Below, one piece after another: positions 1-64,000 of a stretch of DNA of 64,000 bases (its first letter is position 1; every line of letters starts with the position of its first letter). Position numbers and translations under genes: made by a program. The notes under the pieces were generated by a model. That model made no database searches. It was not told the DNA's origin and saw only the letters and a list, made by a program, of their open reading frames with translations. The stretch comes from Leptolyngbya sp. NIES-3755 (GTDB lineage: Bacteria; Cyanobacteriota; Cyanobacteriia; Leptolyngbyales; Leptolyngbyaceae): contig AP017308.1 of assembly GCA_001548435.1 (NCBI GenBank), positions 877,030-941,029 of the forward strand. Reading direction: 5' to 3'.

Positions 1-13
1 TTTGGACTGGGGT

Positions 14-1711
14 ATGGATCTAGAGAAGCCATTAGGGTCAGTGATTCAAGGATCTCTGAGCCAAGGATTAGAAGTGCGACTGCACCCGGATGTGTCAGTC
101 GAGGAAATGCGAGTCGGAAAATTCTTGGTCGTGCAGGGAACTCGATCGCGGTTTTTCTGTATGCTGACCGATGTTTCTCTCGGAACTTCTAGCCAGCGCA
201 TTATTGCGAATCCTCCAGAACCGACGAATTTGTTCCTTCAAGAAGTTCTGGCAGGCAGCGGAACTTACGGCACGATCGAGCTTTCTCCGATGCTGATGTT
301 CACACCGACGGAACAACCTGTTAAAAAGAAATCTTCTTCAAAATTGGCATCGTTTGAAGCGAATTCGAGTGAAGCGATCGAGCTTCTACCTGTGAAAACG
401 ATTCCGAGCCACTTTAGTCAGGTGTATGACGCGAGTGAGCGAGATTTCCGGGCGGTATTTGGTTGGGAAGATGATCCGCATCGACGGAATTTCGCGATCG
501 GGCAGCCGATCGATATGGATGTGGCGATTTGTTTGGATCTCGATCGCTTTGTGGAACGCAGTAATGGTGTATTTGGTAAATCTGGAACCGGAAAATCTTT
601 TCTCACTCGATTGTTACTGGCTGGTATTGTTCGCAAACAAGCGGCAGTGAATTTAATCTTTGATATGCACTCAGAATATGGCTGGGAGGCAACTAGAGAA
701 GGCAAACAGTTCAGTACTGTAAAAGGCTTGCGACAGTTGTTTCCAGGACAAGTGCAGATTTTTACGCTTGATCCAGATTCTACTAAGCGTCGAGGTGTGC
801 GAGATGCTCAAGAACTCTATGTGAGCTATGACCAAATCGATGTTGAAGATTTGATGCTCGTTCGAGGTGAGTTAAACCTTTCTGAAGCTGCATTGGAAAA
901 CGCGATCATTCTGCGGAATGAATTTGGTAAAGCTTGGATCAATCGCTTGCTGACAATGAGCAATGGTGAAATCCAAGAGTTCTGCGAAACCAAGATGGGG
1001 AGTAAGTCCTCGATCATGGCACTTCAGCGAAAGTTGAATCGCTTAGATGAACTCAAGTACATTCGGAATAGTTGCCCGCATAACTATGTGAGTCAGATTT
1101 TGGAATGTATTGAAAGCGGAAAGCACGTTGTGATCGAATTTGGATCACAGTCGAATTTGCTATCTTATATGTTGGCAACAAACATTATTGCGCGGCGAAT
1201 TCACCAAGCTTATGTGCGGAAAGCTGAGAAGTTCTTGCAAACGAAAGATGTTAGCGATCGACCCACACAATTAGTGATTACGATCGAAGAAGCTCACCGA
1301 TTTCTCGATCCTTCCACCGTTGGACAAACCATTTTTGGTACGATCGCTCGTGAAATGCGGAAATACTTTGTCACGTTGCTAGTCGTAGATCAGCGTCCAT
1401 CCGGCATTGATAACGAAGTCATGTCACAGATTGGAACTCGGATCACAGCACTATTGAACGATGAGAAAGATATTGATGCAATTTTTACCGGGGTTTCGGG
1501 GGGACAAAGTTTACGATCGGTCCTTGCCAAACTCGATTCCAAACAACAAGCATTAATTCTCGGTCACGCAGTACCAATGCCTGTCGTCGTGCGAACTCGT
1601 CCTTATGATGAAACGTTCTACAGTGAAATTGGAGATACCGCTTGGGAAGAGCTACCCGATGTTGAAGTCTTCCGAGCGGCTGAGGCAGCGAAAGCAGATT
1701 TAGGATTCTAA
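14..1711 (+). CDS. HerA-like ATP-binding protein (DUF87 family ATPase)
   Basis: About 565 residues. It has an N-terminal beta-barrel-like (HAS barrel) region over roughly the first 130 residues and then a FtsK/HerA-type RecA-fold ATPase. A Walker A motif (GKSGTGKSF, near residue 190) and a Walker B motif (LVITIEEAH, near residue 430) are visible, followed by a sensor stretch containing VVDQRPSGI. HerA proteins are hexameric DNA translocases, often paired with the nuclease NurA, but no nurA is visible here. The ATG at 14 is preferred over an in-frame TTG at 2 because GGACTGGGG lies just before it. The window edge leaves the upstream context unseen. The gene meets the aldo/keto reductase tail to tail with a 4-base overlap. 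The family call is firm; the role in DNA repair is inferred. Confidence 0.85.
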   Translation: MDLEKPLGSVIQGSLSQGLEVRLHPDVSVEEMRVGKFLVVQGTRSRFFCMLTDVSLGTSSQRIIANPPEPTNLFLQEVLAGSGTYGTIELSPMLMFTPTEQPVKKKSSSKLASFEANSSEAIELLPVKTIPSHFSQVYDASERDFRAVFGWEDDPHRRNFAIGQPIDMDVAICLDLDRFVERSNGVFGKSGTGKSFLTRLLLAGIVRKQAAVNLIFDMHSEYGWEATREGKQFSTVKGLRQLFPGQVQIFTLDPDSTKRRGVRDAQELYVSYDQIDVEDLMLVRGELNLSEAALENAIILRNEFGKAWINRLLTMSNGEIQEFCETKMGSKSSIMALQRKLNRLDELKYIRNSCPHNYVSQILECIESGKHVVIEFGSQSNLLSYMLATNIIARRIHQAYVRKAEKFLQTKDVSDRPTQLVITIEEAHRFLDPSTVGQTIFGTIAREMRKYFVTLLVVDQRPSGIDNEVMSQIGTRITALLNDEKDIDAIFTGVSGGQSLRSVLAKLDSKQQALILGHAVPMPVVVRTRPYDETFYSEIGDTAWEELPDVEVFRAAEAAKADLGF

Positions 1712-2811
1712 GCGACTCCTGCTCCAGCCGCTTGAATCAATACATCCGGTTGATAGCCCGTAGGCTTGAGACCTACAGAAGCACCGCCATGAATCATGCC
1801 CTGAATGTCATTCTCAAAGAAGCTGTAAGGGAACTGAGATTCAGGACGGCTCACTTGCTCTAATCGATCGCTCAATTCTTTCGGAATCTCGAAATTCAAA
1901 GCTTCTAAATTGTCCTTTAACTGTGATAGCTTCGTCGCGCCCACAATCACAGAAGCAATTCCCGGACGATTCACTGTCCAATTGACTGCTACTTGCGCCA
2001 TGGGTCGATCGAGTTCTTTCGCCACCTTTTCTAGTTCAGCCACGATTTTCCAATTACGATCGCTAAACTTCTGAAACGCTGGATTTGATACATTTTTCAC
2101 GGTTTCCAGTCGCCCTTCTCCGACTGTTCCACCTTCACTTGGCTTGTACTTTCCACTCAGCAACCCACTTGCTAACGGACTCCAAACCATGACACCCATT
2201 CCCAGTTCTTGCCCCAGTGGAACAAACTCTCGTTCAATGTTGCGCTCAACCAAAGAATACTCTAGTTGCAAAGTCGATAGAGGCTCATATCCGCGCCATT
2301 CTGCTAAAGTTTGCGATCGCGCTGCATACCAAGCAGGCACATCACTCAATCCAACATGGCGAACCTTCCCAGAGCGCACCAAATCATCCAAAGTTCGCAT
2401 CACTTCTTCAGCGGGTGTAATCCTGTCCCAAGTGTGCAGAATGTACAAATCAATGTAATCGGTTCCCAATCGCTTGAGCGACCCTTCCACGGCTCTGAAA
2501 ATGTTTTTGCGTCCGTTTCCACCTGCATTGGGGTTTCCAGGCTCAGCATTGTAGGAGAACTTGGTCGCAATGATGGTTCGATCGCGCAAATTGCGTTCTT
2601 GAATGAACTTTCCTAACCAAGATTCGCTCGTTCCACCTGTGTACAAGTCAGCCGTATCAATAAAGTTACCACCTGCGTCCATGTAAGTATTGAACAATTG
2701 CCGCGCTGTTTCTTCATCTGCACCCCAACCCCATTCAGTTCCAAAGGTCATGGTTCCGAGTGCTAACTGACTGACGCGCAATCCAGATTTTCCTAGTGTG
2801 TAGTAATTCAT
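1708..2811 (-). CDS. Aldo/keto reductase
   Basis: 367 residues with an ordinary aldo/keto reductase TIM barrel. The N-terminal LGTMTFG segment, the catalytic Asp/Tyr region (DTADLYTGG), the Lys strand (IIATKFSY) and the His strand (YILHTWD) are all recognisable. The C-terminal cofactor region (SVIVGATKLSQLKDNL) matches the NADP-binding end of the family. Such enzymes reduce aldehydes or ketones with NADPH in the cytosol; the substrate cannot be told from sequence. The gene stands alone between the HerA-like ATPase (convergent) and the hybrid kinase (same strand, about 100 bases downstream of that gene's stop). Confidence 0.9.
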   Translation of the reverse strand: MNYYTLGKSGLRVSQLALGTMTFGTEWGWGADEETARQLFNTYMDAGGNFIDTADLYTGGTSESWLGKFIQERNLRDRTIIATKFSYNAEPGNPNAGGNGRKNIFRAVEGSLKRLGTDYIDLYILHTWDRITPAEEVMRTLDDLVRSGKVRHVGLSDVPAWYAARSQTLAEWRGYEPLSTLQLEYSLVERNIEREFVPLGQELGMGVMVWSPLASGLLSGKYKPSEGGTVGEGRLETVKNVSNPAFQKFSDRNWKIVAELEKVAKELDRPMAQVAVNWTVNRPGIASVIVGATKLSQLKDNLEALNFEIPKELSDRLEQVSRPESQFPYSFFENDIQGMIHGGASVGLKPTGYQPDVLIQAAGAGVA

Positions 2812-2911
2812 GGTTCCAATCCTTTCAAATCACTGCGATGTTCATACTTTAAGAAATGAACCAGGGTCAGTGATATCGAATTCTTGCGCCGAATTGTTGA
2901 ATTCTTGCTGT

Positions 2912-4486
2912 CTACGACGCGATCGCTAATTGTCGAACGGCTCGAACTAGAGTATCCGGATCGATCGGTTTGACTAAATGCCGCTGAAATCCGGCTGAAA
3001 TCGTTTGCTGCTGTGTCACTTCAGATGCAAAGGCAGTCAGTGCGATCGCAGGAATCTTCTCTAATCCACAAGAGCGCGATCGTAGCCACTCGATCAATTC
3101 AAATCCATCTGCATCAGGCATTCCAAGATCACTCACTAACAGATCAGGTGTCGTTTGATTCAAATGCACGATCGCGGTTGCAACAGATTCAGCGACCGTT
3201 ACGATCGCGCCACTCTCTTCTAAGACAAACTGAATCAAATCGCGTGTATCGGGTTGATCATCGACAATTAAAACTTGTAGTCCTAGTAAATCCCCAGTAG
3301 GTTTTGAATCTGTTGGGGGAATGACTGTTTGATATTGGGATTGAGCGATCGGTAATCGGATCGTGAATGTTGAGCCTTGTTGATCCCCTAAGCTCTGAAC
3401 CTCGATCGAGCCACCATGAAGTTCAACCAAGTTACGAGTAATCGCTAACCCTAATCCTAAACCGCCAACTCTACGAGTGGTTGAAGCATCTGCTTGCCGA
3501 AATGCCTCGAATACATACGGTAGAAACTCTGACTCAATGCCTACACCCGTATCTTGAACGGATAAAACGATTTGTTTTGCTTCACGCTGTAAGTTAATTG
3601 CAATTTGTCCGCCTTCTGGTGTGAACTTAATGGCATTCGTTAACAGATTCCAGATCACCTGTTGTAGTCGGGTTGCATCACCTAATACGGGCGAAGTTGA
3701 AATAGCTTGTATCTCGATCGAGACTGCTTTATTTTCTGCCATCAGGCGAACGGTATCGAGCGCCGCATGAACCACAAGCAGCAAATCAACAACCTGCCGA
3801 TTTAGTGTTAAAGTTCCGCGCAAGATTCGAGAAACATCAAGCAAATCATCGATCAATTGAGCTTGTAAGGTTGCATTTCTCGCGATCGTTTCTAAAGCAC
3901 GTTGAGCCGCCGCACCCGATAGTTTGCCGTCACATAAGAGTCTTGACCAGCCCAGAATTGGATTGAGCGGGGTTCGCAGTTCATGAGATACGATCGCGAG
4001 AAATTCATCTTTCACCCGATTTGCAGTTTCCGCTCGTTCCTGAAGAAGTTTGCGCTCTTGAGCTTCGGCAACGGCTTGATCGCGCATTTGGCGATAGTCT
4101 TGCACTCGAAAGGTCAGATCCGTTACATCCTGAATCGAGAGCATCGCATAGTAACCTTCATCCTCGGAGGAAATTGCGGTCACAGTTGTATGTTGAATGC
4201 GATAACTCTCATCAGTCAATGGAACGGGGATCACATAGCGGTGAAGCTGCGAAGAAAAGATCGTCGGAGGACCACCCGCAAAAACTAAATCGAGACGATT
4301 CACATATCGAGCTTCCTTAAATCGAGGAAAAAAATCACCGATCGACTGTCCCAAAATGCGATCGCGGGGGATCTTCGTCCAGTCTTCGAGTAGACGATTC
4401 CAGAATACCACTGAGTAATCTGACTTTAGAACGCAGATACCGAGCGGGATTTGATCCAAGACATTGAATCGATCGACATTGTTCAT
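2912..4486 (-). CDS. PAS-domain hybrid sensor histidine kinase with C-terminal receiver
   Basis: 524 residues. Order: a PAS sensor domain (about 10-125), a short coiled segment, HisKA with the H-box IVSHELRTPLNP (about 165), a HATPase_c domain with DTGVGIE and GLGLGLAITRNL, and a receiver domain from about 400 with the phospho-acceptor Asp in LLVSDLGMPDADG. No transmembrane segment is seen, so it should sense a cytoplasmic or diffusible cue. It is the last gene of a leftward run (InsA-receiver fusion, CheC, kinase). The 20-base gap to cheC suggests one transcript. It may feed phosphate into, or compete with, the adjacent chemosensory pathway; that is inference. Confidence 0.88.
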   Translation of the reverse strand: MNNVDRFNVLDQIPLGICVLKSDYSVVFWNRLLEDWTKIPRDRILGQSIGDFFPRFKEARYVNRLDLVFAGGPPTIFSSQLHRYVIPVPLTDESYRIQHTTVTAISSEDEGYYAMLSIQDVTDLTFRVQDYRQMRDQAVAEAQERKLLQERAETANRVKDEFLAIVSHELRTPLNPILGWSRLLCDGKLSGAAAQRALETIARNATLQAQLIDDLLDVSRILRGTLTLNRQVVDLLLVVHAALDTVRLMAENKAVSIEIQAISTSPVLGDATRLQQVIWNLLTNAIKFTPEGGQIAINLQREAKQIVLSVQDTGVGIESEFLPYVFEAFRQADASTTRRVGGLGLGLAITRNLVELHGGSIEVQSLGDQQGSTFTIRLPIAQSQYQTVIPPTDSKPTGDLLGLQVLIVDDQPDTRDLIQFVLEESGAIVTVAESVATAIVHLNQTTPDLLVSDLGMPDADGFELIEWLRSRSCGLEKIPAIALTAFASEVTQQQTISAGFQRHLVKPIDPDTLVRAVRQLAIAS

Positions 4487-4506
4487 CGGTTTAAGGCTCC
4501 CACATC

Positions 4507-5127
4507 CTACGAAGAGATTACATTGATTTCTTGGTCAATGTATCGAAGTAGCTCATCGAAAGAAGCCAGTTCAAAAATGAGAATAACGTCTCCAACAATC
4601 TCAAGCTGTGCAATCTCGAATCTGGCTTGTGCAAGTAAAAAAACAGTATCATGAGCGAAAGCTTGATTCGCGGCTAAAAGCTGATAAACCGTGTTTTCAG
4701 AATAAGTCGGCAACGTATAGTTCATCTGCCGCTTGAGCAAATTACTAATCGATCCCAAGACTCCGTTAATCACAATGTTCCCCACTTCAGTCAACGTTCC
4801 GATTTTCACTGCATCCAGGTCAGGAGAATTCAAATCCTCGCCTGTGAGCAATGCCACCAGTGCTGAAGCGCTTTGAGTTGGAAAGACCAATTCAGCACTG
4901 CCACTAAAGCTACCTGTAAAGTTTAATCTCACCGCTGCTAACCGATGACCGTTAAACTGTCCGACCAGTTCATGCTGCAAAGCTCCGCCATCAAAGACTT
5001 TTAACACCGGAACCGAAAGCCCGATCGGGGATGTGACCATTTCGTTCAACATCGCTGCCGATCGACCGATTCCAATGTTGATAAATTCTTGCAGGGCATC
5101 TAACTGTTCATCGGTTATGGAAGGCAT
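4507..5127 (-). CDS. cheC: CheC-family chemotaxis phosphatase
   Basis: 206 residues. The ATG at 5127 shares one base with the stop codon of the upstream receiver gene (TAATG), so the two are probably translationally coupled. The first CheC signature D-x3-E-x2-N is intact (DALQEFIN, residues about 8-15). The second keeps E-x2-N (EVGN) but has Gly where Asp/Ser is expected. CheC proteins dephosphorylate CheY-P and interact with receptor-modifying enzymes. The likely substrate is the receiver fused to the InsA-like domain immediately upstream. The reading frame stays open well upstream of 5127, but that stretch lies over the receiver gene and has no CheC character. Confidence 0.85.
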   Translation of the reverse strand: MPSITDEQLDALQEFINIGIGRSAAMLNEMVTSPIGLSVPVLKVFDGGALQHELVGQFNGHRLAAVRLNFTGSFSGSAELVFPTQSASALVALLTGEDLNSPDLDAVKIGTLTEVGNIVINGVLGSISNLLKRQMNYTLPTYSENTVYQLLAANQAFAHDTVFLLAQARFEIAQLEIVGDVILIFELASFDELLRYIDQEINVISS

Positions 5128-5885
5128 TAAGTACTGGCTCCTTCTCGCTGCAACAGTTGTCGAATGATCTGGCGAACTTGCTCTTCTTTGGCAGGTTTGT
5201 TGATAAAGCTCGTCGCTCCAAGTTCGATTCCCCGTTGGTGAGAAGTCTCTTGAATGTCTGCGCTGATAATCGCGATCGGAATCAGTTGACCTTGCTCTCG
5301 TAAGGTTTGCAAGAGTTGAAATCCGTCGATGTCGGGCATGAGCAAATCGGTCAAAATACAATCGGGTTGATGCTGCTGCACCATTTCTAGAGCCTGTTGT
5401 CCGTTTGTGGCTTCGATGACTTGATAGCCTTCCGCCTCGATATATTTTCGCAACATTCGTCGGGAGAATGCCGCATCGTCCACAATCAGTACCAGCGTTT
5501 TTCCTGTATCGTTCACGTTGTTTTCTAGCCTTTTTCGTCGATCGTGATTTCCATGATTGGCAGCTTCAAGTTCTTCCGGATCGAACCAGTCGGAACGATT
5601 GAGATCCACCGTTTGAATCCAGGAAAGGATCGTGGTGTGGTGAATCTTTGTAAGTTTCTCGATCGTTCGAGCGCTCATACCACTAAAATACATCCGAAGA
5701 CACCGCTGTTTGGTGTGTTCAGGGTATCGCAACTGTTTGTAAGAGGCTAAAAATTGCCGCCCACAGTGTTTGCATTTGTAGCATTGAACTTGATTGCGAT
5801 GTCCATTTCGCTGAAGTTCCGTCGAACAACATTCTGGACACTTCATCTCAACTTCCACTCTCAAATGATCATTAGTGTTCAGCAT
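5127..5885 (-). CDS. Response regulator fused to an IS1 InsA-like zinc-ribbon/HTH domain
   Basis: 252 residues in one uninterrupted frame. Residues 16-45 form a zinc ribbon (CPEC at 16-19, then CYKCKHCG at 35-42). A helix-turn-helix follows, with a FSGMSARTIEKL core near 68-80. Together these match the N-terminal DNA-binding protein InsA of IS1-family elements. After a short charged linker (about 105-128) comes a complete CheY-like receiver with an acidic pocket (VLIVDDAAF), phospho-acceptor Asp (CILTDLLMPDIDG) and conserved Lys (INKPAKEE). No catalytic transposase domain is present. The likely role is a transcription factor whose DNA-binding part was taken from a transposon and is switched by phosphorylation. 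It heads the leftward operon with cheC and the hybrid kinase, divergent from cheA with about 100 bases between. Confidence 0.85.
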   Translation of the reverse strand: MLNTNDHLRVEVEMKCPECCSTELQRNGHRNQVQCYKCKHCGRQFLASYKQLRYPEHTKQRCLRMYFSGMSARTIEKLTKIHHTTILSWIQTVDLNRSDWFDPEELEAANHGNHDRRKRLENNVNDTGKTLVLIVDDAAFSRRMLRKYIEAEGYQVIEATNGQQALEMVQQHQPDCILTDLLMPDIDGFQLLQTLREQGQLIPIAIISADIQETSHQRGIELGATSFINKPAKEEQVRQIIRQLLQREGAST

Positions 5886-5989
5886 CTCTATCAGTCAATA
5901 CGTCTGCCTTAAGATAGATTCTGAACAATGGGTGTCCTTCGTAGGATGACAATGGCAAATTTCTCAAATCTATCATCTGGAGAGACTGT

Positions 5990-8095
5990 TTGAGCGCGAT
6001 CGATACTGAAGATCTACAATTTTTTCTGCTAGAGAGCTATGAGATTGTAGCTCAGTTCGAGCAGACTGTACTGAATTCAGAAAAGGGGACGCTGGATGCT
6101 GAGCGGCTGAATCAACTGTACCGCGCTCTACATACGATTAAAGGTAATTCTGGGTTTATTCCGTTTCCGAAACTTGAGTCGATCGCTCATGCAGGCGAAA
6201 CGTTATTAGAGAAGATTCGATCGACTCACGCTCAAATTTCACCGGATAGCTCAACCGTTTTACTACAGCTAATCGACGCAATTCGCCAGGTTCTAGACAC
6301 GATTCAAGCCACACAAACGGAAGGCGATCGAGATTATTCGAGCTTGATTGCAGCACTGACATCACTCTGTCCTGAAGATACACCTGATCGATCGGAGCCG
6401 ATTGAAGAGATTGAACCGATTGCAACTGCTCCTGATTCAACGATCCGAGTTCAGGTGAATGTGCTGGATCATCTAATGAATCTAGTTGGAGAACTGGTTC
6501 TTGTTCGTAATCGTGTATTGCAACTCAGTTCCGAGCATCAAAACTCCGAATTGCTCTCTGCCTGTCAACAGATTGATCTGATCACAGATGAACTGCAAGA
6601 AAGTGTGATGCGAACTCGAATGCAGCCGATTAGTACGCTTTGGCGCACTTTACCTCGATTCGTGCGAAATGTTGCTGTGACATCGGGTAAAGAAGTAGAA
6701 CTTACCTTTGAAGGCGGAGATACAGAACTCGATCGAGCAATTATCGCAGCAATTAAAGATCCGCTCACTCATCTGATTCGTAACTGTATCGATCATGGCA
6801 TTGAGCCACCGAATGTTAGACAACAAGCAGGAAAATCACCTCAAGGTCACTTAACGCTAAAAGCTTCACAAGCACACGGAACCGTGATTATCGAAGTTCG
6901 AGACGATGGTGCAGGAATCGATGTTGAGCAACTGAAAGTACGATCGCAACAATTCGGTTCAATCACTGCGATTCAAGCCGCATTAATGAGCGATCGAGAA
7001 GCCCTAAGATTAATCTTCCAACCCGGATTTTCCACAGCAAGCGAAGTTACTTCTCTATCGGGTCGAGGCTTCGGAATGGATGTGGTACGCCAAAATCTTG
7101 AAACAATCAGCGGAGCCGTCGAAGTCGAGAGTCAGCTTGGACAAGGAACACTGTTTCGTTTGAGATTTCCGCTAACACTAGCCATTATTCCTACATTACT
7201 CATCACTAGCGGTGGTCAACAGTATGCAATCCCTCAATCGAGTGTTCAAGAACTGATCCGAATTGAGGGTGAACTCGATCGATTGCTTGATGTTTCGGTC
7301 TATCGACTGCGCGGCGAAATTTTACCGATCGTCAATCTGGCTTCAGTGCTGAAATTGTCGATCGAACACTCTGAGGTGCTCTACTGCGTTGTCATCGAAA
7401 TTGATCACTATCGATTTGGACTGATTGTCGATTCAATTGAAGATACTGAGGACATTGTAGTAAAACCACTGGGTAAGCAACTTAGATCGCTTGATGTCTT
7501 CTCAGGTGCAACGATTTTAGGAGACGGAAAAGTTGCTTTAATTTTAGATACGGCTGGACTCGCTCGACTTGCCAACATTCAACCTCAAGCACCCCAACTG
7601 AACGCAGCAACGAACACAGAAGAAAGCGATCGACCTTTAATCCTACTTATTCGCGGTGTTCAAAATGCTCGGATGGGAATTGTTCTAAATCACGCAACTC
7701 GATTAGAAACGGTTCAAAGTTCTACGATCGAGCAAGTCGGAGAACAATATCTCATGCAATATCGCGTGTCTTTTGGAGAAGCACAAAGTACGGATCGGGT
7801 GATTGTTCTAATCGATTTGCAAGCAGTGTTTACTGGAGTGCGCCGTACATTAGAGCAATTTGACGAAATTATCTCGATCGTGGTTGTCGAACTGAGTCGC
7901 GATCGCACGATTGGAATCATTGTGGATGAAATTCTCGATATTGTTGAAGAACCACTCACAGTCACCGGAGCCGCAATTCGTCCAGGGTCTCAATGTTACG
8001 CCACAGTACAAGGACAAATCACAGAAATCTTAGATGTGACTGCGATCGTGGATCTAGCGAATCCTTATCGCGTTCCAGAACTTTCAAGGAGATGA
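5990..8095 (+). CDS. cheA: CheA-type chemotaxis histidine kinase with two CheW-like domains
   Basis: 701 residues. Order: an Hpt domain with the phospho-acceptor His in LHTIKGNSGF (near residue 47), a dimerisation domain (about 150-215, RMQPISTLW), a HATPase domain with N-box HLIRNCIDHGIE, DDGAGID and GRGFGMDVV, a CheW-like domain (about 395-535) and a second CheW-like domain (about 545-690). No P2 domain for CheY/CheB docking and no C-terminal receiver is seen, unlike the receiver-fused CheA proteins common in cyanobacteria. The start is a TTG at 5990, chosen because GGAGAG ends six bases upstream. It is the first gene of the che operon; cheW follows after 4 bases. Confidence 0.92.
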   Translation: MSAIDTEDLQFFLLESYEIVAQFEQTVLNSEKGTLDAERLNQLYRALHTIKGNSGFIPFPKLESIAHAGETLLEKIRSTHAQISPDSSTVLLQLIDAIRQVLDTIQATQTEGDRDYSSLIAALTSLCPEDTPDRSEPIEEIEPIATAPDSTIRVQVNVLDHLMNLVGELVLVRNRVLQLSSEHQNSELLSACQQIDLITDELQESVMRTRMQPISTLWRTLPRFVRNVAVTSGKEVELTFEGGDTELDRAIIAAIKDPLTHLIRNCIDHGIEPPNVRQQAGKSPQGHLTLKASQAHGTVIIEVRDDGAGIDVEQLKVRSQQFGSITAIQAALMSDREALRLIFQPGFSTASEVTSLSGRGFGMDVVRQNLETISGAVEVESQLGQGTLFRLRFPLTLAIIPTLLITSGGQQYAIPQSSVQELIRIEGELDRLLDVSVYRLRGEILPIVNLASVLKLSIEHSEVLYCVVIEIDHYRFGLIVDSIEDTEDIVVKPLGKQLRSLDVFSGATILGDGKVALILDTAGLARLANIQPQAPQLNAATNTEESDRPLILLIRGVQNARMGIVLNHATRLETVQSSTIEQVGEQYLMQYRVSFGEAQSTDRVIVLIDLQAVFTGVRRTLEQFDEIISIVVVELSRDRTIGIIVDEILDIVEEPLTVTGAAIRPGSQCYATVQGQITEILDVTAIVDLANPYRVPELSRR

Positions 8096-8099
8096 ATTC

Positions 8100-8561
8100 G
8101 TGAAACAGTTCTGCACTTTTTACCTCAATCAATTTTATTTTGGAATTGCGATCGGAGATGTGCAAGAGATCATTCGACAACCGCTCCTCACCCGCATTCC
8201 CTTCGCCCCTCCAGACGTTTGTGGCTTGATTAATCTACGCGGTCAAGTCTTACCTGTGGTCGATCTGCCCGGTCGAATTGGACTACGATCGACATTCTGT
8301 AGCTTAGAAACGACTTACAACATCATTGTGAACACGATCGAAGATACTGTGAGCTTCGTTGTGGATGAACTGGGTGATGTCCTGGAATGCTCCAGTGAAA
8401 CATTAAATCCACCTCCCGCGAATTTAGAAGCTCATCTGCGATCGTTTCTCAGCGGTGCATACCAACTTGAGCAAGACTTTCTCCTCGTTTTGAACACTTC
8501 CAGAATTCTAGAATCCCCGCTCACCTACTCATTGGAAAAAGGACAGTCCGATGGTTTCTAA
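8100..8561 (+). CDS. cheW: CheW chemotaxis coupling protein
   Basis: 153 residues forming a single CheW domain, with the family pattern [12 protein letters not shown] near the start and [16 protein letters not shown] in the middle. CheW links the kinase CheA to the receptor. It starts with GTG at 8100 behind AAGGAG and its end overlaps the receptor gene by 11 bases, so cheA, cheW and the receptor are probably made from one message. The sequence suggests nothing unusual apart from short length, which is normal for the family. Confidence 0.9.
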
Positions 8562-9666
8562 TCCAAAATCAGCCCAACACTCTGACTCAGCCCTGAAAGC
8601 CCAGATGCAACTTCTTCTTGAAGCCATCAAAGCTGCTAATTCTGGCGACCTCACTGTTCGACTCAACGAAGACAGTGAAATCGCACAAGAATTTAATCAA
8701 TTGATGACTCGCAATCAAACGATCGCAGAAGGCATCGGCGAAACCAAACAAGTCTTAGATGCGATCGCGAACGGCAATTTATCCAACCGAATCGAAGCTG
8801 AAAACGCAGGCGAACTTCAAGCGCTCGCGAACAGTGTGAATGAGATGATTCAGAACTTAAGAAATTCGATGGTACGAGTCACAGAGATTGCCACCACGGT
8901 CGCGACCGCTTCTGAAGAACTCACCGCTGTCAGCCGTGAAATGACCGGAAACGCAGGTCAAACCGCAGAACAAGCTACAACTGCCTCTGTTTCAGCAGAA
9001 CAAGTCAGTCAGAACGCGCTCACCGTTGCAACTGCGATCGAAGAAATGAACGTCAGCATCCGAGAAATCGCCAAAAGTGCGGCTTCCGCTGCGATCGTGG
9101 CGACTGATGCGGTAAAAACCTCTGATCAAACCAATGCTACGATTACCAAACTCGGTCAAAGCAGCATCGAAATCGGCAAAGTGATCAAAGTGATTACCTC
9201 GATCGCGCAGCAAACGAATCTTCTCGCGCTCAATGCCACGATCGAAGCGGCTCGTGCGGGCGATGCTGGACGCGGATTTGCGGTGGTTGCCAGTGAAGTC
9301 AAAGCACTTGCCAAAGAAACCGCTGCCGCAACCGAAGACATTAGCCAACGCATTGAAGCGATTCAAACCGATACCACTCAAGCCGTCGATGCGATCGCCC
9401 AAATTACGACCGTGATCGATCAAATCAACGACATTCAAACGACGATCGCATCCGCTGTAGAAGAACAAACCGCGACTGCGAACGAAATTGCTCGAAATGT
9501 GGCAGAAGCAGCAAAAGGAACTTCAGAGATCGCCAAGAGCATCGGAATTGTGGCGCAAAATGCTCAAACCACGACCACAGGGGCGAATAATACGGCTCAA
9601 GCTGCAACAGAATTAGCTCAAATGGCGACGAATCTACAATTGATCGTCGATCAATTCCAGGTTTAG
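8551..9666 (+). CDS. Soluble HAMP-containing methyl-accepting chemotaxis protein
   Basis: 371 residues. Residues about 20-110 form HAMP-like helices and the rest is a long MCP signalling coiled coil with the highly conserved hairpin tip ([18 protein letters not shown], near residues 215-232). Many Ala/Thr/Glu heptads could serve as methylation sites. There is no transmembrane segment and no periplasmic or PAS sensor domain, so this receptor is cytoplasmic and its input is unknown. It could sense through HAMP-proximal partners or work in a cytoplasmic array. Presence of cheB and cheR just downstream suggests it is reversibly methylated. The ATG at 8551 overlaps cheW. Confidence 0.9.
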
Positions 9667-9814
9667 AATGCGCCTTGCGGTGGACATCGATCGAGAGTTC
9701 ACTATGCTACCGTACAGTCTAAATTTCTGCGATTGAGGTGATGCCCCACTCTTCGATCGACCTCAATAAAAGACTCTTATCGAGTAAAGTAGCTATTATT
9801 TCGCTTTAAAAATC

Positions 9815-10876
9815 ATGAAACCGATTCGCGTCTTGGTTGTAGATGATGCCGTAATGGTACGCAGTCGGTTGAGTAAAATTCTTAGCATGGATGCTCACAT
9901 CGAAGTCGTAGGAGTCGCTTCGTCCGGACGAATTGCACTGGCAAGATTACCTCAATTGATGCCCGATGTGGTGATTTTGGATGTCGAAATGCCAGACTTG
10001 AACGGGCTGCAAACCTTGGCTCAAATTCGTCAGAGCGATCCACAACTTCCAGTGATTATGTTCAGTTCAATGACGACACGAGGCGCGATCGCGACTTTGG
10101 ATGCTCTCTCTCTCGGTGCTTCAGACTATGTGCCAAAACCGAATCGTTTAAATGATGTTGAGGAAGTCACTGAATACCTCCAAGCGACGCTTATTCCTAA
10201 AATCAAAGCGCTCAGCCAGAAAGTTCCATTTCCCCAAAAAACTATTCCTGCAATTCCCGCTCATCGATCTCGATCGCTGGCTGAGATTGTCGCGATCGGG
10301 GTTTCGACGGGGGGACCCAATGCGCTCTCAGTTTTACTATCACAATTGCCTGTTGATTTTCCAGTCCCGATCGTGATTGTGCAACATTTATCTGCGACCT
10401 TCACAAAACTACTCGCTGAACGGCTCACTGTAAAATCACCCTTCCCGGTGCGTGAAGCGATCGCTGGTACAACACTTTTACCCGGTACGATTTGGATTGC
10501 TCCAGGTGACTTCCATCTGCGACTAGAACAAACTCCGTTTAGTGCAAAACTGATTCTAGATCAGTCACCACCCCAAAACTCTTGTCGTCCTTCTGTCGAT
10601 GTGTTGTTTGAATCCGTTGCGGAGGTGTATGGCGATCGCGCTTTAGGAATTATTCTGACGGGAATGGGACAAGACGGGCTACGAGGCTGTCGATTGATTC
10701 GCGATCGTCAGGGTCAGATTCTGGCACAGGATGAAGCAAGTAGTGTGGTTTGGGGAATGCCAGGATATGTTGTCAACGCGGGGTTAGCCGATGCAGTTCT
10801 GCCCCTGGATCAAATGATGTCGGAGATGCTTCAGCGAGTGAGCTATCCCGCAAATTCGATTCGGAGGACAATCTGA
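9815..10876 (+). CDS. cheB: CheB protein-glutamate methylesterase
   Basis: 353 residues: an N-terminal receiver (VVDDAVMV; phospho-acceptor Asp in VVILDVEMPDLNG) and a C-terminal methylesterase. The catalytic triad positions are visible: Ser in GVSTGGPN, His in IVIVQHLSATF and Asp in LTGMGQDGLRG. CheB removes methyl groups from, and deamidates, receptor glutamates and glutamines once phosphorylated by CheA. It follows the receptor gene after 148 bases, which could hold its own promoter. Its TGA stop overlaps the cheR ATG by one base. Confidence 0.93.
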   Translation: MKPIRVLVVDDAVMVRSRLSKILSMDAHIEVVGVASSGRIALARLPQLMPDVVILDVEMPDLNGLQTLAQIRQSDPQLPVIMFSSMTTRGAIATLDALSLGASDYVPKPNRLNDVEEVTEYLQATLIPKIKALSQKVPFPQKTIPAIPAHRSRSLAEIVAIGVSTGGPNALSVLLSQLPVDFPVPIVIVQHLSATFTKLLAERLTVKSPFPVREAIAGTTLLPGTIWIAPGDFHLRLEQTPFSAKLILDQSPPQNSCRPSVDVLFESVAEVYGDRALGIILTGMGQDGLRGCRLIRDRQGQILAQDEASSVVWGMPGYVVNAGLADAVLPLDQMMSEMLQRVSYPANSIRRTI

Positions 10877-11700
10877 TGAGTATTCCTCCGTTTGATTTTG
10901 ATTATTTGCGGCGATTAGTCCATGAACATTCTGGAGTTGTTCTAGAACCGCACAAGGACTATCTTGCTGTGCTTCACTTAGAACGCATTGCTGAAAGAGC
11001 AAGCCATCGCTCGATCGCGAGTTTTGTCGAACACTTAAAGAAAAGTCCCTTTGGTGATTTGCATCTTCAAGCGATCGAGGCGTTAGTGATTAATGAAACC
11101 TCTTTTTTTCGCGATCGCGATCCGTTTGAGATTCTAAAATCTTCAGTTTTACCCAGTTTAATCGAGTCACGCTCCAGCAGTCGTGCCATTCATCTCTGGT
11201 GTGCAGCATGTTCGACTGGACAAGAACCTTACAGTATTGCGATGCTGATTCGCGAAGCATTTCCAAAACTTGCGACCTGGGATATTCGATTAATTGCGAC
11301 TGATTTTTCTAAGCAAGCCCTCGATCGTGCTCAACAAGGACTCTATTCAAATTTAGAAGTAAGCCGAGGATTGCCATTGAATTTTCGCGATCGTTATTTT
11401 CGGCAAGTTGGGCGATCGTGGCAAATCAGTCCTGAGATTCGCCAAATGGTAGAGTTTCGAGAACTAAATCTGATTCAGCCTTGGAACTCGCTGCCTCGGA
11501 TGGACATTATTTTTCTTAGAAATATTCTGATTTACTTCGATTTAGAAACCAAGCGCTCCGTCTTCGATCGAGTTCAGCAAACCTTACAACCCGATGGTTT
11601 TCTGTTTCTCGGTGGCGGTGAGACGACCCTATATTTGAATTCACGATTCGAGACGATTCAAACCACGATGGGGCTGTATCACCGTTTACGGAGCGCTTAG
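10876..11700 (+). CDS. cheR: CheR protein-glutamate methyltransferase
   Basis: 274 residues from the ATG at 10876, which overlaps the cheB stop (TGATG). An N-terminal helical CheR domain is followed by a SAM-binding Rossmann fold with LWCAACSTGQEPYS (near residue 110) and a DIIFLRNILIYF segment. CheR adds methyl groups to receptor glutamates, the counterpart of CheB. The frame is open upstream, but that part lies inside cheB and is not CheR-like. CheB and CheR are absent from many cyanobacterial chemosensory clusters, so the pair implies genuine adaptation here. Confidence 0.93.
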   Translation: MSIPPFDFDYLRRLVHEHSGVVLEPHKDYLAVLHLERIAERASHRSIASFVEHLKKSPFGDLHLQAIEALVINETSFFRDRDPFEILKSSVLPSLIESRSSSRAIHLWCAACSTGQEPYSIAMLIREAFPKLATWDIRLIATDFSKQALDRAQQGLYSNLEVSRGLPLNFRDRYFRQVGRSWQISPEIRQMVEFRELNLIQPWNSLPRMDIIFLRNILIYFDLETKRSVFDRVQQTLQPDGFLFLGGGETTLYLNSRFETIQTTMGLYHRLRSA

Positions 11701-11705
11701 GATAC

Positions 11706-12551
11706 TTATGCAGGCTCAGGCGGATCAGAAGGAAGATTTTTCTCTTCTGCATCTGCGATCGCAGCTTCAACTTCTTCAACGGTCGGTGGATGCGGTGGAA
11801 CTGCCTGCGGATGACTCGCCTCAAATTCGACTTCTTCTTGCACAATTTCATCCGCTGTGCAGGTCGATTCTGAAGCGCCATCTTGATCCACTGGAACCGT
11901 CTTCGATTCAACTGCTTCCTCAGCCGCTACGATGTCCTCTTCAAAGTTAAAAGCATCGTCGGTTTCTTCGCGAAAGTCTTTCCGAACATAAGTCGAAGTG
12001 TTCTTTTCAGGCTTTTTGAACATACTACCGAACACTCCGGGCAGCGAAGCTACCGCACTTCCGACCGCGCCAATTTTGCCCATCACATCCGGTTTGGCAG
12101 CTTCAGGAGTCGGATTGCCAAAGTCTTCCCGCTTTAAAGGCTGATACGGGTCAGCAGGCGGAGTTGCAGGCTGTTTATTCAACAAAGCCTGAGCGCGATC
12201 CTTAACAGTCGCAAACGTTTTCTTCCCTTGCTCCACCACTTTCGCAGTATTTTCCGAGGTGACGACCTCATCAAACTTCGATCGCAGTTCGGCAGTCGAA
12301 GGGGTGTAACCGAGTCGAAAAGTCAGCGATTGATAGCCAAACCAACCGATGAGTGAAACACTGGCGATCTGTCCTAATAACACTGCGCCTGTAATACGAT
12401 CGGCACAAATCCACAGCACTAGCGCATAAAACAATCCCACACCAGAAAGCACGAGATCGCCTTTACGATAGATTTCTGGGTAAAAAAAGGCGGACATGTA
12501 CAGCCCAAAGCTGCCTAATGCGATCGCCAATGCTAAAAGATATGTCAGCAT
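11706..12551 (-). CDS. ycf66: Ycf66 family protein
   Basis: 281 residues. Three hydrophobic segments lie in the first about 80 residues (YLLALAIALGSFGLYMSAFF, then two more). A long, acidic, low-complexity tail follows, rich in Glu, Pro and Ala. This is the layout of the Ycf66 family shared by cyanobacteria and some plastids; its function is unknown. The ATG at 12551 is preferred because GGGAG lies 9 bases before it; a TTG at 12566 is also in frame. It is convergent with cheR, with only 5 bases between stops. Confidence 0.8.
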   Translation of the reverse strand: MLTYLLALAIALGSFGLYMSAFFYPEIYRKGDLVLSGVGLFYALVLWICADRITGAVLLGQIASVSLIGWFGYQSLTFRLGYTPSTAELRSKFDEVVTSENTAKVVEQGKKTFATVKDRAQALLNKQPATPPADPYQPLKREDFGNPTPEAAKPDVMGKIGAVGSAVASLPGVFGSMFKKPEKNTSTYVRKDFREETDDAFNFEEDIVAAEEAVESKTVPVDQDGASESTCTADEIVQEEVEFEASHPQAVPPHPPTVEEVEAAIADAEEKNLPSDPPEPA

Positions 12552-12685
12552 CTTCGCTGCTCCCAACTCGGAAAAACTACTCTAAATGTACTCTGAACCG
12601 CTGACCCGCGAAGGTAGGGTTAACAGAACACAATTTAAGCGGGTGTTGGTTCGGCGGAATTGTTTCGCTGCGGTGTTAGGCATTT

Positions 12686-12792
12686 CGCCCCCTAAATCCC
12701 CCGAATCGGGGGACTTTGACCAAGAAAAATCTCCAGAATTCCATAAATTTTTTAGTCTTCAAAGTCCCCCAGAATGGGGGATTTAGGGGGCG
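12686..12792. repeat. Large imperfect inverted repeat (possible MITE-like element)
   Basis: The arms CGCCCCCTAAATCCCCC (12686-12702) and its reverse complement (12776-12792) enclose further complementary blocks (GGGGGACTTTGA near 12709 and TCAAAGTCCCCC near 12759). Each arm also folds on itself around CCCCCGAATCGGGGG. The 107-base unit sits between ycf66 and the epimerase gene, which both run leftward. It has no coding potential. This kind of C/G-tract palindrome looks like a dispersed cyanobacterial repeat, but other copies cannot be checked here. Confidence 0.75.
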
Positions 12793-12827
12793 CATATCCG
12801 ATTTAACCGAAGCAAACCTCAAAAGTA

Positions 12828-13745
12828 TCAAGCCAAGATCTGATCATCGAGTGAAAAATCAATTTCAGCTTGATCCCGTCCACTCCTCAAATAGTCGTTC
12901 TGATAAGAATCTTTCAGCCCCGAAACTAGATCAAATTCTGGCTCCCAATTCAGTTCGGTTTTCGCCTTGTGAACATCTGCGAAGAAATGTTGAGTCCGCA
13001 TCGGAAACGCTTTCTTTTTCCCAAAATCAAACTGTTTCGGATCGTAGTGTACAATTTTTACTTCTTTACCAACCGCTTCCCCACAAGCACGAGCAAGCCC
13101 ATCAAAGGTGACTTCTCGATCGCCCGACACATTATAAATTTGCCCGATCGCTTTCTCATTCCCCAACACGTTCGCCATCGCTGCCGCCAAATCTTGAACA
13201 TGTCCGAATTGCGTAAAATGCTGTCCATGTCCAGGAATCGGAACAGGTCGATCGTGCACAATTCGATCGAAGAACCACGCCTCTAAATCGTTATAGTTCT
13301 GCGGTCCATAAATATAAGTCGGACGAATCGACGTAAACGGAATTCCCGCTTCAGCTAAATAAGATTCCGTATCATGCTTTCCTTTGTGCCGACTTTTCGG
13401 ATCAACTGCATCGCCTTCCACGTGCGGCATTTGATCCGATTTGAGATAAACACCTGCCGAACTCATGTACACAAAGTGTTGAATCCGATTTTTGAACAAT
13501 TCTACTAACGGTTGCGTATCACTCAATTCACGTCCATTGTTATCAAAAATCGCATCAAACTCGATCGACTTCAACTGCTCCAAATCCGTGGCACTGGTGC
13601 GATCGCCTTTAATTTGCTTTACGCCTTCCGTGGGATTCGGTTTATTGCCTCGATTGAACAGTGTAACCTCATGCCCTTGAGCCACCAAAAGCCGAGTGAG
13701 ATAGACCCCAATGAATCGAGTCCCGCCCATAATCAGAATTCGCAT
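12828..13745 (-). CDS. NAD-dependent epimerase/dehydratase, CSP41-like
   Basis: 305 residues from the ATG at 13745. An extended short-chain dehydrogenase fold begins at once with the nucleotide-binding loop GGTRFIGVYL. A Tyr-containing PTYIYGPQNY segment and a typical C-terminal substrate domain follow. The sequence resembles the chloroplast stem-loop-binding proteins (CSP41) and their cyanobacterial relatives, which have a degenerate active site and bind RNA in plants. Whether this one is an enzyme or an RNA-binding protein cannot be decided. The frame stays open to 13802, but there is no family similarity before the ATG at 13745. Confidence 0.82.
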   Translation of the reverse strand: MRILIMGGTRFIGVYLTRLLVAQGHEVTLFNRGNKPNPTEGVKQIKGDRTSATDLEQLKSIEFDAIFDNNGRELSDTQPLVELFKNRIQHFVYMSSAGVYLKSDQMPHVEGDAVDPKSRHKGKHDTESYLAEAGIPFTSIRPTYIYGPQNYNDLEAWFFDRIVHDRPVPIPGHGQHFTQFGHVQDLAAAMANVLGNEKAIGQIYNVSGDREVTFDGLARACGEAVGKEVKIVHYDPKQFDFGKKKAFPMRTQHFFADVHKAKTELNWEPEFDLVSGLKDSYQNDYLRSGRDQAEIDFSLDDQILA

Positions 13746-13879
13746 ACGGAGAGCGCTCTTTACGCAACAATCTTTCATCTTAGAGCGAACCCGTCCCCAC
13801 ACAAGAAGATATCTCTTGAGGTCACTAGCAGTCTGGGCAGCAGATTTAGTACGGTGAATGCAGATTTGTCAAAAGAATT

Positions 13880-14242
13880 ATGATCGACGGAATTTCACAC
13901 CCTACGATTCTGCAATATTTTGAAACGCTGAATGCTGGAGACTTCGATGCGACCAGTGAGTTATTTGCGATCGACGGTGCAATGCAGCCTCCGTTCGAGA
14001 AACCGATCACAGGACGAGATGCGATCGCAACCTATTTGAAAAAAGAAGCGCCCGGTTTAACTGCAATACCGCAAGCTGGAATCATCACCGAGCAGGATTA
14101 TCAAATTACTGGAAAAGTTCAAATGCCGATGTTCGGTGTAAATGTAACTTGGTATTTCGTGCTTGATCAGAACAATGAAATTACGTTCACGCGAATCAAA
14201 CTAAATGCCTCGCCGCAAGAACTTGCTAAATTACGACAATAG
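13880..14242 (+). CDS. OCP C-terminal domain homologue (CTDH), NTF2-like carotenoid-binding protein
   Basis: 120 residues that align along their length with the C-terminal domain of orange carotenoid protein. Shared landmarks are the N-terminal helix with a Tyr (Tyr13, position of OCP Tyr201), QPPF, ITGRDAI, GKVQMPMFG and a final LNASPQEL. Trp91 matches OCP Trp288, one of the two residues that hydrogen-bond the carotenoid keto group. The equivalent of OCP Trp277 is Met84. No Cys is present, so the disulfide-linked dimers known for some CTDHs are not possible. CTDHs hand ketocarotenoids to helical carotenoid proteins and quench singlet oxygen. No full OCP or HCP gene lies in the window. Residue equivalences are from memory of the family. 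Confidence 0.78.
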   Translation: MIDGISHPTILQYFETLNAGDFDATSELFAIDGAMQPPFEKPITGRDAIATYLKKEAPGLTAIPQAGIITEQDYQITGKVQMPMFGVNVTWYFVLDQNNEITFTRIKLNASPQELAKLRQ

Positions 14243-14634
14243 AACAAGCATTCATATTTCTGTCTGAGAAAAAATCTGTATACATTACAACATTATTAAC
14301 TTGTGTTCAACACTACATATTTTTTCGATTAACTTGCTTACCGTTCAATTAATGAAGTTGTTCACACCGTATTGCATTGTGTTGGTTCGCTGCGGTTCTG
14401 AAAGGTCAGGTTACGATTTTCCATTGGGACAACGCTCGTTTGGCTGGATATGCTCACGATAGCAATCCTGTAGCAACTTCTAAATTGATCACTATTCGTT
14501 TTTGATTCTGTCGATCGTGCTGATTTCAAGCGCGACCCGAAGTGATTTGACTATGTGAATCCACAGTCATCATTTTGCGTATTCGATCGACTAAATATCG
14601 CGATTCTTCTCAAAGATTTGAGGACAAAACATTC
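14243..14634 (+). other. Intergenic region: NtcA promoter and about 285-base leader of the first amt gene
   Basis: No gene is seen. The first part holds the NtcA-type promoter described separately. Everything from about 14350 to the ATG at 14635 would be untranslated leader. It shares GAAGTTG right after the -10 box and CTGTAGCAACTT further on with the leader of the second amt gene. Confidence 0.6.
14303..14344 (+). promoter_or_regulatory. NtcA-type (class II) promoter of the first amt gene
   Basis: GTG-N8-TAC (14303-14316) is followed after exactly 22 bases by TACCGT (14339-14344), which fits TAN3T. The consensus NtcA-activated promoter is GTA-N8-TAC, 20-24 bases, TAN3T; one base of the operator differs. 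The downstream gene is an ammonium transporter, a classic NtcA target, so nitrogen-limitation activation is expected. Confidence 0.75.
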
Positions 14635-16350
14635 ATGACCAACACTCTATTCCGGACTCGATCGTTCAAATTTTTTGTGCGATCGCTGATTGCCATGTGC
14701 CTAGTCTTCTGTACATTGCTGATTGCCGATCGAGTATTCGCGGCTGATCCAGGTGGCAATAAAACAGGAACAGCAGCCGATGTGCAAGATGCTCAAGCAA
14801 ACTCATTCGTCATCACAGAACCAACTGACAAAACTGCTCCAGACTATGCAGATAAAGAGAAAGCTTTTCAAGAGTTCAGAGCACAATCGGAACGGGAACC
14901 TTTAGCCGTTAGACTGGCAGATTCCGTTGGACAAAATCGAATTGCAATTAACCTAACGTGGACGCTCGTGGCAGGCTTCCTCGTCATGTTCATGCAGGCT
15001 GGATTTGCGCTAGTAGAAACCGGATTCACCCGCGCCAAAAATGCCTCCCACACCATGCTGATGAACTTCCTGGTCTACGTCATCGGCTTAACCGGATTTT
15101 GGATTGCTGGATTCGCGATTATGTATGGTGCGATGCCTGTTGCTTCCTTGGGTGGAACATCAGGACTGGATGCCAGTAAAGAATTCGTGCTGAATCTATT
15201 TGGTAAACCCTTCGGATTGTTCTCGACCAATGGCTGGTTCTTGAACGGTGATGTCTATGATGTTGGCGTTTATACTATCTTTCTGTTTCAAATGGTCTTC
15301 ATGGACACGGCTGCAACGATTCCAACGGGATCAATGGCAGAACGTTGGACATTGAAATCGTTTGCTATCTATGGCTTTTTCATGTCGATGATTCTCTATC
15401 CATTGTTCGGGAACTGGGCTTGGGGTGGCGGTTGGCTATCTCAGCTAGGTGTGAACTTCGGATTAGGTCATGGATATGCAGATTTTGCAGGATCAGGAGT
15501 GGTTCATGCAGTCGGTGGATTGTGTGCGTTAGCAGGCGCGATCGCACTCGGTCCAAGAATCGGCAAGTACAACGATGATGGTTCAGCAAATGCGATTCCT
15601 GGACACCACATTCCAATGGCATTGCTCGGAACATTCATTCTGGCGTTCGGTTGGTTCGGGTTCAATCCTGGCAGTACTTTAGGAGTTGCGGGTGGCGGTT
15701 TAAATCGCGTGGGCATCATTGCAACTGTGACGATGATTGCAGGTGCAGGTGGCGCGTTAAGTGCAGCTTTGTACATGATCTTCCGCAATGGCAAGCCTGA
15801 TCCGACAATGATTGCAAATGGATTGTTAGTCGGACTCGTTGCAATCACGGCTCCATCTGGATTTGTCGGAGCAACCGCAGGATTTATCATTGGCGCGATC
15901 GCAGGAATTCTGGTTTGTCTTGCTGTGGAATTCTTCGATCGACTTCACATTGATGATCCCGTAGGTGCAATTTCAGTTCATGGTGTTGGCGGGTTGTGGG
16001 GCGTAATCGCGCTCGGATTATTTGCGGATGGAAGTGCCTTTTACGGTGGCGCTTGGAACGGGGTGAGTGGATCAGTCAAAGGATTGTTCTACGGTGATCC
16101 GGGTCAACTTATGGCTCAATTGGTCGGCTGTATCACGCTAGTGATCTGGGCATTTGGTTTCTCGTTTGTGTTCTTCAAAGTGCTGGATAAGTTTGTCAAG
16201 CTGAGAGTCCCAGCCCAAGTCGAAATCGATGGCTTGGATGTAGAAGAAACGGGCATTCTGGCTTATCCCGAATTCAACTTGACCCACAACACGATGACCA
16301 GAGTGGAACCTTACCCAATGGGCAATCAGTTAAACACTGGAGAATTTTAA
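14635..16350 (+). CDS. amt: Ammonium transporter (Amt family)
   Basis: 571 residues from the ATG at 14635 (GAGGA ten bases before it). An N-terminal signal sequence ends near FAADPGG, followed by an extracytoplasmic segment of about 80 residues and then the Amt core of 11 membrane helices. Family markers include FMQAGFALVETGF, FQMVFMDTAATI, the twin pore-His regions (DFAGSGVVHAVGG and GAISVHGVGGLWG) and WFGFNPGST. Amt channels admit ammonium across the inner membrane. The large N-terminal extension is longer than in standard Amt proteins. It is the first of two tandem amt genes under separate NtcA-type promoters, each followed by its own terminator. Confidence 0.93.
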   Translation: MTNTLFRTRSFKFFVRSLIAMCLVFCTLLIADRVFAADPGGNKTGTAADVQDAQANSFVITEPTDKTAPDYADKEKAFQEFRAQSEREPLAVRLADSVGQNRIAINLTWTLVAGFLVMFMQAGFALVETGFTRAKNASHTMLMNFLVYVIGLTGFWIAGFAIMYGAMPVASLGGTSGLDASKEFVLNLFGKPFGLFSTNGWFLNGDVYDVGVYTIFLFQMVFMDTAATIPTGSMAERWTLKSFAIYGFFMSMILYPLFGNWAWGGGWLSQLGVNFGLGHGYADFAGSGVVHAVGGLCALAGAIALGPRIGKYNDDGSANAIPGHHIPMALLGTFILAFGWFGFNPGSTLGVAGGGLNRVGIIATVTMIAGAGGALSAALYMIFRNGKPDPTMIANGLLVGLVAITAPSGFVGATAGFIIGAIAGILVCLAVEFFDRLHIDDPVGAISVHGVGGLWGVIALGLFADGSAFYGGAWNGVSGSVKGLFYGDPGQLMAQLVGCITLVIWAFGFSFVFFKVLDKFVKLRVPAQVEIDGLDVEETGILAYPEFNLTHNTMTRVEPYPMGNQLNTGEF

Positions 16351-16372
16351 GCATTTCGCTAAGCAATCTTCG

Positions 16373-16403
16373 GAACGTGGCACTCAAACCACGTTCTTTT
16401 TTT
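16373..16403 (+). terminator. Rho-independent terminator of the first amt gene
   Basis: A perfect 8-bp stem GAACGTGG/CCACGTTC with an 8-base loop is followed by seven T residues, 22 bases after the stop codon. Confidence 0.9.
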
Positions 16404-16460
16404 ATCTAAAATATCGATGTATTTCGACAATTGAAAAGAAACAATAACCATTATTAAGCT

Positions 16461-16502
16461 GTACCTACGATTACATTTTTCTAGAGTGATATTGCTTACC
16501 TT
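16461..16502 (+). promoter_or_regulatory. NtcA-type (class II) promoter of the second amt gene
   Basis: A perfect GTA-N8-TAC operator (16461-16474) is followed after exactly 22 bases by TACCTT (16497-16502), fitting TAN3T. The spacing and the TTGCTTACC context around the -10 box are the same as in the first amt promoter, suggesting the two were duplicated together or are under the same constraint. Confidence 0.85.
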
Positions 16503-16854
16503 CAAGTAGCGAAGTTGATACAGTCATTGTTTCGATTCACCTCACCTGTAAGTTTTAAGAGATTAGGAATTCTATTTTTCGACGCACTCATTCATCTAGA
16601 TAGAATTCGATCTCGGTTCTGTAGCAACTTTTGTAAACAACCTGTTCTTAGTTTTTCGATCGCACACACTCTTCAAGTGTGATTCAACTCGATTTAGCTC
16701 GTGTTCCACTAGCTGAGATTTTGTGCATCGATCGAGCCTTAAAACAGGGCTATATCAGGATTTTGGCTTGAATTTAATCAAGCTGAGGAGTCATTTACCT
16801 TTAAGTGCCTCACGTTTTGTCTGGTTTAGTCACCTCAACACAGTGGATTTTCTG

Positions 16855-18498
16855 ATGGGATTTTCAACACTTTTTTCGTCGAACTCTAGAAAGAGAAGCA
16901 ACGCAGGATTAAAGGCAATGCCCACTCGATCGCGGGGTGGTCGTAGAATCGATGCCTGGAAACGGTTAAGTCTGCGATTGCAAGACCGCGAATGGCGACG
17001 GTATGCGTATCTACTTATCGCTGGAAAGTTTGTCGCGCTCTTATTGCTGACGCTGATTGCAATTCCAGTAATCACTCACTTTGTCGGTTCGCCTGCAATG
17101 GCTGAAGATCCAGTCCTCAAAGGCAATGACATTGTGAACCCGATTAACACCGTTTGGACATTGCTGGCAGCGTTCCTAGTGTTCGGAATGCAAGTGGGTT
17201 TCACCATGCTCGAAGCGGGATTTTGTCGATCGCGTGAAACAGTAAACGTCTTGATGGAATGTATCGTTGATACTTGTCTCTGCGGCATTTTGTTCTATGC
17301 GTTCGGCTTCGCGTTTATGTTCAGCCACGGGAATGGCTTTATTGGCACGAACTGGTTCTTCCTACAAGGTGCTCCTGCAACGTATGAAAGTACTGGCGTT
17401 GCCTTCCTTGCATTCTGGTTGTTTCAATTTGCCTTTGCAGATACTTGCTCGACAATTACTTCTGGAGCAATGATCGGACGCACCGGATTTGTCGGAGATT
17501 TGCTCTACAGTATCGGCGTGTCTGGCTTTATTTATCCGATCGTTGGACATTGGGCATGGGGTCCAGATGGATTCTTAGCAACAATGGGCAGTGATCATTA
17601 TTTCCTACCGTTCTTGGGCACGAGCTTCCATGATTTCGCAGGTTCAACTGTAGTCCATACCATCGGTGGATTTGTTGCACTTGCAGGCGCGATCGTACTC
17701 GGTCCCCGCTTGGGTCGTACCTTTAAGCGCGATGGCGGTGGTCCGATGTTGCCGCATGATTTGACGATCGCGGCTGTCGGTGGACTAATTCTCTGGTTTG
17801 GCTGGTACGGATTTAATCCTGGTTCAACTCTGTCTGCAATGGACTTTCAGGGAATTGGACGAGTTGCAGCAAACACCACTTTGGCGGCTTGTGCGGGTGG
17901 ACTCGGTGCAATGTTCTTCGGCTATCCCAAAACTAAGAAATGGGATCTCGGCTACACCGTCAATGGCTTCTTAGCAGGATTAGTCGCGATTACTTGTCCT
18001 TGCTACTGGGTCAATCCAACAGGTTCGATTATTCTCGGTGCGGTTGCTGGTGTTGTTGTAGTCCTGGGAATTGATGTACTCGAATGGATGCGAATTGATG
18101 ATCCGATCGGTGCAGTTCCCGTTCATGGTTTCTGTGGAATTTGGGGAACCTGGTCACTCGGATTGTTCGCAACAGGTGAATTTGGTGCAACGGGTCCGAT
18201 CGCTCCAGATGTTTCTGCTCCGCTAAAAGGTTTGTTCTACGGGGGCGGCTTCCACTTGCTGGCAGCACAAATGACCGGAAGTTTGATTATTACCCTTTCG
18301 ACATTTGCTTTGGCGATGGCGTTGATGGCGGCAGTGAACTTAACCGGAACGCTGCGGGTGTCAGAAGCAGGGGAACGTGAGGGCATCGATATTCACGAGC
18401 ATGGCGTTCCAGCCTACCCTGAGTATGTGATTCAACCTTCTGCAACCGCAACGAATCCAATTCCCGGTGCAGAACCCGCTGATCCGTTCTTGCGATAA
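16855..18498 (+). CDS. amt: Ammonium transporter (Amt family), second copy
   Basis: 547 residues from the ATG at 16855; an ATG at 16918 with AAAGG just before it is a good alternative. A basic N-terminus precedes a signal-like hydrophobic helix ending near SPAMAEDP, then the Amt core: GMQVGFTMLEAGFCRS, FQFAFADTCST, DFAGSTVVHTIGG, WFGWYGFNPGST and GAVPVHGFCGIWG. It is clearly related to the upstream amt but much diverged, so the duplication is old or the two came from different lineages. Tandem amt genes with different affinities are known in Anabaena and Synechocystis relatives. The conserved pore elements suggest both are active. Confidence 0.92.
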   Translation: MGFSTLFSSNSRKRSNAGLKAMPTRSRGGRRIDAWKRLSLRLQDREWRRYAYLLIAGKFVALLLLTLIAIPVITHFVGSPAMAEDPVLKGNDIVNPINTVWTLLAAFLVFGMQVGFTMLEAGFCRSRETVNVLMECIVDTCLCGILFYAFGFAFMFSHGNGFIGTNWFFLQGAPATYESTGVAFLAFWLFQFAFADTCSTITSGAMIGRTGFVGDLLYSIGVSGFIYPIVGHWAWGPDGFLATMGSDHYFLPFLGTSFHDFAGSTVVHTIGGFVALAGAIVLGPRLGRTFKRDGGGPMLPHDLTIAAVGGLILWFGWYGFNPGSTLSAMDFQGIGRVAANTTLAACAGGLGAMFFGYPKTKKWDLGYTVNGFLAGLVAITCPCYWVNPTGSIILGAVAGVVVVLGIDVLEWMRIDDPIGAVPVHGFCGIWGTWSLGLFATGEFGATGPIAPDVSAPLKGLFYGGGFHLLAAQMTGSLIITLSTFALAMALMAAVNLTGTLRVSEAGEREGIDIHEHGVPAYPEYVIQPSATATNPIPGAEPADPFLR

Positions 18499-18523
18499 AT
18501 CGAGTTTCGCAACACTGACTTTA

Positions 18524-18554
18524 GAGCGTGGTTTCACCGCCACGTTCTTTTTTT
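18524..18554 (+). terminator. Rho-independent terminator of the second amt gene
   Basis: An 8-bp stem (GAGCGTGG/CCACGTTC with one G-T pair) is followed by seven T residues. It resembles the terminator of the first amt gene. The T tract touches the stop of the leftward gene starting at 18786. Confidence 0.85.
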
Positions 18555-18786
18555 ACGCGATCGAGGTCATGGTAATGCCCATTACGCCCCAAGCCCGAAA
18601 GAATTCCCGATACAGTTCTTTTGCAGCTTCACTCAAGTCTCCATCTGGAGCAATTTCACCGCCTGTGATAAAAGTTCCGCGATCGCTTTCAAAACACAAT
18701 CGCTGCACTCCAGATTCATCGGTTTGAATCACTAATCTTCCGTTTGCTAACACTTGTCCCGATCCACTCGACACCGAAAATCGCAT
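18553..18786 (-). CDS. Conserved hypothetical protein (77 residues)
   Basis: A short soluble protein with a beta-rich first half (LVIQTDESGVQRLCFESDRGTFITGGEI) and a helical, aromatic C-terminus (LYREFFRAW). No known motif is recognised. It is likely a real gene because of normal codon use, an ATG start and a position between two clear genes with no competing frame. It runs opposite to amt and meets it at the terminator. Function unknown. Confidence 0.6.
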   Translation of the reverse strand: MRFSVSSGSGQVLANGRLVIQTDESGVQRLCFESDRGTFITGGEIAPDGDLSEAAKELYREFFRAWGVMGITMTSIA

Positions 18787-18827
18787 CGTTTAAGCTCGAT
18801 TAACGCCTGTCCCATTCTATCGGGAGA

Positions 18828-19214
18828 TTAGAACAGAAACGTTTCGCCAAGCAGTTTGGTGATCGTCGGGAGGATCTTGTCGAGATCGATCGGAAGGATT
18901 AAAAAGGCTTGTGTACTGAGTTGCTTTGCTTGTTTTTGAATCCATGAGCGGGAATCGACTGAACAAATCACGATCGGCGTGAAGCGATCGAACATCCGAA
19001 CGGCTCGAATGAAGTCAAACCCATGTTCACCAGGGAAACAGAGGTCGGTGATATAAAGTTCAAACTGATGATTTTGCGCGATTTGCAAGCCCGTTGCGAC
19101 ACTTTGTGCAGTCTGAACTTCATATCCCGCTTCTGATAGAACCAAGCTGAACAAGACGCAATTATCGTGAGAATCATCCACGTATAAAATTCTGCTTTTA
19201 ATCTGTTCTCGCAT
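18828..19214 (-). CDS. Single-domain response regulator (CheY-like)
   Basis: 128 residues, one receiver domain. The acidic pair is in LYVDDSHDN, the phospho-acceptor Asp in LYITDLCFPGEHG, and the Ser/Thr switch in IVICSVDS. The usual KP dipeptide is missing: the C-terminal strand reads AFLILPIDLDKIL, so the conserved Lys is apparently not present and signalling may be atypical. It lies between a hypothetical gene on the same strand and a divergent Crp-like regulator. No output domain exists, so it must act through a partner. Confidence 0.85.
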   Translation of the reverse strand: MREQIKSRILYVDDSHDNCVLFSLVLSEAGYEVQTAQSVATGLQIAQNHQFELYITDLCFPGEHGFDFIRAVRMFDRFTPIVICSVDSRSWIQKQAKQLSTQAFLILPIDLDKILPTITKLLGETFLF

Positions 19215-19380
19215 AATTCAACTAACGTCTATTTGCCAAGTTGTTAGATGCGAGATCAAGAACATCAATCTTGTTGTGTCCGTGTGATTTCATTTCTTAA
19301 AGTATGGCTGTTAATGAATCTAAATTATCAGAATCAAGTTTTGAGTGTCCGTTCGTCAGCGAACGCAGGAAAGTGAAAAA

Positions 19381-20097
19381 ATGATTAACTCTCGTCAGCC
19401 CTGTGGAAATTTCATTCTTGATTCCCTACCACAAGCGGAATACGATCATCTTCGTCCGCATCTGCAAACCGTCGATCTGCGTCTGAACGAGGTCTTGATT
19501 GGTATTGATCAATCGATCGAACAAGTTTACTTTCCGATTAATGCGCTGGTTTCTTTGGTCCGTTCGACGATCGAAGGCGACTCGGTAGAATTGGGAGTCA
19601 CCGGATATGAAGGGGTTGTTGGATTACCTCTGCTACTCAATCACGATCGCTCAATTTGGGAAGCGGGTGTCCAGCTTGCAGGGAGGGCACTTTGCTTAAA
19701 TGCCAGAGTGTTTGCTGCGATGTTGCCAGAGTTGGAAGTTCTGCGTTCTAAAGTAATGGATTACACTTTCTTAAAACTGGTGCAAGTGTCGCAATCTGCG
19801 GTGTGTAATCGATTTCATACTGTAGAACAACGGCTTTGTCGTTGGTTATTGGTTGCCAGCGATAGTGTCCAAACGCCTGAATTAGCGCTTACTAGAGAGA
19901 TTCTTGCTTCCATGATCGGTGCGAATCGTCCAAGCGTGAGCATTGTAACTGGAACGTTGCAGACAGCCGGATTGATTCGGGCAGTTCGGGGCAGAGTCAC
20001 GATTCTCGATCGTGAAGAAATGGAAGAAGCAACTTGTGAGTGCTACCACGTCATGAAGCGAGACACCGATCGCTATCTACAGCACTCTGAGCGTTAA
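19381..20097 (+). CDS. Crp/Fnr-family transcriptional regulator
   Basis: 238 residues from the ATG at 19381 (AGGAAAG just upstream). The first 150 residues form a cyclic-nucleotide-binding-like beta barrel (LRLNEVLIGIDQSIEQVYFPI) without an obvious cAMP-binding motif. A C-terminal winged helix-turn-helix follows, with LTREILASMIGANRPSVS as the recognition region. This subgroup is widespread in cyanobacteria and mostly uncharacterised; the ligand is unknown. It is divergent from the single-domain response regulator and lies directly beside the left end of the IS element. Confidence 0.88.
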   Translation: MINSRQPCGNFILDSLPQAEYDHLRPHLQTVDLRLNEVLIGIDQSIEQVYFPINALVSLVRSTIEGDSVELGVTGYEGVVGLPLLLNHDRSIWEAGVQLAGRALCLNARVFAAMLPELEVLRSKVMDYTFLKLVQVSQSAVCNRFHTVEQRLCRWLLVASDSVQTPELALTREILASMIGANRPSVSIVTGTLQTAGLIRAVRGRVTILDREEMEEATCECYHVMKRDTDRYLQHSER

Positions 20098-20238
20098 CGG
20101 ACTAGACGGGAAATTCCCTTCTTCTAAAGGAGGGGATGAGATGTCGCGGGTGTGGTGATTGCAGCCTACCAAAGCCAATCCTAAGCAAATGACTGCGATG
20201 AGGAAGGGCGTACCGCCACGCTTCGCAAGCGCCAGTCT

Positions 20239-20646
20239 CTAATCATGTGGATGAGCATCTATGTATTGCATCAACACATTGAGCGGCGCTCCACCAGCCG
20301 ACCGATAGTATTTCTGTCGTCCCCAAAATCCTGTTCGATAGAACTTGTTGACCTTATCGGGAAATTCAGACCGAAGAATGCGACTGGTCGCAGACTTGAG
20401 ACTCCCGAAAAACGCAGAAATATTGTTGTCAGGATGCAGGTCTATCAACAAGTGAACATGATCTGCTTCACCGCCAAATTCAAGCAGAATGCAGTTTCGT
20501 TTGTGGCAGATGAATTCAATTACTTCTCTGACTCTCGAAATCATTTCTGGCGTGAGTGCTTTTCTACGATATTTGCAGACGAAATAAGAGTGCAACTGAA
20601 TAGAATAAATGCAGTGAGCACCGCTCCTGTACTCTTGTTTAGCCAT
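20239..20646 (-). CDS. tnpA: IS200/IS605 transposase TnpA (Y1 HUH)
   Basis: 135 residues from the ATG at 20646. The HUH motif is present (DHVHLLID, residues about 62-69) and the candidate catalytic Tyr lies in the C-terminal helix (LMQYIDAHPHD). TnpA cuts and rejoins single-stranded element ends. The length is normal for the family and no frameshift is seen, so the transposase itself looks intact. Confidence 0.92.
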   Translation of the reverse strand: MAKQEYRSGAHCIYSIQLHSYFVCKYRRKALTPEMISRVREVIEFICHKRNCILLEFGGEADHVHLLIDLHPDNNISAFFGSLKSATSRILRSEFPDKVNKFYRTGFWGRQKYYRSAGGAPLNVLMQYIDAHPHD

Positions 20647-20708
20647 GACCACTGAGTTATAATACGTCCATGATTGTAACCCGCCGTCTCACTTACAGGC
20701 TCTATCCA

Positions 20709-20736
20709 TCTCGCCAGTCGTGAAGCTTTGCTTCAC
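20709..20736. repeat. Perfect palindrome spanning the apparent tnpB frameshift
   Basis: The arm CCAGTCGTGAAG and its complement CTTCACGACTGG, separated by a CTTTG-like centre, form a near-perfect hairpin starting around 20714. The TGA that ends the first tnpB frame (20721-20723) lies inside the left arm. It may be an internal regulatory hairpin or the result of a repair error at a palindrome. Confidence 0.7.
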
Positions 20737-21915
20737 GACTGGCGACGATTGCACTGCGCTTTGTACAATGCGGCGGTTTACAACCGAAAAACGCAATATC
20801 AGAAGCTTGGAAAGTCGGTCGATTATTTCGAGCAACAGAACTCACTTCCTGCATTCAAAGAAGTCTGGACAGAGTACAAAGAGCTAGGCTCTCAGGCTCT
20901 ACAGGCAACCTTGAAGCGGGTCGATTTTGCGTTTCAACGTTTCTTCAAAGGCTTGGGTGGCTACCCCAAATTCAAATCAATTCGGCATTATTCGGGATGG
21001 ACATATCCAGCAAAACCAGGCTGGAAAGCTCCCATTACAGGCGATAACGCATATCTGGAACTGTCCAATCTAGGATGGATTCAGATGCGTGGAAAGCCTA
21101 GAACGTGGGGCACTCCGAATACCTGCACAATTTGTTATCGCAATGGAAAGTGGTACGCATCAATCACGGTACAGTGCCAACCAGAGCGCGAATTGGGACA
21201 AGGTGTGATTGGTGCGGATTTTGGCTGTAAGACCGCAGTGGCATTGAGTGACGGAACTAAAATTGAGGCTCCGAAATTTCTTGCCACTGCTCAGAAGCAA
21301 ATCCGCAAACTCTCGAAACAGTTACGCCGTAAACGTAAACCTGAAAAGCGGAAAATCAAAGCCTCAAGACGTTGGAAAGCAACACAGCGCAAGATTTCTA
21401 AAGTCAAGCGCAAAGCAGCAAATCAGCGTCAAGATTGGGTGCATCAAGTCGCGACAGACATTACACGCTGTCATAGCATCGTCGTGACTGAGAAAATCAA
21501 CCTCAAAGGCATGACTCGTAAAGCCAAAACAGGTAAGCGCAAGCGTCAAAAATCAGGACTAAATCGCAGTTTGTTAGATGTTGGGATTGGGATGCTCAAA
21601 TCTGCCATCGAATACAAGTTGGTCGAGGGGAATGGCTTCTACGTCGAGGCTCCAACCCGTGAACTCAAACCAACTCAACGATGTGCAAAATGCTGGAAAC
21701 TCACACCTAAGACCCTCTCAGACCGAATGCACGTTTGCTCGAATCCGAATTGCGGTCATATCGAGGATAGGGATGTCAATTCTGCTCAAGTCTGCGAGAT
21801 TTGGGTACGGAGTCACGAACTGGCTTCGCTAGTCGCTGATGGGTCTAGCTCTACTTCCTGCGGAAGCATGAAGCAACTAGCCCAAGCGAAGCGACAGAAA
21901 CCGCGTCCCTCTTAG
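20728..21915 (+). CDS. tnpB: IS605 TnpB, probable +1 frameshift near the N-terminus
   Basis: 395 residues in the main frame. The RuvC-like catalytic Asp (GVIGADFG), Glu (VVTEKINL) and Asp (EDRDVNSAQ) are all present. So is the zinc finger (CAKC then CSNPNC). TnpB proteins are RNA-guided endonucleases, ancestors of Cas12. A better family start is the ATG at 20670, which encodes a typical N-terminus (RRLTYRLYPSRQS) but hits TGA at 20721. Skipping one base there restores a continuous protein. Either the gene has a single-base insertion, or translation starts at TTG 20728 or shifts frame at this site. The guide RNA would be expected over the 3' end and right hairpin. Confidence 0.8.
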   Translation: MLHDWRRLHCALYNAAVYNRKTQYQKLGKSVDYFEQQNSLPAFKEVWTEYKELGSQALQATLKRVDFAFQRFFKGLGGYPKFKSIRHYSGWTYPAKPGWKAPITGDNAYLELSNLGWIQMRGKPRTWGTPNTCTICYRNGKWYASITVQCQPERELGQGVIGADFGCKTAVALSDGTKIEAPKFLATAQKQIRKLSKQLRRKRKPEKRKIKASRRWKATQRKISKVKRKAANQRQDWVHQVATDITRCHSIVVTEKINLKGMTRKAKTGKRKRQKSGLNRSLLDVGIGMLKSAIEYKLVEGNGFYVEAPTRELKPTQRCAKCWKLTPKTLSDRMHVCSNPNCGHIEDRDVNSAQVCEIWVRSHELASLVADGSSSTSCGSMKQLAQAKRQKPRPS

Positions 21916-21921
21916 GGCGCG
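21902..21921 (+). promoter_or_regulatory. Right-end hairpin of the IS605 element
   Basis: CGCG-T-CCCT, loop CTT, AGGG-CGCG gives an 8-bp stem with one bulged T, overlapping the tnpB stop codon. IS605 elements end in such subterminal hairpins, which TnpA binds, and the tnpB guide RNA usually ends here. Confidence 0.6.
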
Positions 21922-21927
21922 TGTAGT

Positions 21928-23079
21928 TCATGCTGATTTTGCTTTTTTCATTCGTTCCAAACTCAGAGCCGTAACCCCGATCGTCACCAGCAAAATTCCT
22001 GCAATCTGTACCCAATCGAGTTTGGTGCGAATCATTAACGCAGCTAAAACGGCAGTCAGAACGGGACCACTCGAAGCCACGATCGAAGCCTGTGCCGCTC
22101 CCATATACCGCACTCCGAAGTTATTCGCCAAATAGCCGACTAAGGTAAATGCACCTAAAACCAATCCACCGCCAAAGAATCCAATTCGCGCTTCAGGCAA
22201 AATCGAGACACCCAGCGAAATCGGCAACGATAAACTAAAACTCGACAGCACCAGAACTGTAAGAAATTGCACAACGCTCACTGGAACGGGATGCACTTTC
22301 CGAAATCCAAGCTGCATGAAGATCAGATACAACGCAAACGCAATTCCTGAAAGAAGCGCTGTGATTACGCCTCCACCAATTTTTGCGGCTCCCAGACTTG
22401 GAATCGCAGTCAGCACTACACCAATCAGAATCAAAGTCATCACTGCAATGCGTAACCGAGTCGGTCGATCGTGAAACATCCACCAAGCCAGCGGAACAGT
22501 GATCAGCGGATACATGAAGAGAATCGTCACTGCCGCACCCGGACCGATTTGGGCGATCGCAATGTAAATCAAAACCTGCGACAAAAACAGAAATGCACCA
22601 CTGCCAATGATCGAGAATAAAGGACGACGATCGCGCTGCAAAATTAATCGCTGCAAATCCCGCCACGCTGGAGGATAAAGAAATCCTGCAATCCCAATCA
22701 TCAGCGGGACAACGACGAGCATTCGTAACCAGAGAATCAACAAAGAGTTACCGATCGTCGGTTGGATCAATCCGCCGATCGAGAAGAGTCCGAAGAGATT
22801 GACCCGTTGCCCGATCGTAATTCTCACAATCACGTTATGAATCGACAGTGCCAGGGTCGAAACCAAAATCAGCCACAGTCCTAATTTGGCTTTTGAGAGT
22901 TTTGGCTCTCGTGATTTGAGGATCGAATGTTGCGCTAGCTTCGCCTCGCATAGCGCCCGCAGTTCCTCCACCTCTTTTTGGAGTTGTGCCTTCGTTGCTT
23001 GCAGGTCTTGAATCTCCTGCAATTCAGAATTCTGGTTGGATTGGCTTGGTAGAGGGTCACACGAGTGCGATCGATCCAT
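21928..23079 (-). CDS. EamA/DMT-family transporter with N-terminal coiled coil
   Basis: 383 residues. The first about 60 residues are charged and heptad-rich (LQEIQDLQATKAQLQKEVEELR), predicting a cytoplasmic coiled coil. Ten hydrophobic segments in two EamA repeats follow, with typical ends such as GPVLTAVLAALMIRTKLDW and ILLVTIGVTALSL. EamA proteins are drug/metabolite exporters of the inner membrane; the substrate is unknown. The coiled-coil extension is uncommon and may serve for oligomerisation. Its stop codon lies within a few bases of the right end of the IS element. Confidence 0.87.
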   Translation of the reverse strand: MDRSHSCDPLPSQSNQNSELQEIQDLQATKAQLQKEVEELRALCEAKLAQHSILKSREPKLSKAKLGLWLILVSTLALSIHNVIVRITIGQRVNLFGLFSIGGLIQPTIGNSLLILWLRMLVVVPLMIGIAGFLYPPAWRDLQRLILQRDRRPLFSIIGSGAFLFLSQVLIYIAIAQIGPGAAVTILFMYPLITVPLAWWMFHDRPTRLRIAVMTLILIGVVLTAIPSLGAAKIGGGVITALLSGIAFALYLIFMQLGFRKVHPVPVSVVQFLTVLVLSSFSLSLPISLGVSILPEARIGFFGGGLVLGAFTLVGYLANNFGVRYMGAAQASIVASSGPVLTAVLAALMIRTKLDWVQIAGILLVTIGVTALSLERMKKAKSA

Positions 23080-23158
23080 GAGAGTTCACCCTTTGTTCGA
23101 CGGTCACAAACTTCATAAAGTAGTGTTCCCCGTAAAGAATCGATGAACTCATCGCAAT

Positions 23159-23197
23159 AAAAAAGCCCTCAGACGCTCTGGGGGGTTTGCAATTTAT
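23159..23197 (-). terminator. Terminator of the putative immunity gene; copy of the tkt terminator
   Basis: On the minus strand a stem (ACCCCCCAGA/TCTGAGGGC) is followed by TTTTTT. The 39-base stretch matches 24057-24094 at about 85 percent, including the AAAAAAGCCC start and the TTGCAATTTAT end. The immunity stop codon (23194-23196) lies inside it. Confidence 0.8.
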
Positions 23198-23679
23198 ATT
23201 CCGATCGCACTTAAAACTTTTCCACTTTGCAAATCTAGCCGCAGCGTCGATTGATCTAGTAGCTCGATCGACATTTGATCACCCTGAACTGACCAACTTG
23301 AGGCAATGTCTGACAAGCCTTCTGTAAATCGAAGAGAACCATTGTGATTAAAAACTAAGATTTCCAACTCCGTAATCACGACGATCGCAAAGCCAACTTC
23401 AACAATGTCAAATAAAGGATAGTACAAGGGCAAAGCCACCAAAATTCTTCCATGATTGAGATCTAACGCAACGATATTTTCATCAACCCCGATCCAGAGC
23501 ATCGAATCTGCAACAGTTGTGATCGAAGGCTCAATCAAAGTACTATTCCAACCCAAACCGTACTTGCCCAATTTACCGAGGTCAACGATCGCGAAACGAT
23601 GACTGTGAGGAGCATCAATAATTCGTCGGGTCGGATCAAGCTGCTCGAAAGCTGTGCGATCAATTTCAATCAATTTCAT
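23194..23679 (-). CDS. Putative immunity protein (hypothetical)
   Basis: 161 residues, beta-rich, with repeating segments that resemble propeller blades (ADSMLWIGVDENIVALDLNHGR; VITELEILVFNHNGSLRF). No named family is recognised. It begins 7 bases after the stop of the putative toxin-tip gene on the same strand, the usual toxin-then-immunity order of polymorphic toxin loci. A terminator-like stem overlaps its stop codon. Function as an immunity protein is inferred from position only. Confidence 0.6.
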   Translation of the reverse strand: MKLIEIDRTAFEQLDPTRRIIDAPHSHRFAIVDLGKLGKYGLGWNSTLIEPSITTVADSMLWIGVDENIVALDLNHGRILVALPLYYPLFDIVEVGFAIVVITELEILVFNHNGSLRFTEGLSDIASSWSVQGDQMSIELLDQSTLRLDLQSGKVLSAIGI

Positions 23680-23686
23680 AGCTCTG

Positions 23687-24043
23687 CTACTGATAAATCC
23701 GGGGAATCAGCGTTGTCACCTCTGGAATACTAGCCAGATCTCCGCCTCGATACAAATAAGAGACAACAATGTCTCCTCTCACACCTTCACTTTCTACATA
23801 AACCCTTTTGCTGATTGTAACGCCATACTCATCTTGCAGCCGTTTCACTTCTGCTGCCGTTAATCCTTCTTGAAAGACTCTCAGTAACTTTTCTCGCCCA
23901 TCGTTTTGTTCTTGAATTCCCAAGCGCTCAAGGTCTTCAAGATTCTGGCGAGATCGAGTTTGCTTGATTAAGCCAGAGGTGACTCGTCCAAAGAAATAAT
24001 CAAACTTGCTTTCCCGTATTCTAAAGCCTTCACCTTCGATCAT
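23687..24043 (-). CDS. Putative orphan polymorphic-toxin C-terminal domain
   Basis: 118 residues from the ATG at 24043 (GGAGAAGG just upstream); a GTG at 24097 is in frame but lies beyond the tkt terminator. The sequence opens with RESKFDYFFGRVTSG and continues with RQNLEDLERLGI and TTLIPRI. This pattern reminds me of C-terminal tips of large cyanobacterial secreted toxins (CdiA/Rhs-like), but I cannot name the family with certainty. No secretion or repeat domains are attached, so it is an orphan tip. It sits between the transketolase terminator and the putative immunity gene. Confidence 0.55.
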   Translation of the reverse strand: MIEGEGFRIRESKFDYFFGRVTSGLIKQTRSRQNLEDLERLGIQEQNDGREKLLRVFQEGLTAAEVKRLQDEYGVTISKRVYVESEGVRGDIVVSYLYRGGDLASIPEVTTLIPRIYQ

Positions 24044-24056
24044 CGCCTTCTCCAAC

Positions 24057-24094
24057 AAAAAAGCCCCCAGATGATCCGAGGGCTTGCAATTTAT
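24057..24094 (-). terminator. Rho-independent terminator of transketolase
   Basis: On the minus strand AAGCCC...GGGCTT forms a stem directly followed by TTTTTT, about 22 bases after the tkt stop. A diverged copy lies at 23159-23197 beyond the toxin-immunity pair. Confidence 0.85.
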
Positions 24095-24116
24095 CACTCA
24101 AAGCAAGATTTGCGAA

Positions 24117-26126
24117 CTATTTGCCCATAACCGCTTTCGCACGATCGACAACATTTTCAACGGTGTAGCCGAATTTCTTCATCGCTTCACCACCCGGAGC
24201 CGAAATTCCGAAGCGCTCAATGCTGATCATGTCGCCTTCGCTGCCCATGTATTTCTGCCAACCGAAGCTCGAAGCCGCTTCAACCACGAGACGTTTTTGA
24301 TCCGCTTTCGGGAAAATCGTGTTCTTGTAAGCTTCGTCCTGCTCCTCGAACAGTTCCCAACAAGGCATCGATACGACGCGAACTTTGTGACCTTCTGCGC
24401 GAAGTTTTTCAGCAGCGGTAACACAAAGGCTCACTTCGCTTCCGGTTCCAACCAGGATGATGTCAGGCAGATCATCGCTGCCAGAGAGAATGTAAGCACC
24501 ACGAGCCACTGCATCGATCGAGCTTCCATCCAAGTTCGGTAATGCTTGACGAGTCATTGCCAACAAGGAAGGCTGATGCCGACGCTCCATCGCAATCTTG
24601 TACGCACCAGAGGTTTCGTTACCATCAGCAGGACGGAAGACTAAGAGGTTCGGAATTGCTCTTAACGATGCGATCGTTTCAACGGGCTGGTGAGTCGGTC
24701 CATCTTCACCCAATGCAACTGAATCGTGAGTCATAACGTAGATGACTCCAGCTTGCGACAGTGCCGAGAGGCGAATCGCTGCTCTCATGTAGTCTGCAAA
24801 CACCAAGAAGGTCGCACAGTAAGGAATCAAACCGGAATTGTGTAAAGCAATCCCGTTACAGATTGCGCCCATGCCGTGTTCCCGCACACCAAAGCGCAAG
24901 TTACGGTTTTGGTAAGAGCCTTTTTGGAAGTCACCGAAGCCTTTGAGCAAGGTCAAATTCGAGTGAGTCAAGTCAGCAGAACCGCCGATCAGTTCGGGAA
25001 CGACTTGAGCGATCGCGTTCAAAGTTTTTTCAGAAGTCTGACGAGTTGCCAACGCTTTATCTTCTGGCGTGTAAGTCGGTAAAGCCTTTTCCCAACCTTC
25101 GGGAAGTTTGCCGCTCAACATCCGCTCGAATACTGCTGCATCTTCGGCATACTTCGATTTGTATTCTGCAAAAGTCGCGTTCCATTCTTCTTCGAGTTTT
25201 GCACCGCGCTCGATCGCTTTACGCCAGTGGTTCAGTGCATCTTCAGGAACTTCAAACGGTTCGTAATCCCATCCGAGGTTTTTCCGGGTTGCCGCAACTT
25301 CATCGCCACCCAATGCAGCACCGTGAACGCCTGCGGTATTCGCTTTGTTCGGTGAGCCAAACCCGATCGTAGTTCTGACTTTGATCAGAGTCGGTTTGCT
25401 GGTTTCTTTTTTCGCAGTCTCGATCGCTTCTTGAATCGCTTGGATGTTCGTATCGCCATCCGAAACGACTAGGACTTGCCAGCCATACGCTTCGTAACGC
25501 TTGCCGACATCTTCGGTAAAGGAAACTTCAGTATCGCCATCGATCGAGATGTGGTTATCGTCGTACAGTGCGATTAATTTACCTAATCCTAAGTGTCCAG
25601 CCAGCGAACACGCTTCACCCGAAACGCCTTCCATGTTGCAACCATCGCCCATGATCACATAGGTGTAGTGATCGACGATCGTGGAATCTGGCTTGTTGAA
25701 TTTCGCCGCGAGGTGCGCTTCCGCCATTGCCAAGCCGACACCGTTACAAATGCCTTGACCGAGCGGACCCGTAGTCACTTCAATTCCAGCAGTTTCAAAG
25801 TTTTCCGGGTGTCCGGGAGTGCGCGATCCGAGTTGGCGGAACTGTTTGAGGTCATCGAGCGTAACGCTATCGAACCCGGTGAGATACATCAATGCGTATT
25901 GCAGCATCGAACCGTGACCTGCGGACAGAACGAAGCGATCGCGGTTAAACCATTTCGGGTTTTTCGGATTGACCCGCATGAACTTGTCCCACAGAACAAA
26001 GGACATCGGAGCCGCACCCATTGGTAAGCCTGGGTGTCCGGATTTTGCTTTTTCAACACCGTCGATCGCTAAAAAACGAATCGAATTAATGCAAAGTTCT
26101 TCGAGTGACTGGGCTGCAACGACCAT
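24117..26126 (-). CDS. tkt: Transketolase
   Basis: 669 residues from the ATG at 26126, the usual length. The thiamine diphosphate motif ([14 protein letters not shown], near residue 155), the substrate-binding N-terminus ([13 protein letters not shown]) and the central pyrimidine-domain segments ([31 protein letters not shown]) are intact. The enzyme transfers two-carbon units in the Calvin cycle and pentose phosphate pathway in the cytosol. An in-frame extension to 26159 is not needed. A single transcription unit is suggested by a hairpin upstream and a terminator downstream. Confidence 0.96.
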
Positions 26127-26225
26127 GATTTCTGTAAAGAATGAACGACGATTGGACAATAACGGAACGAGAAGCGTGAATACCTAATTCCATTATGAAG
26201 AAAAGTAGGCACAAATACCTAATCA

Positions 26226-26280
26226 GAAAAAACTATCGAGGATCGGGAATTCGATAACGGCTTCCTAATAATCCTCGATA
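26226..26280 (-). terminator. Probable terminator of fabF
   Basis: Perfect 10-bp inverted repeat (TATCGAGGAT 26234-26243, ATCCTCGATA 26271-26280) with a 27-base loop. Read on the minus strand it is followed by GTTTTTTC. It lies just downstream of the fabF stop and upstream of tkt. Confidence 0.7.
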
Positions 26281-26297
26281 ACGGTAGACAGTTCAAG

Positions 26298-27551
26298 CTA
26301 GGGAACAAACTTTTTGAATGCCAAAGTCACGTTATGTCCACCAAACCCAAACGAGTTCGAGAGCGCCACATTGACAATACGATCGCGGGCTTCATTCGCC
26401 ACGTAATCTAAGTCACACTCTGGATCAGCTTCAACGAGATTGATTGTAGGAGGAACGCGATCGTGTTTCATCGCCATCACCGTTGCGACCGCTTCAATTC
26501 CACCTGATCCACCAAGCAAGTGTCCTGTCATGGATTTGGTAGAACTGACGAGAATTTCATGAGCACGATCGCCAAGTGAAGTCTTAATTGCCATCGTCTC
26601 GTTCGGATCATTAACAGGCGTACTCGTTCCGTGAGCATTCACATAGTCCACCTGATCCGGAGTCAAACCGCCATCCTTGAGACAGAATTGCATCGCTCTC
26701 GCGGCATCTTTTCCGCCCGGAGTTTGGCTGGTAATGTGGTAAGCATCGCAAGTGACACCATAGCCGACGATTTCCGCGTAAATCTTCGCGCCACGAGCAA
26801 GCGCGTGTTCCATCTCTTCGAGTAGCAGAATGCCTGCACCTTCACCGAGAACGAAACCGTCGCGATCTTTGTCAAACGGGCGACTCGCATGAGTTGGATC
26901 GTCATTTCTGAGCGAAAGCGCTTTACATGCGGCGAATCCAGCGACTGCAAGTGGAGTGACAGCGGCTTCCGTTCCACCACAGATCATTGCTTGAGCATAT
27001 CCACGTCGAATCCACTGAAAGGCATCTCCGATCGCATTTGATCCTGCCGCGCAAGCTGTGACCGAACAAGAATTCGGACCTTTCGCACCAATATGAATCG
27101 CGGTTAAACCTGCCGCCATGTTCGCGATCATCATCGGAATCATGAACGGACTACAGCGATCGGGTCCTTTAGTCAGATTCACTTCTTGCTGATCTTCCAG
27201 GACTTTCAAACCGCCAATTCCAGTCCCGATCAAGACTCCAACTTGTTCTGCGTTTAGATCCGTGATTTTGAAGTCTGCATCTTCTAGCGCTTGTTTCGTC
27301 GCCGCGATCGCGAATTGACAAAAGCGATCCATCCGTTTCGCTTCTTTGCGATCCATGTATTGATGCGGGTCAAAGCCTTTCACTTCCGCAGCAAACCGGC
27401 AATCATGCCGAGACGCATCAAACAGCGTAATCGGACCAATTCCGTTCCGTCCCGACATTAAGCCGTCCCAATACTCAGACAGCGTATTGCCGATCGGCGT
27501 AACGGCACCCAGACCTGTAACAACGACGCGCTTATCTACCGAATTTGTCAT
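26298..27551 (-). CDS. fabF: 3-oxoacyl-[acyl-carrier-protein] synthase II
   Basis: 417 residues from the ATG at 27551. The catalytic Cys lies in [15 protein letters not shown] (near residue 167), and the two catalytic His residues in [13 protein letters not shown] and [17 protein letters not shown] condenses malonyl-ACP with acyl-ACP in fatty acid elongation. It is directly downstream of the acyl carrier protein gene on the same strand with about 90 bases between, a conserved pairing, so the two are likely co-transcribed. Confidence 0.96.
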
Positions 27552-27564
27552 GATGTCCAAAAAA

Positions 27565-27640
27565 GAAAAGGAGTAGGGAGTAGGGAATTAGGGAGTAGGG
27601 GAGGGTTACGTGCTGGCTCCTGACTCCCAACTCCCGCTCA
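27565..27640. repeat. Short degenerate GGGAGTAGGG-type repeats between acpP and fabF
   Basis: The spacer holds tandem GGAGTAGGGA-like units followed by complementary ACTCCCAACTCCC. Such heptamer-like short repeats are frequent in cyanobacterial spacers. They could fold into a weak hairpin in the acpP-fabF message. Confidence 0.5.
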
Positions 27641-27892
27641 TTATGCGGAGGCTGCAACTTTTCCGCTGATGTAATCGACTGCCGATTGTACGGTGGCGAT
27701 TTCTTCTGCCGCTTCGTCGGGAATTTCGATGTCGAATTCTTCTTCAAGTGCCATGACCAACTCGACGGTATCGAGTGAATCTGCACCTAAATCATTGGCA
27801 AAACTCGCAGCAGGAACGACTTTCTCAGCATCTACGCCGAGTTGTTCCGCGACGATTTTCTGGACTTTATCAAAAATTTCAGTCTCGCTCAT
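27641..27892 (-). CDS. acpP: Acyl carrier protein
   Basis: 83 residues. The phosphopantetheine attachment site is intact: Ser in [19 protein letters not shown], near residue 38. The acidic helices are typical. ACP carries growing fatty acid chains. It precedes fabF in the same orientation, and an upstream region of about 280 bases separates it from the divergent HdrB-like gene. Confidence 0.97.
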
Positions 27893-28173
27893 ATTTCCTC
27901 TTGGGTTGCAGCAGCAACAAATCTCACTAAACGAAAGAACTCAGCCGATCTATGGTGTTTGTCACGATACGGTTTTGAGCATTTTTTCATCTTAATCCGA
28001 ATTGTGAATACACTCATCAGATTGAAGGATGCGGAAAATATTTTGCCACGATTCTGTAATCAATCTCGATTTTGAATTTTTTGATGTCTAAATAATTAAA
28101 GCCGACGAGAAAGATTCCCAGCGGTAATGATTCGGCAGTACCATCAAAGGCGAACGCTTCTCGACAAAATGTT

Positions 28174-29058
28174 ATGGCACTGAAGTACGCTTATTTTCCC
28201 GGTTGTGTGGCGCAAGGAGCCTGCCGCGAGTTGGATCAATCAACCAAAGCAGTGACGCGATCGCTAGGGATTGAGTTGATTGAATTGAAAAAAGCTTCTT
28301 GTTGCGGATCAGGAACGTTTAAAGAAGATTCGCAACTGCTCGAAGATACGGTGAATGCAAGAAATATCGCACTGGCTGAAGAGTTGAACTTGCCACTTTT
28401 AACGCATTGCAGCACGTGTCAGGGCGTGATCGGGCATGTGGATGAACGGTTAAAGTCAGCGGATTCTGATTATTTGAATCAGGTGAATGGATTTTTGAAA
28501 AAAGAAGGCTGTTCACCCTACAAAGGAACCAGCGAAGTCAAACATTTACTTTGGGCATTGGTCGCAGATTACGGATTAGACGCGATCGCTCAAAAAGTCA
28601 CGAACAAACTCTCTGGTTTGAAGTGCGCTGCATTCTACGGTTGTTATTTACTACGCGGACAGGATCGCCCCTACGATGATCCGTTCAATCCGAAATCGAT
28701 GGAAAATTTGTTTGAAGCGATCGGGGCAACTCCAATTTATTATCGCGGTCGGACTCAGTGCTGTGGATGGCCACTTTCCAGTTATGCGACTGAGCAATCG
28801 TTCAAAATGGCAGGAACACATATTGAAGAAGCGATCGCTGCTGGAGCGGATTGTATTGTCACGCCTTGTCCGCTGTGTCACTTGAATTTAGATTCTCGTC
28901 AGCCTGAAGTCGAACAAGTGATTGGGAAATCATTGAATTTACCTGTGCTGCATTTGTCGCAACTGGTGGCGCTTGCGATCGGTGTTTCTCCGAAAGAATT
29001 GGGACTCGATCGACATATTGTTTCGACTCAGCCCGTTCTCACCAAACTGGGACGATAG
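28174..29058 (+). CDS. HdrB-like cysteine-rich iron-sulfur protein (CCG domain)
   Basis: 294 residues with two cysteine-rich CCG domains: CCGSGTF near residue 44 with CSTCQGV, and CCGWPLSS near residue 196 with CPLCHLNL. An N-terminal [12 protein letters not shown] and a YGCYLLR segment complete the pattern seen in subunit B of heterodisulfide reductase and in related succinate dehydrogenase subunits. It would bind a non-cubane iron-sulfur cluster and act in thiol or electron transfer. Cyanobacteria lack methanogenesis, so the partner is unknown. It precedes the kinase gene by 76 bases. Confidence 0.88.
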
Positions 29059-29134
29059 AGAATTCCTGATATGTAGTGCCAGTACTCGACCGACTGAGTT
29101 AATTTAGACCTAAACGCCCCGAATTCAGGAATTT

Positions 29135-30526
29135 ATGCAGCTACACTGCACTCGTCCAAGTTGTGCCCGTCCGCTGAATCATCTAGCCGATTTGGATGAT
29201 CCGAACGTGCTGAAATCGGTTCCACAAAAGTTTTGTACCTGCTGTGGAATGCCGCTGATTTTGGCAGGGCGATATTTACCCCTGAAACTATTAGGAAAAG
29301 GCGGATTCGGGGCGGCATTTTTGGGACGCGATCGCTACACTCCAGGATTGAGACAGTGTGTCGTGAAACAGCTCCAGCCTTCGGGCAATCTAAGTTCAAC
29401 TCAACTCAAAATCGCACAGGATTTATTTGAACGAGAAGCGGAAGTCCTCGAACAATTAGGACGTGAACATCCACAAATTCCAGATTTGTTCGCATTTTTT
29501 GAACTAACTGCTCCAGGTTCTCAAACAGGAAAAGAGGAGAAATTTTTCTATCTAGTTCAAGAATATATCGACGGGGAAACGCTCGAAGAAGAATTGGCGC
29601 AAACCGGAAAATTTCCAGAAACAGAAATTGTCAAAGTGCTGGAACAAGTTCTAAGAATTTTAGATTTTGTTCACGAAAACGGCTCGATTCATCGCGATAT
29701 CAAACCCTCGAATATCATTCGCCACAAAAATGGACGATTCTATCTGCTCGATTTCGGCGCAGTGAAATTTGTTACGAAAGCCGTTGGACAGGCACAAAGT
29801 TCAACTGGAATTTATTCTGCTGGGTTTGCACCTCCAGAACAAATGTCAGGTGGTCAAGTTCTCCCTTGTAGCGATTTGTATGCGTTGGCAGTCACATGTT
29901 TGATGTTGTTAACGAACAAAGCCCCACAAGAATTGTTCGATAGTTATAACAACACTTGGAAATGGAGAAATTATGCTCAAATCAATCCGCAGTTAGCAGA
30001 CGTGCTCGATCGAATGTTGCTTCACGCTCCCGCCGATCGATATCAATCCGCCACTGAAGTCCTAGAGGCACTGGCTCCAAAACCTGTTGTAATCTCCCCG
30101 CCACCGATCAATCCTCCGCCCCAAAAAGTGACACCCGCTCGTCAAATCACACTGCCACGATTTTCATCGATCGAGATTTTCACCAGTGCTTTATTTACCG
30201 GATTTGAGGGTGGAATTATCGCGATCGCGCTAGTCAGTTTGCTTGGAACGACTTTGATTAGTGCGGGTTTTTGGGTTGTGCTAGTTGGCATTCTAATCGG
30301 AGCGCAAGTCGCACGATTTATTGAAAAAGTTGATTTCTTAATTTTGGCAGTAATTTCCCTTCTAATCGTAGGATTTGTGGGACAACTAAATTGGGCAAGC
30401 GGTTTTATTCAAGCCGGAAACCCATTTTTGAATATCTTGATCGTTGCTGGATTTACAGGATTATTAACGCTGGCGATCGCAATTCTATTTCGCTTAATTT
30501 ATCAACTCGTGTCACGCTTTTTATGA
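29135..30526 (+). CDS. Serine/threonine protein kinase with N-terminal zinc ribbon and C-terminal membrane helices
   Basis: 463 residues. An N-terminal zinc ribbon (CTRPSC and CTCCGMPL, residues 4-45) precedes a Hanks-type kinase: glycine loop LGKGGFGAAF, Lys in CVVKQL, catalytic HRDIKPSN, DFG in LLDFGAVKF and APPEQ. A Pro-rich linker follows and then three to four membrane helices (about 345-460). It is an RD kinase likely to be active and tied to the inner membrane. Its TGA overlaps the next ATG (ATGA), coupling it to a PstS-like protein. A 9-bp inverted repeat (29061-29069 with 29125-29133) could hide its ribosome-binding site. Confidence 0.92.
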   Translation: MQLHCTRPSCARPLNHLADLDDPNVLKSVPQKFCTCCGMPLILAGRYLPLKLLGKGGFGAAFLGRDRYTPGLRQCVVKQLQPSGNLSSTQLKIAQDLFEREAEVLEQLGREHPQIPDLFAFFELTAPGSQTGKEEKFFYLVQEYIDGETLEEELAQTGKFPETEIVKVLEQVLRILDFVHENGSIHRDIKPSNIIRHKNGRFYLLDFGAVKFVTKAVGQAQSSTGIYSAGFAPPEQMSGGQVLPCSDLYALAVTCLMLLTNKAPQELFDSYNNTWKWRNYAQINPQLADVLDRMLLHAPADRYQSATEVLEALAPKPVVISPPPINPPPQKVTPARQITLPRFSSIEIFTSALFTGFEGGIIAIALVSLLGTTLISAGFWVVLVGILIGAQVARFIEKVDFLILAVISLLIVGFVGQLNWASGFIQAGNPFLNILIVAGFTGLLTLAIAILFRLIYQLVSRFL

Positions 30527-31533
30527 CGCAGAAAAACGAAACTCCCGCATTGGTTCTGTCGTTTTTGCTAGTGGCTGGAATTTTAGGGGGTGGGTTTTGG
30601 TGGTTCAGTCGATCGTGGACTGGTCTTTCACCGACAGTTTCCCAAAATCAATCAACCGGAGAGGCGCTGTCTTTCGCTACCGTTCAAAATGTTCCCAGTG
30701 GATTGTTCAACTACGGGGGCAGTACGACTTGGGCACCGATTCGCCGCGATCTTGATCCCGCACTCCAAATCGTTTGGACAAATTTTCGATTGAGATACAC
30801 TGATCCGATTCAAGGTGCACCAGGATCAGGAGTCGGAATTCAAATGCTGATTGATAATCAATTGGCGTTCGCTCAATCCTCTCGATCGATTAAAGAATCC
30901 GAACATCAAGCCGCAAAACAAAAAGGATTCAGCTTAAAAGAAATTCCCGTCGCGATCGATGGAATTGCGATCGCGGTCAATCCGAATTTGGGGATCAAAG
31001 GTTTAACGATCGAACAACTCGCCAGTATTTACGAAGGCAAGATCACGAACTGGAACCAAGTTGGAGGTACAGATCTAGAAATCATTCCTTTATCGCGTCG
31101 TCCAGAAGATAGCGGCACGATCGAGTTTTTTATCGAAAACGTCATGCAGAAGCAACCTCTCGGAAATAGCGTCCGTTACATCGGTAGTACTACTCAAGCG
31201 ATTCGCGAAATTGCTAATAATCCAGGTGCAATCTACTATGCTTCGGCTCCAGAAATTGTTCCTCAATGCACGATCAAAGCAATTCCAATCGGTAGAAAAC
31301 CAGAGGAATTCGTTTCACCGTATCAAGATCCGCAGTTTTCAGACTGTAAAGCACGATCGCTGAACATCGAAGCTTTTCAGACTGGACGATATCCGATCAC
31401 CCGTCGCCTACTTGTAATTGTCAAACAAAACGGTCAAATCGATGAACAAGCAGGAGAAGCGTATGCCAGATTGCTTTTAACCAATCAGGGACAGGATTTA
31501 ATCGCAAAATCAGGCTTTGTCAGACTCCGATAA
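30523..31533 (+). CDS. PstS-like phosphate-type substrate-binding protein, first copy
   Basis: 336 residues from the ATG at 30523. One N-terminal membrane anchor (LSFLLVAGILGGGFWWFSRS) precedes a periplasmic type-II binding-protein fold with FNYGGSTTWAPI near the start, FAQSSRSI, and ITNWNQVGG. PstS family members bind phosphate, but here the neighbouring genes of an ABC phosphate transporter are absent. Translational coupling to the kinase suggests the binding protein works with it, for example as a periplasmic sensor. That is inference. Confidence 0.87.
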   Translation: MTQKNETPALVLSFLLVAGILGGGFWWFSRSWTGLSPTVSQNQSTGEALSFATVQNVPSGLFNYGGSTTWAPIRRDLDPALQIVWTNFRLRYTDPIQGAPGSGVGIQMLIDNQLAFAQSSRSIKESEHQAAKQKGFSLKEIPVAIDGIAIAVNPNLGIKGLTIEQLASIYEGKITNWNQVGGTDLEIIPLSRRPEDSGTIEFFIENVMQKQPLGNSVRYIGSTTQAIREIANNPGAIYYASAPEIVPQCTIKAIPIGRKPEEFVSPYQDPQFSDCKARSLNIEAFQTGRYPITRRLLVIVKQNGQIDEQAGEAYARLLLTNQGQDLIAKSGFVRLR

Positions 31534-31553
31534 TTGTGATTTGGATTTAGAAC

Positions 31554-32588
31554 ATGACACAGAAAAACGAAACTCCCGCTTTGCTTGCATCGCTGTTGAT
31601 TACAGGTGGATTGATCGGTGGAGGAATTTGGTGGTTTACACATCGATCGAATTTCAATGTCTCTCAAATTACAAATTCTTCGCCACAACCGACTGCAACG
31701 AACAACGCCGACAATACTCCCAGTTCAGATTGGGCAAGTGTTCCGAACGTTCCATCTGGAATCTTTAACTATGGCGGCAGTACGAGTTGGGCACCCCTTC
31801 GTCTGAGTGTCGATTCGGCTTTACAGGCGGCTCGTCCTGAATTTCGTTTGCGTTACATTGATCCCGCAGGCAGCGCACCGAGTTCGACCTCTGGAATTCG
31901 GATGCTGATCGATGGTCAGATTCAGTTTGCTCAATCCTCGCGCCCAGTCACACCTCAAGAACAGCAAGAGGCACAGCAAAAGGGATTTAATCTAAGAGAA
32001 ATTCCGATCGCCATTGACGGACTGGCGATCGCAGTGAATCCCTCTCTCAATCTTCCCGGTCTAACGCTCGAACAACTCCGAGGCATCTATTCTGGACAAC
32101 TGACCAACTGGGAACAAGTCGGCGGTCCAAATCTTCCCATCACTGCCTTTTCACGCGATGCCAAATCCGGTGGAACCGTCGAACTCTTTATCGAACAAGT
32201 TCTGAACAAACAGCCATTTGGCTCATCGGTTCAGATTGTTTCGACTACCACAGAAGCCCTCCGAAAACTGGGATCAACGCCAGGCGGGATCTATTTTGCC
32301 TCTGCTCCCGAAGTCGTTCCTCAATGTACGGTGAAAGCGATTCCAATTGCTAGAACAAATCAATTCGTTGCTCCATACCAAGAACCGATCGCCACTTGTC
32401 CTACCCGCAATCAACTCAATACCAGAGCGTTTCAGGACGGAACTTATCCGCTGACTCGAAATCTCTCAGTAATTGTGAAACAAAATAATGGTACTGAGCA
32501 AAAAGCGGGTGAAGCTTATGCAAATTTGATGTTGAGTGCACCTGCTCAGGAAGCGATCGCGAAATCTGGCTTTGTCCGAATTCGCTAG
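31554..32588 (+). CDS. PstS-like substrate-binding protein, second copy
   Basis: 344 residues, paralogous to the preceding gene along its length. It has the same MTQKNETPAL start, a membrane anchor, FNYGGSTSWAPL, FAQSSRPV, LTNWEQVGG and a shared C-terminus (AIAKSGFVRIR). The first 25 coding bases of the two genes are almost identical, which marks a tandem duplication, yet the rest has diverged. It starts 20 bases after the first copy and overlaps the convergent peptidase gene by 4 bases. The two may bind different ligands or form a heterodimeric sensor. Confidence 0.87.
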   Translation: MTQKNETPALLASLLITGGLIGGGIWWFTHRSNFNVSQITNSSPQPTATNNADNTPSSDWASVPNVPSGIFNYGGSTSWAPLRLSVDSALQAARPEFRLRYIDPAGSAPSSTSGIRMLIDGQIQFAQSSRPVTPQEQQEAQQKGFNLREIPIAIDGLAIAVNPSLNLPGLTLEQLRGIYSGQLTNWEQVGGPNLPITAFSRDAKSGGTVELFIEQVLNKQPFGSSVQIVSTTTEALRKLGSTPGGIYFASAPEVVPQCTVKAIPIARTNQFVAPYQEPIATCPTRNQLNTRAFQDGTYPLTRNLSVIVKQNNGTEQKAGEAYANLMLSAPAQEAIAKSGFVRIR

Positions 32589-33664
32589 TAGCCATCTACC
32601 GACCAATGAGGCGGATCGTACTCTAACTTGTACACGCCATAAGTCGCGCCCACATCCCACAAATCAGCATTGTTATTCGCCTCAGCAGGAGTGCCGATCG
32701 ACACTGTTTGCCCATTGCCGTTCCGAATTCGCATCGGAGGCTTCCAAGTCACAATCCAATCGATCGCTAATGCCTGTGTATGTCGAGACACTAACGCCGC
32801 AGGATTGCCACCAATATCGAACGCATTCACCATATCTCGTGCAGCTTGATACGATGCGGCATCGGTGTAATGTACCCAATCGATATCAATACCAGCCATT
32901 GGGGGCACATCCCACGGCGCGATATCTCGATTATTCAATTGCACCGCATAGTGCATCATGTAAGCACGTTGAGGCGGACGATACGTATTCGTCACAGTAA
33001 TTGAAGCGCCTGCATCTCGTAACGCTTTTTCAAAAGCTTGGACTCTCTGGCGAAACGGCGAAGCTAAATCATCGATCGAGCTACTCGCCGGAAAAAATCT
33101 CACCCACTGCGCCCCGCTTAATCTCGATCGTTGTCGTCGAGCGTATTCGGTCAAAATCGCCAATCCAGACGCATAGTCGGCTCCCAGTCGTTGTTTCGTT
33201 TGATTTGACAATTGAGCATCTAAACGCGGTCGGAAATTCACATCGAGAATCTTATAAGCTTCGGTCATTCCTTTCGTGCTACCGAAACCGAAATTTCCAT
33301 CGATCGTTAAAGGGGGATTCAATCGTCCGATCGCATTCAAACTTCGCTGTAAATCTTGAACTTCTGCAAGTCCATAGTTTAGATAACTCAGCAACATTGC
33401 AGCCGTTAAACCCGCCACGCGATAAATAAACCCCTGTGACAGAGCTTTCGTATAAGTTCCCCTGCCGACAACGCCATCTGCGACTAATCCATTTTTCTGC
33501 TGGTAGTCTCTGGTGACTCTATCGGCAACAGTGCCGAAGCCATTATCAACCGCTCCGATCGGATAATTTTGATCTTGTAAAAATCGCTGCCATGCGCCCA
33601 CGGCTGATCCAGTTGAGCCTCGTTGAATCGTTGGAAGTCTCAGCGCATTAATGTTAAAAGCCAT
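32585..33664 (-). CDS. Peptidoglycan-binding protein with M15-like D,D-peptidase domain
   Basis: 359 residues. The N-terminal part (about 10-75) is a peptidoglycan-binding domain (IQRGSTGSAVGAWQRFLQ), followed by a second, weaker one (about 95-150). The C-terminal half carries SRHTQALAIDW and YDPPHWS, which match the zinc ligands and catalytic Asp of M15/LAS metallopeptidases that cut cell-wall peptides. No signal peptide is obvious, so export may rely on another route, or it is a lysin-like enzyme. Confidence 0.8.
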   Translation of the reverse strand: MAFNINALRLPTIQRGSTGSAVGAWQRFLQDQNYPIGAVDNGFGTVADRVTRDYQQKNGLVADGVVGRGTYTKALSQGFIYRVAGLTAAMLLSYLNYGLAEVQDLQRSLNAIGRLNPPLTIDGNFGFGSTKGMTEAYKILDVNFRPRLDAQLSNQTKQRLGADYASGLAILTEYARRQRSRLSGAQWVRFFPASSSIDDLASPFRQRVQAFEKALRDAGASITVTNTYRPPQRAYMMHYAVQLNNRDIAPWDVPPMAGIDIDWVHYTDAASYQAARDMVNAFDIGGNPAALVSRHTQALAIDWIVTWKPPMRIRNGNGQTVSIGTPAEANNNADLWDVGATYGVYKLEYDPPHWSVDGY

Positions 33665-33788
33665 TCCTGTCTCCTAAACCCGATGCAGGCATTCACGCCT
33701 CGCGATCCATCATAATGACCGCAACAAAAAACGGATGTAACGCTTAATCAAGACCTGTTACATCCGTTGATATGTTTATTTCAATCAG

Positions 33789-34433
33789 CTAAAAATCAGA
33801 AGGAGCCGCCGATCGCATTTTTGCTTTCGCTTTCGCTGCACTCTTCTTCAGCGCATCGAGTCGAGATTGATAGCGCGATCGCAGTTTTTTCTTCGGAGTT
33901 TGGTCGATCAAAGTCTTCAACGCACTCCCCAAGCTCTTGTACGCATTCGGGAGCGTGTAGCCAAATCGAGTCGCTAATTGGATCGCTCGTTCATCCGCCT
34001 CGATCGCTTCTTTGACAGTCTTGTCACTATTATTTTTCTGGTACAGTCTCCAGCCCGCTACACCAGATAATCCCATCGCTAACAGGAGCAGCAAGCCGTC
34101 TTGAACCCATAGCTCACCGACCGCGCCCCCTAACCCGATCGCTAATGCCGCCATTTCCCAGCCATCTTTGGGAATGGTGTCTGCTTGAATCCGAGCGACT
34201 TCATGCCAAAACAAGAGATTGCGCTGGTCGATCGCCAGTTGATCCCATTTCGGCATATCAATCTGAATCTCCACTTCATCGCGACCGATTTCTTCAGACG
34301 TGATCAAAGGGGGATTTACAGCGGTCGTTGTCTCGATCGTTACCCAGCTTTGGAGTTCTGGAGGCAGCAAAGTTTTCAAGCGACGTAACTCGCTCATGTC
34401 GGCTCTAGCGGACGAGGTTGCATAAGATGTCAT
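33789..34433 (-). CDS. DUF3318 family protein
   Basis: 214 residues. A helical soluble start (LRRLKTLLPPELQSWV) and a segment LFWHEVARIQ precede two hydrophobic helices (about 95-135), and the C-terminus is Lys/Ala-rich. This is the layout of the cyanobacteria-wide DUF3318 family, of unknown function. It is a probable membrane protein with most of its mass on one side. Confidence 0.75.
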   Translation of the reverse strand: MTSYATSSARADMSELRRLKTLLPPELQSWVTIETTTAVNPPLITSEEIGRDEVEIQIDMPKWDQLAIDQRNLLFWHEVARIQADTIPKDGWEMAALAIGLGGAVGELWVQDGLLLLLAMGLSGVAGWRLYQKNNSDKTVKEAIEADERAIQLATRFGYTLPNAYKSLGSALKTLIDQTPKKKLRSRYQSRLDALKKSAAKAKAKMRSAAPSDF

Positions 34434-34565
34434 GTACTCAGCCTCAGAATGAATTCCTAACCTCTAGGAATAATCTTAGCGATTCCACGGATTTAGGGTA
34501 GGTATTTTTCATTCTGCCTGATGAAACCTTTATCAAGCAAGTCGTATCAACCGATCTTTTTGGTT

Positions 34566-34745
34566 CTAATTGCTCATGCGGGTGGAACGAGGTGGCGGTG
34601 GACTCTCTGAAGTGTAATGTGCGATCACGAATAGAGGCAAAACAAGTGTAATCACCGCGATCGCAGTTCCAACCAGGTTTGCCACAAAGTGACTGGTAGG
34701 TTGGCTCGATCTTTCCGGAGCGGTCGTCTCACTCCCGATGTGCAT
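34566..34745 (-). CDS. Small single-helix membrane protein (59 residues)
   Basis: Read on the minus strand from ATG 34745 to TAG 34566. A polar N-terminus (MHIGSETTAPERSSQPTSHF) precedes one long hydrophobic helix (VANLVGTAIAVITLVLPLFV) and a Pro/Arg-rich end. The composition is that of a small thylakoid or plasma-membrane subunit. No strong ribosome-binding site is visible, which is common in cyanobacteria. It fills what would otherwise be an 700-base gap. I cannot match it to a named small subunit. Confidence 0.55.
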   Translation of the reverse strand: MHIGSETTAPERSSQPTSHFVANLVGTAIAVITLVLPLFVIAHYTSESPPPPRSTRMSN

Positions 34746-35133
34746 AAGTAGAATTTAACCAATTCAACACGGTTAGCAGGAAGCCCTGATTCTTTCCTAG
34801 TTAACCCAGGGAACAGTAAAAGATTTCACTGTATAAATAATTTTAACTGATCTTTTGGAAAGAACTGTTATCGATAAACAATTCTAATTAGATCTAGGTG
34901 ATTTCTGATACAACTTAGGCAGTTCAGTGCTCTGCATTTATACCTTATCTATCAGAGGGTAGATGTGAGTTGTGCGATCGAGCTTACTTTTTGAGATTAA
35001 AGATCTAAATCGTACTGATTAACCGATGACAGCATCCCGAACCTACCAAGTTCGGTTCTACCGACTGTAGGGGAATTCTGGCTTTGTTAAAGTATGTGTA
35101 TTGAATCAATCCTCAGTTGCGAGGTAGAAGACC
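34746..35133. other. Intergenic region upstream of the DUF760 gene
   Basis: AT-rich, no gene seen. It holds CTGTATAAATAAT (34829-34841), which recurs exactly at 58674-58686, and a TTCTAATT half-site (34882-34889). A hairpin CCGAAC/GTTCGG lies at 35037-35055. Confidence 0.5.
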
Positions 35134-35469
35134 GTGAACGATACATCCAATCAACTTCCTGAGTTCATCCAAGGTGTCAACGAAAGCGAACTGAACGGTA
35201 AGTTTTTACAGTATGTTCAATCGCTTGACCCTGAGACGATCGCTCAACTCTCGAAGCCTTCATCGCCCGAAGTTTTGCAAGTGATGGAGCGCAATATTAT
35301 CGGATTGTTGGGGGGTCTTCCACCAGAAAGTTTTGAAGTGACGATTACCACGAGCCGTGAAGATTTGGGTCGCCTGCTCGCTTCTGCGATGATGAGCGGC
35401 TATTTCCTCAAGAGTGCAGAGCAAAGATTAGCATTTGAGAAGTCGTTCCAATCGATCGGTGCCGAATAG
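35134..35469 (+). CDS. DUF760 family protein
   Basis: 111 residues, GTG start with GAGG upstream. The core ERNIIGLLGGLPPESFEVTITTSREDLGRLLASAMMSGYFL is the hallmark of the cyanobacterial and plastid DUF760 family. Function unknown. A hairpin (CGGCAG/CTGCCG, 35493-35515) follows and may end its transcript just before mutY. Confidence 0.82.
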   Translation: MNDTSNQLPEFIQGVNESELNGKFLQYVQSLDPETIAQLSKPSSPEVLQVMERNIIGLLGGLPPESFEVTITTSREDLGRLLASAMMSGYFLKSAEQRLAFEKSFQSIGAE

Positions 35470-35492
35470 TCGATCGTTGAATAACAGTTCAT

Positions 35493-35525
35493 CGGCAGGG
35501 GGTTTCTCTCTGCCGAATTTTGTTG
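35493..35525 (+). terminator. Possible terminator or attenuator between the DUF760 gene and mutY
   Basis: A 6-bp stem CGGCAG/CTGCCG with an 11-base loop is followed by AATTTTGTT. The T tract is imperfect, so it may be only partly effective. Confidence 0.45.
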
Positions 35526-36574
35526 TGTCTGAACTGCGATCGTCTTTGCTTGCTTGGTACGCAGAATCGGGTCGATCGCTGCCCTGGAGAAAGACACGCG
35601 ACCCTTACACGATTTGGGTTTCTGAAATTATGCTTCAGCAAACTCAGGTTAAAACAGTGATTCCGTATTTTGAAAGATGGATGAAACTGTTTCCATCGAT
35701 CGAATCTTTTGCGAATGCAGATTTACAGACTGTTCTCAAAGCTTGGGAAGGTTTAGGATATTACGCTCGTGCCCGAAACTTTCATCGTGCTGCACAACAA
35801 GTTTTAGAAAAACACCAAGGACAGTTCCCAACCGATTTAGAAACCGTTCTGAAACTCCCTGGAATCGGACGCACGACCGCAGGCGGAATTCTGAGCGCGG
35901 CATTTAATCAACCGTTGGCGATTCTAGATGGCAACGTGAAACGAGTTTTAGCCCGATTAATTGCGCTAGAAGTTCCACCCAGTCGATCGATGTCACAACT
36001 CTGGGAGATGTCCGAAACTTTGATCGATCCAGACAACGGGCGCGACTTTAACCAGGCATTGATGGATTTAGGCGCAACTGTTTGTACTCCGAAAAATCCA
36101 GCCTGTCTAATTTGTCCTTGGCGATCGCACTGTGAGGCGTACAATCGAGGAGTTCAGTCGGAGCTTCCTATGTCAGAAACTCGTGCGCCAATTCCACACA
36201 AAGTAATTGGAGTGGCAGTGATTTGGAAAGATCAGAAGATATTAATCGATCGACGAAAAGCAGAGGGCTTACTCGGTGGACTGTGGGAATTTCCGGGTGG
36301 AAAAGTCGAACCAGGTGAAACGATCGAGCAATGTATTAAACGGGAAATTCAGGAAGAACTCGGCATCGAAATTGAAGTAGGAGAGCATTTGATCACGGTT
36401 GATCACACTTACACTCATTTTCGAGTTTCCTTGAATGTTCATCACTGTCGCCACATTTCTGGGGAACCGCAAGCGATTGAATGTGATGAAATTCGCTGGG
36501 TCACGATCGATGAACTTCCCGAATTCCCATTTCCCAAAGCAAACCTCAAAATTATCGAAGCTCTGAAGCAATAA
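35525..36574 (+). CDS. mutY: A/G-specific adenine glycosylase
   Basis: About 349 residues from the GTG at 35525; TTG at 35477 is an alternative start, but would place the hairpin inside the gene. The HhH-GPD domain shows the catalytic Glu in SEIMLQQTQV, the helix-hairpin-helix LPGIGRTTAGGIL and the catalytic Asp in AILDGNVKRV. Four Cys ligands of the 4Fe-4S cluster follow in C-x6-C-x2-C-x5-C spacing. The C-terminal NUDIX-like domain (GGLWEFPGGKVEPGE) recognises 8-oxoG. MutY removes adenine mispaired with 8-oxoguanine. Confidence 0.92.
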   Translation: MSELRSSLLAWYAESGRSLPWRKTRDPYTIWVSEIMLQQTQVKTVIPYFERWMKLFPSIESFANADLQTVLKAWEGLGYYARARNFHRAAQQVLEKHQGQFPTDLETVLKLPGIGRTTAGGILSAAFNQPLAILDGNVKRVLARLIALEVPPSRSMSQLWEMSETLIDPDNGRDFNQALMDLGATVCTPKNPACLICPWRSHCEAYNRGVQSELPMSETRAPIPHKVIGVAVIWKDQKILIDRRKAEGLLGGLWEFPGGKVEPGETIEQCIKREIQEELGIEIEVGEHLITVDHTYTHFRVSLNVHHCRHISGEPQAIECDEIRWVTIDELPEFPFPKANLKIIEALKQ

Positions 36575-36576
36575 AT

Positions 36577-37422
36577 CTATTTGCGTTTTGCTTCGTTGCT
36601 GTTAGCAATGCGCGATCGAACATCAGAAAGCGATCGTCCTTGGCGAAGTTGATCTAGCCAGGTTCGCAGTCCTCTTGTATCTGCATCGCGACCCAGCAGT
36701 TCCTGATAGATTCGATTGATTGCGTCCCGTGCTTCTGGACTGCGAACTAATTCTTCGCGAATATCATCCAGAGATCGATTGTCTCGCTCTAAAAATCTCG
36801 TCCAAGTTCGTAACCCGCTCTCATCCACTCTTCGTCCAAACACATCTTCGTAGAGTTCTGCGATCGCATCTTTCGCATCATCGCTTCGAGCAATTTCCCG
36901 GCGAATTTGAGAGAGCGATCGACCTTCTGCCAGTTCTCGAATGTATTCCCGAACTTTGTAGCCGTCTGAATTGCGCCCGGTGATGTCACGGTAAGTTCTG
37001 CGAATCTCTTCTGAAATTTGACTCGATCGAGCTTCTTCAATGTTTGTCCCGCGCAAATTCACGCCAAACAATTCGGCATAAACCAGAATTGCATCCCGCA
37101 GATTAGCATCTCTGAGATCCGCATTCGATAAATCTGCTCTTTGTAAATCTGCACTTCTTAGATTCGCTTCTTGAAGATTTGCACCGCTGAGATTTGCGCT
37201 ATTCAGATTCGCACGTCTTAAATCCGCACCTTGAAGATTTGCACCGCGTAGATTGACTCCCCGAAGATTTTTCCCTTGCAAATCCACATCACGCAGATCG
37301 CAACGGACACACGATCGAGTCTCTAAGAGTTGCCGAATTGAATCAGCACTCTCCGCATAACCAGGCAAAACAGTACTCAGTGCAATTCCAAAAGTAGCTA
37401 GAACAAGAATCGCGGGTTTCAT
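36577..37422 (-). CDS. Secreted pentapeptide-repeat protein with DUF4214-like C-terminal repeats
   Basis: 281 residues. A signal peptide (about 1-24, ending PGYAES) is followed by a Cys pair (CVRCDLRD), about 20 pentapeptide units of the A(N/D)LxX type (about 48-125), and two to three repeats of about 50 residues resembling DUF4214 (LYEDVFGRRVDESGLRTW; IYQELLGRDADTRGLRTW). Pentapeptide repeats form a right-handed beta helix. DUF4214 is found in extracellular and S-layer-associated proteins. The combination is unusual. It ends 2 bases after the convergent mutY stop. Confidence 0.8.
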   Translation of the reverse strand: MKPAILVLATFGIALSTVLPGYAESADSIRQLLETRSCVRCDLRDVDLQGKNLRGVNLRGANLQGADLRRANLNSANLSGANLQEANLRSADLQRADLSNADLRDANLRDAILVYAELFGVNLRGTNIEEARSSQISEEIRRTYRDITGRNSDGYKVREYIRELAEGRSLSQIRREIARSDDAKDAIAELYEDVFGRRVDESGLRTWTRFLERDNRSLDDIREELVRSPEARDAINRIYQELLGRDADTRGLRTWLDQLRQGRSLSDVRSRIANSNEAKRK

Positions 37423-37554
37423 AGATTGAGCAGGTAAATCGAATAGGTTTAAGGAATGCTACAGAATCAGTAAATTCGATTCTGGAAATCACACTTAAAG
37501 TATTCGTCGCTACCCGCATCGGATTTGTTCCGGTCGTATAGAAAACTTAGTAAT

Positions 37555-38643
37555 CTATCGCGCTTCAGCGGGCATCAGTCCCAAGGTTGTGAGGAGTCGA
37601 TCGCTATCAAAGTACTGTTCGATCATCTGACAGATACACTGAAACTTGATCGGTTCTTGCAGTCGCACTTCCCCAAATGCTCGTTCAATAATTTCAACCG
37701 TTGTGAGTGTATCCAGATCGACAGAGAGAATCGGAATTTCTAAGTCTTCTGCACGAGAAACGATTTCTTTCGTTGGTGGAATATGTCCTGTCAGAATCAA
37801 ACATTGAGTCGAAGTTTCGAGTGCTGCCAACTGCAAATCAGTTCGATCGCCACCTGTAACGACTGCCATATTTTGGCGAGCGCGGAAATATTTGAGTGCC
37901 GAATTGACGTTCATTGCTCCGATCGTCAAACTTTCCACCATGTGATCTAATCGATCGCCCCGACACAGCACTTCCGCCTTCAGTTGGTGAACCAATTCCG
38001 CAACGCTGACACTTCTGAGTAAGGTACTACTTGGTAACACTCCAAAAACGGCAATCCCTTGTTTTTCTAAAAATGGACGGAAGGAATTGTTAATCGAATC
38101 AATCTGATCCCTTGGCACATCATTAATCAGGACACCCATTAATCGATCGCCTAATTTCTCTTTTGCACTCAGAATCAAGTCCAGCAACAAAACAGAATGG
38201 AATCGTGCTACGAGCATGACCGAAGCTTGAATCGTATCCGCTACTTGCAACAGCGATAGATCGAATAATTTTCCTTCGCTCAGCGTTCCAGGACCTTCGA
38301 GAATCACTAAATCGCCCTTCTGTTGCTGCGATCGCTCAATCAACAACTGACGATAATCCTGCGTATCCGAACCATTTAAACGATTCTCGACAGTCTCCGG
38401 ATTGAGAGTTAAAACGGGGGCTTGGAGTCGATCGCTATTTAGCCCGATCGTTTCTGCCACAAACTGAATATCGCCATCACTATCCGCCATTTGGGTTTGT
38501 CCCCAACCGCCGCCCAGCGCCTTACCGTAGGCAAGATCCAGCCCTCGCGCTTTCAGTTGGTGGAACATTCCTAAAATTGCAGCAGACTTGCCACTATAAG
38601 CTTCCAGGGAACCAATCAATAAATACTTGGCAGACTTAGGCAC
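37555..38643 (-). CDS. DRTGG-domain / BioD-like protein (phosphotransacetylase family)
   Basis: 362 residues from the GTG at 38643, with GGAG 8 bases before it. An N-terminal AAA_26/BioD-like P-loop domain (GSLEAYSGKSAAILG) binds a nucleotide. A DRTGG domain lies at about 215-320. Related domains are found N-terminal to phosphotransacetylase (Pta) in other bacteria, but the acetyltransferase domain is missing, so this is probably a nucleotide-sensing regulator. The family is common in cyanobacteria with unknown function. Confidence 0.78.
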   Translation of the reverse strand: MPKSAKYLLIGSLEAYSGKSAAILGMFHQLKARGLDLAYGKALGGGWGQTQMADSDGDIQFVAETIGLNSDRLQAPVLTLNPETVENRLNGSDTQDYRQLLIERSQQQKGDLVILEGPGTLSEGKLFDLSLLQVADTIQASVMLVARFHSVLLLDLILSAKEKLGDRLMGVLINDVPRDQIDSINNSFRPFLEKQGIAVFGVLPSSTLLRSVSVAELVHQLKAEVLCRGDRLDHMVESLTIGAMNVNSALKYFRARQNMAVVTGGDRTDLQLAALETSTQCLILTGHIPPTKEIVSRAEDLEIPILSVDLDTLTTVEIIERAFGEVRLQEPIKFQCICQMIEQYFDSDRLLTTLGLMPAEAR

Positions 38644-38787
38644 GCGCTCACTCCGGTTAATCAAAGAGCCGTCTCAGACTCTAAGAATTCTATCGCACTC
38701 GTGTGGAGTGAAGCTTGAGAATCCCGCTAAAAATTAAGGGAGCGACCCAAGACGAGCCACTCCCTCAAAACCATTTCTAAATTGCTT

Positions 38788-39165
38788 CTAATCGTCGATT
38801 CTCAGCAGCTTTCGATAAAACGACTGAGAAAAATCCGACAAGCGAGTGCGCTTGAAATTGTGAATCACTTCAATCAAGAAATCGACAAATTCAAAATTCG
38901 CCATCATGACCTCATAACTAAGTTCCGCATTGCCCTCGAATTGAATCCGACAGCGGCACAAATCCGCCGGAAGCGTCGAAACATTCCAAGAAGCAATAAA
39001 GGGAATACTATCGCCACCTTCGATTTTGCGCTCTCCCTCTAAAGCGCCTTTCTGATAAAGACTAATCGCAAACGGTAAAAGCTGTTTTTTTCCCTGCTGC
39101 GGGTAGTAGGGCGTATACACCCCAACTTGTTGAGTGGGTGCGGGTTGAAGTTTCTCGATCGACAT
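38788..39165 (-). CDS. Conserved cyanobacterial protein, probable EbsA (biofilm/type IV pilus) family
   Basis: 125 residues, soluble. It contains a conserved block (LPFAISLYQKGALEGERKI, WNVSTLPADLCRCRIQF and SYEVMMANFEFVDFLIEV) that I associate with the cyanobacteria-specific EbsA proteins, needed for type IV pilus assembly and biofilm self-suppression in Synechococcus elongatus. The match is from memory and not certain. It lies alone between the DRTGG gene and apcE, divergent from apcE. Confidence 0.6.
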   Translation of the reverse strand: MSIEKLQPAPTQQVGVYTPYYPQQGKKQLLPFAISLYQKGALEGERKIEGGDSIPFIASWNVSTLPADLCRCRIQFEGNAELSYEVMMANFEFVDFLIEVIHNFKRTRLSDFSQSFYRKLLRIDD

Positions 39166-43007
<3,842 letters not shown>

Positions 43008-43038
43008 ATAATTGAAGAATCTTTGTAGAGTTGCGATT

Positions 43039-43293
43039 ATGCCGATCCCTGAGATTCAAGCCAACGTGAAATATGTCACGAATGCAGCAGGCGAAAAGAC
43101 GGATGTGCTAGTTCCAGTTGAACTTTGGGAGGAACTGATCAAGTTTTTGCAATTAGAAGAAAGTGGGCTTGATGCGATCGACGAAAATGAACCAAAGGAG
43201 CAGATTTTAGCAGATTTACAAGAAGCAATTCGCCAAGGAAGAGCAGGAGAGACTTTTCCGATTTCAGAATTGTGGGATGGAATTGATGTTTGA
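43039..43293 (+). CDS. Antitoxin of a type II toxin-antitoxin module
   Basis: 84 residues. A beta-start (EIQANVKYVTNAAGEKTDVLVPVELW) and a charged helical C-terminus are typical of Phd/YefM-like or related cyanobacterial antitoxins. It starts at the ATG at 43039, 32 bases after the apcE terminator, and overlaps the RelE-like toxin by 17 bases. It would neutralise the toxin and repress the operon. Confidence 0.82.
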   Translation: MPIPEIQANVKYVTNAAGEKTDVLVPVELWEELIKFLQLEESGLDAIDENEPKEQILADLQEAIRQGRAGETFPISELWDGIDV

Positions 43294-43624
43294 TTCTGTG
43301 ATAGAAGTGCGATTTGGAAAGCTTTTTAAGCGTCGTCTTAAAGATCTTTCAAAACGCTATCGCCAAGTTCAGAAGGACATTCAACCCATCATCACAGAGC
43401 TTGAACAGGGAAACTTCATTGGTAATCAAGTTTCTGGAACAGATTTCGCCGTTTTCAAAGTTCGAGCGAGAAATAGTGATGTTCCTACCGGAAAAAGTGG
43501 CGGATATCGGCTGATCTATCAATTAGTTTCGCCTGAGAGTGTTCTTTTGCTTCTGATCTATGCGAAATCTGATCAGGCTGATGTTTCGGTAGAAGAAATA
43601 GAATCAGCGATTTATGAAGCTTGA
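43277..43624 (+). CDS. RelE/ParE-family toxin
   Basis: 115 residues; ATG at 43277 or 43286. The fold markers are KLFKRRLKDLSKRYRQV, GNFIGNQVSGTDFAVFKVRARN and GGYRLIYQLVSPESVLLLLIYAKSDQ, typical of RelE/ParE toxins, which cut mRNA on the ribosome or poison gyrase. The C-terminal ENLYYAK-like segment is present but the target cannot be told. Overlap with the antitoxin supports a two-gene module. Confidence 0.85.
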   Translation: MELMFDSVIEVRFGKLFKRRLKDLSKRYRQVQKDIQPIITELEQGNFIGNQVSGTDFAVFKVRARNSDVPTGKSGGYRLIYQLVSPESVLLLLIYAKSDQADVSVEEIESAIYEA

Positions 43625-43699
43625 CAATGGCATTGTTGCTGTTACTCACTGCAACGCATAGGGAAAATTAAAGAAGATGTAAAGCAGAACGATTTTTGG

Positions 43700-43885
43700 A
43701 TGGTTGTAGATCTCTTAATTGGAGTATTCCAATGGATTTGGAAGTTATGGAATAGACTTGACGACAAAACAAAGCGTCAAATTATTGATTCTGTCGTTAA
43801 CTCATTCCAGGATTTACTACGTAGTTTTTATCAGCAGTGGAAGAACAGCAAACACATAGGAGAGACAGAAAGTGAATCGCTTTGA
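43700..43885 (+). CDS. Small hypothetical protein (61 residues)
   Basis: Starts with a hydrophobic, Trp-rich helix (VVDLLIGVFQWIWKLWNRL) followed by an amphipathic helix (QIIDSVVNSFQDLLRSFYQQW). It could be a membrane-attached partner or peptide. No family recognised. Its end overlaps the next gene by 14 bases, so the two are likely coupled. It lies between the toxin-antitoxin genes and the duplicated apcE terminator. Confidence 0.55.
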   Translation: MVVDLLIGVFQWIWKLWNRLDDKTKRQIIDSVVNSFQDLLRSFYQQWKNSKHIGETESESL

Positions 43886-44192
43886 AGACTTTATGAATGA
43901 AGCGCAGAAATCTTCTGATCAGCGTGTGACAGCATTTCCGATAATGCTAGCGGATGTTCAAACTTCACTCGCCTCAACAATTAGAGGCATCATAGCTCCG
44001 ACAGCGCTGAATGATGTTGAGAAGCACAAATTTTCTCAGGAAGTGTCGAGTTTAGTTCAAGACACAACGCTTATCTCTGAGTTCAGCAGCCAAATAGGCA
44101 CTCCAAAAGAAACTGAGACAGAGGAAGAATTTGTTAAGCGGAGCAGTGATGTATTGAGAAACATGCTCTATGAAAAATTTGGAATCAAGTAG
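43872..44192 (+). CDS. Hypothetical protein of the apcE-downstream cassette (106 residues)
   Basis: GTG start at 43872, overlapping the small gene before it. Mostly helical (FEDFMNEAQKSSDQRVTAF; EFVKRSSDVLRNMLYEKFG). No family recognised. Its TAG stop falls at the first bases of the second apcE-end repeat. It may act with the 61-residue protein. Confidence 0.55.
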   Translation: MNRFEDFMNEAQKSSDQRVTAFPIMLADVQTSLASTIRGIIAPTALNDVEKHKFSQEVSSLVQDTTLISEFSSQIGTPKETETEEEFVKRSSDVLRNMLYEKFGIK

Positions 44193-44334
44193 TGCGAAAG
44201 CGGATGCCGATTTGGTGAAACAATCTTGGTCGGATTTGTCACCTTCGTATGTGACGGGTCGCCTCAGCTAAGTTAGTTTGATTGAATGAGAAGCCCTTGA
44301 TCGAACAATTATGCGATCGTGGGCTTTTTATTTT
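44189..44334 (+). repeat. apcE 3' end and terminator, copy B
   Basis: Second copy of the direct repeat 42866-43007. It encodes the same 25-residue apcE tail (one Val to Ala change, five synonymous changes) without a start, then TAA and a diverged terminator (AAGCCC...GGGCTTTTTATTTT, 44291-44334). It is a non-coding remnant here. Confidence 0.9.
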
Positions 44335-44379
44335 GCATCTCGTATACTATTAGCAAAGCCACATTACAGGTATCAAGCT

Positions 44380-44736
44380 GTGAAAATCACTTTAGACATC
44401 TCTGAAGAATTGGCAACACAGCTACAGTCGATCGAGGAACCTTTGCCCAAAGTTTTAGAACTTGGAGTCCGTAAAGTCATTGATCGATCGCAGATTAAAT
44501 TTGAGGGAGTTGCTGAAGTGCTAGAGTTTTTCACTCAGCTTCCTACTCCTGAAGAAATTATCGCTTTGCAAGCCTCTGAGTCCTTGAAAAATAGAGTTCG
44601 TGAGCTACTCGATAGAAATCGAATGATCGGATTGACTGAAACGGAACAAGTTGAGTGGTCACAATACGAATATGTTGAACACTTAGTCAGAGTTGCCAAA
44701 GCCAAAGCACTCGCAAAGCTCAAAAGTGTTAGCTAA
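44380..44736 (+). CDS. Antitoxin-like hypothetical protein
   Basis: 118 residues from the GTG at 44380 (VKITLDISEELATQLQSIEEPLPKVLELGVRKV). This N-terminus is typical of cyanobacterial VapB-like antitoxins paired with PIN toxins. No toxin gene follows; the next gene is a secreted protein. It is either an orphan antitoxin or a regulator. Frame is open to 44311 but that would run through the terminator. Confidence 0.55.
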   Translation: MKITLDISEELATQLQSIEEPLPKVLELGVRKVIDRSQIKFEGVAEVLEFFTQLPTPEEIIALQASESLKNRVRELLDRNRMIGLTETEQVEWSQYEYVEHLVRVAKAKALAKLKSVS

Positions 44737-44875
44737 GTAGCAGGATTAAATTGATCGAGTTGAAGAACGACAATTATTAATTGAACTAGGAATTTTACGA
44801 TCGCTAAATTGATCTGGAAACATTGCCGCTCTCGTCGTATTCAAGAGTACTAACGGCTCTGGTGATTTAACTTGT

Positions 44876-47092
44876 ATGTCTGATCGCTTCGTTCTCGCTT
44901 CTCTTCTCGGTCTGTTGATCACAACATCGCTTCCAATTGTTCCCGCTCAAGCACAGATAAATTTAAGCTGCTCTCAGTTGTTTACAGAAGATGTTGTACG
45001 GCGACTTCCCTATCCAAACCAACCTTTACCTGCGATCGTTGCGACCAATTCGGTTTCTCGTGCCTTTGCTGAATTGAACGAAATTGCTCAGTCTCCGGTT
45101 TCGAGCAATCCGATTGTGCAGAATTATCTCGATCGATGGTTAATTGGTAGACCATTTGCTTCTCGTCCTGATTCGCCAACGCCACCTCAGTTAGATCTCG
45201 TGCTTAAAGAGATTTCAAAGCCGAGTGAGAGCACACAATTAATCGGAATTCTGGATAAGCTTGCGCCTCGGATTGAACAGCTTTCGGATGAGCAGATTAA
45301 GTATCGATTGATGGCGGGATTAGCTCAATACTATCAACGATTGGGAGCAAGCGATCGAGCAACAACGATTCTAAATCGTGCCATTCAAGCTAGTTTGAAA
45401 CAATCGAATGCTCGATCGAGAACTTCGCAACTTGGTGGATTGTTAGTTACTGCTTCAGAACTGAAACAAACACCGAAGATTGCGGGATTGTTAGGTCAGG
45501 CTGAGAGTGCGATCGTAGAAACAATGCAGCCTGCTCGACCCAATGAAAATATCATGCTATTTCAAGTGACAGTTCCGCTTGCATTAGCGCAATCTTATTT
45601 TGAAGCGAATCAGCCTGCAAAAGCATTACAGATTGTCGATCGAGTCACAAAATTCGCTCCAGCAACTCAACTGAATCCAGACATCGCTCGATTGTATTTA
45701 CTCCTCAAACGGCAAGACAAAGCACAGCCTTATATCAATAGAATTCTGAGACGAGCAAACTATTTAGATGACCCGCGTTATCTAGCGTTAGCAGCAGTTT
45801 CTAGCAATCCAAAGCTGCTCAATCAAATTTGGGAAATGATCAAAAATCCATCGTTTGATTTTGATAGTTCTCGTGCTCTTCAAGCTTATTTTCAGGCAGG
45901 AGGAACCCCCGATCGAATTGCTCCACTGATAAACTCGCCTGATCTGAGAGCGGCTCACTCGTTAATAATCGCAGGAGAGTATCGCAAACGGAATCAGACT
46001 CAGAAATCGAATCAAGCGATCGCACAATTCGTTCAAGCCATTCAACAACGTCGAAATGTGATTAACGGTGCTGAACCGATCTCGATCGCACTACAACAAG
46101 GCTACACTCCGGCGGCGAATACTGCATTGCGACAATTAGCTCGTTTGGGGTTAATTCCACCCAATGCCTATGTAATTCCCGTTGCTGAGAAACTCAAGGC
46201 TTTAGACGCGATCGAGTCCACGATTCAGCGGTTTCCCAACACTGATCCAGATGAGCGAATCCAAGTATTGCAGCAGTTTGCAGTAGCTTACGCACGACAG
46301 AATGTTAATCGAGCAATATCACTCGCTCAACAGTTACCGCTGAAAGGAAGCTATGGAACTCGCTCTCCACGAGTTGAAGCTTTGACCGAAATTGGAGTCC
46401 TTCAAGATCCAGCAACATTTGCGCTGGCGACAAAACAGGCAGAAAGTTTGACTGATCCAAGTTTGAAAGCCGTTGCTTATGGAGCGATCGCACGAGGTTA
46501 CATCAAAATCGGACAAGAACAATCGGCAGAAACCGCCCGTCAAACTGCGGTAAAAGCAGCGAAAGCAATTCCGATCAATCCGAATACAGGATTTACTCCG
46601 AACTATGCACTGTCGCTCTTATCTCAGCAGTTCCTGAATGACAATCAGATTCAGCCTGCTTGGAAAACATTTCAAGAGATTCCGAAAGAAGCTTATCAGG
46701 AAACAAACATTAGCAACTTAGTAATTTCAGCGACGCAAGTTGGACAATTAGACATTGCACAACAAGCCGCAGAATTGATTTATCAAAATCAGTCACCCGA
46801 TAGTTATCTGTCCATTGCTCCCGGACTCGCTCAGGCTTATCTGAGTCGAAATCGAACGAGCGAAGCGATCGCAATTCTCGATCGAGCGACCACCATTCTG
46901 AATGGAAAAGAAGCGCGATCGAATGATGCCCATATCCAAGTCATTCGGCTACTTGCTCAAGTCGATCGGATTGATACTGCACGTCAACTATTGGCGAAAT
47001 ATCCTGAATCGGGTGAATCAGGAAAGCTCCGAAGACAAGAACTTCAGAGCTATATCGATTGTTATGCTCAACGGAGATCAGGACTGCGGTGA
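44876..47092 (+). CDS. Secreted TPR-like helical-repeat protein
   Basis: 738 residues. A signal peptide (cut near VPAQA, residue 27) is followed by repeated helical hairpins of about 35 residues throughout (for example YYQRLGASDRATTILNRAI and LAQAYLSRNRTSEAIAILDRA), typical of TPR-like solenoids. It is likely a periplasmic or surface scaffolding protein. No catalytic motif is seen. Its last 15 bases overlap the convergent SLH-like gene. Confidence 0.75.
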   Translation: MSDRFVLASLLGLLITTSLPIVPAQAQINLSCSQLFTEDVVRRLPYPNQPLPAIVATNSVSRAFAELNEIAQSPVSSNPIVQNYLDRWLIGRPFASRPDSPTPPQLDLVLKEISKPSESTQLIGILDKLAPRIEQLSDEQIKYRLMAGLAQYYQRLGASDRATTILNRAIQASLKQSNARSRTSQLGGLLVTASELKQTPKIAGLLGQAESAIVETMQPARPNENIMLFQVTVPLALAQSYFEANQPAKALQIVDRVTKFAPATQLNPDIARLYLLLKRQDKAQPYINRILRRANYLDDPRYLALAAVSSNPKLLNQIWEMIKNPSFDFDSSRALQAYFQAGGTPDRIAPLINSPDLRAAHSLIIAGEYRKRNQTQKSNQAIAQFVQAIQQRRNVINGAEPISIALQQGYTPAANTALRQLARLGLIPPNAYVIPVAEKLKALDAIESTIQRFPNTDPDERIQVLQQFAVAYARQNVNRAISLAQQLPLKGSYGTRSPRVEALTEIGVLQDPATFALATKQAESLTDPSLKAVAYGAIARGYIKIGQEQSAETARQTAVKAAKAIPINPNTGFTPNYALSLLSQQFLNDNQIQPAWKTFQEIPKEAYQETNISNLVISATQVGQLDIAQQAAELIYQNQSPDSYLSIAPGLAQAYLSRNRTSEAIAILDRATTILNGKEARSNDAHIQVIRLLAQVDRIDTARQLLAKYPESGESGKLRRQELQSYIDCYAQRRSGLR

Positions 47093-47380
47093 AGGTTGTG
47101 GAGTCGGTTGCTGACGCTCGAACAAGCTTCTCGGAGCCGCCTGACGGAATGCACCACAATAGTGCATGGTTAACACTGCTTTGTACGCCCAGTCTCTTGG
47201 AGAAACATCGACAAAGGGATTAGGTAAGGTTTCAGCCCGATTTTGGGTGCAAGCTTGATAGATTTCTTCGGTTGTAGGCTGTGCTGTAGGTTGGGTTTGA
47301 GCAGACTTTGAGGGAGCCGCAAAACTAACAGTCGGCAATGCAGCTAAAAGCACACTGGCAGCGAGAATTGATTTCAACAT
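47078..47380 (-). CDS. Small secreted protein with SLH-like motif
   Basis: 100 residues with a signal peptide (LLAALPTVSFAAPS) and a short S-layer-homology-like stretch (NPFVDVSPRDWAYKAV). It is too short for a whole SLH triplet but the FxDVxxxxWA signature is clear. It has two Cys residues (CTQN and YCGAF) that could form a disulfide. Probably a cell-envelope protein. Confidence 0.65.
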   Translation of the reverse strand: MLKSILAASVLLAALPTVSFAAPSKSAQTQPTAQPTTEEIYQACTQNRAETLPNPFVDVSPRDWAYKAVLTMHYCGAFRQAAPRSLFERQQPTPQPSPQS

Positions 47381-47431
47381 AGGAAAAGTGCGATCGCAGA
47401 ACTACTTCTAGGATAGATCATCGAATTCAGA

Positions 47432-48844
47432 TCACGCCTCCACTTCTAAAAGCTCTGTTGGGTAGGCAATACACGAAAGAACATATCCCGCTTGTTGATC
47501 AGAGATCGATAAGACACTCGGAGCGGTTTGATAGCGAACTTTCCCTTTGCGAACTTTTACTTTACACATTCCACAAGCGCCCGCCCGACACGCATAACGA
47601 ATCTGAACGCCCTCCTGTTCTGCTGCCTCTAAGATTGGAGTTGTACTATCCGTTAACGCTTGTCGATCGGACTCAGTGAAGTAAAGAACAAGTGCTTCAT
47701 CGGTTGGCAAAGATGAAACTAATGTTGTCCCATTTTGACTTGCGAACTGCTCTTTCGGTGCTGAACTCCCAAAGCTTTCTTCCCAATACTGTTGCATTGG
47801 AAATTCCATGCTGTCGAGAACGGTCCGAATATTTTGCATGAATGGTTCAGAGCCGCAGACATACACCGATCGATCAAGCAAATCTGGAACAATCCAGGAC
47901 AACATTGATCGAGTAATTCGCCCCGTTAATCCCATCCAATACTGATGAGAACGAGTCACTGTGATCGCTAGATGTAAGTTCGGCATTTGTGCTGCGATCG
48001 ATTCTAGTTCTCGACGGAAGATGATGTCTTCTGGAGTCGTCGCACTGTGAAGAAAAACAATGTCACACTCGGTTAAAGTATCTTGCAGCCAGCGCAACAT
48101 CGACATCATTGGCGTAATTCCACTCCCCGCAGACATTAAGAGCAACTTTGGTGGAACATTGGGGACACAGGTAAATTGTCCCATTGCACCACCGAGTAGT
48201 TTAATGCGATCGCCAATCTTGAGATGATCATGCAACCAGTTAGACACTAGCCCGGTCGGAACACGCTTTACCGTGATGCTGAGATGATAAGGGCGCGTGG
48301 GTGAAGAGGAAATCGAATAAGGACGAATCACTGTTCGACCCTCGATTTCGAGTTCAACATTCACGAATTGACCTGGAAGATAGCAAAATTGGACAGCAGG
48401 TTCAGCAACAAAGCAGAATGTTTTTACGTCTGAAGTTTCATCAACGATGCGACAACAACGACAGAGAAGATCCTCATTTTGCCAGGATTGTACGGGAAGG
48501 GAAGGCTCGATCGAGGATTTAGCCAGCGGAGACAATGCTTCGACGTGCAAAAATGTTGCTCCAATTTGAAGCAAATCACCGACTTGAAGTTGGCGCGGTT
48601 CTTCTGGAGGAATATTTTCACCATTTAGAACTGATCCCGATGCACTTCCCACATCAATAAAATAGTAGGAACTCTCACGATAGATAATTCGTCCATGAAC
48701 TCGGCTAATCTCTGGACTTGCCAGCACCAAATCACAGGTCGTATGTCGTCCAATCATCCATTCGGTTTGTTCTAGCTCAGACTGTTCAAGCTGATGAATC
48801 TGAAACTCTCGTTGCTCAAAATTAACTGACTTTAGCGTCAACAT
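47432..48844 (-). CDS. FHA-domain flavin reductase with C-terminal 2Fe-2S ferredoxin
   Basis: 470 residues combining three domains: an FHA domain (about 1-100; MIGRHTTCDLVLASPEISRVHGRI, ..GSVLNGENI), a ferredoxin-NAD(P) reductase unit with RPYSISSSP (FAD) and AGSGITPMMSML (nucleotide), and a plant-type 2Fe-2S ferredoxin with Cys ligands in CRAGACGMC and a later Cys (VLSCIAYP). The last two resemble NADH:hybrid-cluster protein reductases. FHA domains bind phosphothreonine peptides. It is the third gene of an operon with a WD40 kinase and a membrane polyferredoxin, suggesting that phosphorylation recruits this reductase. Confidence 0.93.
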   Translation of the reverse strand: MLTLKSVNFEQREFQIHQLEQSELEQTEWMIGRHTTCDLVLASPEISRVHGRIIYRESSYYFIDVGSASGSVLNGENIPPEEPRQLQVGDLLQIGATFLHVEALSPLAKSSIEPSLPVQSWQNEDLLCRCCRIVDETSDVKTFCFVAEPAVQFCYLPGQFVNVELEIEGRTVIRPYSISSSPTRPYHLSITVKRVPTGLVSNWLHDHLKIGDRIKLLGGAMGQFTCVPNVPPKLLLMSAGSGITPMMSMLRWLQDTLTECDIVFLHSATTPEDIIFRRELESIAAQMPNLHLAITVTRSHQYWMGLTGRITRSMLSWIVPDLLDRSVYVCGSEPFMQNIRTVLDSMEFPMQQYWEESFGSSAPKEQFASQNGTTLVSSLPTDEALVLYFTESDRQALTDSTTPILEAAEQEGVQIRYACRAGACGMCKVKVRKGKVRYQTAPSVLSISDQQAGYVLSCIAYPTELLEVEA

Positions 48845-48869
48845 GGGAAGTTACCTCGGACCCGTAAGA

Positions 48870-50555
48870 TCAGGCATTGAATCGGTTAGGCGATTTCGGG
48901 ATCAGTCTTGCGACAGTGGTAGCAGTATGGAGATCTGAAGCATTTGCTTGTGCAACAGATAAGAGTTCTGGAAAATTAAGCGCGATCGCTTCAATCGTCG
49001 AGAAATGCTCAGTGTCCGTAATCTGAAGTTCTTGGCGCAGTTGACGGCAAAATTCAAAGCTCCCAGAAGCACTCACCGCTTGTTGTCGAAGAAGATCCAG
49101 CACGACATCACTGTAGGTTTGTAGTCGAACTTGTTGAGAAACGCCTTGTAGAACTTTGACCAGCATGTAGATTTCGTCTGGCGTTAAATCGTCGATCGAG
49201 CGTCCTTCGAGTAACTTCTGATCGATCGGTAATTTCTGAAGCTGTTTTCGCAAACTCATTGCCATGTTTTCACGCTCATATTGCGATCGAGTCCGGCGCA
49301 AGGTGCGATAGAGCCAAAGTGAACCGACGAGAACAATCAACGCATTGAACGCTAACAATGGATAAGTCGGTAAGCGATTGAGCGAAGGACGTGCACCATA
49401 GGAAAAGAATGTCCAAAATGATGCGATCGTAAAGATAGTAAATGCGAAATGTTGCGCCTGCTCTTTAGAAACTCTAGCTCCAGGAAGTCTACGGCAAAGT
49501 CTTTCCAGAATTACGCCTAGAGTGAACGTCATTCCAATTAAAACAACGAAGGTCATGAAGACGGCAACTGCTTTCGGAATTGGGATTGCATGATGATAGA
49601 GATAGAAGCCTGTGTCTAGTACTTTTGCAACTTGATCTGCTTCGTGTGTCCATGCACCTGTGAAGTAATAATCCCAGTTACCCGCATACAAAAAATAATA
49701 TAAGTAGAAGGCAATCACCATTCCCAAGTAGCCGTACTGTACAAGTCTTCGACCCGGTTTCGCTAACTCTGTCCAATAGCTCTTTTCAGCATCAATATCA
49801 ATGCAAGCTGCTTTACAACCGACACAAGCACTTTGCTCTTGATGCGTTTCTGAATTGATTGTGCGGCACATCGATTGAGTTGCGGTTGCAGTGGGTCTGA
49901 GATAGTTCTGGCTCCCAAACAGCGATCGAGGTCCGGTGTAAACCATCTGTACTGGAGCCATCGGACAGAAATATTGACACCAGCTTTTACCTGCATAGAG
50001 ATAACCGACCAAGATGGCACAGGCGATCGTCAGTAAAAGAAAGCTACCAAGAGCAGTGCGATCAGAGTTTACATATAGAATTCGTAGCCACAGCCCAAAC
50101 ACAAATAAACTGAATTGAACATAGAGATGATTGCGACCGAGCCAAGATTGTTCGCTGATTGTGACCACTTCGCGACGGACTTCTCCAGTTGTTCGATCGA
50201 CAATTTTGCGTCGTCGCTGAATCCCAAGAGCGCGGGGAATCTGTGATAGAAACGATAATGGACAAATTCTTCGCCAAAATTCATGACCCAACACTAGCAA
50301 AATAAAGATGCCACAAGGAACAATCATTGCCCACCAAATCAAAGCACTCATCGAGAACGAAGCTTGGGGTAAGCAAGTTTCTCGTAGCTTGATGCACTGA
50401 TGCAAATTCACATGGAAGGGACTCGTTAAGTTACTTGGATCAGTAAATGCAGGAGTCATCGGATCATAAAAGAGCGATGCAATCAACAAAAGCCAGCCGA
50501 GCGTTAATAGCAATCGAACTCGGTGCATCATTTTTTCAGGGACTTTGTGCAGCAT
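48870..50555 (-). CDS. Membrane 4Fe-4S polyferredoxin (NosR/CcoG-like)
   Basis: 561 residues from the ATG at 50555 (AAGGA upstream). Five to seven membrane helices are seen, with cluster-binding motifs CPLSFLSQIP, SWCQYFCPMAP and ACVGCKAACIDID between helices, as in NosR/RdxA/CcoG-type electron-transfer proteins. A soluble helical tail of about 140 residues is added at the C-terminus. It probably moves electrons across or along the membrane. Spacing of 32 bases to the kinase gene and 25 bases to the FHA-reductase gene indicates one operon. Confidence 0.88.
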   Translation of the reverse strand: MLHKVPEKMMHRVRLLLTLGWLLLIASLFYDPMTPAFTDPSNLTSPFHVNLHQCIKLRETCLPQASFSMSALIWWAMIVPCGIFILLVLGHEFWRRICPLSFLSQIPRALGIQRRRKIVDRTTGEVRREVVTISEQSWLGRNHLYVQFSLFVFGLWLRILYVNSDRTALGSFLLLTIACAILVGYLYAGKSWCQYFCPMAPVQMVYTGPRSLFGSQNYLRPTATATQSMCRTINSETHQEQSACVGCKAACIDIDAEKSYWTELAKPGRRLVQYGYLGMVIAFYLYYFLYAGNWDYYFTGAWTHEADQVAKVLDTGFYLYHHAIPIPKAVAVFMTFVVLIGMTFTLGVILERLCRRLPGARVSKEQAQHFAFTIFTIASFWTFFSYGARPSLNRLPTYPLLAFNALIVLVGSLWLYRTLRRTRSQYERENMAMSLRKQLQKLPIDQKLLEGRSIDDLTPDEIYMLVKVLQGVSQQVRLQTYSDVVLDLLRQQAVSASGSFEFCRQLRQELQITDTEHFSTIEAIALNFPELLSVAQANASDLHTATTVARLIPKSPNRFNA

Positions 50556-50587
50556 AAATTCTTCCTTTTGTGCGGAGCGATGTGGAA

Positions 50588-52468
50588 TTAATGAATTTCG
50601 CGATCGTGAATTTGCCAAAAGCGTAAGGGTTGATTCACGTTCCAACTGATCAGATAGTCATGATTGGGGCTGAACGCAATATTTTTGGGATTGTCTAGCT
50701 TGCCTGTTTCTTGCATCACAAGCTTGCCCTCTTTCGGAATCCAAGCTCGAATACTCCCATCACTGTGGACGGTCATAATATTGCGCTTGCATTTCGAGAC
50801 CATGATGGAGTTTGCAGAGGCTTCAGGCAAAACTTGAGCAATGGTTTCTCGTTTGAGATCCCACATCAAACCCCGGTCTTTTCCAAAGCTAACCAACGTA
50901 TGAGCGTTGACAATTTCTAGTCCAACAATGTCGTCGGTATGCCCAGAGAAGGTTCGCTCAATCTGTCCATTGCGGAGATTCCAAACTTGAAGTTGGCGAT
51001 CGCGACTCGCAGTAATCAGTCTCTCAGAGCTGGGTGGATAAGCGATCGCGGTGATATGTGAAGTAGGAGTATTGAGAGTTCTGAGCAATGCACCTGTTTG
51101 TAAATTCCACTGGCGCATGGTGTTGTCTTTACTACTACTGGTCAATATTTTGAGATCCGGACTAATTGCGATCGCAAGTACAGATTTTTGATGTCCTCTA
51201 AATTCTTGAACTAATCGACCTTGATTGATATCCCAAAGCTGAAGTGTACCATCTCCACGACCACTGACTAAAAATTTACTATTTGAACTAACGGCTAGAG
51301 TGGTAATCGGCATTTTGCCACTTGCTAAGGTTGCTAACTGTTTACCCGCTGGCAGCGACCACAATCGAAGTAAATGATCAGTTCCTACACTAACCATGAC
51401 TCGCTTGTTTGGAGTAATCAGTAATCGCTCGATTCTCGGTTTGATTGAAAGTTCTCGCAACATCGTTAAATGATTGTCTGATGCTGGAAAAAACTGTTGC
51501 TCAAGTTGCTCGATCGTCGGTTTGAACGCTTGATCGTAGCTCTGCTGTAATTTAGGAAATTGTGAAACCAAGGTTCCAGCAAACAGCATCGTACTGATGG
51601 GGAAAAGCGTTCGTTGCAAGCGTGACCAATTCGGGGAATGCGATCGATCTGATGTTTGCCATTGTTCAAGATCAGCGAGAACTTCAGATGCTTGCTGATA
51701 GCGATCGCTGGCTCGACTTCGCACCATTCGATCGAGAATTTGCACTAAATTTGGTGGAATTGACACAGACTTTAGATATTGCTTCCAGTCTAGTTCTCCA
51801 GTAATCAAGTCCTGTTTGAACTGGCGGGGATCAGTGCGGGTGAGCAGATGAATCACTAAGATCCCGAAAGCATACAGATCACTATTAATCTGTGGCATTC
51901 CTAAACATTGTTCATCTGGAATATAGCCTGGAGTTCCAATCAGCAAGGGAGGATTCGCAGACGGATTTTTCTGAATTTCAGAACAGGCTGCACCAAAATC
52001 AATCAATACAATCTTGTTATCCTGCCGCCGACAGATCAGATTGCTGGGTGTGACATCACAGTGAATGATGCCATGCGAATGAACATAGTCCAACACGGGC
52101 AGCACATTTGACAGAAGCTCGATCGCTTTCTTGGCAGTCATCGATTGATTCAACCAAGTACACAACGTTTCGCCCTCAATATATTCTTGCACTAGATAAG
52201 TCGAATCTTGCTCCTGAGCATACGCGAACAGCATCGGAATCTGAGCATAATTTTGCCCAAGCTGTCCGAGTAGCTGTGCTTCTGTTTCAAACAAGTGACG
52301 GGCAGTTTCTAGCGAGATCTTGCTGTGTGGGGGTAGCCTCAGCCGTTTCACCACACATAAAGGATGTTGTGGAAGATATTTGTCACGAGCTAAATAAGTC
52401 TCGCTGAATCCACCCGCACCTAGTTTCTCTAGAATGAGGTAGCGCCCGGTTAGGAGTTGCCCAATCAT
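50588..52468 (-). CDS. Serine/threonine kinase with WD40 repeats
   Basis: 626 residues from the ATG at 52468. The N-terminal kinase has glycine loop LGAGGFSETYLA, Lys in CVVKRL, IIHCDVTPSN (HCD in place of HRD, so a non-RD kinase) and LIDFGAAC. A membrane-like helix (FPISTMLFAGTLVSQF, about 290) follows, then at least five WD40 repeats (for example GDGTLQLWDI; SKDNTMRQWNL; SRDRQLQVWNL). Hanks kinases with WD40 tails are common in cyanobacteria, but not beside redox proteins. It is the first gene of the operon. Confidence 0.93.
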   Translation of the reverse strand: MIGQLLTGRYLILEKLGAGGFSETYLARDKYLPQHPLCVVKRLRLPPHSKISLETARHLFETEAQLLGQLGQNYAQIPMLFAYAQEQDSTYLVQEYIEGETLCTWLNQSMTAKKAIELLSNVLPVLDYVHSHGIIHCDVTPSNLICRRQDNKIVLIDFGAACSEIQKNPSANPPLLIGTPGYIPDEQCLGMPQINSDLYAFGILVIHLLTRTDPRQFKQDLITGELDWKQYLKSVSIPPNLVQILDRMVRSRASDRYQQASEVLADLEQWQTSDRSHSPNWSRLQRTLFPISTMLFAGTLVSQFPKLQQSYDQAFKPTIEQLEQQFFPASDNHLTMLRELSIKPRIERLLITPNKRVMVSVGTDHLLRLWSLPAGKQLATLASGKMPITTLAVSSNSKFLVSGRGDGTLQLWDINQGRLVQEFRGHQKSVLAIAISPDLKILTSSSKDNTMRQWNLQTGALLRTLNTPTSHITAIAYPPSSERLITASRDRQLQVWNLRNGQIERTFSGHTDDIVGLEIVNAHTLVSFGKDRGLMWDLKRETIAQVLPEASANSIMVSKCKRNIMTVHSDGSIRAWIPKEGKLVMQETGKLDNPKNIAFSPNHDYLISWNVNQPLRFWQIHDREIH

Positions 52469-53181
52469 AGTCGTAAGCCTCAATGCACAATGCTGAGCAG
52501 CGCAATCTGTGAAGTAAAAATTTATTGAAATAATCTTTTCGCCCGAACGAATTCAATTCGCTGGACATTCAGGTTAGGGTGCTGTATTCAAGCAGCAATA
52601 CTTTCAACTCGATTCCGTTAGTACGATCGACACTTCGGTAGAAGCAGTCCGTGGAATGATGCTCTGCGATGGTGAATGAAGGTGAATTTCACAAGGATGG
52701 GTCAGATGCTTGGCAAGAATTATAGCAACTCGCGCTGTTTTTAACTACCCACTTTGCAGAGAACGGCTTGAAAAAAAGATTAAGTTAATTGGAACCAGAA
52801 TATCAGAAAAAAGGTTCTAATTGATATTTAAGGTAAAAAAACAAGTGGAACAAGTCGTTTTGTAGCTGTGACAATTCTCAAAGTGGTACAAGGCTAGTCT
52901 ACGAATGTGCCATAATCCCTGAGTCTAAACTCAGAAATCAGGGCGATCGTACAAGCACCGCGTATCATAAAGACATCAGTAGCACGAATATCATCAGGTT
53001 AATGTACTAAAAAATCAAGCCATTTGCATGAAAGTGGGTGTAGCTGCCAGAAAGTTCAACAATCAAGGCGAACGAACGACTTTGAGTGACTGCAAATTTA
53101 TCGAGTTAACCACAAAATAAGCTTTACTCCGAAGCTTACGGAAAACTCACAGCACTGCAAAACCGTAATCCTGGCATAACA
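52469..53181. other. 713-base intergenic region between the kinase-WD40 operon and the PAS gene
   Basis: Divergent promoter region, no gene seen. It contains the AATTGGAAC-N18-GTTCTAATT inverted repeat (52787-52822) and a hairpin CTGAGT/ACTCAG (52919-52934) nested in CCCTGA/TCAGGG. Confidence 0.55.
52787..52822. promoter_or_regulatory. Inverted repeat AATTGGAAC/GTTCTAATT, candidate operator
   Basis: Two 9-base half-sites with an 18-base spacer. Closely related to copies at 58594-58628 and 58723-58753. One base of the left half-site differs from a perfect repeat. Confidence 0.6.
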
Positions 53182-54690
53182 ATGATTTCACCATTCTGGA
53201 AAACTCCCGAACTTCAGTCTTATAAACTGACAGAGTTCTTAGAACGATCGCTAAAGCCAATCTGTGTGTACAACGATCGAGGACATCGAATCTACACCAG
53301 TCGCAGTTTTTTGGCACTGTTAAAAACACATGCGAAACAAGTCAATTTCTTTGATTGTTTTCCGTCCGCTATGCGATCGAAGTTGGCGAATCTTTGGCAA
53401 CGAGCTTCGCAAGGAGAAATCGTCCAATTTACCTCACAGATTAAAGACGTAGATGAGGCAGTAGAATGTTCCCTAGAATTTGATGAGAATTCTAAATTGA
53501 TGTTTTTTACGGTTGTGAAAACAGATGCTCGTAATCTTACTGAGGCTTACGAGAAAGCAATTTTACAATCGGCTCACGCGAATTTGGCAACGGCTCTCAT
53601 TCAAGCAAACGGAAATGTGATTCAGTGTAATGAGAATTTACACGCTTGGTTAGGGACAAATGATCAGGAAACGATTAATCTTGATCAATTTGTACATCCT
53701 GAAGATTCTTTTCTCGATCAGCAACTCAAACAGAATTTACTCGATCGGGTCATTAGTTCTTATACGATCGAGAAGAGATTCATCACGAAAAATAGCGGGA
53801 TCGTTTGGCTGAATTTGAACATTTCAGTGATCGAATTGCCGACCGATGAACACCCGTATTTTGCTGTAATTCTTGAAGATATTACTGAGAATAAAAAAAT
53901 TTACAGCACTCTTGTAAGAACCGAAGAAAAGTGGAAAACGCTTTTCCTAAACAGTCCCTACTTATTCATCCAAGCCAGCAATAGTGGACAAATTATCTAT
54001 ATTAGTCCCGCAGTTGAATCGATTTTGGGATATCAGCCTGAAGAATTACTCGGTCGGCAGATTAGAGAATTGATTCATCCGAGTAATTTGAACGAAATTG
54101 ATCTCGTATTGCAATTGTGGAGCCAAAATGTTCCAACCAGTCCGACCGGGATTGAATGGTGGTGGAGATCAAAAGCAAATCGATGGGTTGCTCTAGCGAT
54201 TCAAGGTCAGAGATTTCCCTCATCTTTAGCGATCGATGGAGTCATGCTAAGCGGACACAATATCACTGATCGTAAAGCATTAGAGATTGAATTAAGAGAT
54301 CACGAAGAGAAGTTTCGATCGCTAATTGTTAACAGTATGGGCGCGGTATTTCGATGCGATGCTAGTTATATGATGCAATTTATTAGCGATCGGATTCAGT
54401 TGATTACGGGTTATCCGCCTTCAGTTTTTATTCATAATCAAATTCGTTCCTATCTCAGCATCGTTCACCCAGACGATATTCCCATTCTTAAGAACTCATT
54501 GATGCAGGTCATCTTTGATCGACATCCTCATTCGATCGAGTACCGAATTATTGATGCGAATGGCGAAATTCGTTGGGTGACTGAACGGAAGCAGGGAATT
54601 TTTAATCAAAATGGGAATCTTCTCTGTTTGGATGGACTGCTGTTAGAAATGAGCGATCGCGAACCGATTAGAGCAGAACTAACCAATTGA
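53182..54690 (+). CDS. Multi-PAS protein without output domain
   Basis: 502 residues with three clear PAS domains (about 130-240, 255-365, 380-490; e.g. FQASNSGQIIYISPAVESILGYQPEELLG) and one weak PAS-like start (about 20-110). No kinase, GGDEF, EAL or HTH domain follows; the protein stops shortly after the last PAS. It may act as a sensor adaptor or be a remnant of a larger kinase. A good terminator follows. Confidence 0.8.
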   Translation: MISPFWKTPELQSYKLTEFLERSLKPICVYNDRGHRIYTSRSFLALLKTHAKQVNFFDCFPSAMRSKLANLWQRASQGEIVQFTSQIKDVDEAVECSLEFDENSKLMFFTVVKTDARNLTEAYEKAILQSAHANLATALIQANGNVIQCNENLHAWLGTNDQETINLDQFVHPEDSFLDQQLKQNLLDRVISSYTIEKRFITKNSGIVWLNLNISVIELPTDEHPYFAVILEDITENKKIYSTLVRTEEKWKTLFLNSPYLFIQASNSGQIIYISPAVESILGYQPEELLGRQIRELIHPSNLNEIDLVLQLWSQNVPTSPTGIEWWWRSKANRWVALAIQGQRFPSSLAIDGVMLSGHNITDRKALEIELRDHEEKFRSLIVNSMGAVFRCDASYMMQFISDRIQLITGYPPSVFIHNQIRSYLSIVHPDDIPILKNSLMQVIFDRHPHSIEYRIIDANGEIRWVTERKQGIFNQNGNLLCLDGLLLEMSDREPIRAELTN

Positions 54691-54715
54691 CATTCATTGG
54701 TACTTTAAAACTCCG

Positions 54716-54745
54716 ATCAGGGACAATTAGCACCCTGATTTTTTT
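54716..54745 (+). terminator. Rho-independent terminator of the PAS gene
   Basis: ATCAGGG/CCCTGAT stem with a 10-base loop and seven T residues, about 25 bases after the stop. Confidence 0.88.
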
Positions 54746-54960
54746 GTGTGTGAATTGAGACTGTAGATGTTTCGAATTCTCATCACCTCTTCATAAATCA
54801 TGCCCCTTCTTTTTCCAATCTTTTATCGAATACCGTCTTGACTTAGAAAGCTTTAGGATAAAATAAGCCTATTGCAAACACAGTCGTTTGTGATGTAAGC
54901 AATCCACTGCTTACCGTTTGAAAGTTCCCTGATGTTTTGCCCCAACTATTTGCCATAACT

Positions 54961-56292
54961 ATGAGTCGTGAAGTTCCCGAAGCGGACATTGAAGAGCGGC
55001 TGATGAAAGCAACAATGAATTCAGAAGTTGATGCGGCGATCGAGGAACTTCTTCAGCCTGACCCAGGAGATTCGACCTCTGAAAGCGACAATCAAACGGT
55101 TCTACTCAATCGTGCAGCGCAACTCTCTTCTAAAGCAAAAGTCGCTCTCATTCGCAAACTGATTACCCAGCTTGAACCGGATAACATTCAATCGATCGTT
55201 GAGTTTGGACTAAAAGAAATTGGCAGTCGGCATCGATCAGGAAATACCGCGATCGAACATAATACTCGCCTCCTCCTCAAGAAAGATTATAGTTACCAAT
55301 CGCGTGGATTAAGCGAGCCGACTCAGTATTTTGTTTATCTGAGACGACGCAAACCAAAGCTCGATCGATACATTGGCGCATTGTTCCACGTGCCTCAAGG
55401 TTGTACCCTGTCTTACTTTCTTGATACAGAAGAGCGTCTGATTTTCAATCCGCCACACAATGTTTTTGAACTGCGAGACAGTAAGAATTCCGACTTGTTG
55501 CGAATCGTGCGCTTGATTTGTCTAGAGCCACCTCCGCCAGACTATACCTTCGATAAGCAGCAGAATGATACTCCAAACATTCAACTGCATCTGGAATATC
55601 TCAATCCCCAAACGTATCAACCGATTTCTAAACAGAGCTATCCGTTTCCGAAGTGCATGTATGAAGGCGGGGAGCTAGACCGATATCGCTGGGAAGTCAG
55701 CACGATCGAGCTTGCTCCAGAACAGTCTATTTCGCCTCGCAGCACGTTGCCCACTTCGGTGGCTGAACCTTTACCGACGGTAGAAACTTCAACCAAATTC
55801 GATCTGCAATCCGTGTCTTTGCCGGATGAGGCAATTCCATCGGAACCGCAACGTCGCGTTTTAGAAGTGCAACCGAAGCTCATTACCTTTCATCTGACTA
55901 AATCGAGCGATGCAGATGGAATTCTCAAACGAATGCGACTGTGGGTTGCTTGGAGTGAAAAAGCGATGCCACAGTCGCGATGGGAACTCATTCAAGATGC
56001 GGATAGTTTTACGTTGATGAATGCTCGATTTAAGCGACAGATTTTGCGATTTTCGCCCGAATCAGGCTCGATCGTGCTTGAAAACTCACTGCCTGTCTTG
56101 ATGAAATGGTTCCATGATTTGAGTTTGGCAGTGTCTCAGTCGCAAAATCGAAGACAATACAGTGCAACACAATTGAAATTAGCGCATACATTGTTTATTG
56201 AAATGAGTTTGCCTCAGAGCGATCCAGCGATCGTACTTAAGAAACTATTCGGGGTTGACTTTGCGAAACCTGCACCTGATCAAAGTAAATAA
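54961..56292 (+). CDS. Hypothetical protein (443 residues)
   Basis: Start at the ATG at 54961. An acidic helical start is followed by a beta-rich middle and C-terminal parts with Arg/Lys-rich segments (FVYLRRRKPKLDRYIGALFHVPQGCTL). No named family recognised. The codon use is like that of its neighbours. No clear operon: terminators or gaps on both sides. Confidence 0.6.
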   Translation: MSREVPEADIEERLMKATMNSEVDAAIEELLQPDPGDSTSESDNQTVLLNRAAQLSSKAKVALIRKLITQLEPDNIQSIVEFGLKEIGSRHRSGNTAIEHNTRLLLKKDYSYQSRGLSEPTQYFVYLRRRKPKLDRYIGALFHVPQGCTLSYFLDTEERLIFNPPHNVFELRDSKNSDLLRIVRLICLEPPPPDYTFDKQQNDTPNIQLHLEYLNPQTYQPISKQSYPFPKCMYEGGELDRYRWEVSTIELAPEQSISPRSTLPTSVAEPLPTVETSTKFDLQSVSLPDEAIPSEPQRRVLEVQPKLITFHLTKSSDADGILKRMRLWVAWSEKAMPQSRWELIQDADSFTLMNARFKRQILRFSPESGSIVLENSLPVLMKWFHDLSLAVSQSQNRRQYSATQLKLAHTLFIEMSLPQSDPAIVLKKLFGVDFAKPAPDQSK

Positions 56293-56340
56293 AGAAATGG
56301 AGCGCACCCTGATTTTTAACGCAGCAAAACGCTCGGTTCT

Positions 56341-57219
56341 CTAGGGAGTACGAGCCACAACGGTCTCACTAGAGTCAGATTGAGGCATCATCGGAGCATC
56401 TTCGACAGCAATTTGTAGCAAAGCTGGATCAGGTTCATAGCGATTGATCATGGCTTGCTGCAACAATTCCTGAACAGGCAAACTGTGATAGAGCGGTGTG
56501 CCTTCCATTGCTTTGATTGCATTGATCGTTCCTTGCCAATCCTCAGTTGATTTTGCGGATTTGGCTTGTTTCAGTAAGTCGGCTTGTTTCTTCCACTGTT
56601 GTTTCAGTTCAATTCCTCGATCGTGCCATTCGCTAGATTCTGGAATCTTGTCGATTAGCGCGATCGAAGTTGTGACTTCTGCTTGTTGAAAGTGATTCGT
56701 GGCTTGCCGAACTAACTCTTTTGACCAATCTTCCTCTAGTTGTTGAGCCATCTCAAAGTATTGGCTGTTCTTAGGAATTCCAGAAACAGTTTCAACCGCT
56801 GTCGTTAGTTGATCACGACTGGCAGCAGCTTGAGCGCGATTTAATAGCTCAGAGTAGGTTGTCTCTACTTCTTGAGGTAATTTTTCGGCTGGCTGGCTGG
56901 CTTTGAGTTGATCGACAAAGCGATCGCTCCATTGAGGCTTAGAACTTGCTTCTGGAGCGACATCAATCCGCTGCTCTGTTGCCGTTTGACACTGATTTTC
57001 TTTAGTCGTAGTAGCATCACAGGGCGGTGCGGGCGTTTCTGAACGGGCTGCTTCTAATCCAAAATTGATCAGCATTGTAGAACAGAGAATCATGCTGCTA
57101 CTGGCAACAATTTTGACGTTCGTTGCTTTTGGATTGAAGGTCGATCGACGTTTTTTTGGCAGCAATGTTTTCGCAGAACTGCGCTTTGCACAAACCGGGT
57201 TGTTCGTGGATAGTGTCAA
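56341..57219 (-). CDS. Hypothetical protein with an N-terminal membrane/signal helix
   Basis: 292 residues if TTG at 57219 is used (GAGGAG 10 bases before it); the frame is open to 57300 but that would overlap the RTX gene. A basic N-terminus precedes a hydrophobic helix (IVASSSMILCSTMLINFGLE) and then a long, charged, helical and repeat-like region (Gln/Glu/Ala rich). Likely membrane-anchored and extracytoplasmic. It follows the RTX gene by 46 bases, so the two may be co-expressed. Confidence 0.6.
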   Translation of the reverse strand: MTLSTNNPVCAKRSSAKTLLPKKRRSTFNPKATNVKIVASSSMILCSTMLINFGLEAARSETPAPPCDATTTKENQCQTATEQRIDVAPEASSKPQWSDRFVDQLKASQPAEKLPQEVETTYSELLNRAQAAASRDQLTTAVETVSGIPKNSQYFEMAQQLEEDWSKELVRQATNHFQQAEVTTSIALIDKIPESSEWHDRGIELKQQWKKQADLLKQAKSAKSTEDWQGTINAIKAMEGTPLYHSLPVQELLQQAMINRYEPDPALLQIAVEDAPMMPQSDSSETVVARTP

Positions 57220-57265
57220 AACTAGATATCTCCTCGTTGAGAAATTTACAAAATGCTCGATCGAA

Positions 57266-58153
57266 CTAAACCAAGGTGAAATCGTTCGCTGAGAAAGCAT
57301 TCAGATTCGCCAAGCCAACATCACCTCGCTGATTATTCAGGTTTGCCAGCACACTAATATCGCCACCGTCACTGAGATCTTGGGAGTATACGAACCGAGT
57401 TAAGCCGAGAGTCGAATTGAAGTACACAAAAGCGCCCTCATCGGCTGTGATTTTGTCGTTGTTTGCGATCGCACGAGCCGCCGCGCCCGCTGCCGGGAAC
57501 GGATCAGTTAGCACAATCAGATTGCTGTCGCCTGAAATTTCAGAAGTTTTACCTTTTTGAAACTTCAAGTCATCGAGATTGAGATCGAACTTGCCGAGCG
57601 CGAATTGATCTTCACCGATCGTAAAGTCACCAATAATATCGGGTTTGTTCAACACTTTGATGCCTGTTTGTCCAGCGAGTGCAGGAGTTCCATTCGCAAA
57701 CGCATCTCCGACATAAGCAAATTGATCGCGTCCTGCTCCTCCGGTAAGCGCATCAGTGCCATCATCACCAACCAAGGTATCGTTGCCGTTTTCGCCCAAT
57801 AGCTGATCGTTGCCAGTCCCACCAATCAGCGTATCATCCCCATTAGAGCCAAAGAGTTGATCATCGCCAGCACTGGCAAAAATGCGATCGTTGCCGTCTC
57901 CTCCAAAAATGGCATCATTGCCCTCGGTTCCTCTCAATCGATCGTCTGCCGCAGTGCCACCCATCACATTGAGTACGGGAGCTACGGGTGCAGGGGGCGG
58001 TGAAACGGGAATGGGAGCGGCAACGGGAGCGGGCTGGAGTGGCTCAGCAGCGACGATTGGCTGAGGAGGTGTGATTGGATTGCCTGAGCGATCGTGAAGT
58101 GGAGCACTGAGAGACGCGAGAACGGTTTGCAGACCCGCTTGAGAATTATCCAT
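57266..58153 (-). CDS. RTX-type calcium-binding secreted protein
   Basis: 295 residues. A Pro/Ala-rich N-terminal part is followed by a block of about seven GGxGxDxLx-type nonapeptides (about 65-145; GNDAIFGGDGNDRIFAS; GGTGNDQLLG) that bind calcium and form a beta-roll. The C-terminal DFTIGEDQFAL region is the usual end of such proteins. RTX proteins leave the cell by type I secretion, and the divergent operon beginning at 58957 encodes an ABC exporter and adaptor. No N-terminal signal peptide is seen, as expected. Confidence 0.88.
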   Translation of the reverse strand: MDNSQAGLQTVLASLSAPLHDRSGNPITPPQPIVAAEPLQPAPVAAPIPVSPPPAPVAPVLNVMGGTAADDRLRGTEGNDAIFGGDGNDRIFASAGDDQLFGSNGDDTLIGGTGNDQLLGENGNDTLVGDDGTDALTGGAGRDQFAYVGDAFANGTPALAGQTGIKVLNKPDIIGDFTIGEDQFALGKFDLNLDDLKFQKGKTSEISGDSNLIVLTDPFPAAGAAARAIANNDKITADEGAFVYFNSTLGLTRFVYSQDLSDGGDISVLANLNNQRGDVGLANLNAFSANDFTLV

Positions 58154-58309
58154 GATGAAATTTCCTGATCTAAGTGAATTTGAGAATTGCTGGAAAGGCT
58201 TGATTGAGGAAGGTACAGGCGAACGTTCCAGCAGCGATCGAGAATCGGAGACGAAGCTGCGAAGTTAGAGATTTGTATCAGCAAGAGCAATCAGAAGCTT
58301 TGAAAGAAA

Positions 58310-58501
58310 ATGATGACTAGGGCAAAAAGTATTAGTCCTTCAATGCTTTGGAGAGTCTTAGAGGGTCGATGCAACTTAATTTCTGATGTGAATTTGCAGC
58401 CTTACTGTGAAGGATTGCTTCACTTGCTACCTAGCGTAAAGACAAACAGGAGTTTAGCCAACCTGATAATCTCAGAACTTTTACTAAAGCAGTGTGATTA
58501 A
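58310..58501 (+). CDS. Possible small protein (63 residues)
   Basis: ATG at 58310, stop at 58499-58501. A helical C-terminus (NRSLANLIISELLLKQ) looks protein-like, but no start signal or known family supports it. It could equally be chance. Confidence 0.25.
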   Translation: MMTRAKSISPSMLWRVLEGRCNLISDVNLQPYCEGLLHLLPSVKTNRSLANLIISELLLKQCD

Positions 58502-58593
58502 TTACACATTAATTTCGTCGAGATGTCACGGTTTTAGTGCAAACGTTGAAGGATACTTAGAATATTTAGCACATTTAGAGCAGAATTTGAATT

Positions 58594-58628
58594 AATTAGA
58601 ACCCGATATCTTGAAACTTGTTCTAATT
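58594..58628. promoter_or_regulatory. Inverted repeat AATTAGAAC/GTTCTAATT, candidate operator
   Basis: Perfect 9-bp inverted repeat with a 17-base spacer, about 330 bases before the parvulin gene. Related copies: 52787-52822 and 58723-58753. Confidence 0.65.
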
Positions 58629-58722
58629 AACTTGTTAAGACATTGTTTAATCTTGGGTCAGATCGGCTCAGAACTGTATAAATAATGGTCAGGGTAGCAG
58701 TAAAATTATCTTGCCGCTATTT

Positions 58723-58753
58723 AACTAGAACTAATTTAGGCGCGGTTCTAATT
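58723..58753. promoter_or_regulatory. Inverted repeat AACTAGAAC/GTTCTAATT, candidate operator
   Basis: 8 of 9 bases match as an inverted repeat, with a 13-base spacer, about 205 bases before the parvulin gene. Confidence 0.55.
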
Positions 58754-58956
58754 AATTTCTAGACACTTTGCAGGTTGTGATGTAGCCTGTTGATGTATCA
58801 ATTCTGCGCTTTGGTTTGTGTAGAGTTTGTTCGATAAATCAGGGTTTGATTGTTCTGTGCTCAAAAATGTTGGATCTTAGGCGGGATCGGGGTGCTGTGT
58901 CCTGCTAGAAAAGCGATGGGATTGGGTGGCTCGATCGAATCAATTGCAAGTCTCTT

Positions 58957-59724
58957 ATGAGTAACTGTTTGAAAATTGGAAGTCGCTTGTTAGATGGCGA
59001 CCAAATGATTTCTGCATTGGTGCAGTACAAACTTCTAGAACCGCTCGTCGGACATTTATTGTTAGATGAAGTATTCAAAGAAGTTCCCTTGTTGAAGCAA
59101 GAAGTGTTCCATACTCTGACGGGAGGAACAGAGGAAACGATTCCTGATAACTTTGAGCAGTTTGTCACTCAGTGGTGTCAACAGCGAGACATTACTTTAG
59201 AGTATTTTCAAACGGTGATGATGCGCGAGTGGCAACTTCAGAAATTTAAGCAGATTCAGTTTGCAACTCAGGTCGAATCGGAGTTTCTTCGCATGAAACC
59301 GGATCTCGATCAAGTTGAATATTCATTGATTCAGCTTGAGGACTTATCACTCGCTCAGGAGCTTTATTTTCAGCTTCGAGATGATGGGATTGCGTTTACT
59401 GAACTTGCACGAGAACATTCACTCGGCAACGAACGACAATCAGAAGGATGGGTCGGTCCCGTAGCATTTTCTACATTACCGATCGACATTGCCGCATTAT
59501 TTCGCCACCAACGGGCTGGAACCGTTTATCCTCCCGTTCGGATTGGCGATCGAGTTTGGATTGTTCGGCTCGAACGATTGATTGCAGCCCGATTAACTCA
59601 TGCAACTCGGACTCAAGTGATCGAGCGTTTGTACAATCGATGGCTGCAAACACAGATTCAGAAAGTGATGAATACACCAGGCGCGATCGCAGTTCAATCT
59701 GAACCATCATTGGCGATCGCGTAA
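58957..59724 (+). CDS. Parvulin-type peptidyl-prolyl isomerase of a type I secretion operon
   Basis: 255 residues. A helical N-terminal part (SurA/PrsA-like) precedes a PpiC domain (about 135-225) with FTELAREHSLGNERQSEGWVGPV. No signal peptide is seen, so it should act inside the cell or be exported with the substrate. It starts the operon with the ABC exporter (20 bases apart) and the HlyD adaptor, and probably helps fold or hold the RTX substrate. Confidence 0.87.
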   Translation: MSNCLKIGSRLLDGDQMISALVQYKLLEPLVGHLLLDEVFKEVPLLKQEVFHTLTGGTEETIPDNFEQFVTQWCQQRDITLEYFQTVMMREWQLQKFKQIQFATQVESEFLRMKPDLDQVEYSLIQLEDLSLAQELYFQLRDDGIAFTELAREHSLGNERQSEGWVGPVAFSTLPIDIAALFRHQRAGTVYPPVRIGDRVWIVRLERLIAARLTHATRTQVIERLYNRWLQTQIQKVMNTPGAIAVQSEPSLAIA

Positions 59725-59744
59725 ATTCGTAAGGAGTCATCTGG

Positions 59745-62693
59745 ATGACACAAAGCGATGAAAGACTACAGACAAGTGTGGCAGAGTTTTTTGAGACTTG
59801 GTTGTTTCGGGATTTGCCACCTAAGATTCAACGCACGATCGCAGCAAAATTACAGTTGTGTTCGTTTCAAGCTGGAGAAGTGATTTATTCTGCTCCAGAA
59901 TTGCCTTCAGCCGTTCATTTTATTGTTCAAGGAGCAGTTCGGATTCTCGGCTCGGTTGAACGCTCAACTTTAACGATCGCTCGAAAAGGAGAAATTGTGG
60001 GTTGGGATAGTTTGCTGCGTCGAGTCGGAGCGGGAGAAGTTCGGGCTGCGATCGATGGGATCGATCGAACTGTGTTCACTTTGGCGCTTCCTGCGGATGA
60101 GTTTGAAGTGCTTGCTTTGAAGTATTTGATGCCTGCTCTGATGCAGAAAGTGAGCGTACTTGAACTCTTCGACACGCTTGTTTTTGCTTTGTCACAGCGA
60201 TCGACTCCTGTGGCAGATTTACCGGAAATTGTGCGGTATATCGAGCAGGAACAATTCGCGATCGCGAAACATTGTACGTTTGAAACCCCGGAAGCATTAC
60301 CAGACGATCGGTTTTGGCTAGTGAGCAGTGGCGAGTTTTTGAATGTTCCGATCGGGACTCGAATCACGAACACAAGAGAACTTCAGCAAAGTCGTCCATC
60401 TCGCTTTCCGATTCGGTTATTGGGCATCGATCGACAGTGTTTAGCACAGCGATCGGAATTGAAAACTGCACCGATCGAGCTTTCTAGAAGCGAAAAATCT
60501 CCTGTTGTAACAGATACGAACTATCCGGTTTGGAAATCTCGATCGCCCGAACCGATCGAAGATATCGTCGCTTGTTTTGGCATGGTTTGTGATCATTTGA
60601 GCATTCCATTTCGACCGGATTCGCTGCGTCGATGGTTAAAACAACAAGCGATCGACAAATATGAGCCGATGGACTTGTATCTGAGAATTGCTCAAGCGGT
60701 GGGGTTGAATGCTCAGATTGTTCGATTCACACCCACTGGCGGCGGGATTAATCGGCTTACAACTCCTGCGCTGGTTCAGTTTGGAGAGATTTTTGCCGTT
60801 CTTTATGATGTGAGTCCAACGACAACCGTACTCGCTTCACCTCGAACGGGACTGTTGAAGTTAACTCCCGATCGATTAGCGGCTCGTTTAACGATCGAAC
60901 CTGCTTCTAAACGGGAAACGGCGATTTGTCGGGCGATAGTTCTCGATCGATTAACGACAACGCCGACTAAGCGATTTGGATTCCACCGATTTTTGCCGAT
61001 GGTGGTTAAGCAGCGGAGCATCTTAGTACAGGTGTTACTTGCTTCAGTTGTAATTCAGCTTCTGAGCTTAGGGAATCCGCTCTTAGTTCAGCAAGTCATT
61101 GACAATGTGATCGTCAGCGCAAATGCAGGAGCAATGCCGACTTTTGGTGCTCTGATGATTGGATTTGCACTGTTAGAAGGTGTTTTAACAATCTTGCGAA
61201 CTCAAATGTTAGTGAGTACAACAAATCGCTTAGATTTGCATCTGGGAGTAGAGATTGTTCGGCATCTTTTACATTTGCCATTGAAATTCTTTGAACAGCG
61301 ATCGGTCGGAGAGTTAGCTTCTCGATTGATTGAATTAGAAAACATTCGTCAATTCATGACCGAGACAGCAATTACAACCGTGATGGATGTTGTATTTTCG
61401 CTGTTTTACATTCTGGTGATGTTCCTTTACAGTGCCCGTTTAACATTCTGTGTTTTGATCACCATTCCGATCGTGATTGTTTCCACCTTGCTGATGTCTA
61501 AAATTCAGCAAAAACTAATTCGACTCAAAGCAGATCAAGGTGCAAAAGTGCAATCTTATATGGTCGAAGTGTTGAGCGGCATTAGTTCAGTCAAATCACA
61601 GCACATGGAAACCTTAGTCGAGGCTACTTGGCGCGATCGATATGTGCAATATCTCACTAGCGGGTTTACGACTTCCAATATCAATACAATCTTTTACTCA
61701 TACAGCAATTTCCTCAATACGATTAGCAGTTTGCTCGTCCTCTGGGTCGGTGCTGAACTTGTTTTACAAGGAGAATTAACGCTGGGTGGCATGATTGCTT
61801 TCCGAATTCTCACCGGCTATGTTACGGGTCCACTGCTGCGACTTGCAAGACTCTGGCATCGATTCCAAGAAACTTCACTCTCAATGGAATTACTGGCTGA
61901 TATTGCAGATGCACCAATCGAGGAAGAACTCGTTCAAGGACAACAGTTTCAGATTCCACCGATTGTGGGACAAGTAGAATACCGCGATGTTTGTTTTGGC
62001 TTCAAACCGGGAACAAGGCAACTCTCAGAGATTTCTCTTTCGATCGAGCCAGGAACATTTGTCGGGATTGTCGGACAGAGCGGATCTGGGAAAAGTACGT
62101 TGATGAAACTGCTACCTCGATTGTATCTACCCGATAGTGGCAACATTACGATCGATCACTATGACGTGAGCAAAGTCGATTTACATTCTTTGCGATCGCA
62201 GATTGGCGTAGTTTCTCAAGATGCCGTTCTGTTTCAAGGAACTATCCGCGATAACATTACTTTGTTTGAACATCTACCGGATGAAGTCGTAATCGAGGCT
62301 GCGAAAGTTGCTGAAGCTCACGATTTTATTATGCAATTACCAGATGGCTATCAAACTCAGATCGGTGAACGAGGATCAGCATTATCTGGAGGACAACGAC
62401 AGCGAATTGCGATCGCTCGTGTGGTCATTCGGAATCCGAGACTCTTGATCTTTGATGAGGCGACCAGTGCTTTGGATTATGAAACAGAACGTCGCGTCTG
62501 TGTGAATTTGATGCGCCGATTTCAGGGTCGAACTTGCTTTTTTATTACACATCGGTTGAATACGATCGCTCATGCGGATTGGATTTTGTTTATGCAGTCT
62601 GGAATCATTGCAGAGCAAGGAACCCACCCGGAATTAATTGCACTTCGGCAACTTTACTATTGCCTCTACACCCAGCAATCACACGAACCTTGA
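59745..62693 (+). CDS. Type I secretion ABC exporter with N-terminal cyclic-nucleotide-binding domain
   Basis: 982 residues, AAGGAGT upstream. Order: a cNMP-binding-like domain (about 15-140; FQAGEVIYSAPELPSAVHFIVQGAVRI), a degenerate C39-peptidase-like domain (about 265-400) without the classic catalytic Cys-Gly, six membrane helices (about 420-690), and an ATPase with Walker A (GQSGSGKST), signature (LSGGQRQRIAIARVV) and Walker B (LLIFDEATSALD). A C39-like domain that does not cut is typical of HlyB-type RTX exporters. The cNMP domain is an unusual addition and may gate export. Good fit to the nearby RTX gene. Confidence 0.93.
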   Translation: MTQSDERLQTSVAEFFETWLFRDLPPKIQRTIAAKLQLCSFQAGEVIYSAPELPSAVHFIVQGAVRILGSVERSTLTIARKGEIVGWDSLLRRVGAGEVRAAIDGIDRTVFTLALPADEFEVLALKYLMPALMQKVSVLELFDTLVFALSQRSTPVADLPEIVRYIEQEQFAIAKHCTFETPEALPDDRFWLVSSGEFLNVPIGTRITNTRELQQSRPSRFPIRLLGIDRQCLAQRSELKTAPIELSRSEKSPVVTDTNYPVWKSRSPEPIEDIVACFGMVCDHLSIPFRPDSLRRWLKQQAIDKYEPMDLYLRIAQAVGLNAQIVRFTPTGGGINRLTTPALVQFGEIFAVLYDVSPTTTVLASPRTGLLKLTPDRLAARLTIEPASKRETAICRAIVLDRLTTTPTKRFGFHRFLPMVVKQRSILVQVLLASVVIQLLSLGNPLLVQQVIDNVIVSANAGAMPTFGALMIGFALLEGVLTILRTQMLVSTTNRLDLHLGVEIVRHLLHLPLKFFEQRSVGELASRLIELENIRQFMTETAITTVMDVVFSLFYILVMFLYSARLTFCVLITIPIVIVSTLLMSKIQQKLIRLKADQGAKVQSYMVEVLSGISSVKSQHMETLVEATWRDRYVQYLTSGFTTSNINTIFYSYSNFLNTISSLLVLWVGAELVLQGELTLGGMIAFRILTGYVTGPLLRLARLWHRFQETSLSMELLADIADAPIEEELVQGQQFQIPPIVGQVEYRDVCFGFKPGTRQLSEISLSIEPGTFVGIVGQSGSGKSTLMKLLPRLYLPDSGNITIDHYDVSKVDLHSLRSQIGVVSQDAVLFQGTIRDNITLFEHLPDEVVIEAAKVAEAHDFIMQLPDGYQTQIGERGSALSGGQRQRIAIARVVIRNPRLLIFDEATSALDYETERRVCVNLMRRFQGRTCFFITHRLNTIAHADWILFMQSGIIAEQGTHPELIALRQLYYCLYTQQSHEP

Positions 62694-62712
62694 ATCAATC
62701 AGGAGAGAGTTT

Positions 62713-64000
62713 ATGAAACGACCTCGATTTGTTGCAACATTACGATCGCGCTATCAATCGATGCACGATCAAGTCGAACAGTCGATCGAATCAAAAGCAA
62801 CCGGATTACCCAATGCTGCAAATTGGACAAAGCGACTCACACAAATCATTTTGTTAGGAGTCACGGCTGGAGTCGGTTGGTCAGTTCTGGCGCGAGTCGA
62901 TGTCGTTGTCAACACCAGCGGCAAGCTCGAACCTCAATCCCAATCGCAAATCGTACAGTCGAGGGCTGGAGGAGTCGTCACAGCCGTATTAGTGCGCGAA
63001 GGTGAAACGGTCAAACAAGGACAATTATTGATGCAATTCGATCGCACTGCATTGTTAAATCGACTGCAAGAACTATTAATCCAACGCCAACGATTGGTCA
63101 AAGAAACTGCCGTACTGCGGTTAGCTCAACAAGGAAGATCGATCGCATCTGTGAGCAGTAGCAACATCACGATCTCGCCTGAATTAACCAGCCAGGTTCA
63201 GACTCGATTGTTATTAGTGGCTCAATTATCTGGAAATTCGGGGAGTCTCTCACTTGAGCAACAACAGCGATTCGTTTTATATCAACAGCAATTACGCGAT
63301 CGACAGTCTTTAACCGAGCTACAAGCCTCAAGTCTACAGTCAAAGATCGCAGAAGCCGAAGCCCAAATTCAGCAAACTCAGTTCCAACTCCAACGCGAAC
63401 AAGAACTCTTAGAACGGATTCGTCCTTTAGTCGATCAAGGTGCAATTCCGCGTGTCAATCTGCTACAGCGTGAAGTCTCGATCGGAGATTTGCAAAAACA
63501 ATTAGTTCAGAGCAATCTACAAAAACAACAGATTGAGATTGGTCAAGTCCAAGGCAGAGTCGAAGCAGGGAAAACATTAAATGAAACTCAGCAAGACTTA
63601 CAGAAGCAATTAGCAGAGCTAGATACCAAGTTCGATAGCATCATCAAAGAGAATCAGCGGCAACTGGTCGAAGTCACTGCACAGTTAAATCAGGTTCGAC
63701 TAGATTTGAAAAATCAAGGACTGCGATCGCCTGCGGATGGCGTTATTTTTGAACTTGCATCGAAGCTACCAGGAGCAGTCACACAGCCCGGACAAACCTT
63801 GCTGCAAGTTGTTCCAAATGAGTCTTTGATCGCACGAGTTCAAGTCGCAAATGCGGATATTGCGAATGTTCAGGTTGGGCTGCCGGTAGATATTCGGATT
63901 GATGCTTATCCGTTTACTGAATTTGGACCGATTAAAGGCGTAATTTCTAAGGTGGGTAGTGAAGCGGTTCCAATTAGTCAGCAAGCGCCTCGATCGACCG
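62713..64000 (+). CDS. HlyD-family membrane fusion protein (partial, runs off the window)
   Basis: 429 codons visible, still open at 64000. The ATG at 62713 lies behind GGAGAG. One membrane helix (IILLGVTAGVGWSVLARV, about 45-62) is followed by a biotinyl-lipoyl-like strand (KLEPQSQSQIVQSRAGGVV), a long coiled coil and the returning beta-barrel (PADGVIFELASKLPGAVTQPG). HlyD connects the ABC exporter to the outer-membrane channel. Nineteen bases separate it from the exporter gene, so parvulin, ABC and HlyD form one operon. Confidence 0.93.
   Translation, partial: MKRPRFVATLRSRYQSMHDQVEQSIESKATGLPNAANWTKRLTQIILLGVTAGVGWSVLARVDVVVNTSGKLEPQSQSQIVQSRAGGVVTAVLVREGETVKQGQLLMQFDRTALLNRLQELLIQRQRLVKETAVLRLAQQGRSIASVSSSNITISPELTSQVQTRLLLVAQLSGNSGSLSLEQQQRFVLYQQQLRDRQSLTELQASSLQSKIAEAEAQIQQTQFQLQREQELLERIRPLVDQGAIPRVNLLQREVSIGDLQKQLVQSNLQKQQIEIGQVQGRVEAGKTLNETQQDLQKQLAELDTKFDSIIKENQRQLVEVTAQLNQVRLDLKNQGLRSPADGVIFELASKLPGAVTQPGQTLLQVVPNESLIARVQVANADIANVQVGLPVDIRIDAYPFTEFGPIKGVISKVGSEAVPISQQAPRST

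Follow-up and report, generated by a model that had tools for sequence, protein, structure and literature searches.

We describe here a cyanobacterial operon of three genes, encoding a kinase with WD40 repeats (KIN), a membrane Fe-S protein (PFD) and an FHA-reductase-ferredoxin (RED), which is co-inherited and linked with a type I exporter and its cargo. Our preferred reading, which we hold tentatively and to which we give a probability of about 0.42, is that the three genes together make up a single phospho-regulated module for electron transfer, serving this export system. In the window (the whole stretch of 64,000 nucleotides that was analysed), the three genes are the following:

50588..52468, minus strand: KIN, a Hanks-type Ser/Thr kinase domain with C-terminal WD40 repeats (626 aa; Pfam Pkinase 1e-28, WD40 4.8e-32)
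48870..50555, minus strand: PFD, a membrane Fe-S protein (561 aa; about 7-8 transmembrane helices by hydropathy; Fer4_5 22.8 bits)
47432..48844, minus strand: RED, an FHA domain, an FAD/NAD(P) reductase and a plant-type 2Fe-2S ferredoxin in one protein (470 aa; domains from Pfam)

The genes follow each other in the order KIN-PFD-RED (span 52468-47432) with gaps of 32 nt (KIN/PFD) and 25 nt (PFD/RED), neither of which holds a terminator-like site, and a purine-rich motif resembling a ribosome site precedes the ATG of each. KIN starts with the ATG at 52468 and PFD with the ATG at 50555, the TTG start given for PFD in the list of open reading frames falling within the KIN gene. An earlier note had proposed a three-gene operon with these domains in this order, and both points are borne out: Pfam supports every domain, although the PFD match is marginal, and the arrangement is kept across genomes. 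RED is present in 23 of the 42 genomes of the order, and each of the 22 intact loci on long enough contigs has KIN-PFD-RED, the exceptions being one case at a contig end and the broken copies of G293 and G300. PFD identity falls to 53% across loci that keep this gene order; the genes downstream of RED, which serve as an internal control, vary from genome to genome. The three genes thus occur together well past close relatives, and the PFD-RED pair is also found in other orders. Clustering by chance, or in close relatives only, can be rejected on the basis of this survey and of the recurrence in other orders, and the grouping lies far beyond chance. The best relatives of the window are Leptolyngbyaceae, and the window is cyanobacterial.

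The genes that adjoin the operon include a type I secretion cluster, which had been missed in the earlier note:

53182..54690, plus strand: divergent gene of PAS domains (PAS_3 1.7e-36)
54937..56292, plus strand: 451-aa protein with no assigned family and no Pfam match, with homologues in most loci of the order
57266..58153, minus strand: RTX (calcium-binding repeat) protein, putative type I secretion cargo (HemolysinCabind 1.7e-29)
58957..59724, plus strand: PpiC-type peptidyl-prolyl isomerase, first gene of the secretion cluster (Rotamase 22.7 bits, cut-off 21.7)
59745..62693, plus strand: HlyB-like type I secretion ABC transporter with an N-terminal cNMP-binding domain (ABC_membrane, ABC_tran, cNMP_binding)
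62713..64000, plus strand, extending beyond the window to about 64176: HlyD membrane-fusion protein (TIGR01843 226 bits, cut-off 208.65)
about 64563-65948, just beyond the window and after HlyD: RTX/CHRD cargo gene

As in type I secretion of RTX proteins, a PpiC protein, a cNMP-bearing HlyB-type ABC transporter, HlyD and RTX/CHRD cargo occur here together, and the RefSeq annotation of the Leptolyngbya boryana plasmid pLBX agrees with this assignment; the transporter reaches 612 bits against TIGR01846, under the cut-off of 725. The CHRD match of the window's own cargo copy (18.9) is below the Pfam cut-off of 24.1, and its plasmid relatives are named CHRD domain proteins in RefSeq. The RTX protein at 57266..58153 is kept in the same locus of relatives, and a homologue of the PAS gene (45-88% identity) stands at the same place in most loci of the order.

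The link between the operon and the export genes is seen both in their presence and in their position. Among the 42 genomes, 21 have both the CHRD cargo and RED, 18 have neither, 2 have RED only and 1 has CHRD only (Fisher 1.3e-8, uncorrected for phylogeny), and presence is concordant within the genera g1, g126, g128 and g129. Both are on one contig in 20 loci, and in 19 of these the distance to the closest CHRD gene is 2.6-23 kb; in the exception, G314, the cargo gene is at 1.3 Mb. The secretion parts stay together in several arrangements: PpiC-HlyB-HlyD-PFD-RED form one row in L152, the clusters of L272, L285 and L287 are inverted, L. boryana pLBX carries CHRD-kinase-PFD-RED with DUF1822-HlyD-ABC-PpiC converging on them, and plasmid p1 of strain IU 594 has CHRD-kinase-PFD-RED-calcium-binding protein as one run.

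RED has the domain order FHA, FAD, NAD(P) and C-terminal 2Fe-2S (CX4CX2C...C), which from the FAD domain onward is that of the Hcr/GbcB reductases; FHA (65.6 bits), FAD_binding_6, NAD_binding_1 and Fer2 all score over the Pfam cut-off, and the AlphaFold model has a pLDDT of 85.5. Unlike these reductases, RED carries an N-terminal FHA domain and has as its partner a membrane Fe-S protein, not a hybrid-cluster protein or a betaine oxygenase, and its scores are below the cut-offs of the GbcB model (354.6 bits, cut-off 500) and of the Hcr-type model PRK10684 (215.3 bits, cut-off 383). Most of the non-cyanobacterial plasmid proteins among the matches listed for RED are annotated as hybrid-cluster NAD(P)-dependent oxidoreductases. 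One candidate FHA-reductase outside the cyanobacteria, a Cupriavidus plasmid protein matching over residues 28-469, was set aside: its gene adjoins betaine-type transport genes (as read from the sequences), and it is therefore probably a GbcB-type reductase.

PFD had been described as a membrane 4Fe-4S polyferredoxin of NosR/CcoG type, of which the multi-pass membrane Fe-S protein stands and the class assignment does not. NapH-like systems (NapH, NosR, PceC; PF12801) are proposed transmembrane electron carriers (PMC8238504), and PFD resembles them as a multi-pass membrane Fe-S protein with a cytoplasmic-side CX3CP motif; its Fer4_5 (PF12801) score is only marginally over the Pfam cut-off of 22. 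However, whereas two CX2CX2CX3C clusters and two CX3CP motifs are expected in NapH, NosR and CcoG, PFD has a single CX3CP and one atypical four-Cys site. Seven cysteines (C98, C193, C197, C230, C244, C247 and C251) are invariant in 55 PFD relatives, all of them predicted to lie on the cytoplasmic side from hydropathy and the positive-inside rule. They form one CX3CP (C193-x3-C197-P), one lone CP (C98-P) and one spread set (C230-x13-C244-x2-C247-x3-C251), the only four-Cys set in the protein. The partner position of C98-P is a Trp (W94) in 55/55, and a second CX3CP motif of the membrane part is absent from the 55 relatives. A periplasmic FMN-binding domain, a feature of NosR, has no Pfam match in PFD, and the CcoG model of NCBIfam gives 18.3 bits against a cut-off of 316.7, a weak likeness over the CX3CP/ferredoxin region; as a further difference from CcoG/RdxA/FixG, no link to oxidase genes was seen at the PFD loci. 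Since the Cys motifs of NosR, CcoG and NapH are incomplete in PFD, we do not count it as a member of these families; the sequence gives evidence of no more than one conventional 4Fe-4S site, and the name polyferredoxin overstates the case. The opposite face of the membrane is predicted to hold another pair, C54 (kept in 53/55 relatives) and C61 (51/55), which likely forms a disulphide, either structural or redox-active. The AlphaFold model of PFD (pLDDT 78) has its Fe-S loop at low confidence, modelled without metal, and finds no PDB match to its fold; solved structures related to PFD or to the CHRD protein were sought and none was found. RefSeq names PFD in the L. boryana plasmids a hypothetical protein.

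One scan of species genomes gave 396 PFD relatives. A PFD that ends in a cNMP domain, without RED, is found in many cyanobacteria; most PFDs that stand alone across the phylum carry a C-terminal cNMP-binding domain, some also having FHA. In Nostocales and some others, PFD is a protein of about 1100 aa with its own FHA and cNMP domains and an adjacent RED, and a CHASE2-type kinase is often found 2-4 kb beyond the PFD gene, so that the pairing of kinase, FHA and PFD is repeated in another order. Among the long PFDs, 22 with FHA have an adjacent RED and 9 do not, against 2 and 23, respectively, of those without FHA (Fisher 1.8e-6, uncorrected for phylogeny). In another cyanobacterium (L050), PFD is naturally fused to a 2Fe-2S ferredoxin, which argues for the 2Fe-2S domain of RED as the electron donor to PFD and makes a flow from RED to PFD likely. 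The chain proposed earlier, from NAD(P)H through FAD and 2Fe-2S to membrane clusters, is thus consistent with the domain order of RED and with this fusion, although PFD is not the full polyferredoxin that had been assumed at its end.

We therefore propose that electrons would pass from NAD(P)H through the FAD and 2Fe-2S centres of RED to the Fe-S site on the cytoplasmic face of PFD, which would move them into the membrane or through it, possibly as far as the extracytoplasmic Cys54/Cys61 pair. From there they could reach an extracytoplasmic partner; the co-inherited cargo (RTX/CHRD), or the redox state of the envelope on which it depends, is the leading client. KIN, with its WD40 repeats as a platform, would phosphorylate a site on itself, on PFD or on a partner, and the FHA domain of RED would bind this phosphosite, so that the docking of RED on PFD would depend on an active signal. 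Speaking against this reading are the marginal Fer4_5 score, the reduced Cys set and the poorly modelled Fe-S loop of PFD, the lack of the canonical Asn in the FHA domain, the atypical kinase loops, the Nostocales loci without type I secretion genes and the distant cargo of G314. In its most specific form, the kinase and FHA docking would gate an NAD(P)H-to-membrane Fe-S chain dedicated to a type I system and used for redox chemistry outside the cytoplasm (e.g. the reduction of Cys54/Cys61 or of a CHRD-held metal), which would define a new class of system; we hold this version to be improbable.

KIN scores 100.9 bits with Pkinase (cut-off 31.7) and has K41 (the VAIK Lys), D138 (the HRD Asp), N143 (the loop Asn) and the DFG at 157-159. 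Its catalytic loop HCDVTPSN is without the HRD Arg and the catalytic-loop Lys, both positions being variable in relatives, and catalysis is plausible but not assured, and doubtful given this loop. In canonical FHA domains, the Asn of the TNG loop contacts phosphopeptides; in RED it is replaced by Ser69, and Asn is found in only 4 of 35 relatives. The kinase could thus be catalytically weak or dead, with WD40 and a phospho-independent FHA acting as assembly domains and no control by phosphorylation, an explanation that could be combined with the other readings and that would fit both the variable FHA Asn position and the kinase loops (HCDVTPSN for KIN of the window, YQDLKLNH for the paralogues L122 and L126). 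We nevertheless find it rather doubtful, as the VVK Lys, the HxD Asp and the DFG are invariant in 23 KIN relatives and Arg33, Ser47 and His50 of the FHA domain are nearly invariant; the loss of these FHA residues, named in the earlier note as grounds for giving up its proposal, has not occurred. Control by a kinase through FHA is further favoured by the FHA on PFD in Nostocales and by the second, unrelated type of kinase beside PFD-RED. In a kinase tree, the WD40 kinases of the operon form one clade (100/100 support) and the Nostocales CHASE2 kinases a separate one, grouping with other kinases. The two were considered as orthologues with swapped extra domains, an idea that the tree rejects; as the CHASE2 kinase is a separate lineage, kinases were recruited to PFD-RED at least twice.

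The same kinases can also be viewed as part of a redox sensor, in which the Fe-S site of PFD together with RED would sense or adjust the redox state of NAD(P)H/quinone, and the kinase would act together with the divergent PAS gene to control by phosphorylation the expression of the secretion cluster or the cNMP-bearing ABC transporter. The conserved PAS gene, the WD40 and CHASE2 kinases beside PFD-RED and the cNMP-binding and FHA domains of stand-alone PFDs, which look like signal inputs, are in line with this scheme, but a full FAD-NAD-2Fe-2S reductase fits sustained electron flow better than sensing and the operon is without a DNA-binding output, and we consider a sensor unlikely. A little less likely again is a general entry of electrons into the membrane, from NAD(P)H through RED-PFD to quinone or a cytosolic acceptor, with the secretion cluster merely inherited alongside as part of a regional block of genes: PFD homologues occur widely in cyanobacteria with no secretion genes, and NapH-like proteins serve as electron conduits of a generic kind (PMC8238504), but the linkage outlasts many rearrangements and a plasmid location, and presence and absence are concordant within genera.

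If the module does serve export, this role may be confined to one branch, since the Nostocales loci have no type I secretion neighbour. They hold exported proteins of another kind instead, among others a SodC lipoprotein and a DUF928 protein with a signal-like N-terminus, and what the loci share may thus be a link to the envelope and not to type I secretion in particular. A distant relationship of the CHRD cargo to the Nostocales SodC was also considered and found no support (hhalign probability 0.1%).

In our best reading, the module would work like the NapH-like electron-transfer modules without being a member of the NosR, CcoG or NapH families. It differs from the NapH, NosR and PceC systems in having no FMN-binding domain, a dedicated NAD(P)H reductase, and an operon that includes kinase and FHA genes; extracytosolic flavinylation is reported to be strikingly rare in Cyanobacteria (PMC8238504). 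Kinase-WD40 and CHASE2-kinase architectures have been catalogued in cyanobacteria in a survey in which ferredoxin, 4Fe-4S proteins and operons do not come up (PMC2176072), whereas here such kinases are tied to a redox pair. Searches of the open-access literature, a scope that leaves most subscription papers outside, gave no description of the KIN-PFD-RED combination, in line with the earlier note, which knew of no described system of this makeup. Nor did that literature yield a kinase-redox operon in a type I secretion system, and we know of no such system that includes one. If our reading is true, the operon would be the first known to us in bacteria to gate transmembrane electron transfer by a kinase and FHA, and the first case of a redox module connected with a type I exporter. 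It would also offer a functional lead for a common and uncharacterised cyanobacterial family of membrane Fe-S proteins, for which the cultured Leptolyngbya boryana, with operon, cargo and exporter together on a plasmid, provides a test bed.

Two genes are kept next to the operon, which encodes a kinase-WD40 protein, a membrane Fe-S protein (PFD) and an FHA-FAD/NAD-2Fe-2S reductase (RED), through most of the order; they possibly represent a sensor and a partner:
window 53182-54690, divergent multi-PAS gene
window 54937-56292, 451-aa gene, no Pfam match

At Nostocales PFD-RED loci, the conserved array comprises DUF928, a SodC lipoprotein and a CHASE2-kinase (L171, L169 and L162; Nostoc and Spirirestis). 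A cupin-like protein also recurs next to PFD-RED in several cyanobacteria (L036, L169, L165 and L166), lying upstream of PFD in the latter two; it carries an H-x-H ... H motif and has no match in Pfam. The genome of the window also has a second copy of PFD, which ends in a C-terminal cNMP-binding domain and has no adjoining reductase. A cyanobacterial-type PFD (60% identical) was found on a contig labelled Candidatus Gracilibacteria SU_1_2 (L158), which is probably mis-binned and truly cyanobacterial.
L036:12392-12979, cupin-like protein
L169:14659-15267, cupin-like protein
L050:8478-10346, natural fusion of PFD and a 2Fe-2S ferredoxin
L033:9136-11949, second PFD copy, ~47% identical

In the CHRD cargo, the residues His112, His114, His170 and Glu187 are invariant (domain alignment A4, first row L269:12376-12975), a pattern compatible with a metal site. 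Two kinases of cargo-adjacent paralogues may be pseudokinases, since their catalytic loop, YQDLKLNH, has lost the metal-binding Asn:
L122:11684-13588, kinase
L126:4656-6497, kinase

At one locus (L286, G293:C6), PFD, the kinase and the HlyB/HlyD secretion genes are truncated or absent, and RED and a CHRD gene are still present. These losses look like joint decay; the truncated or absent genes may also reflect sequencing error. Finally, L. boryana IU 594 carries a copy of the unit on plasmid p1 (L291). Genes for ParA/ParB and an integrase lie within a few kb of this copy, and their proximity suggests that the cargo-kinase-redox unit is mobile.
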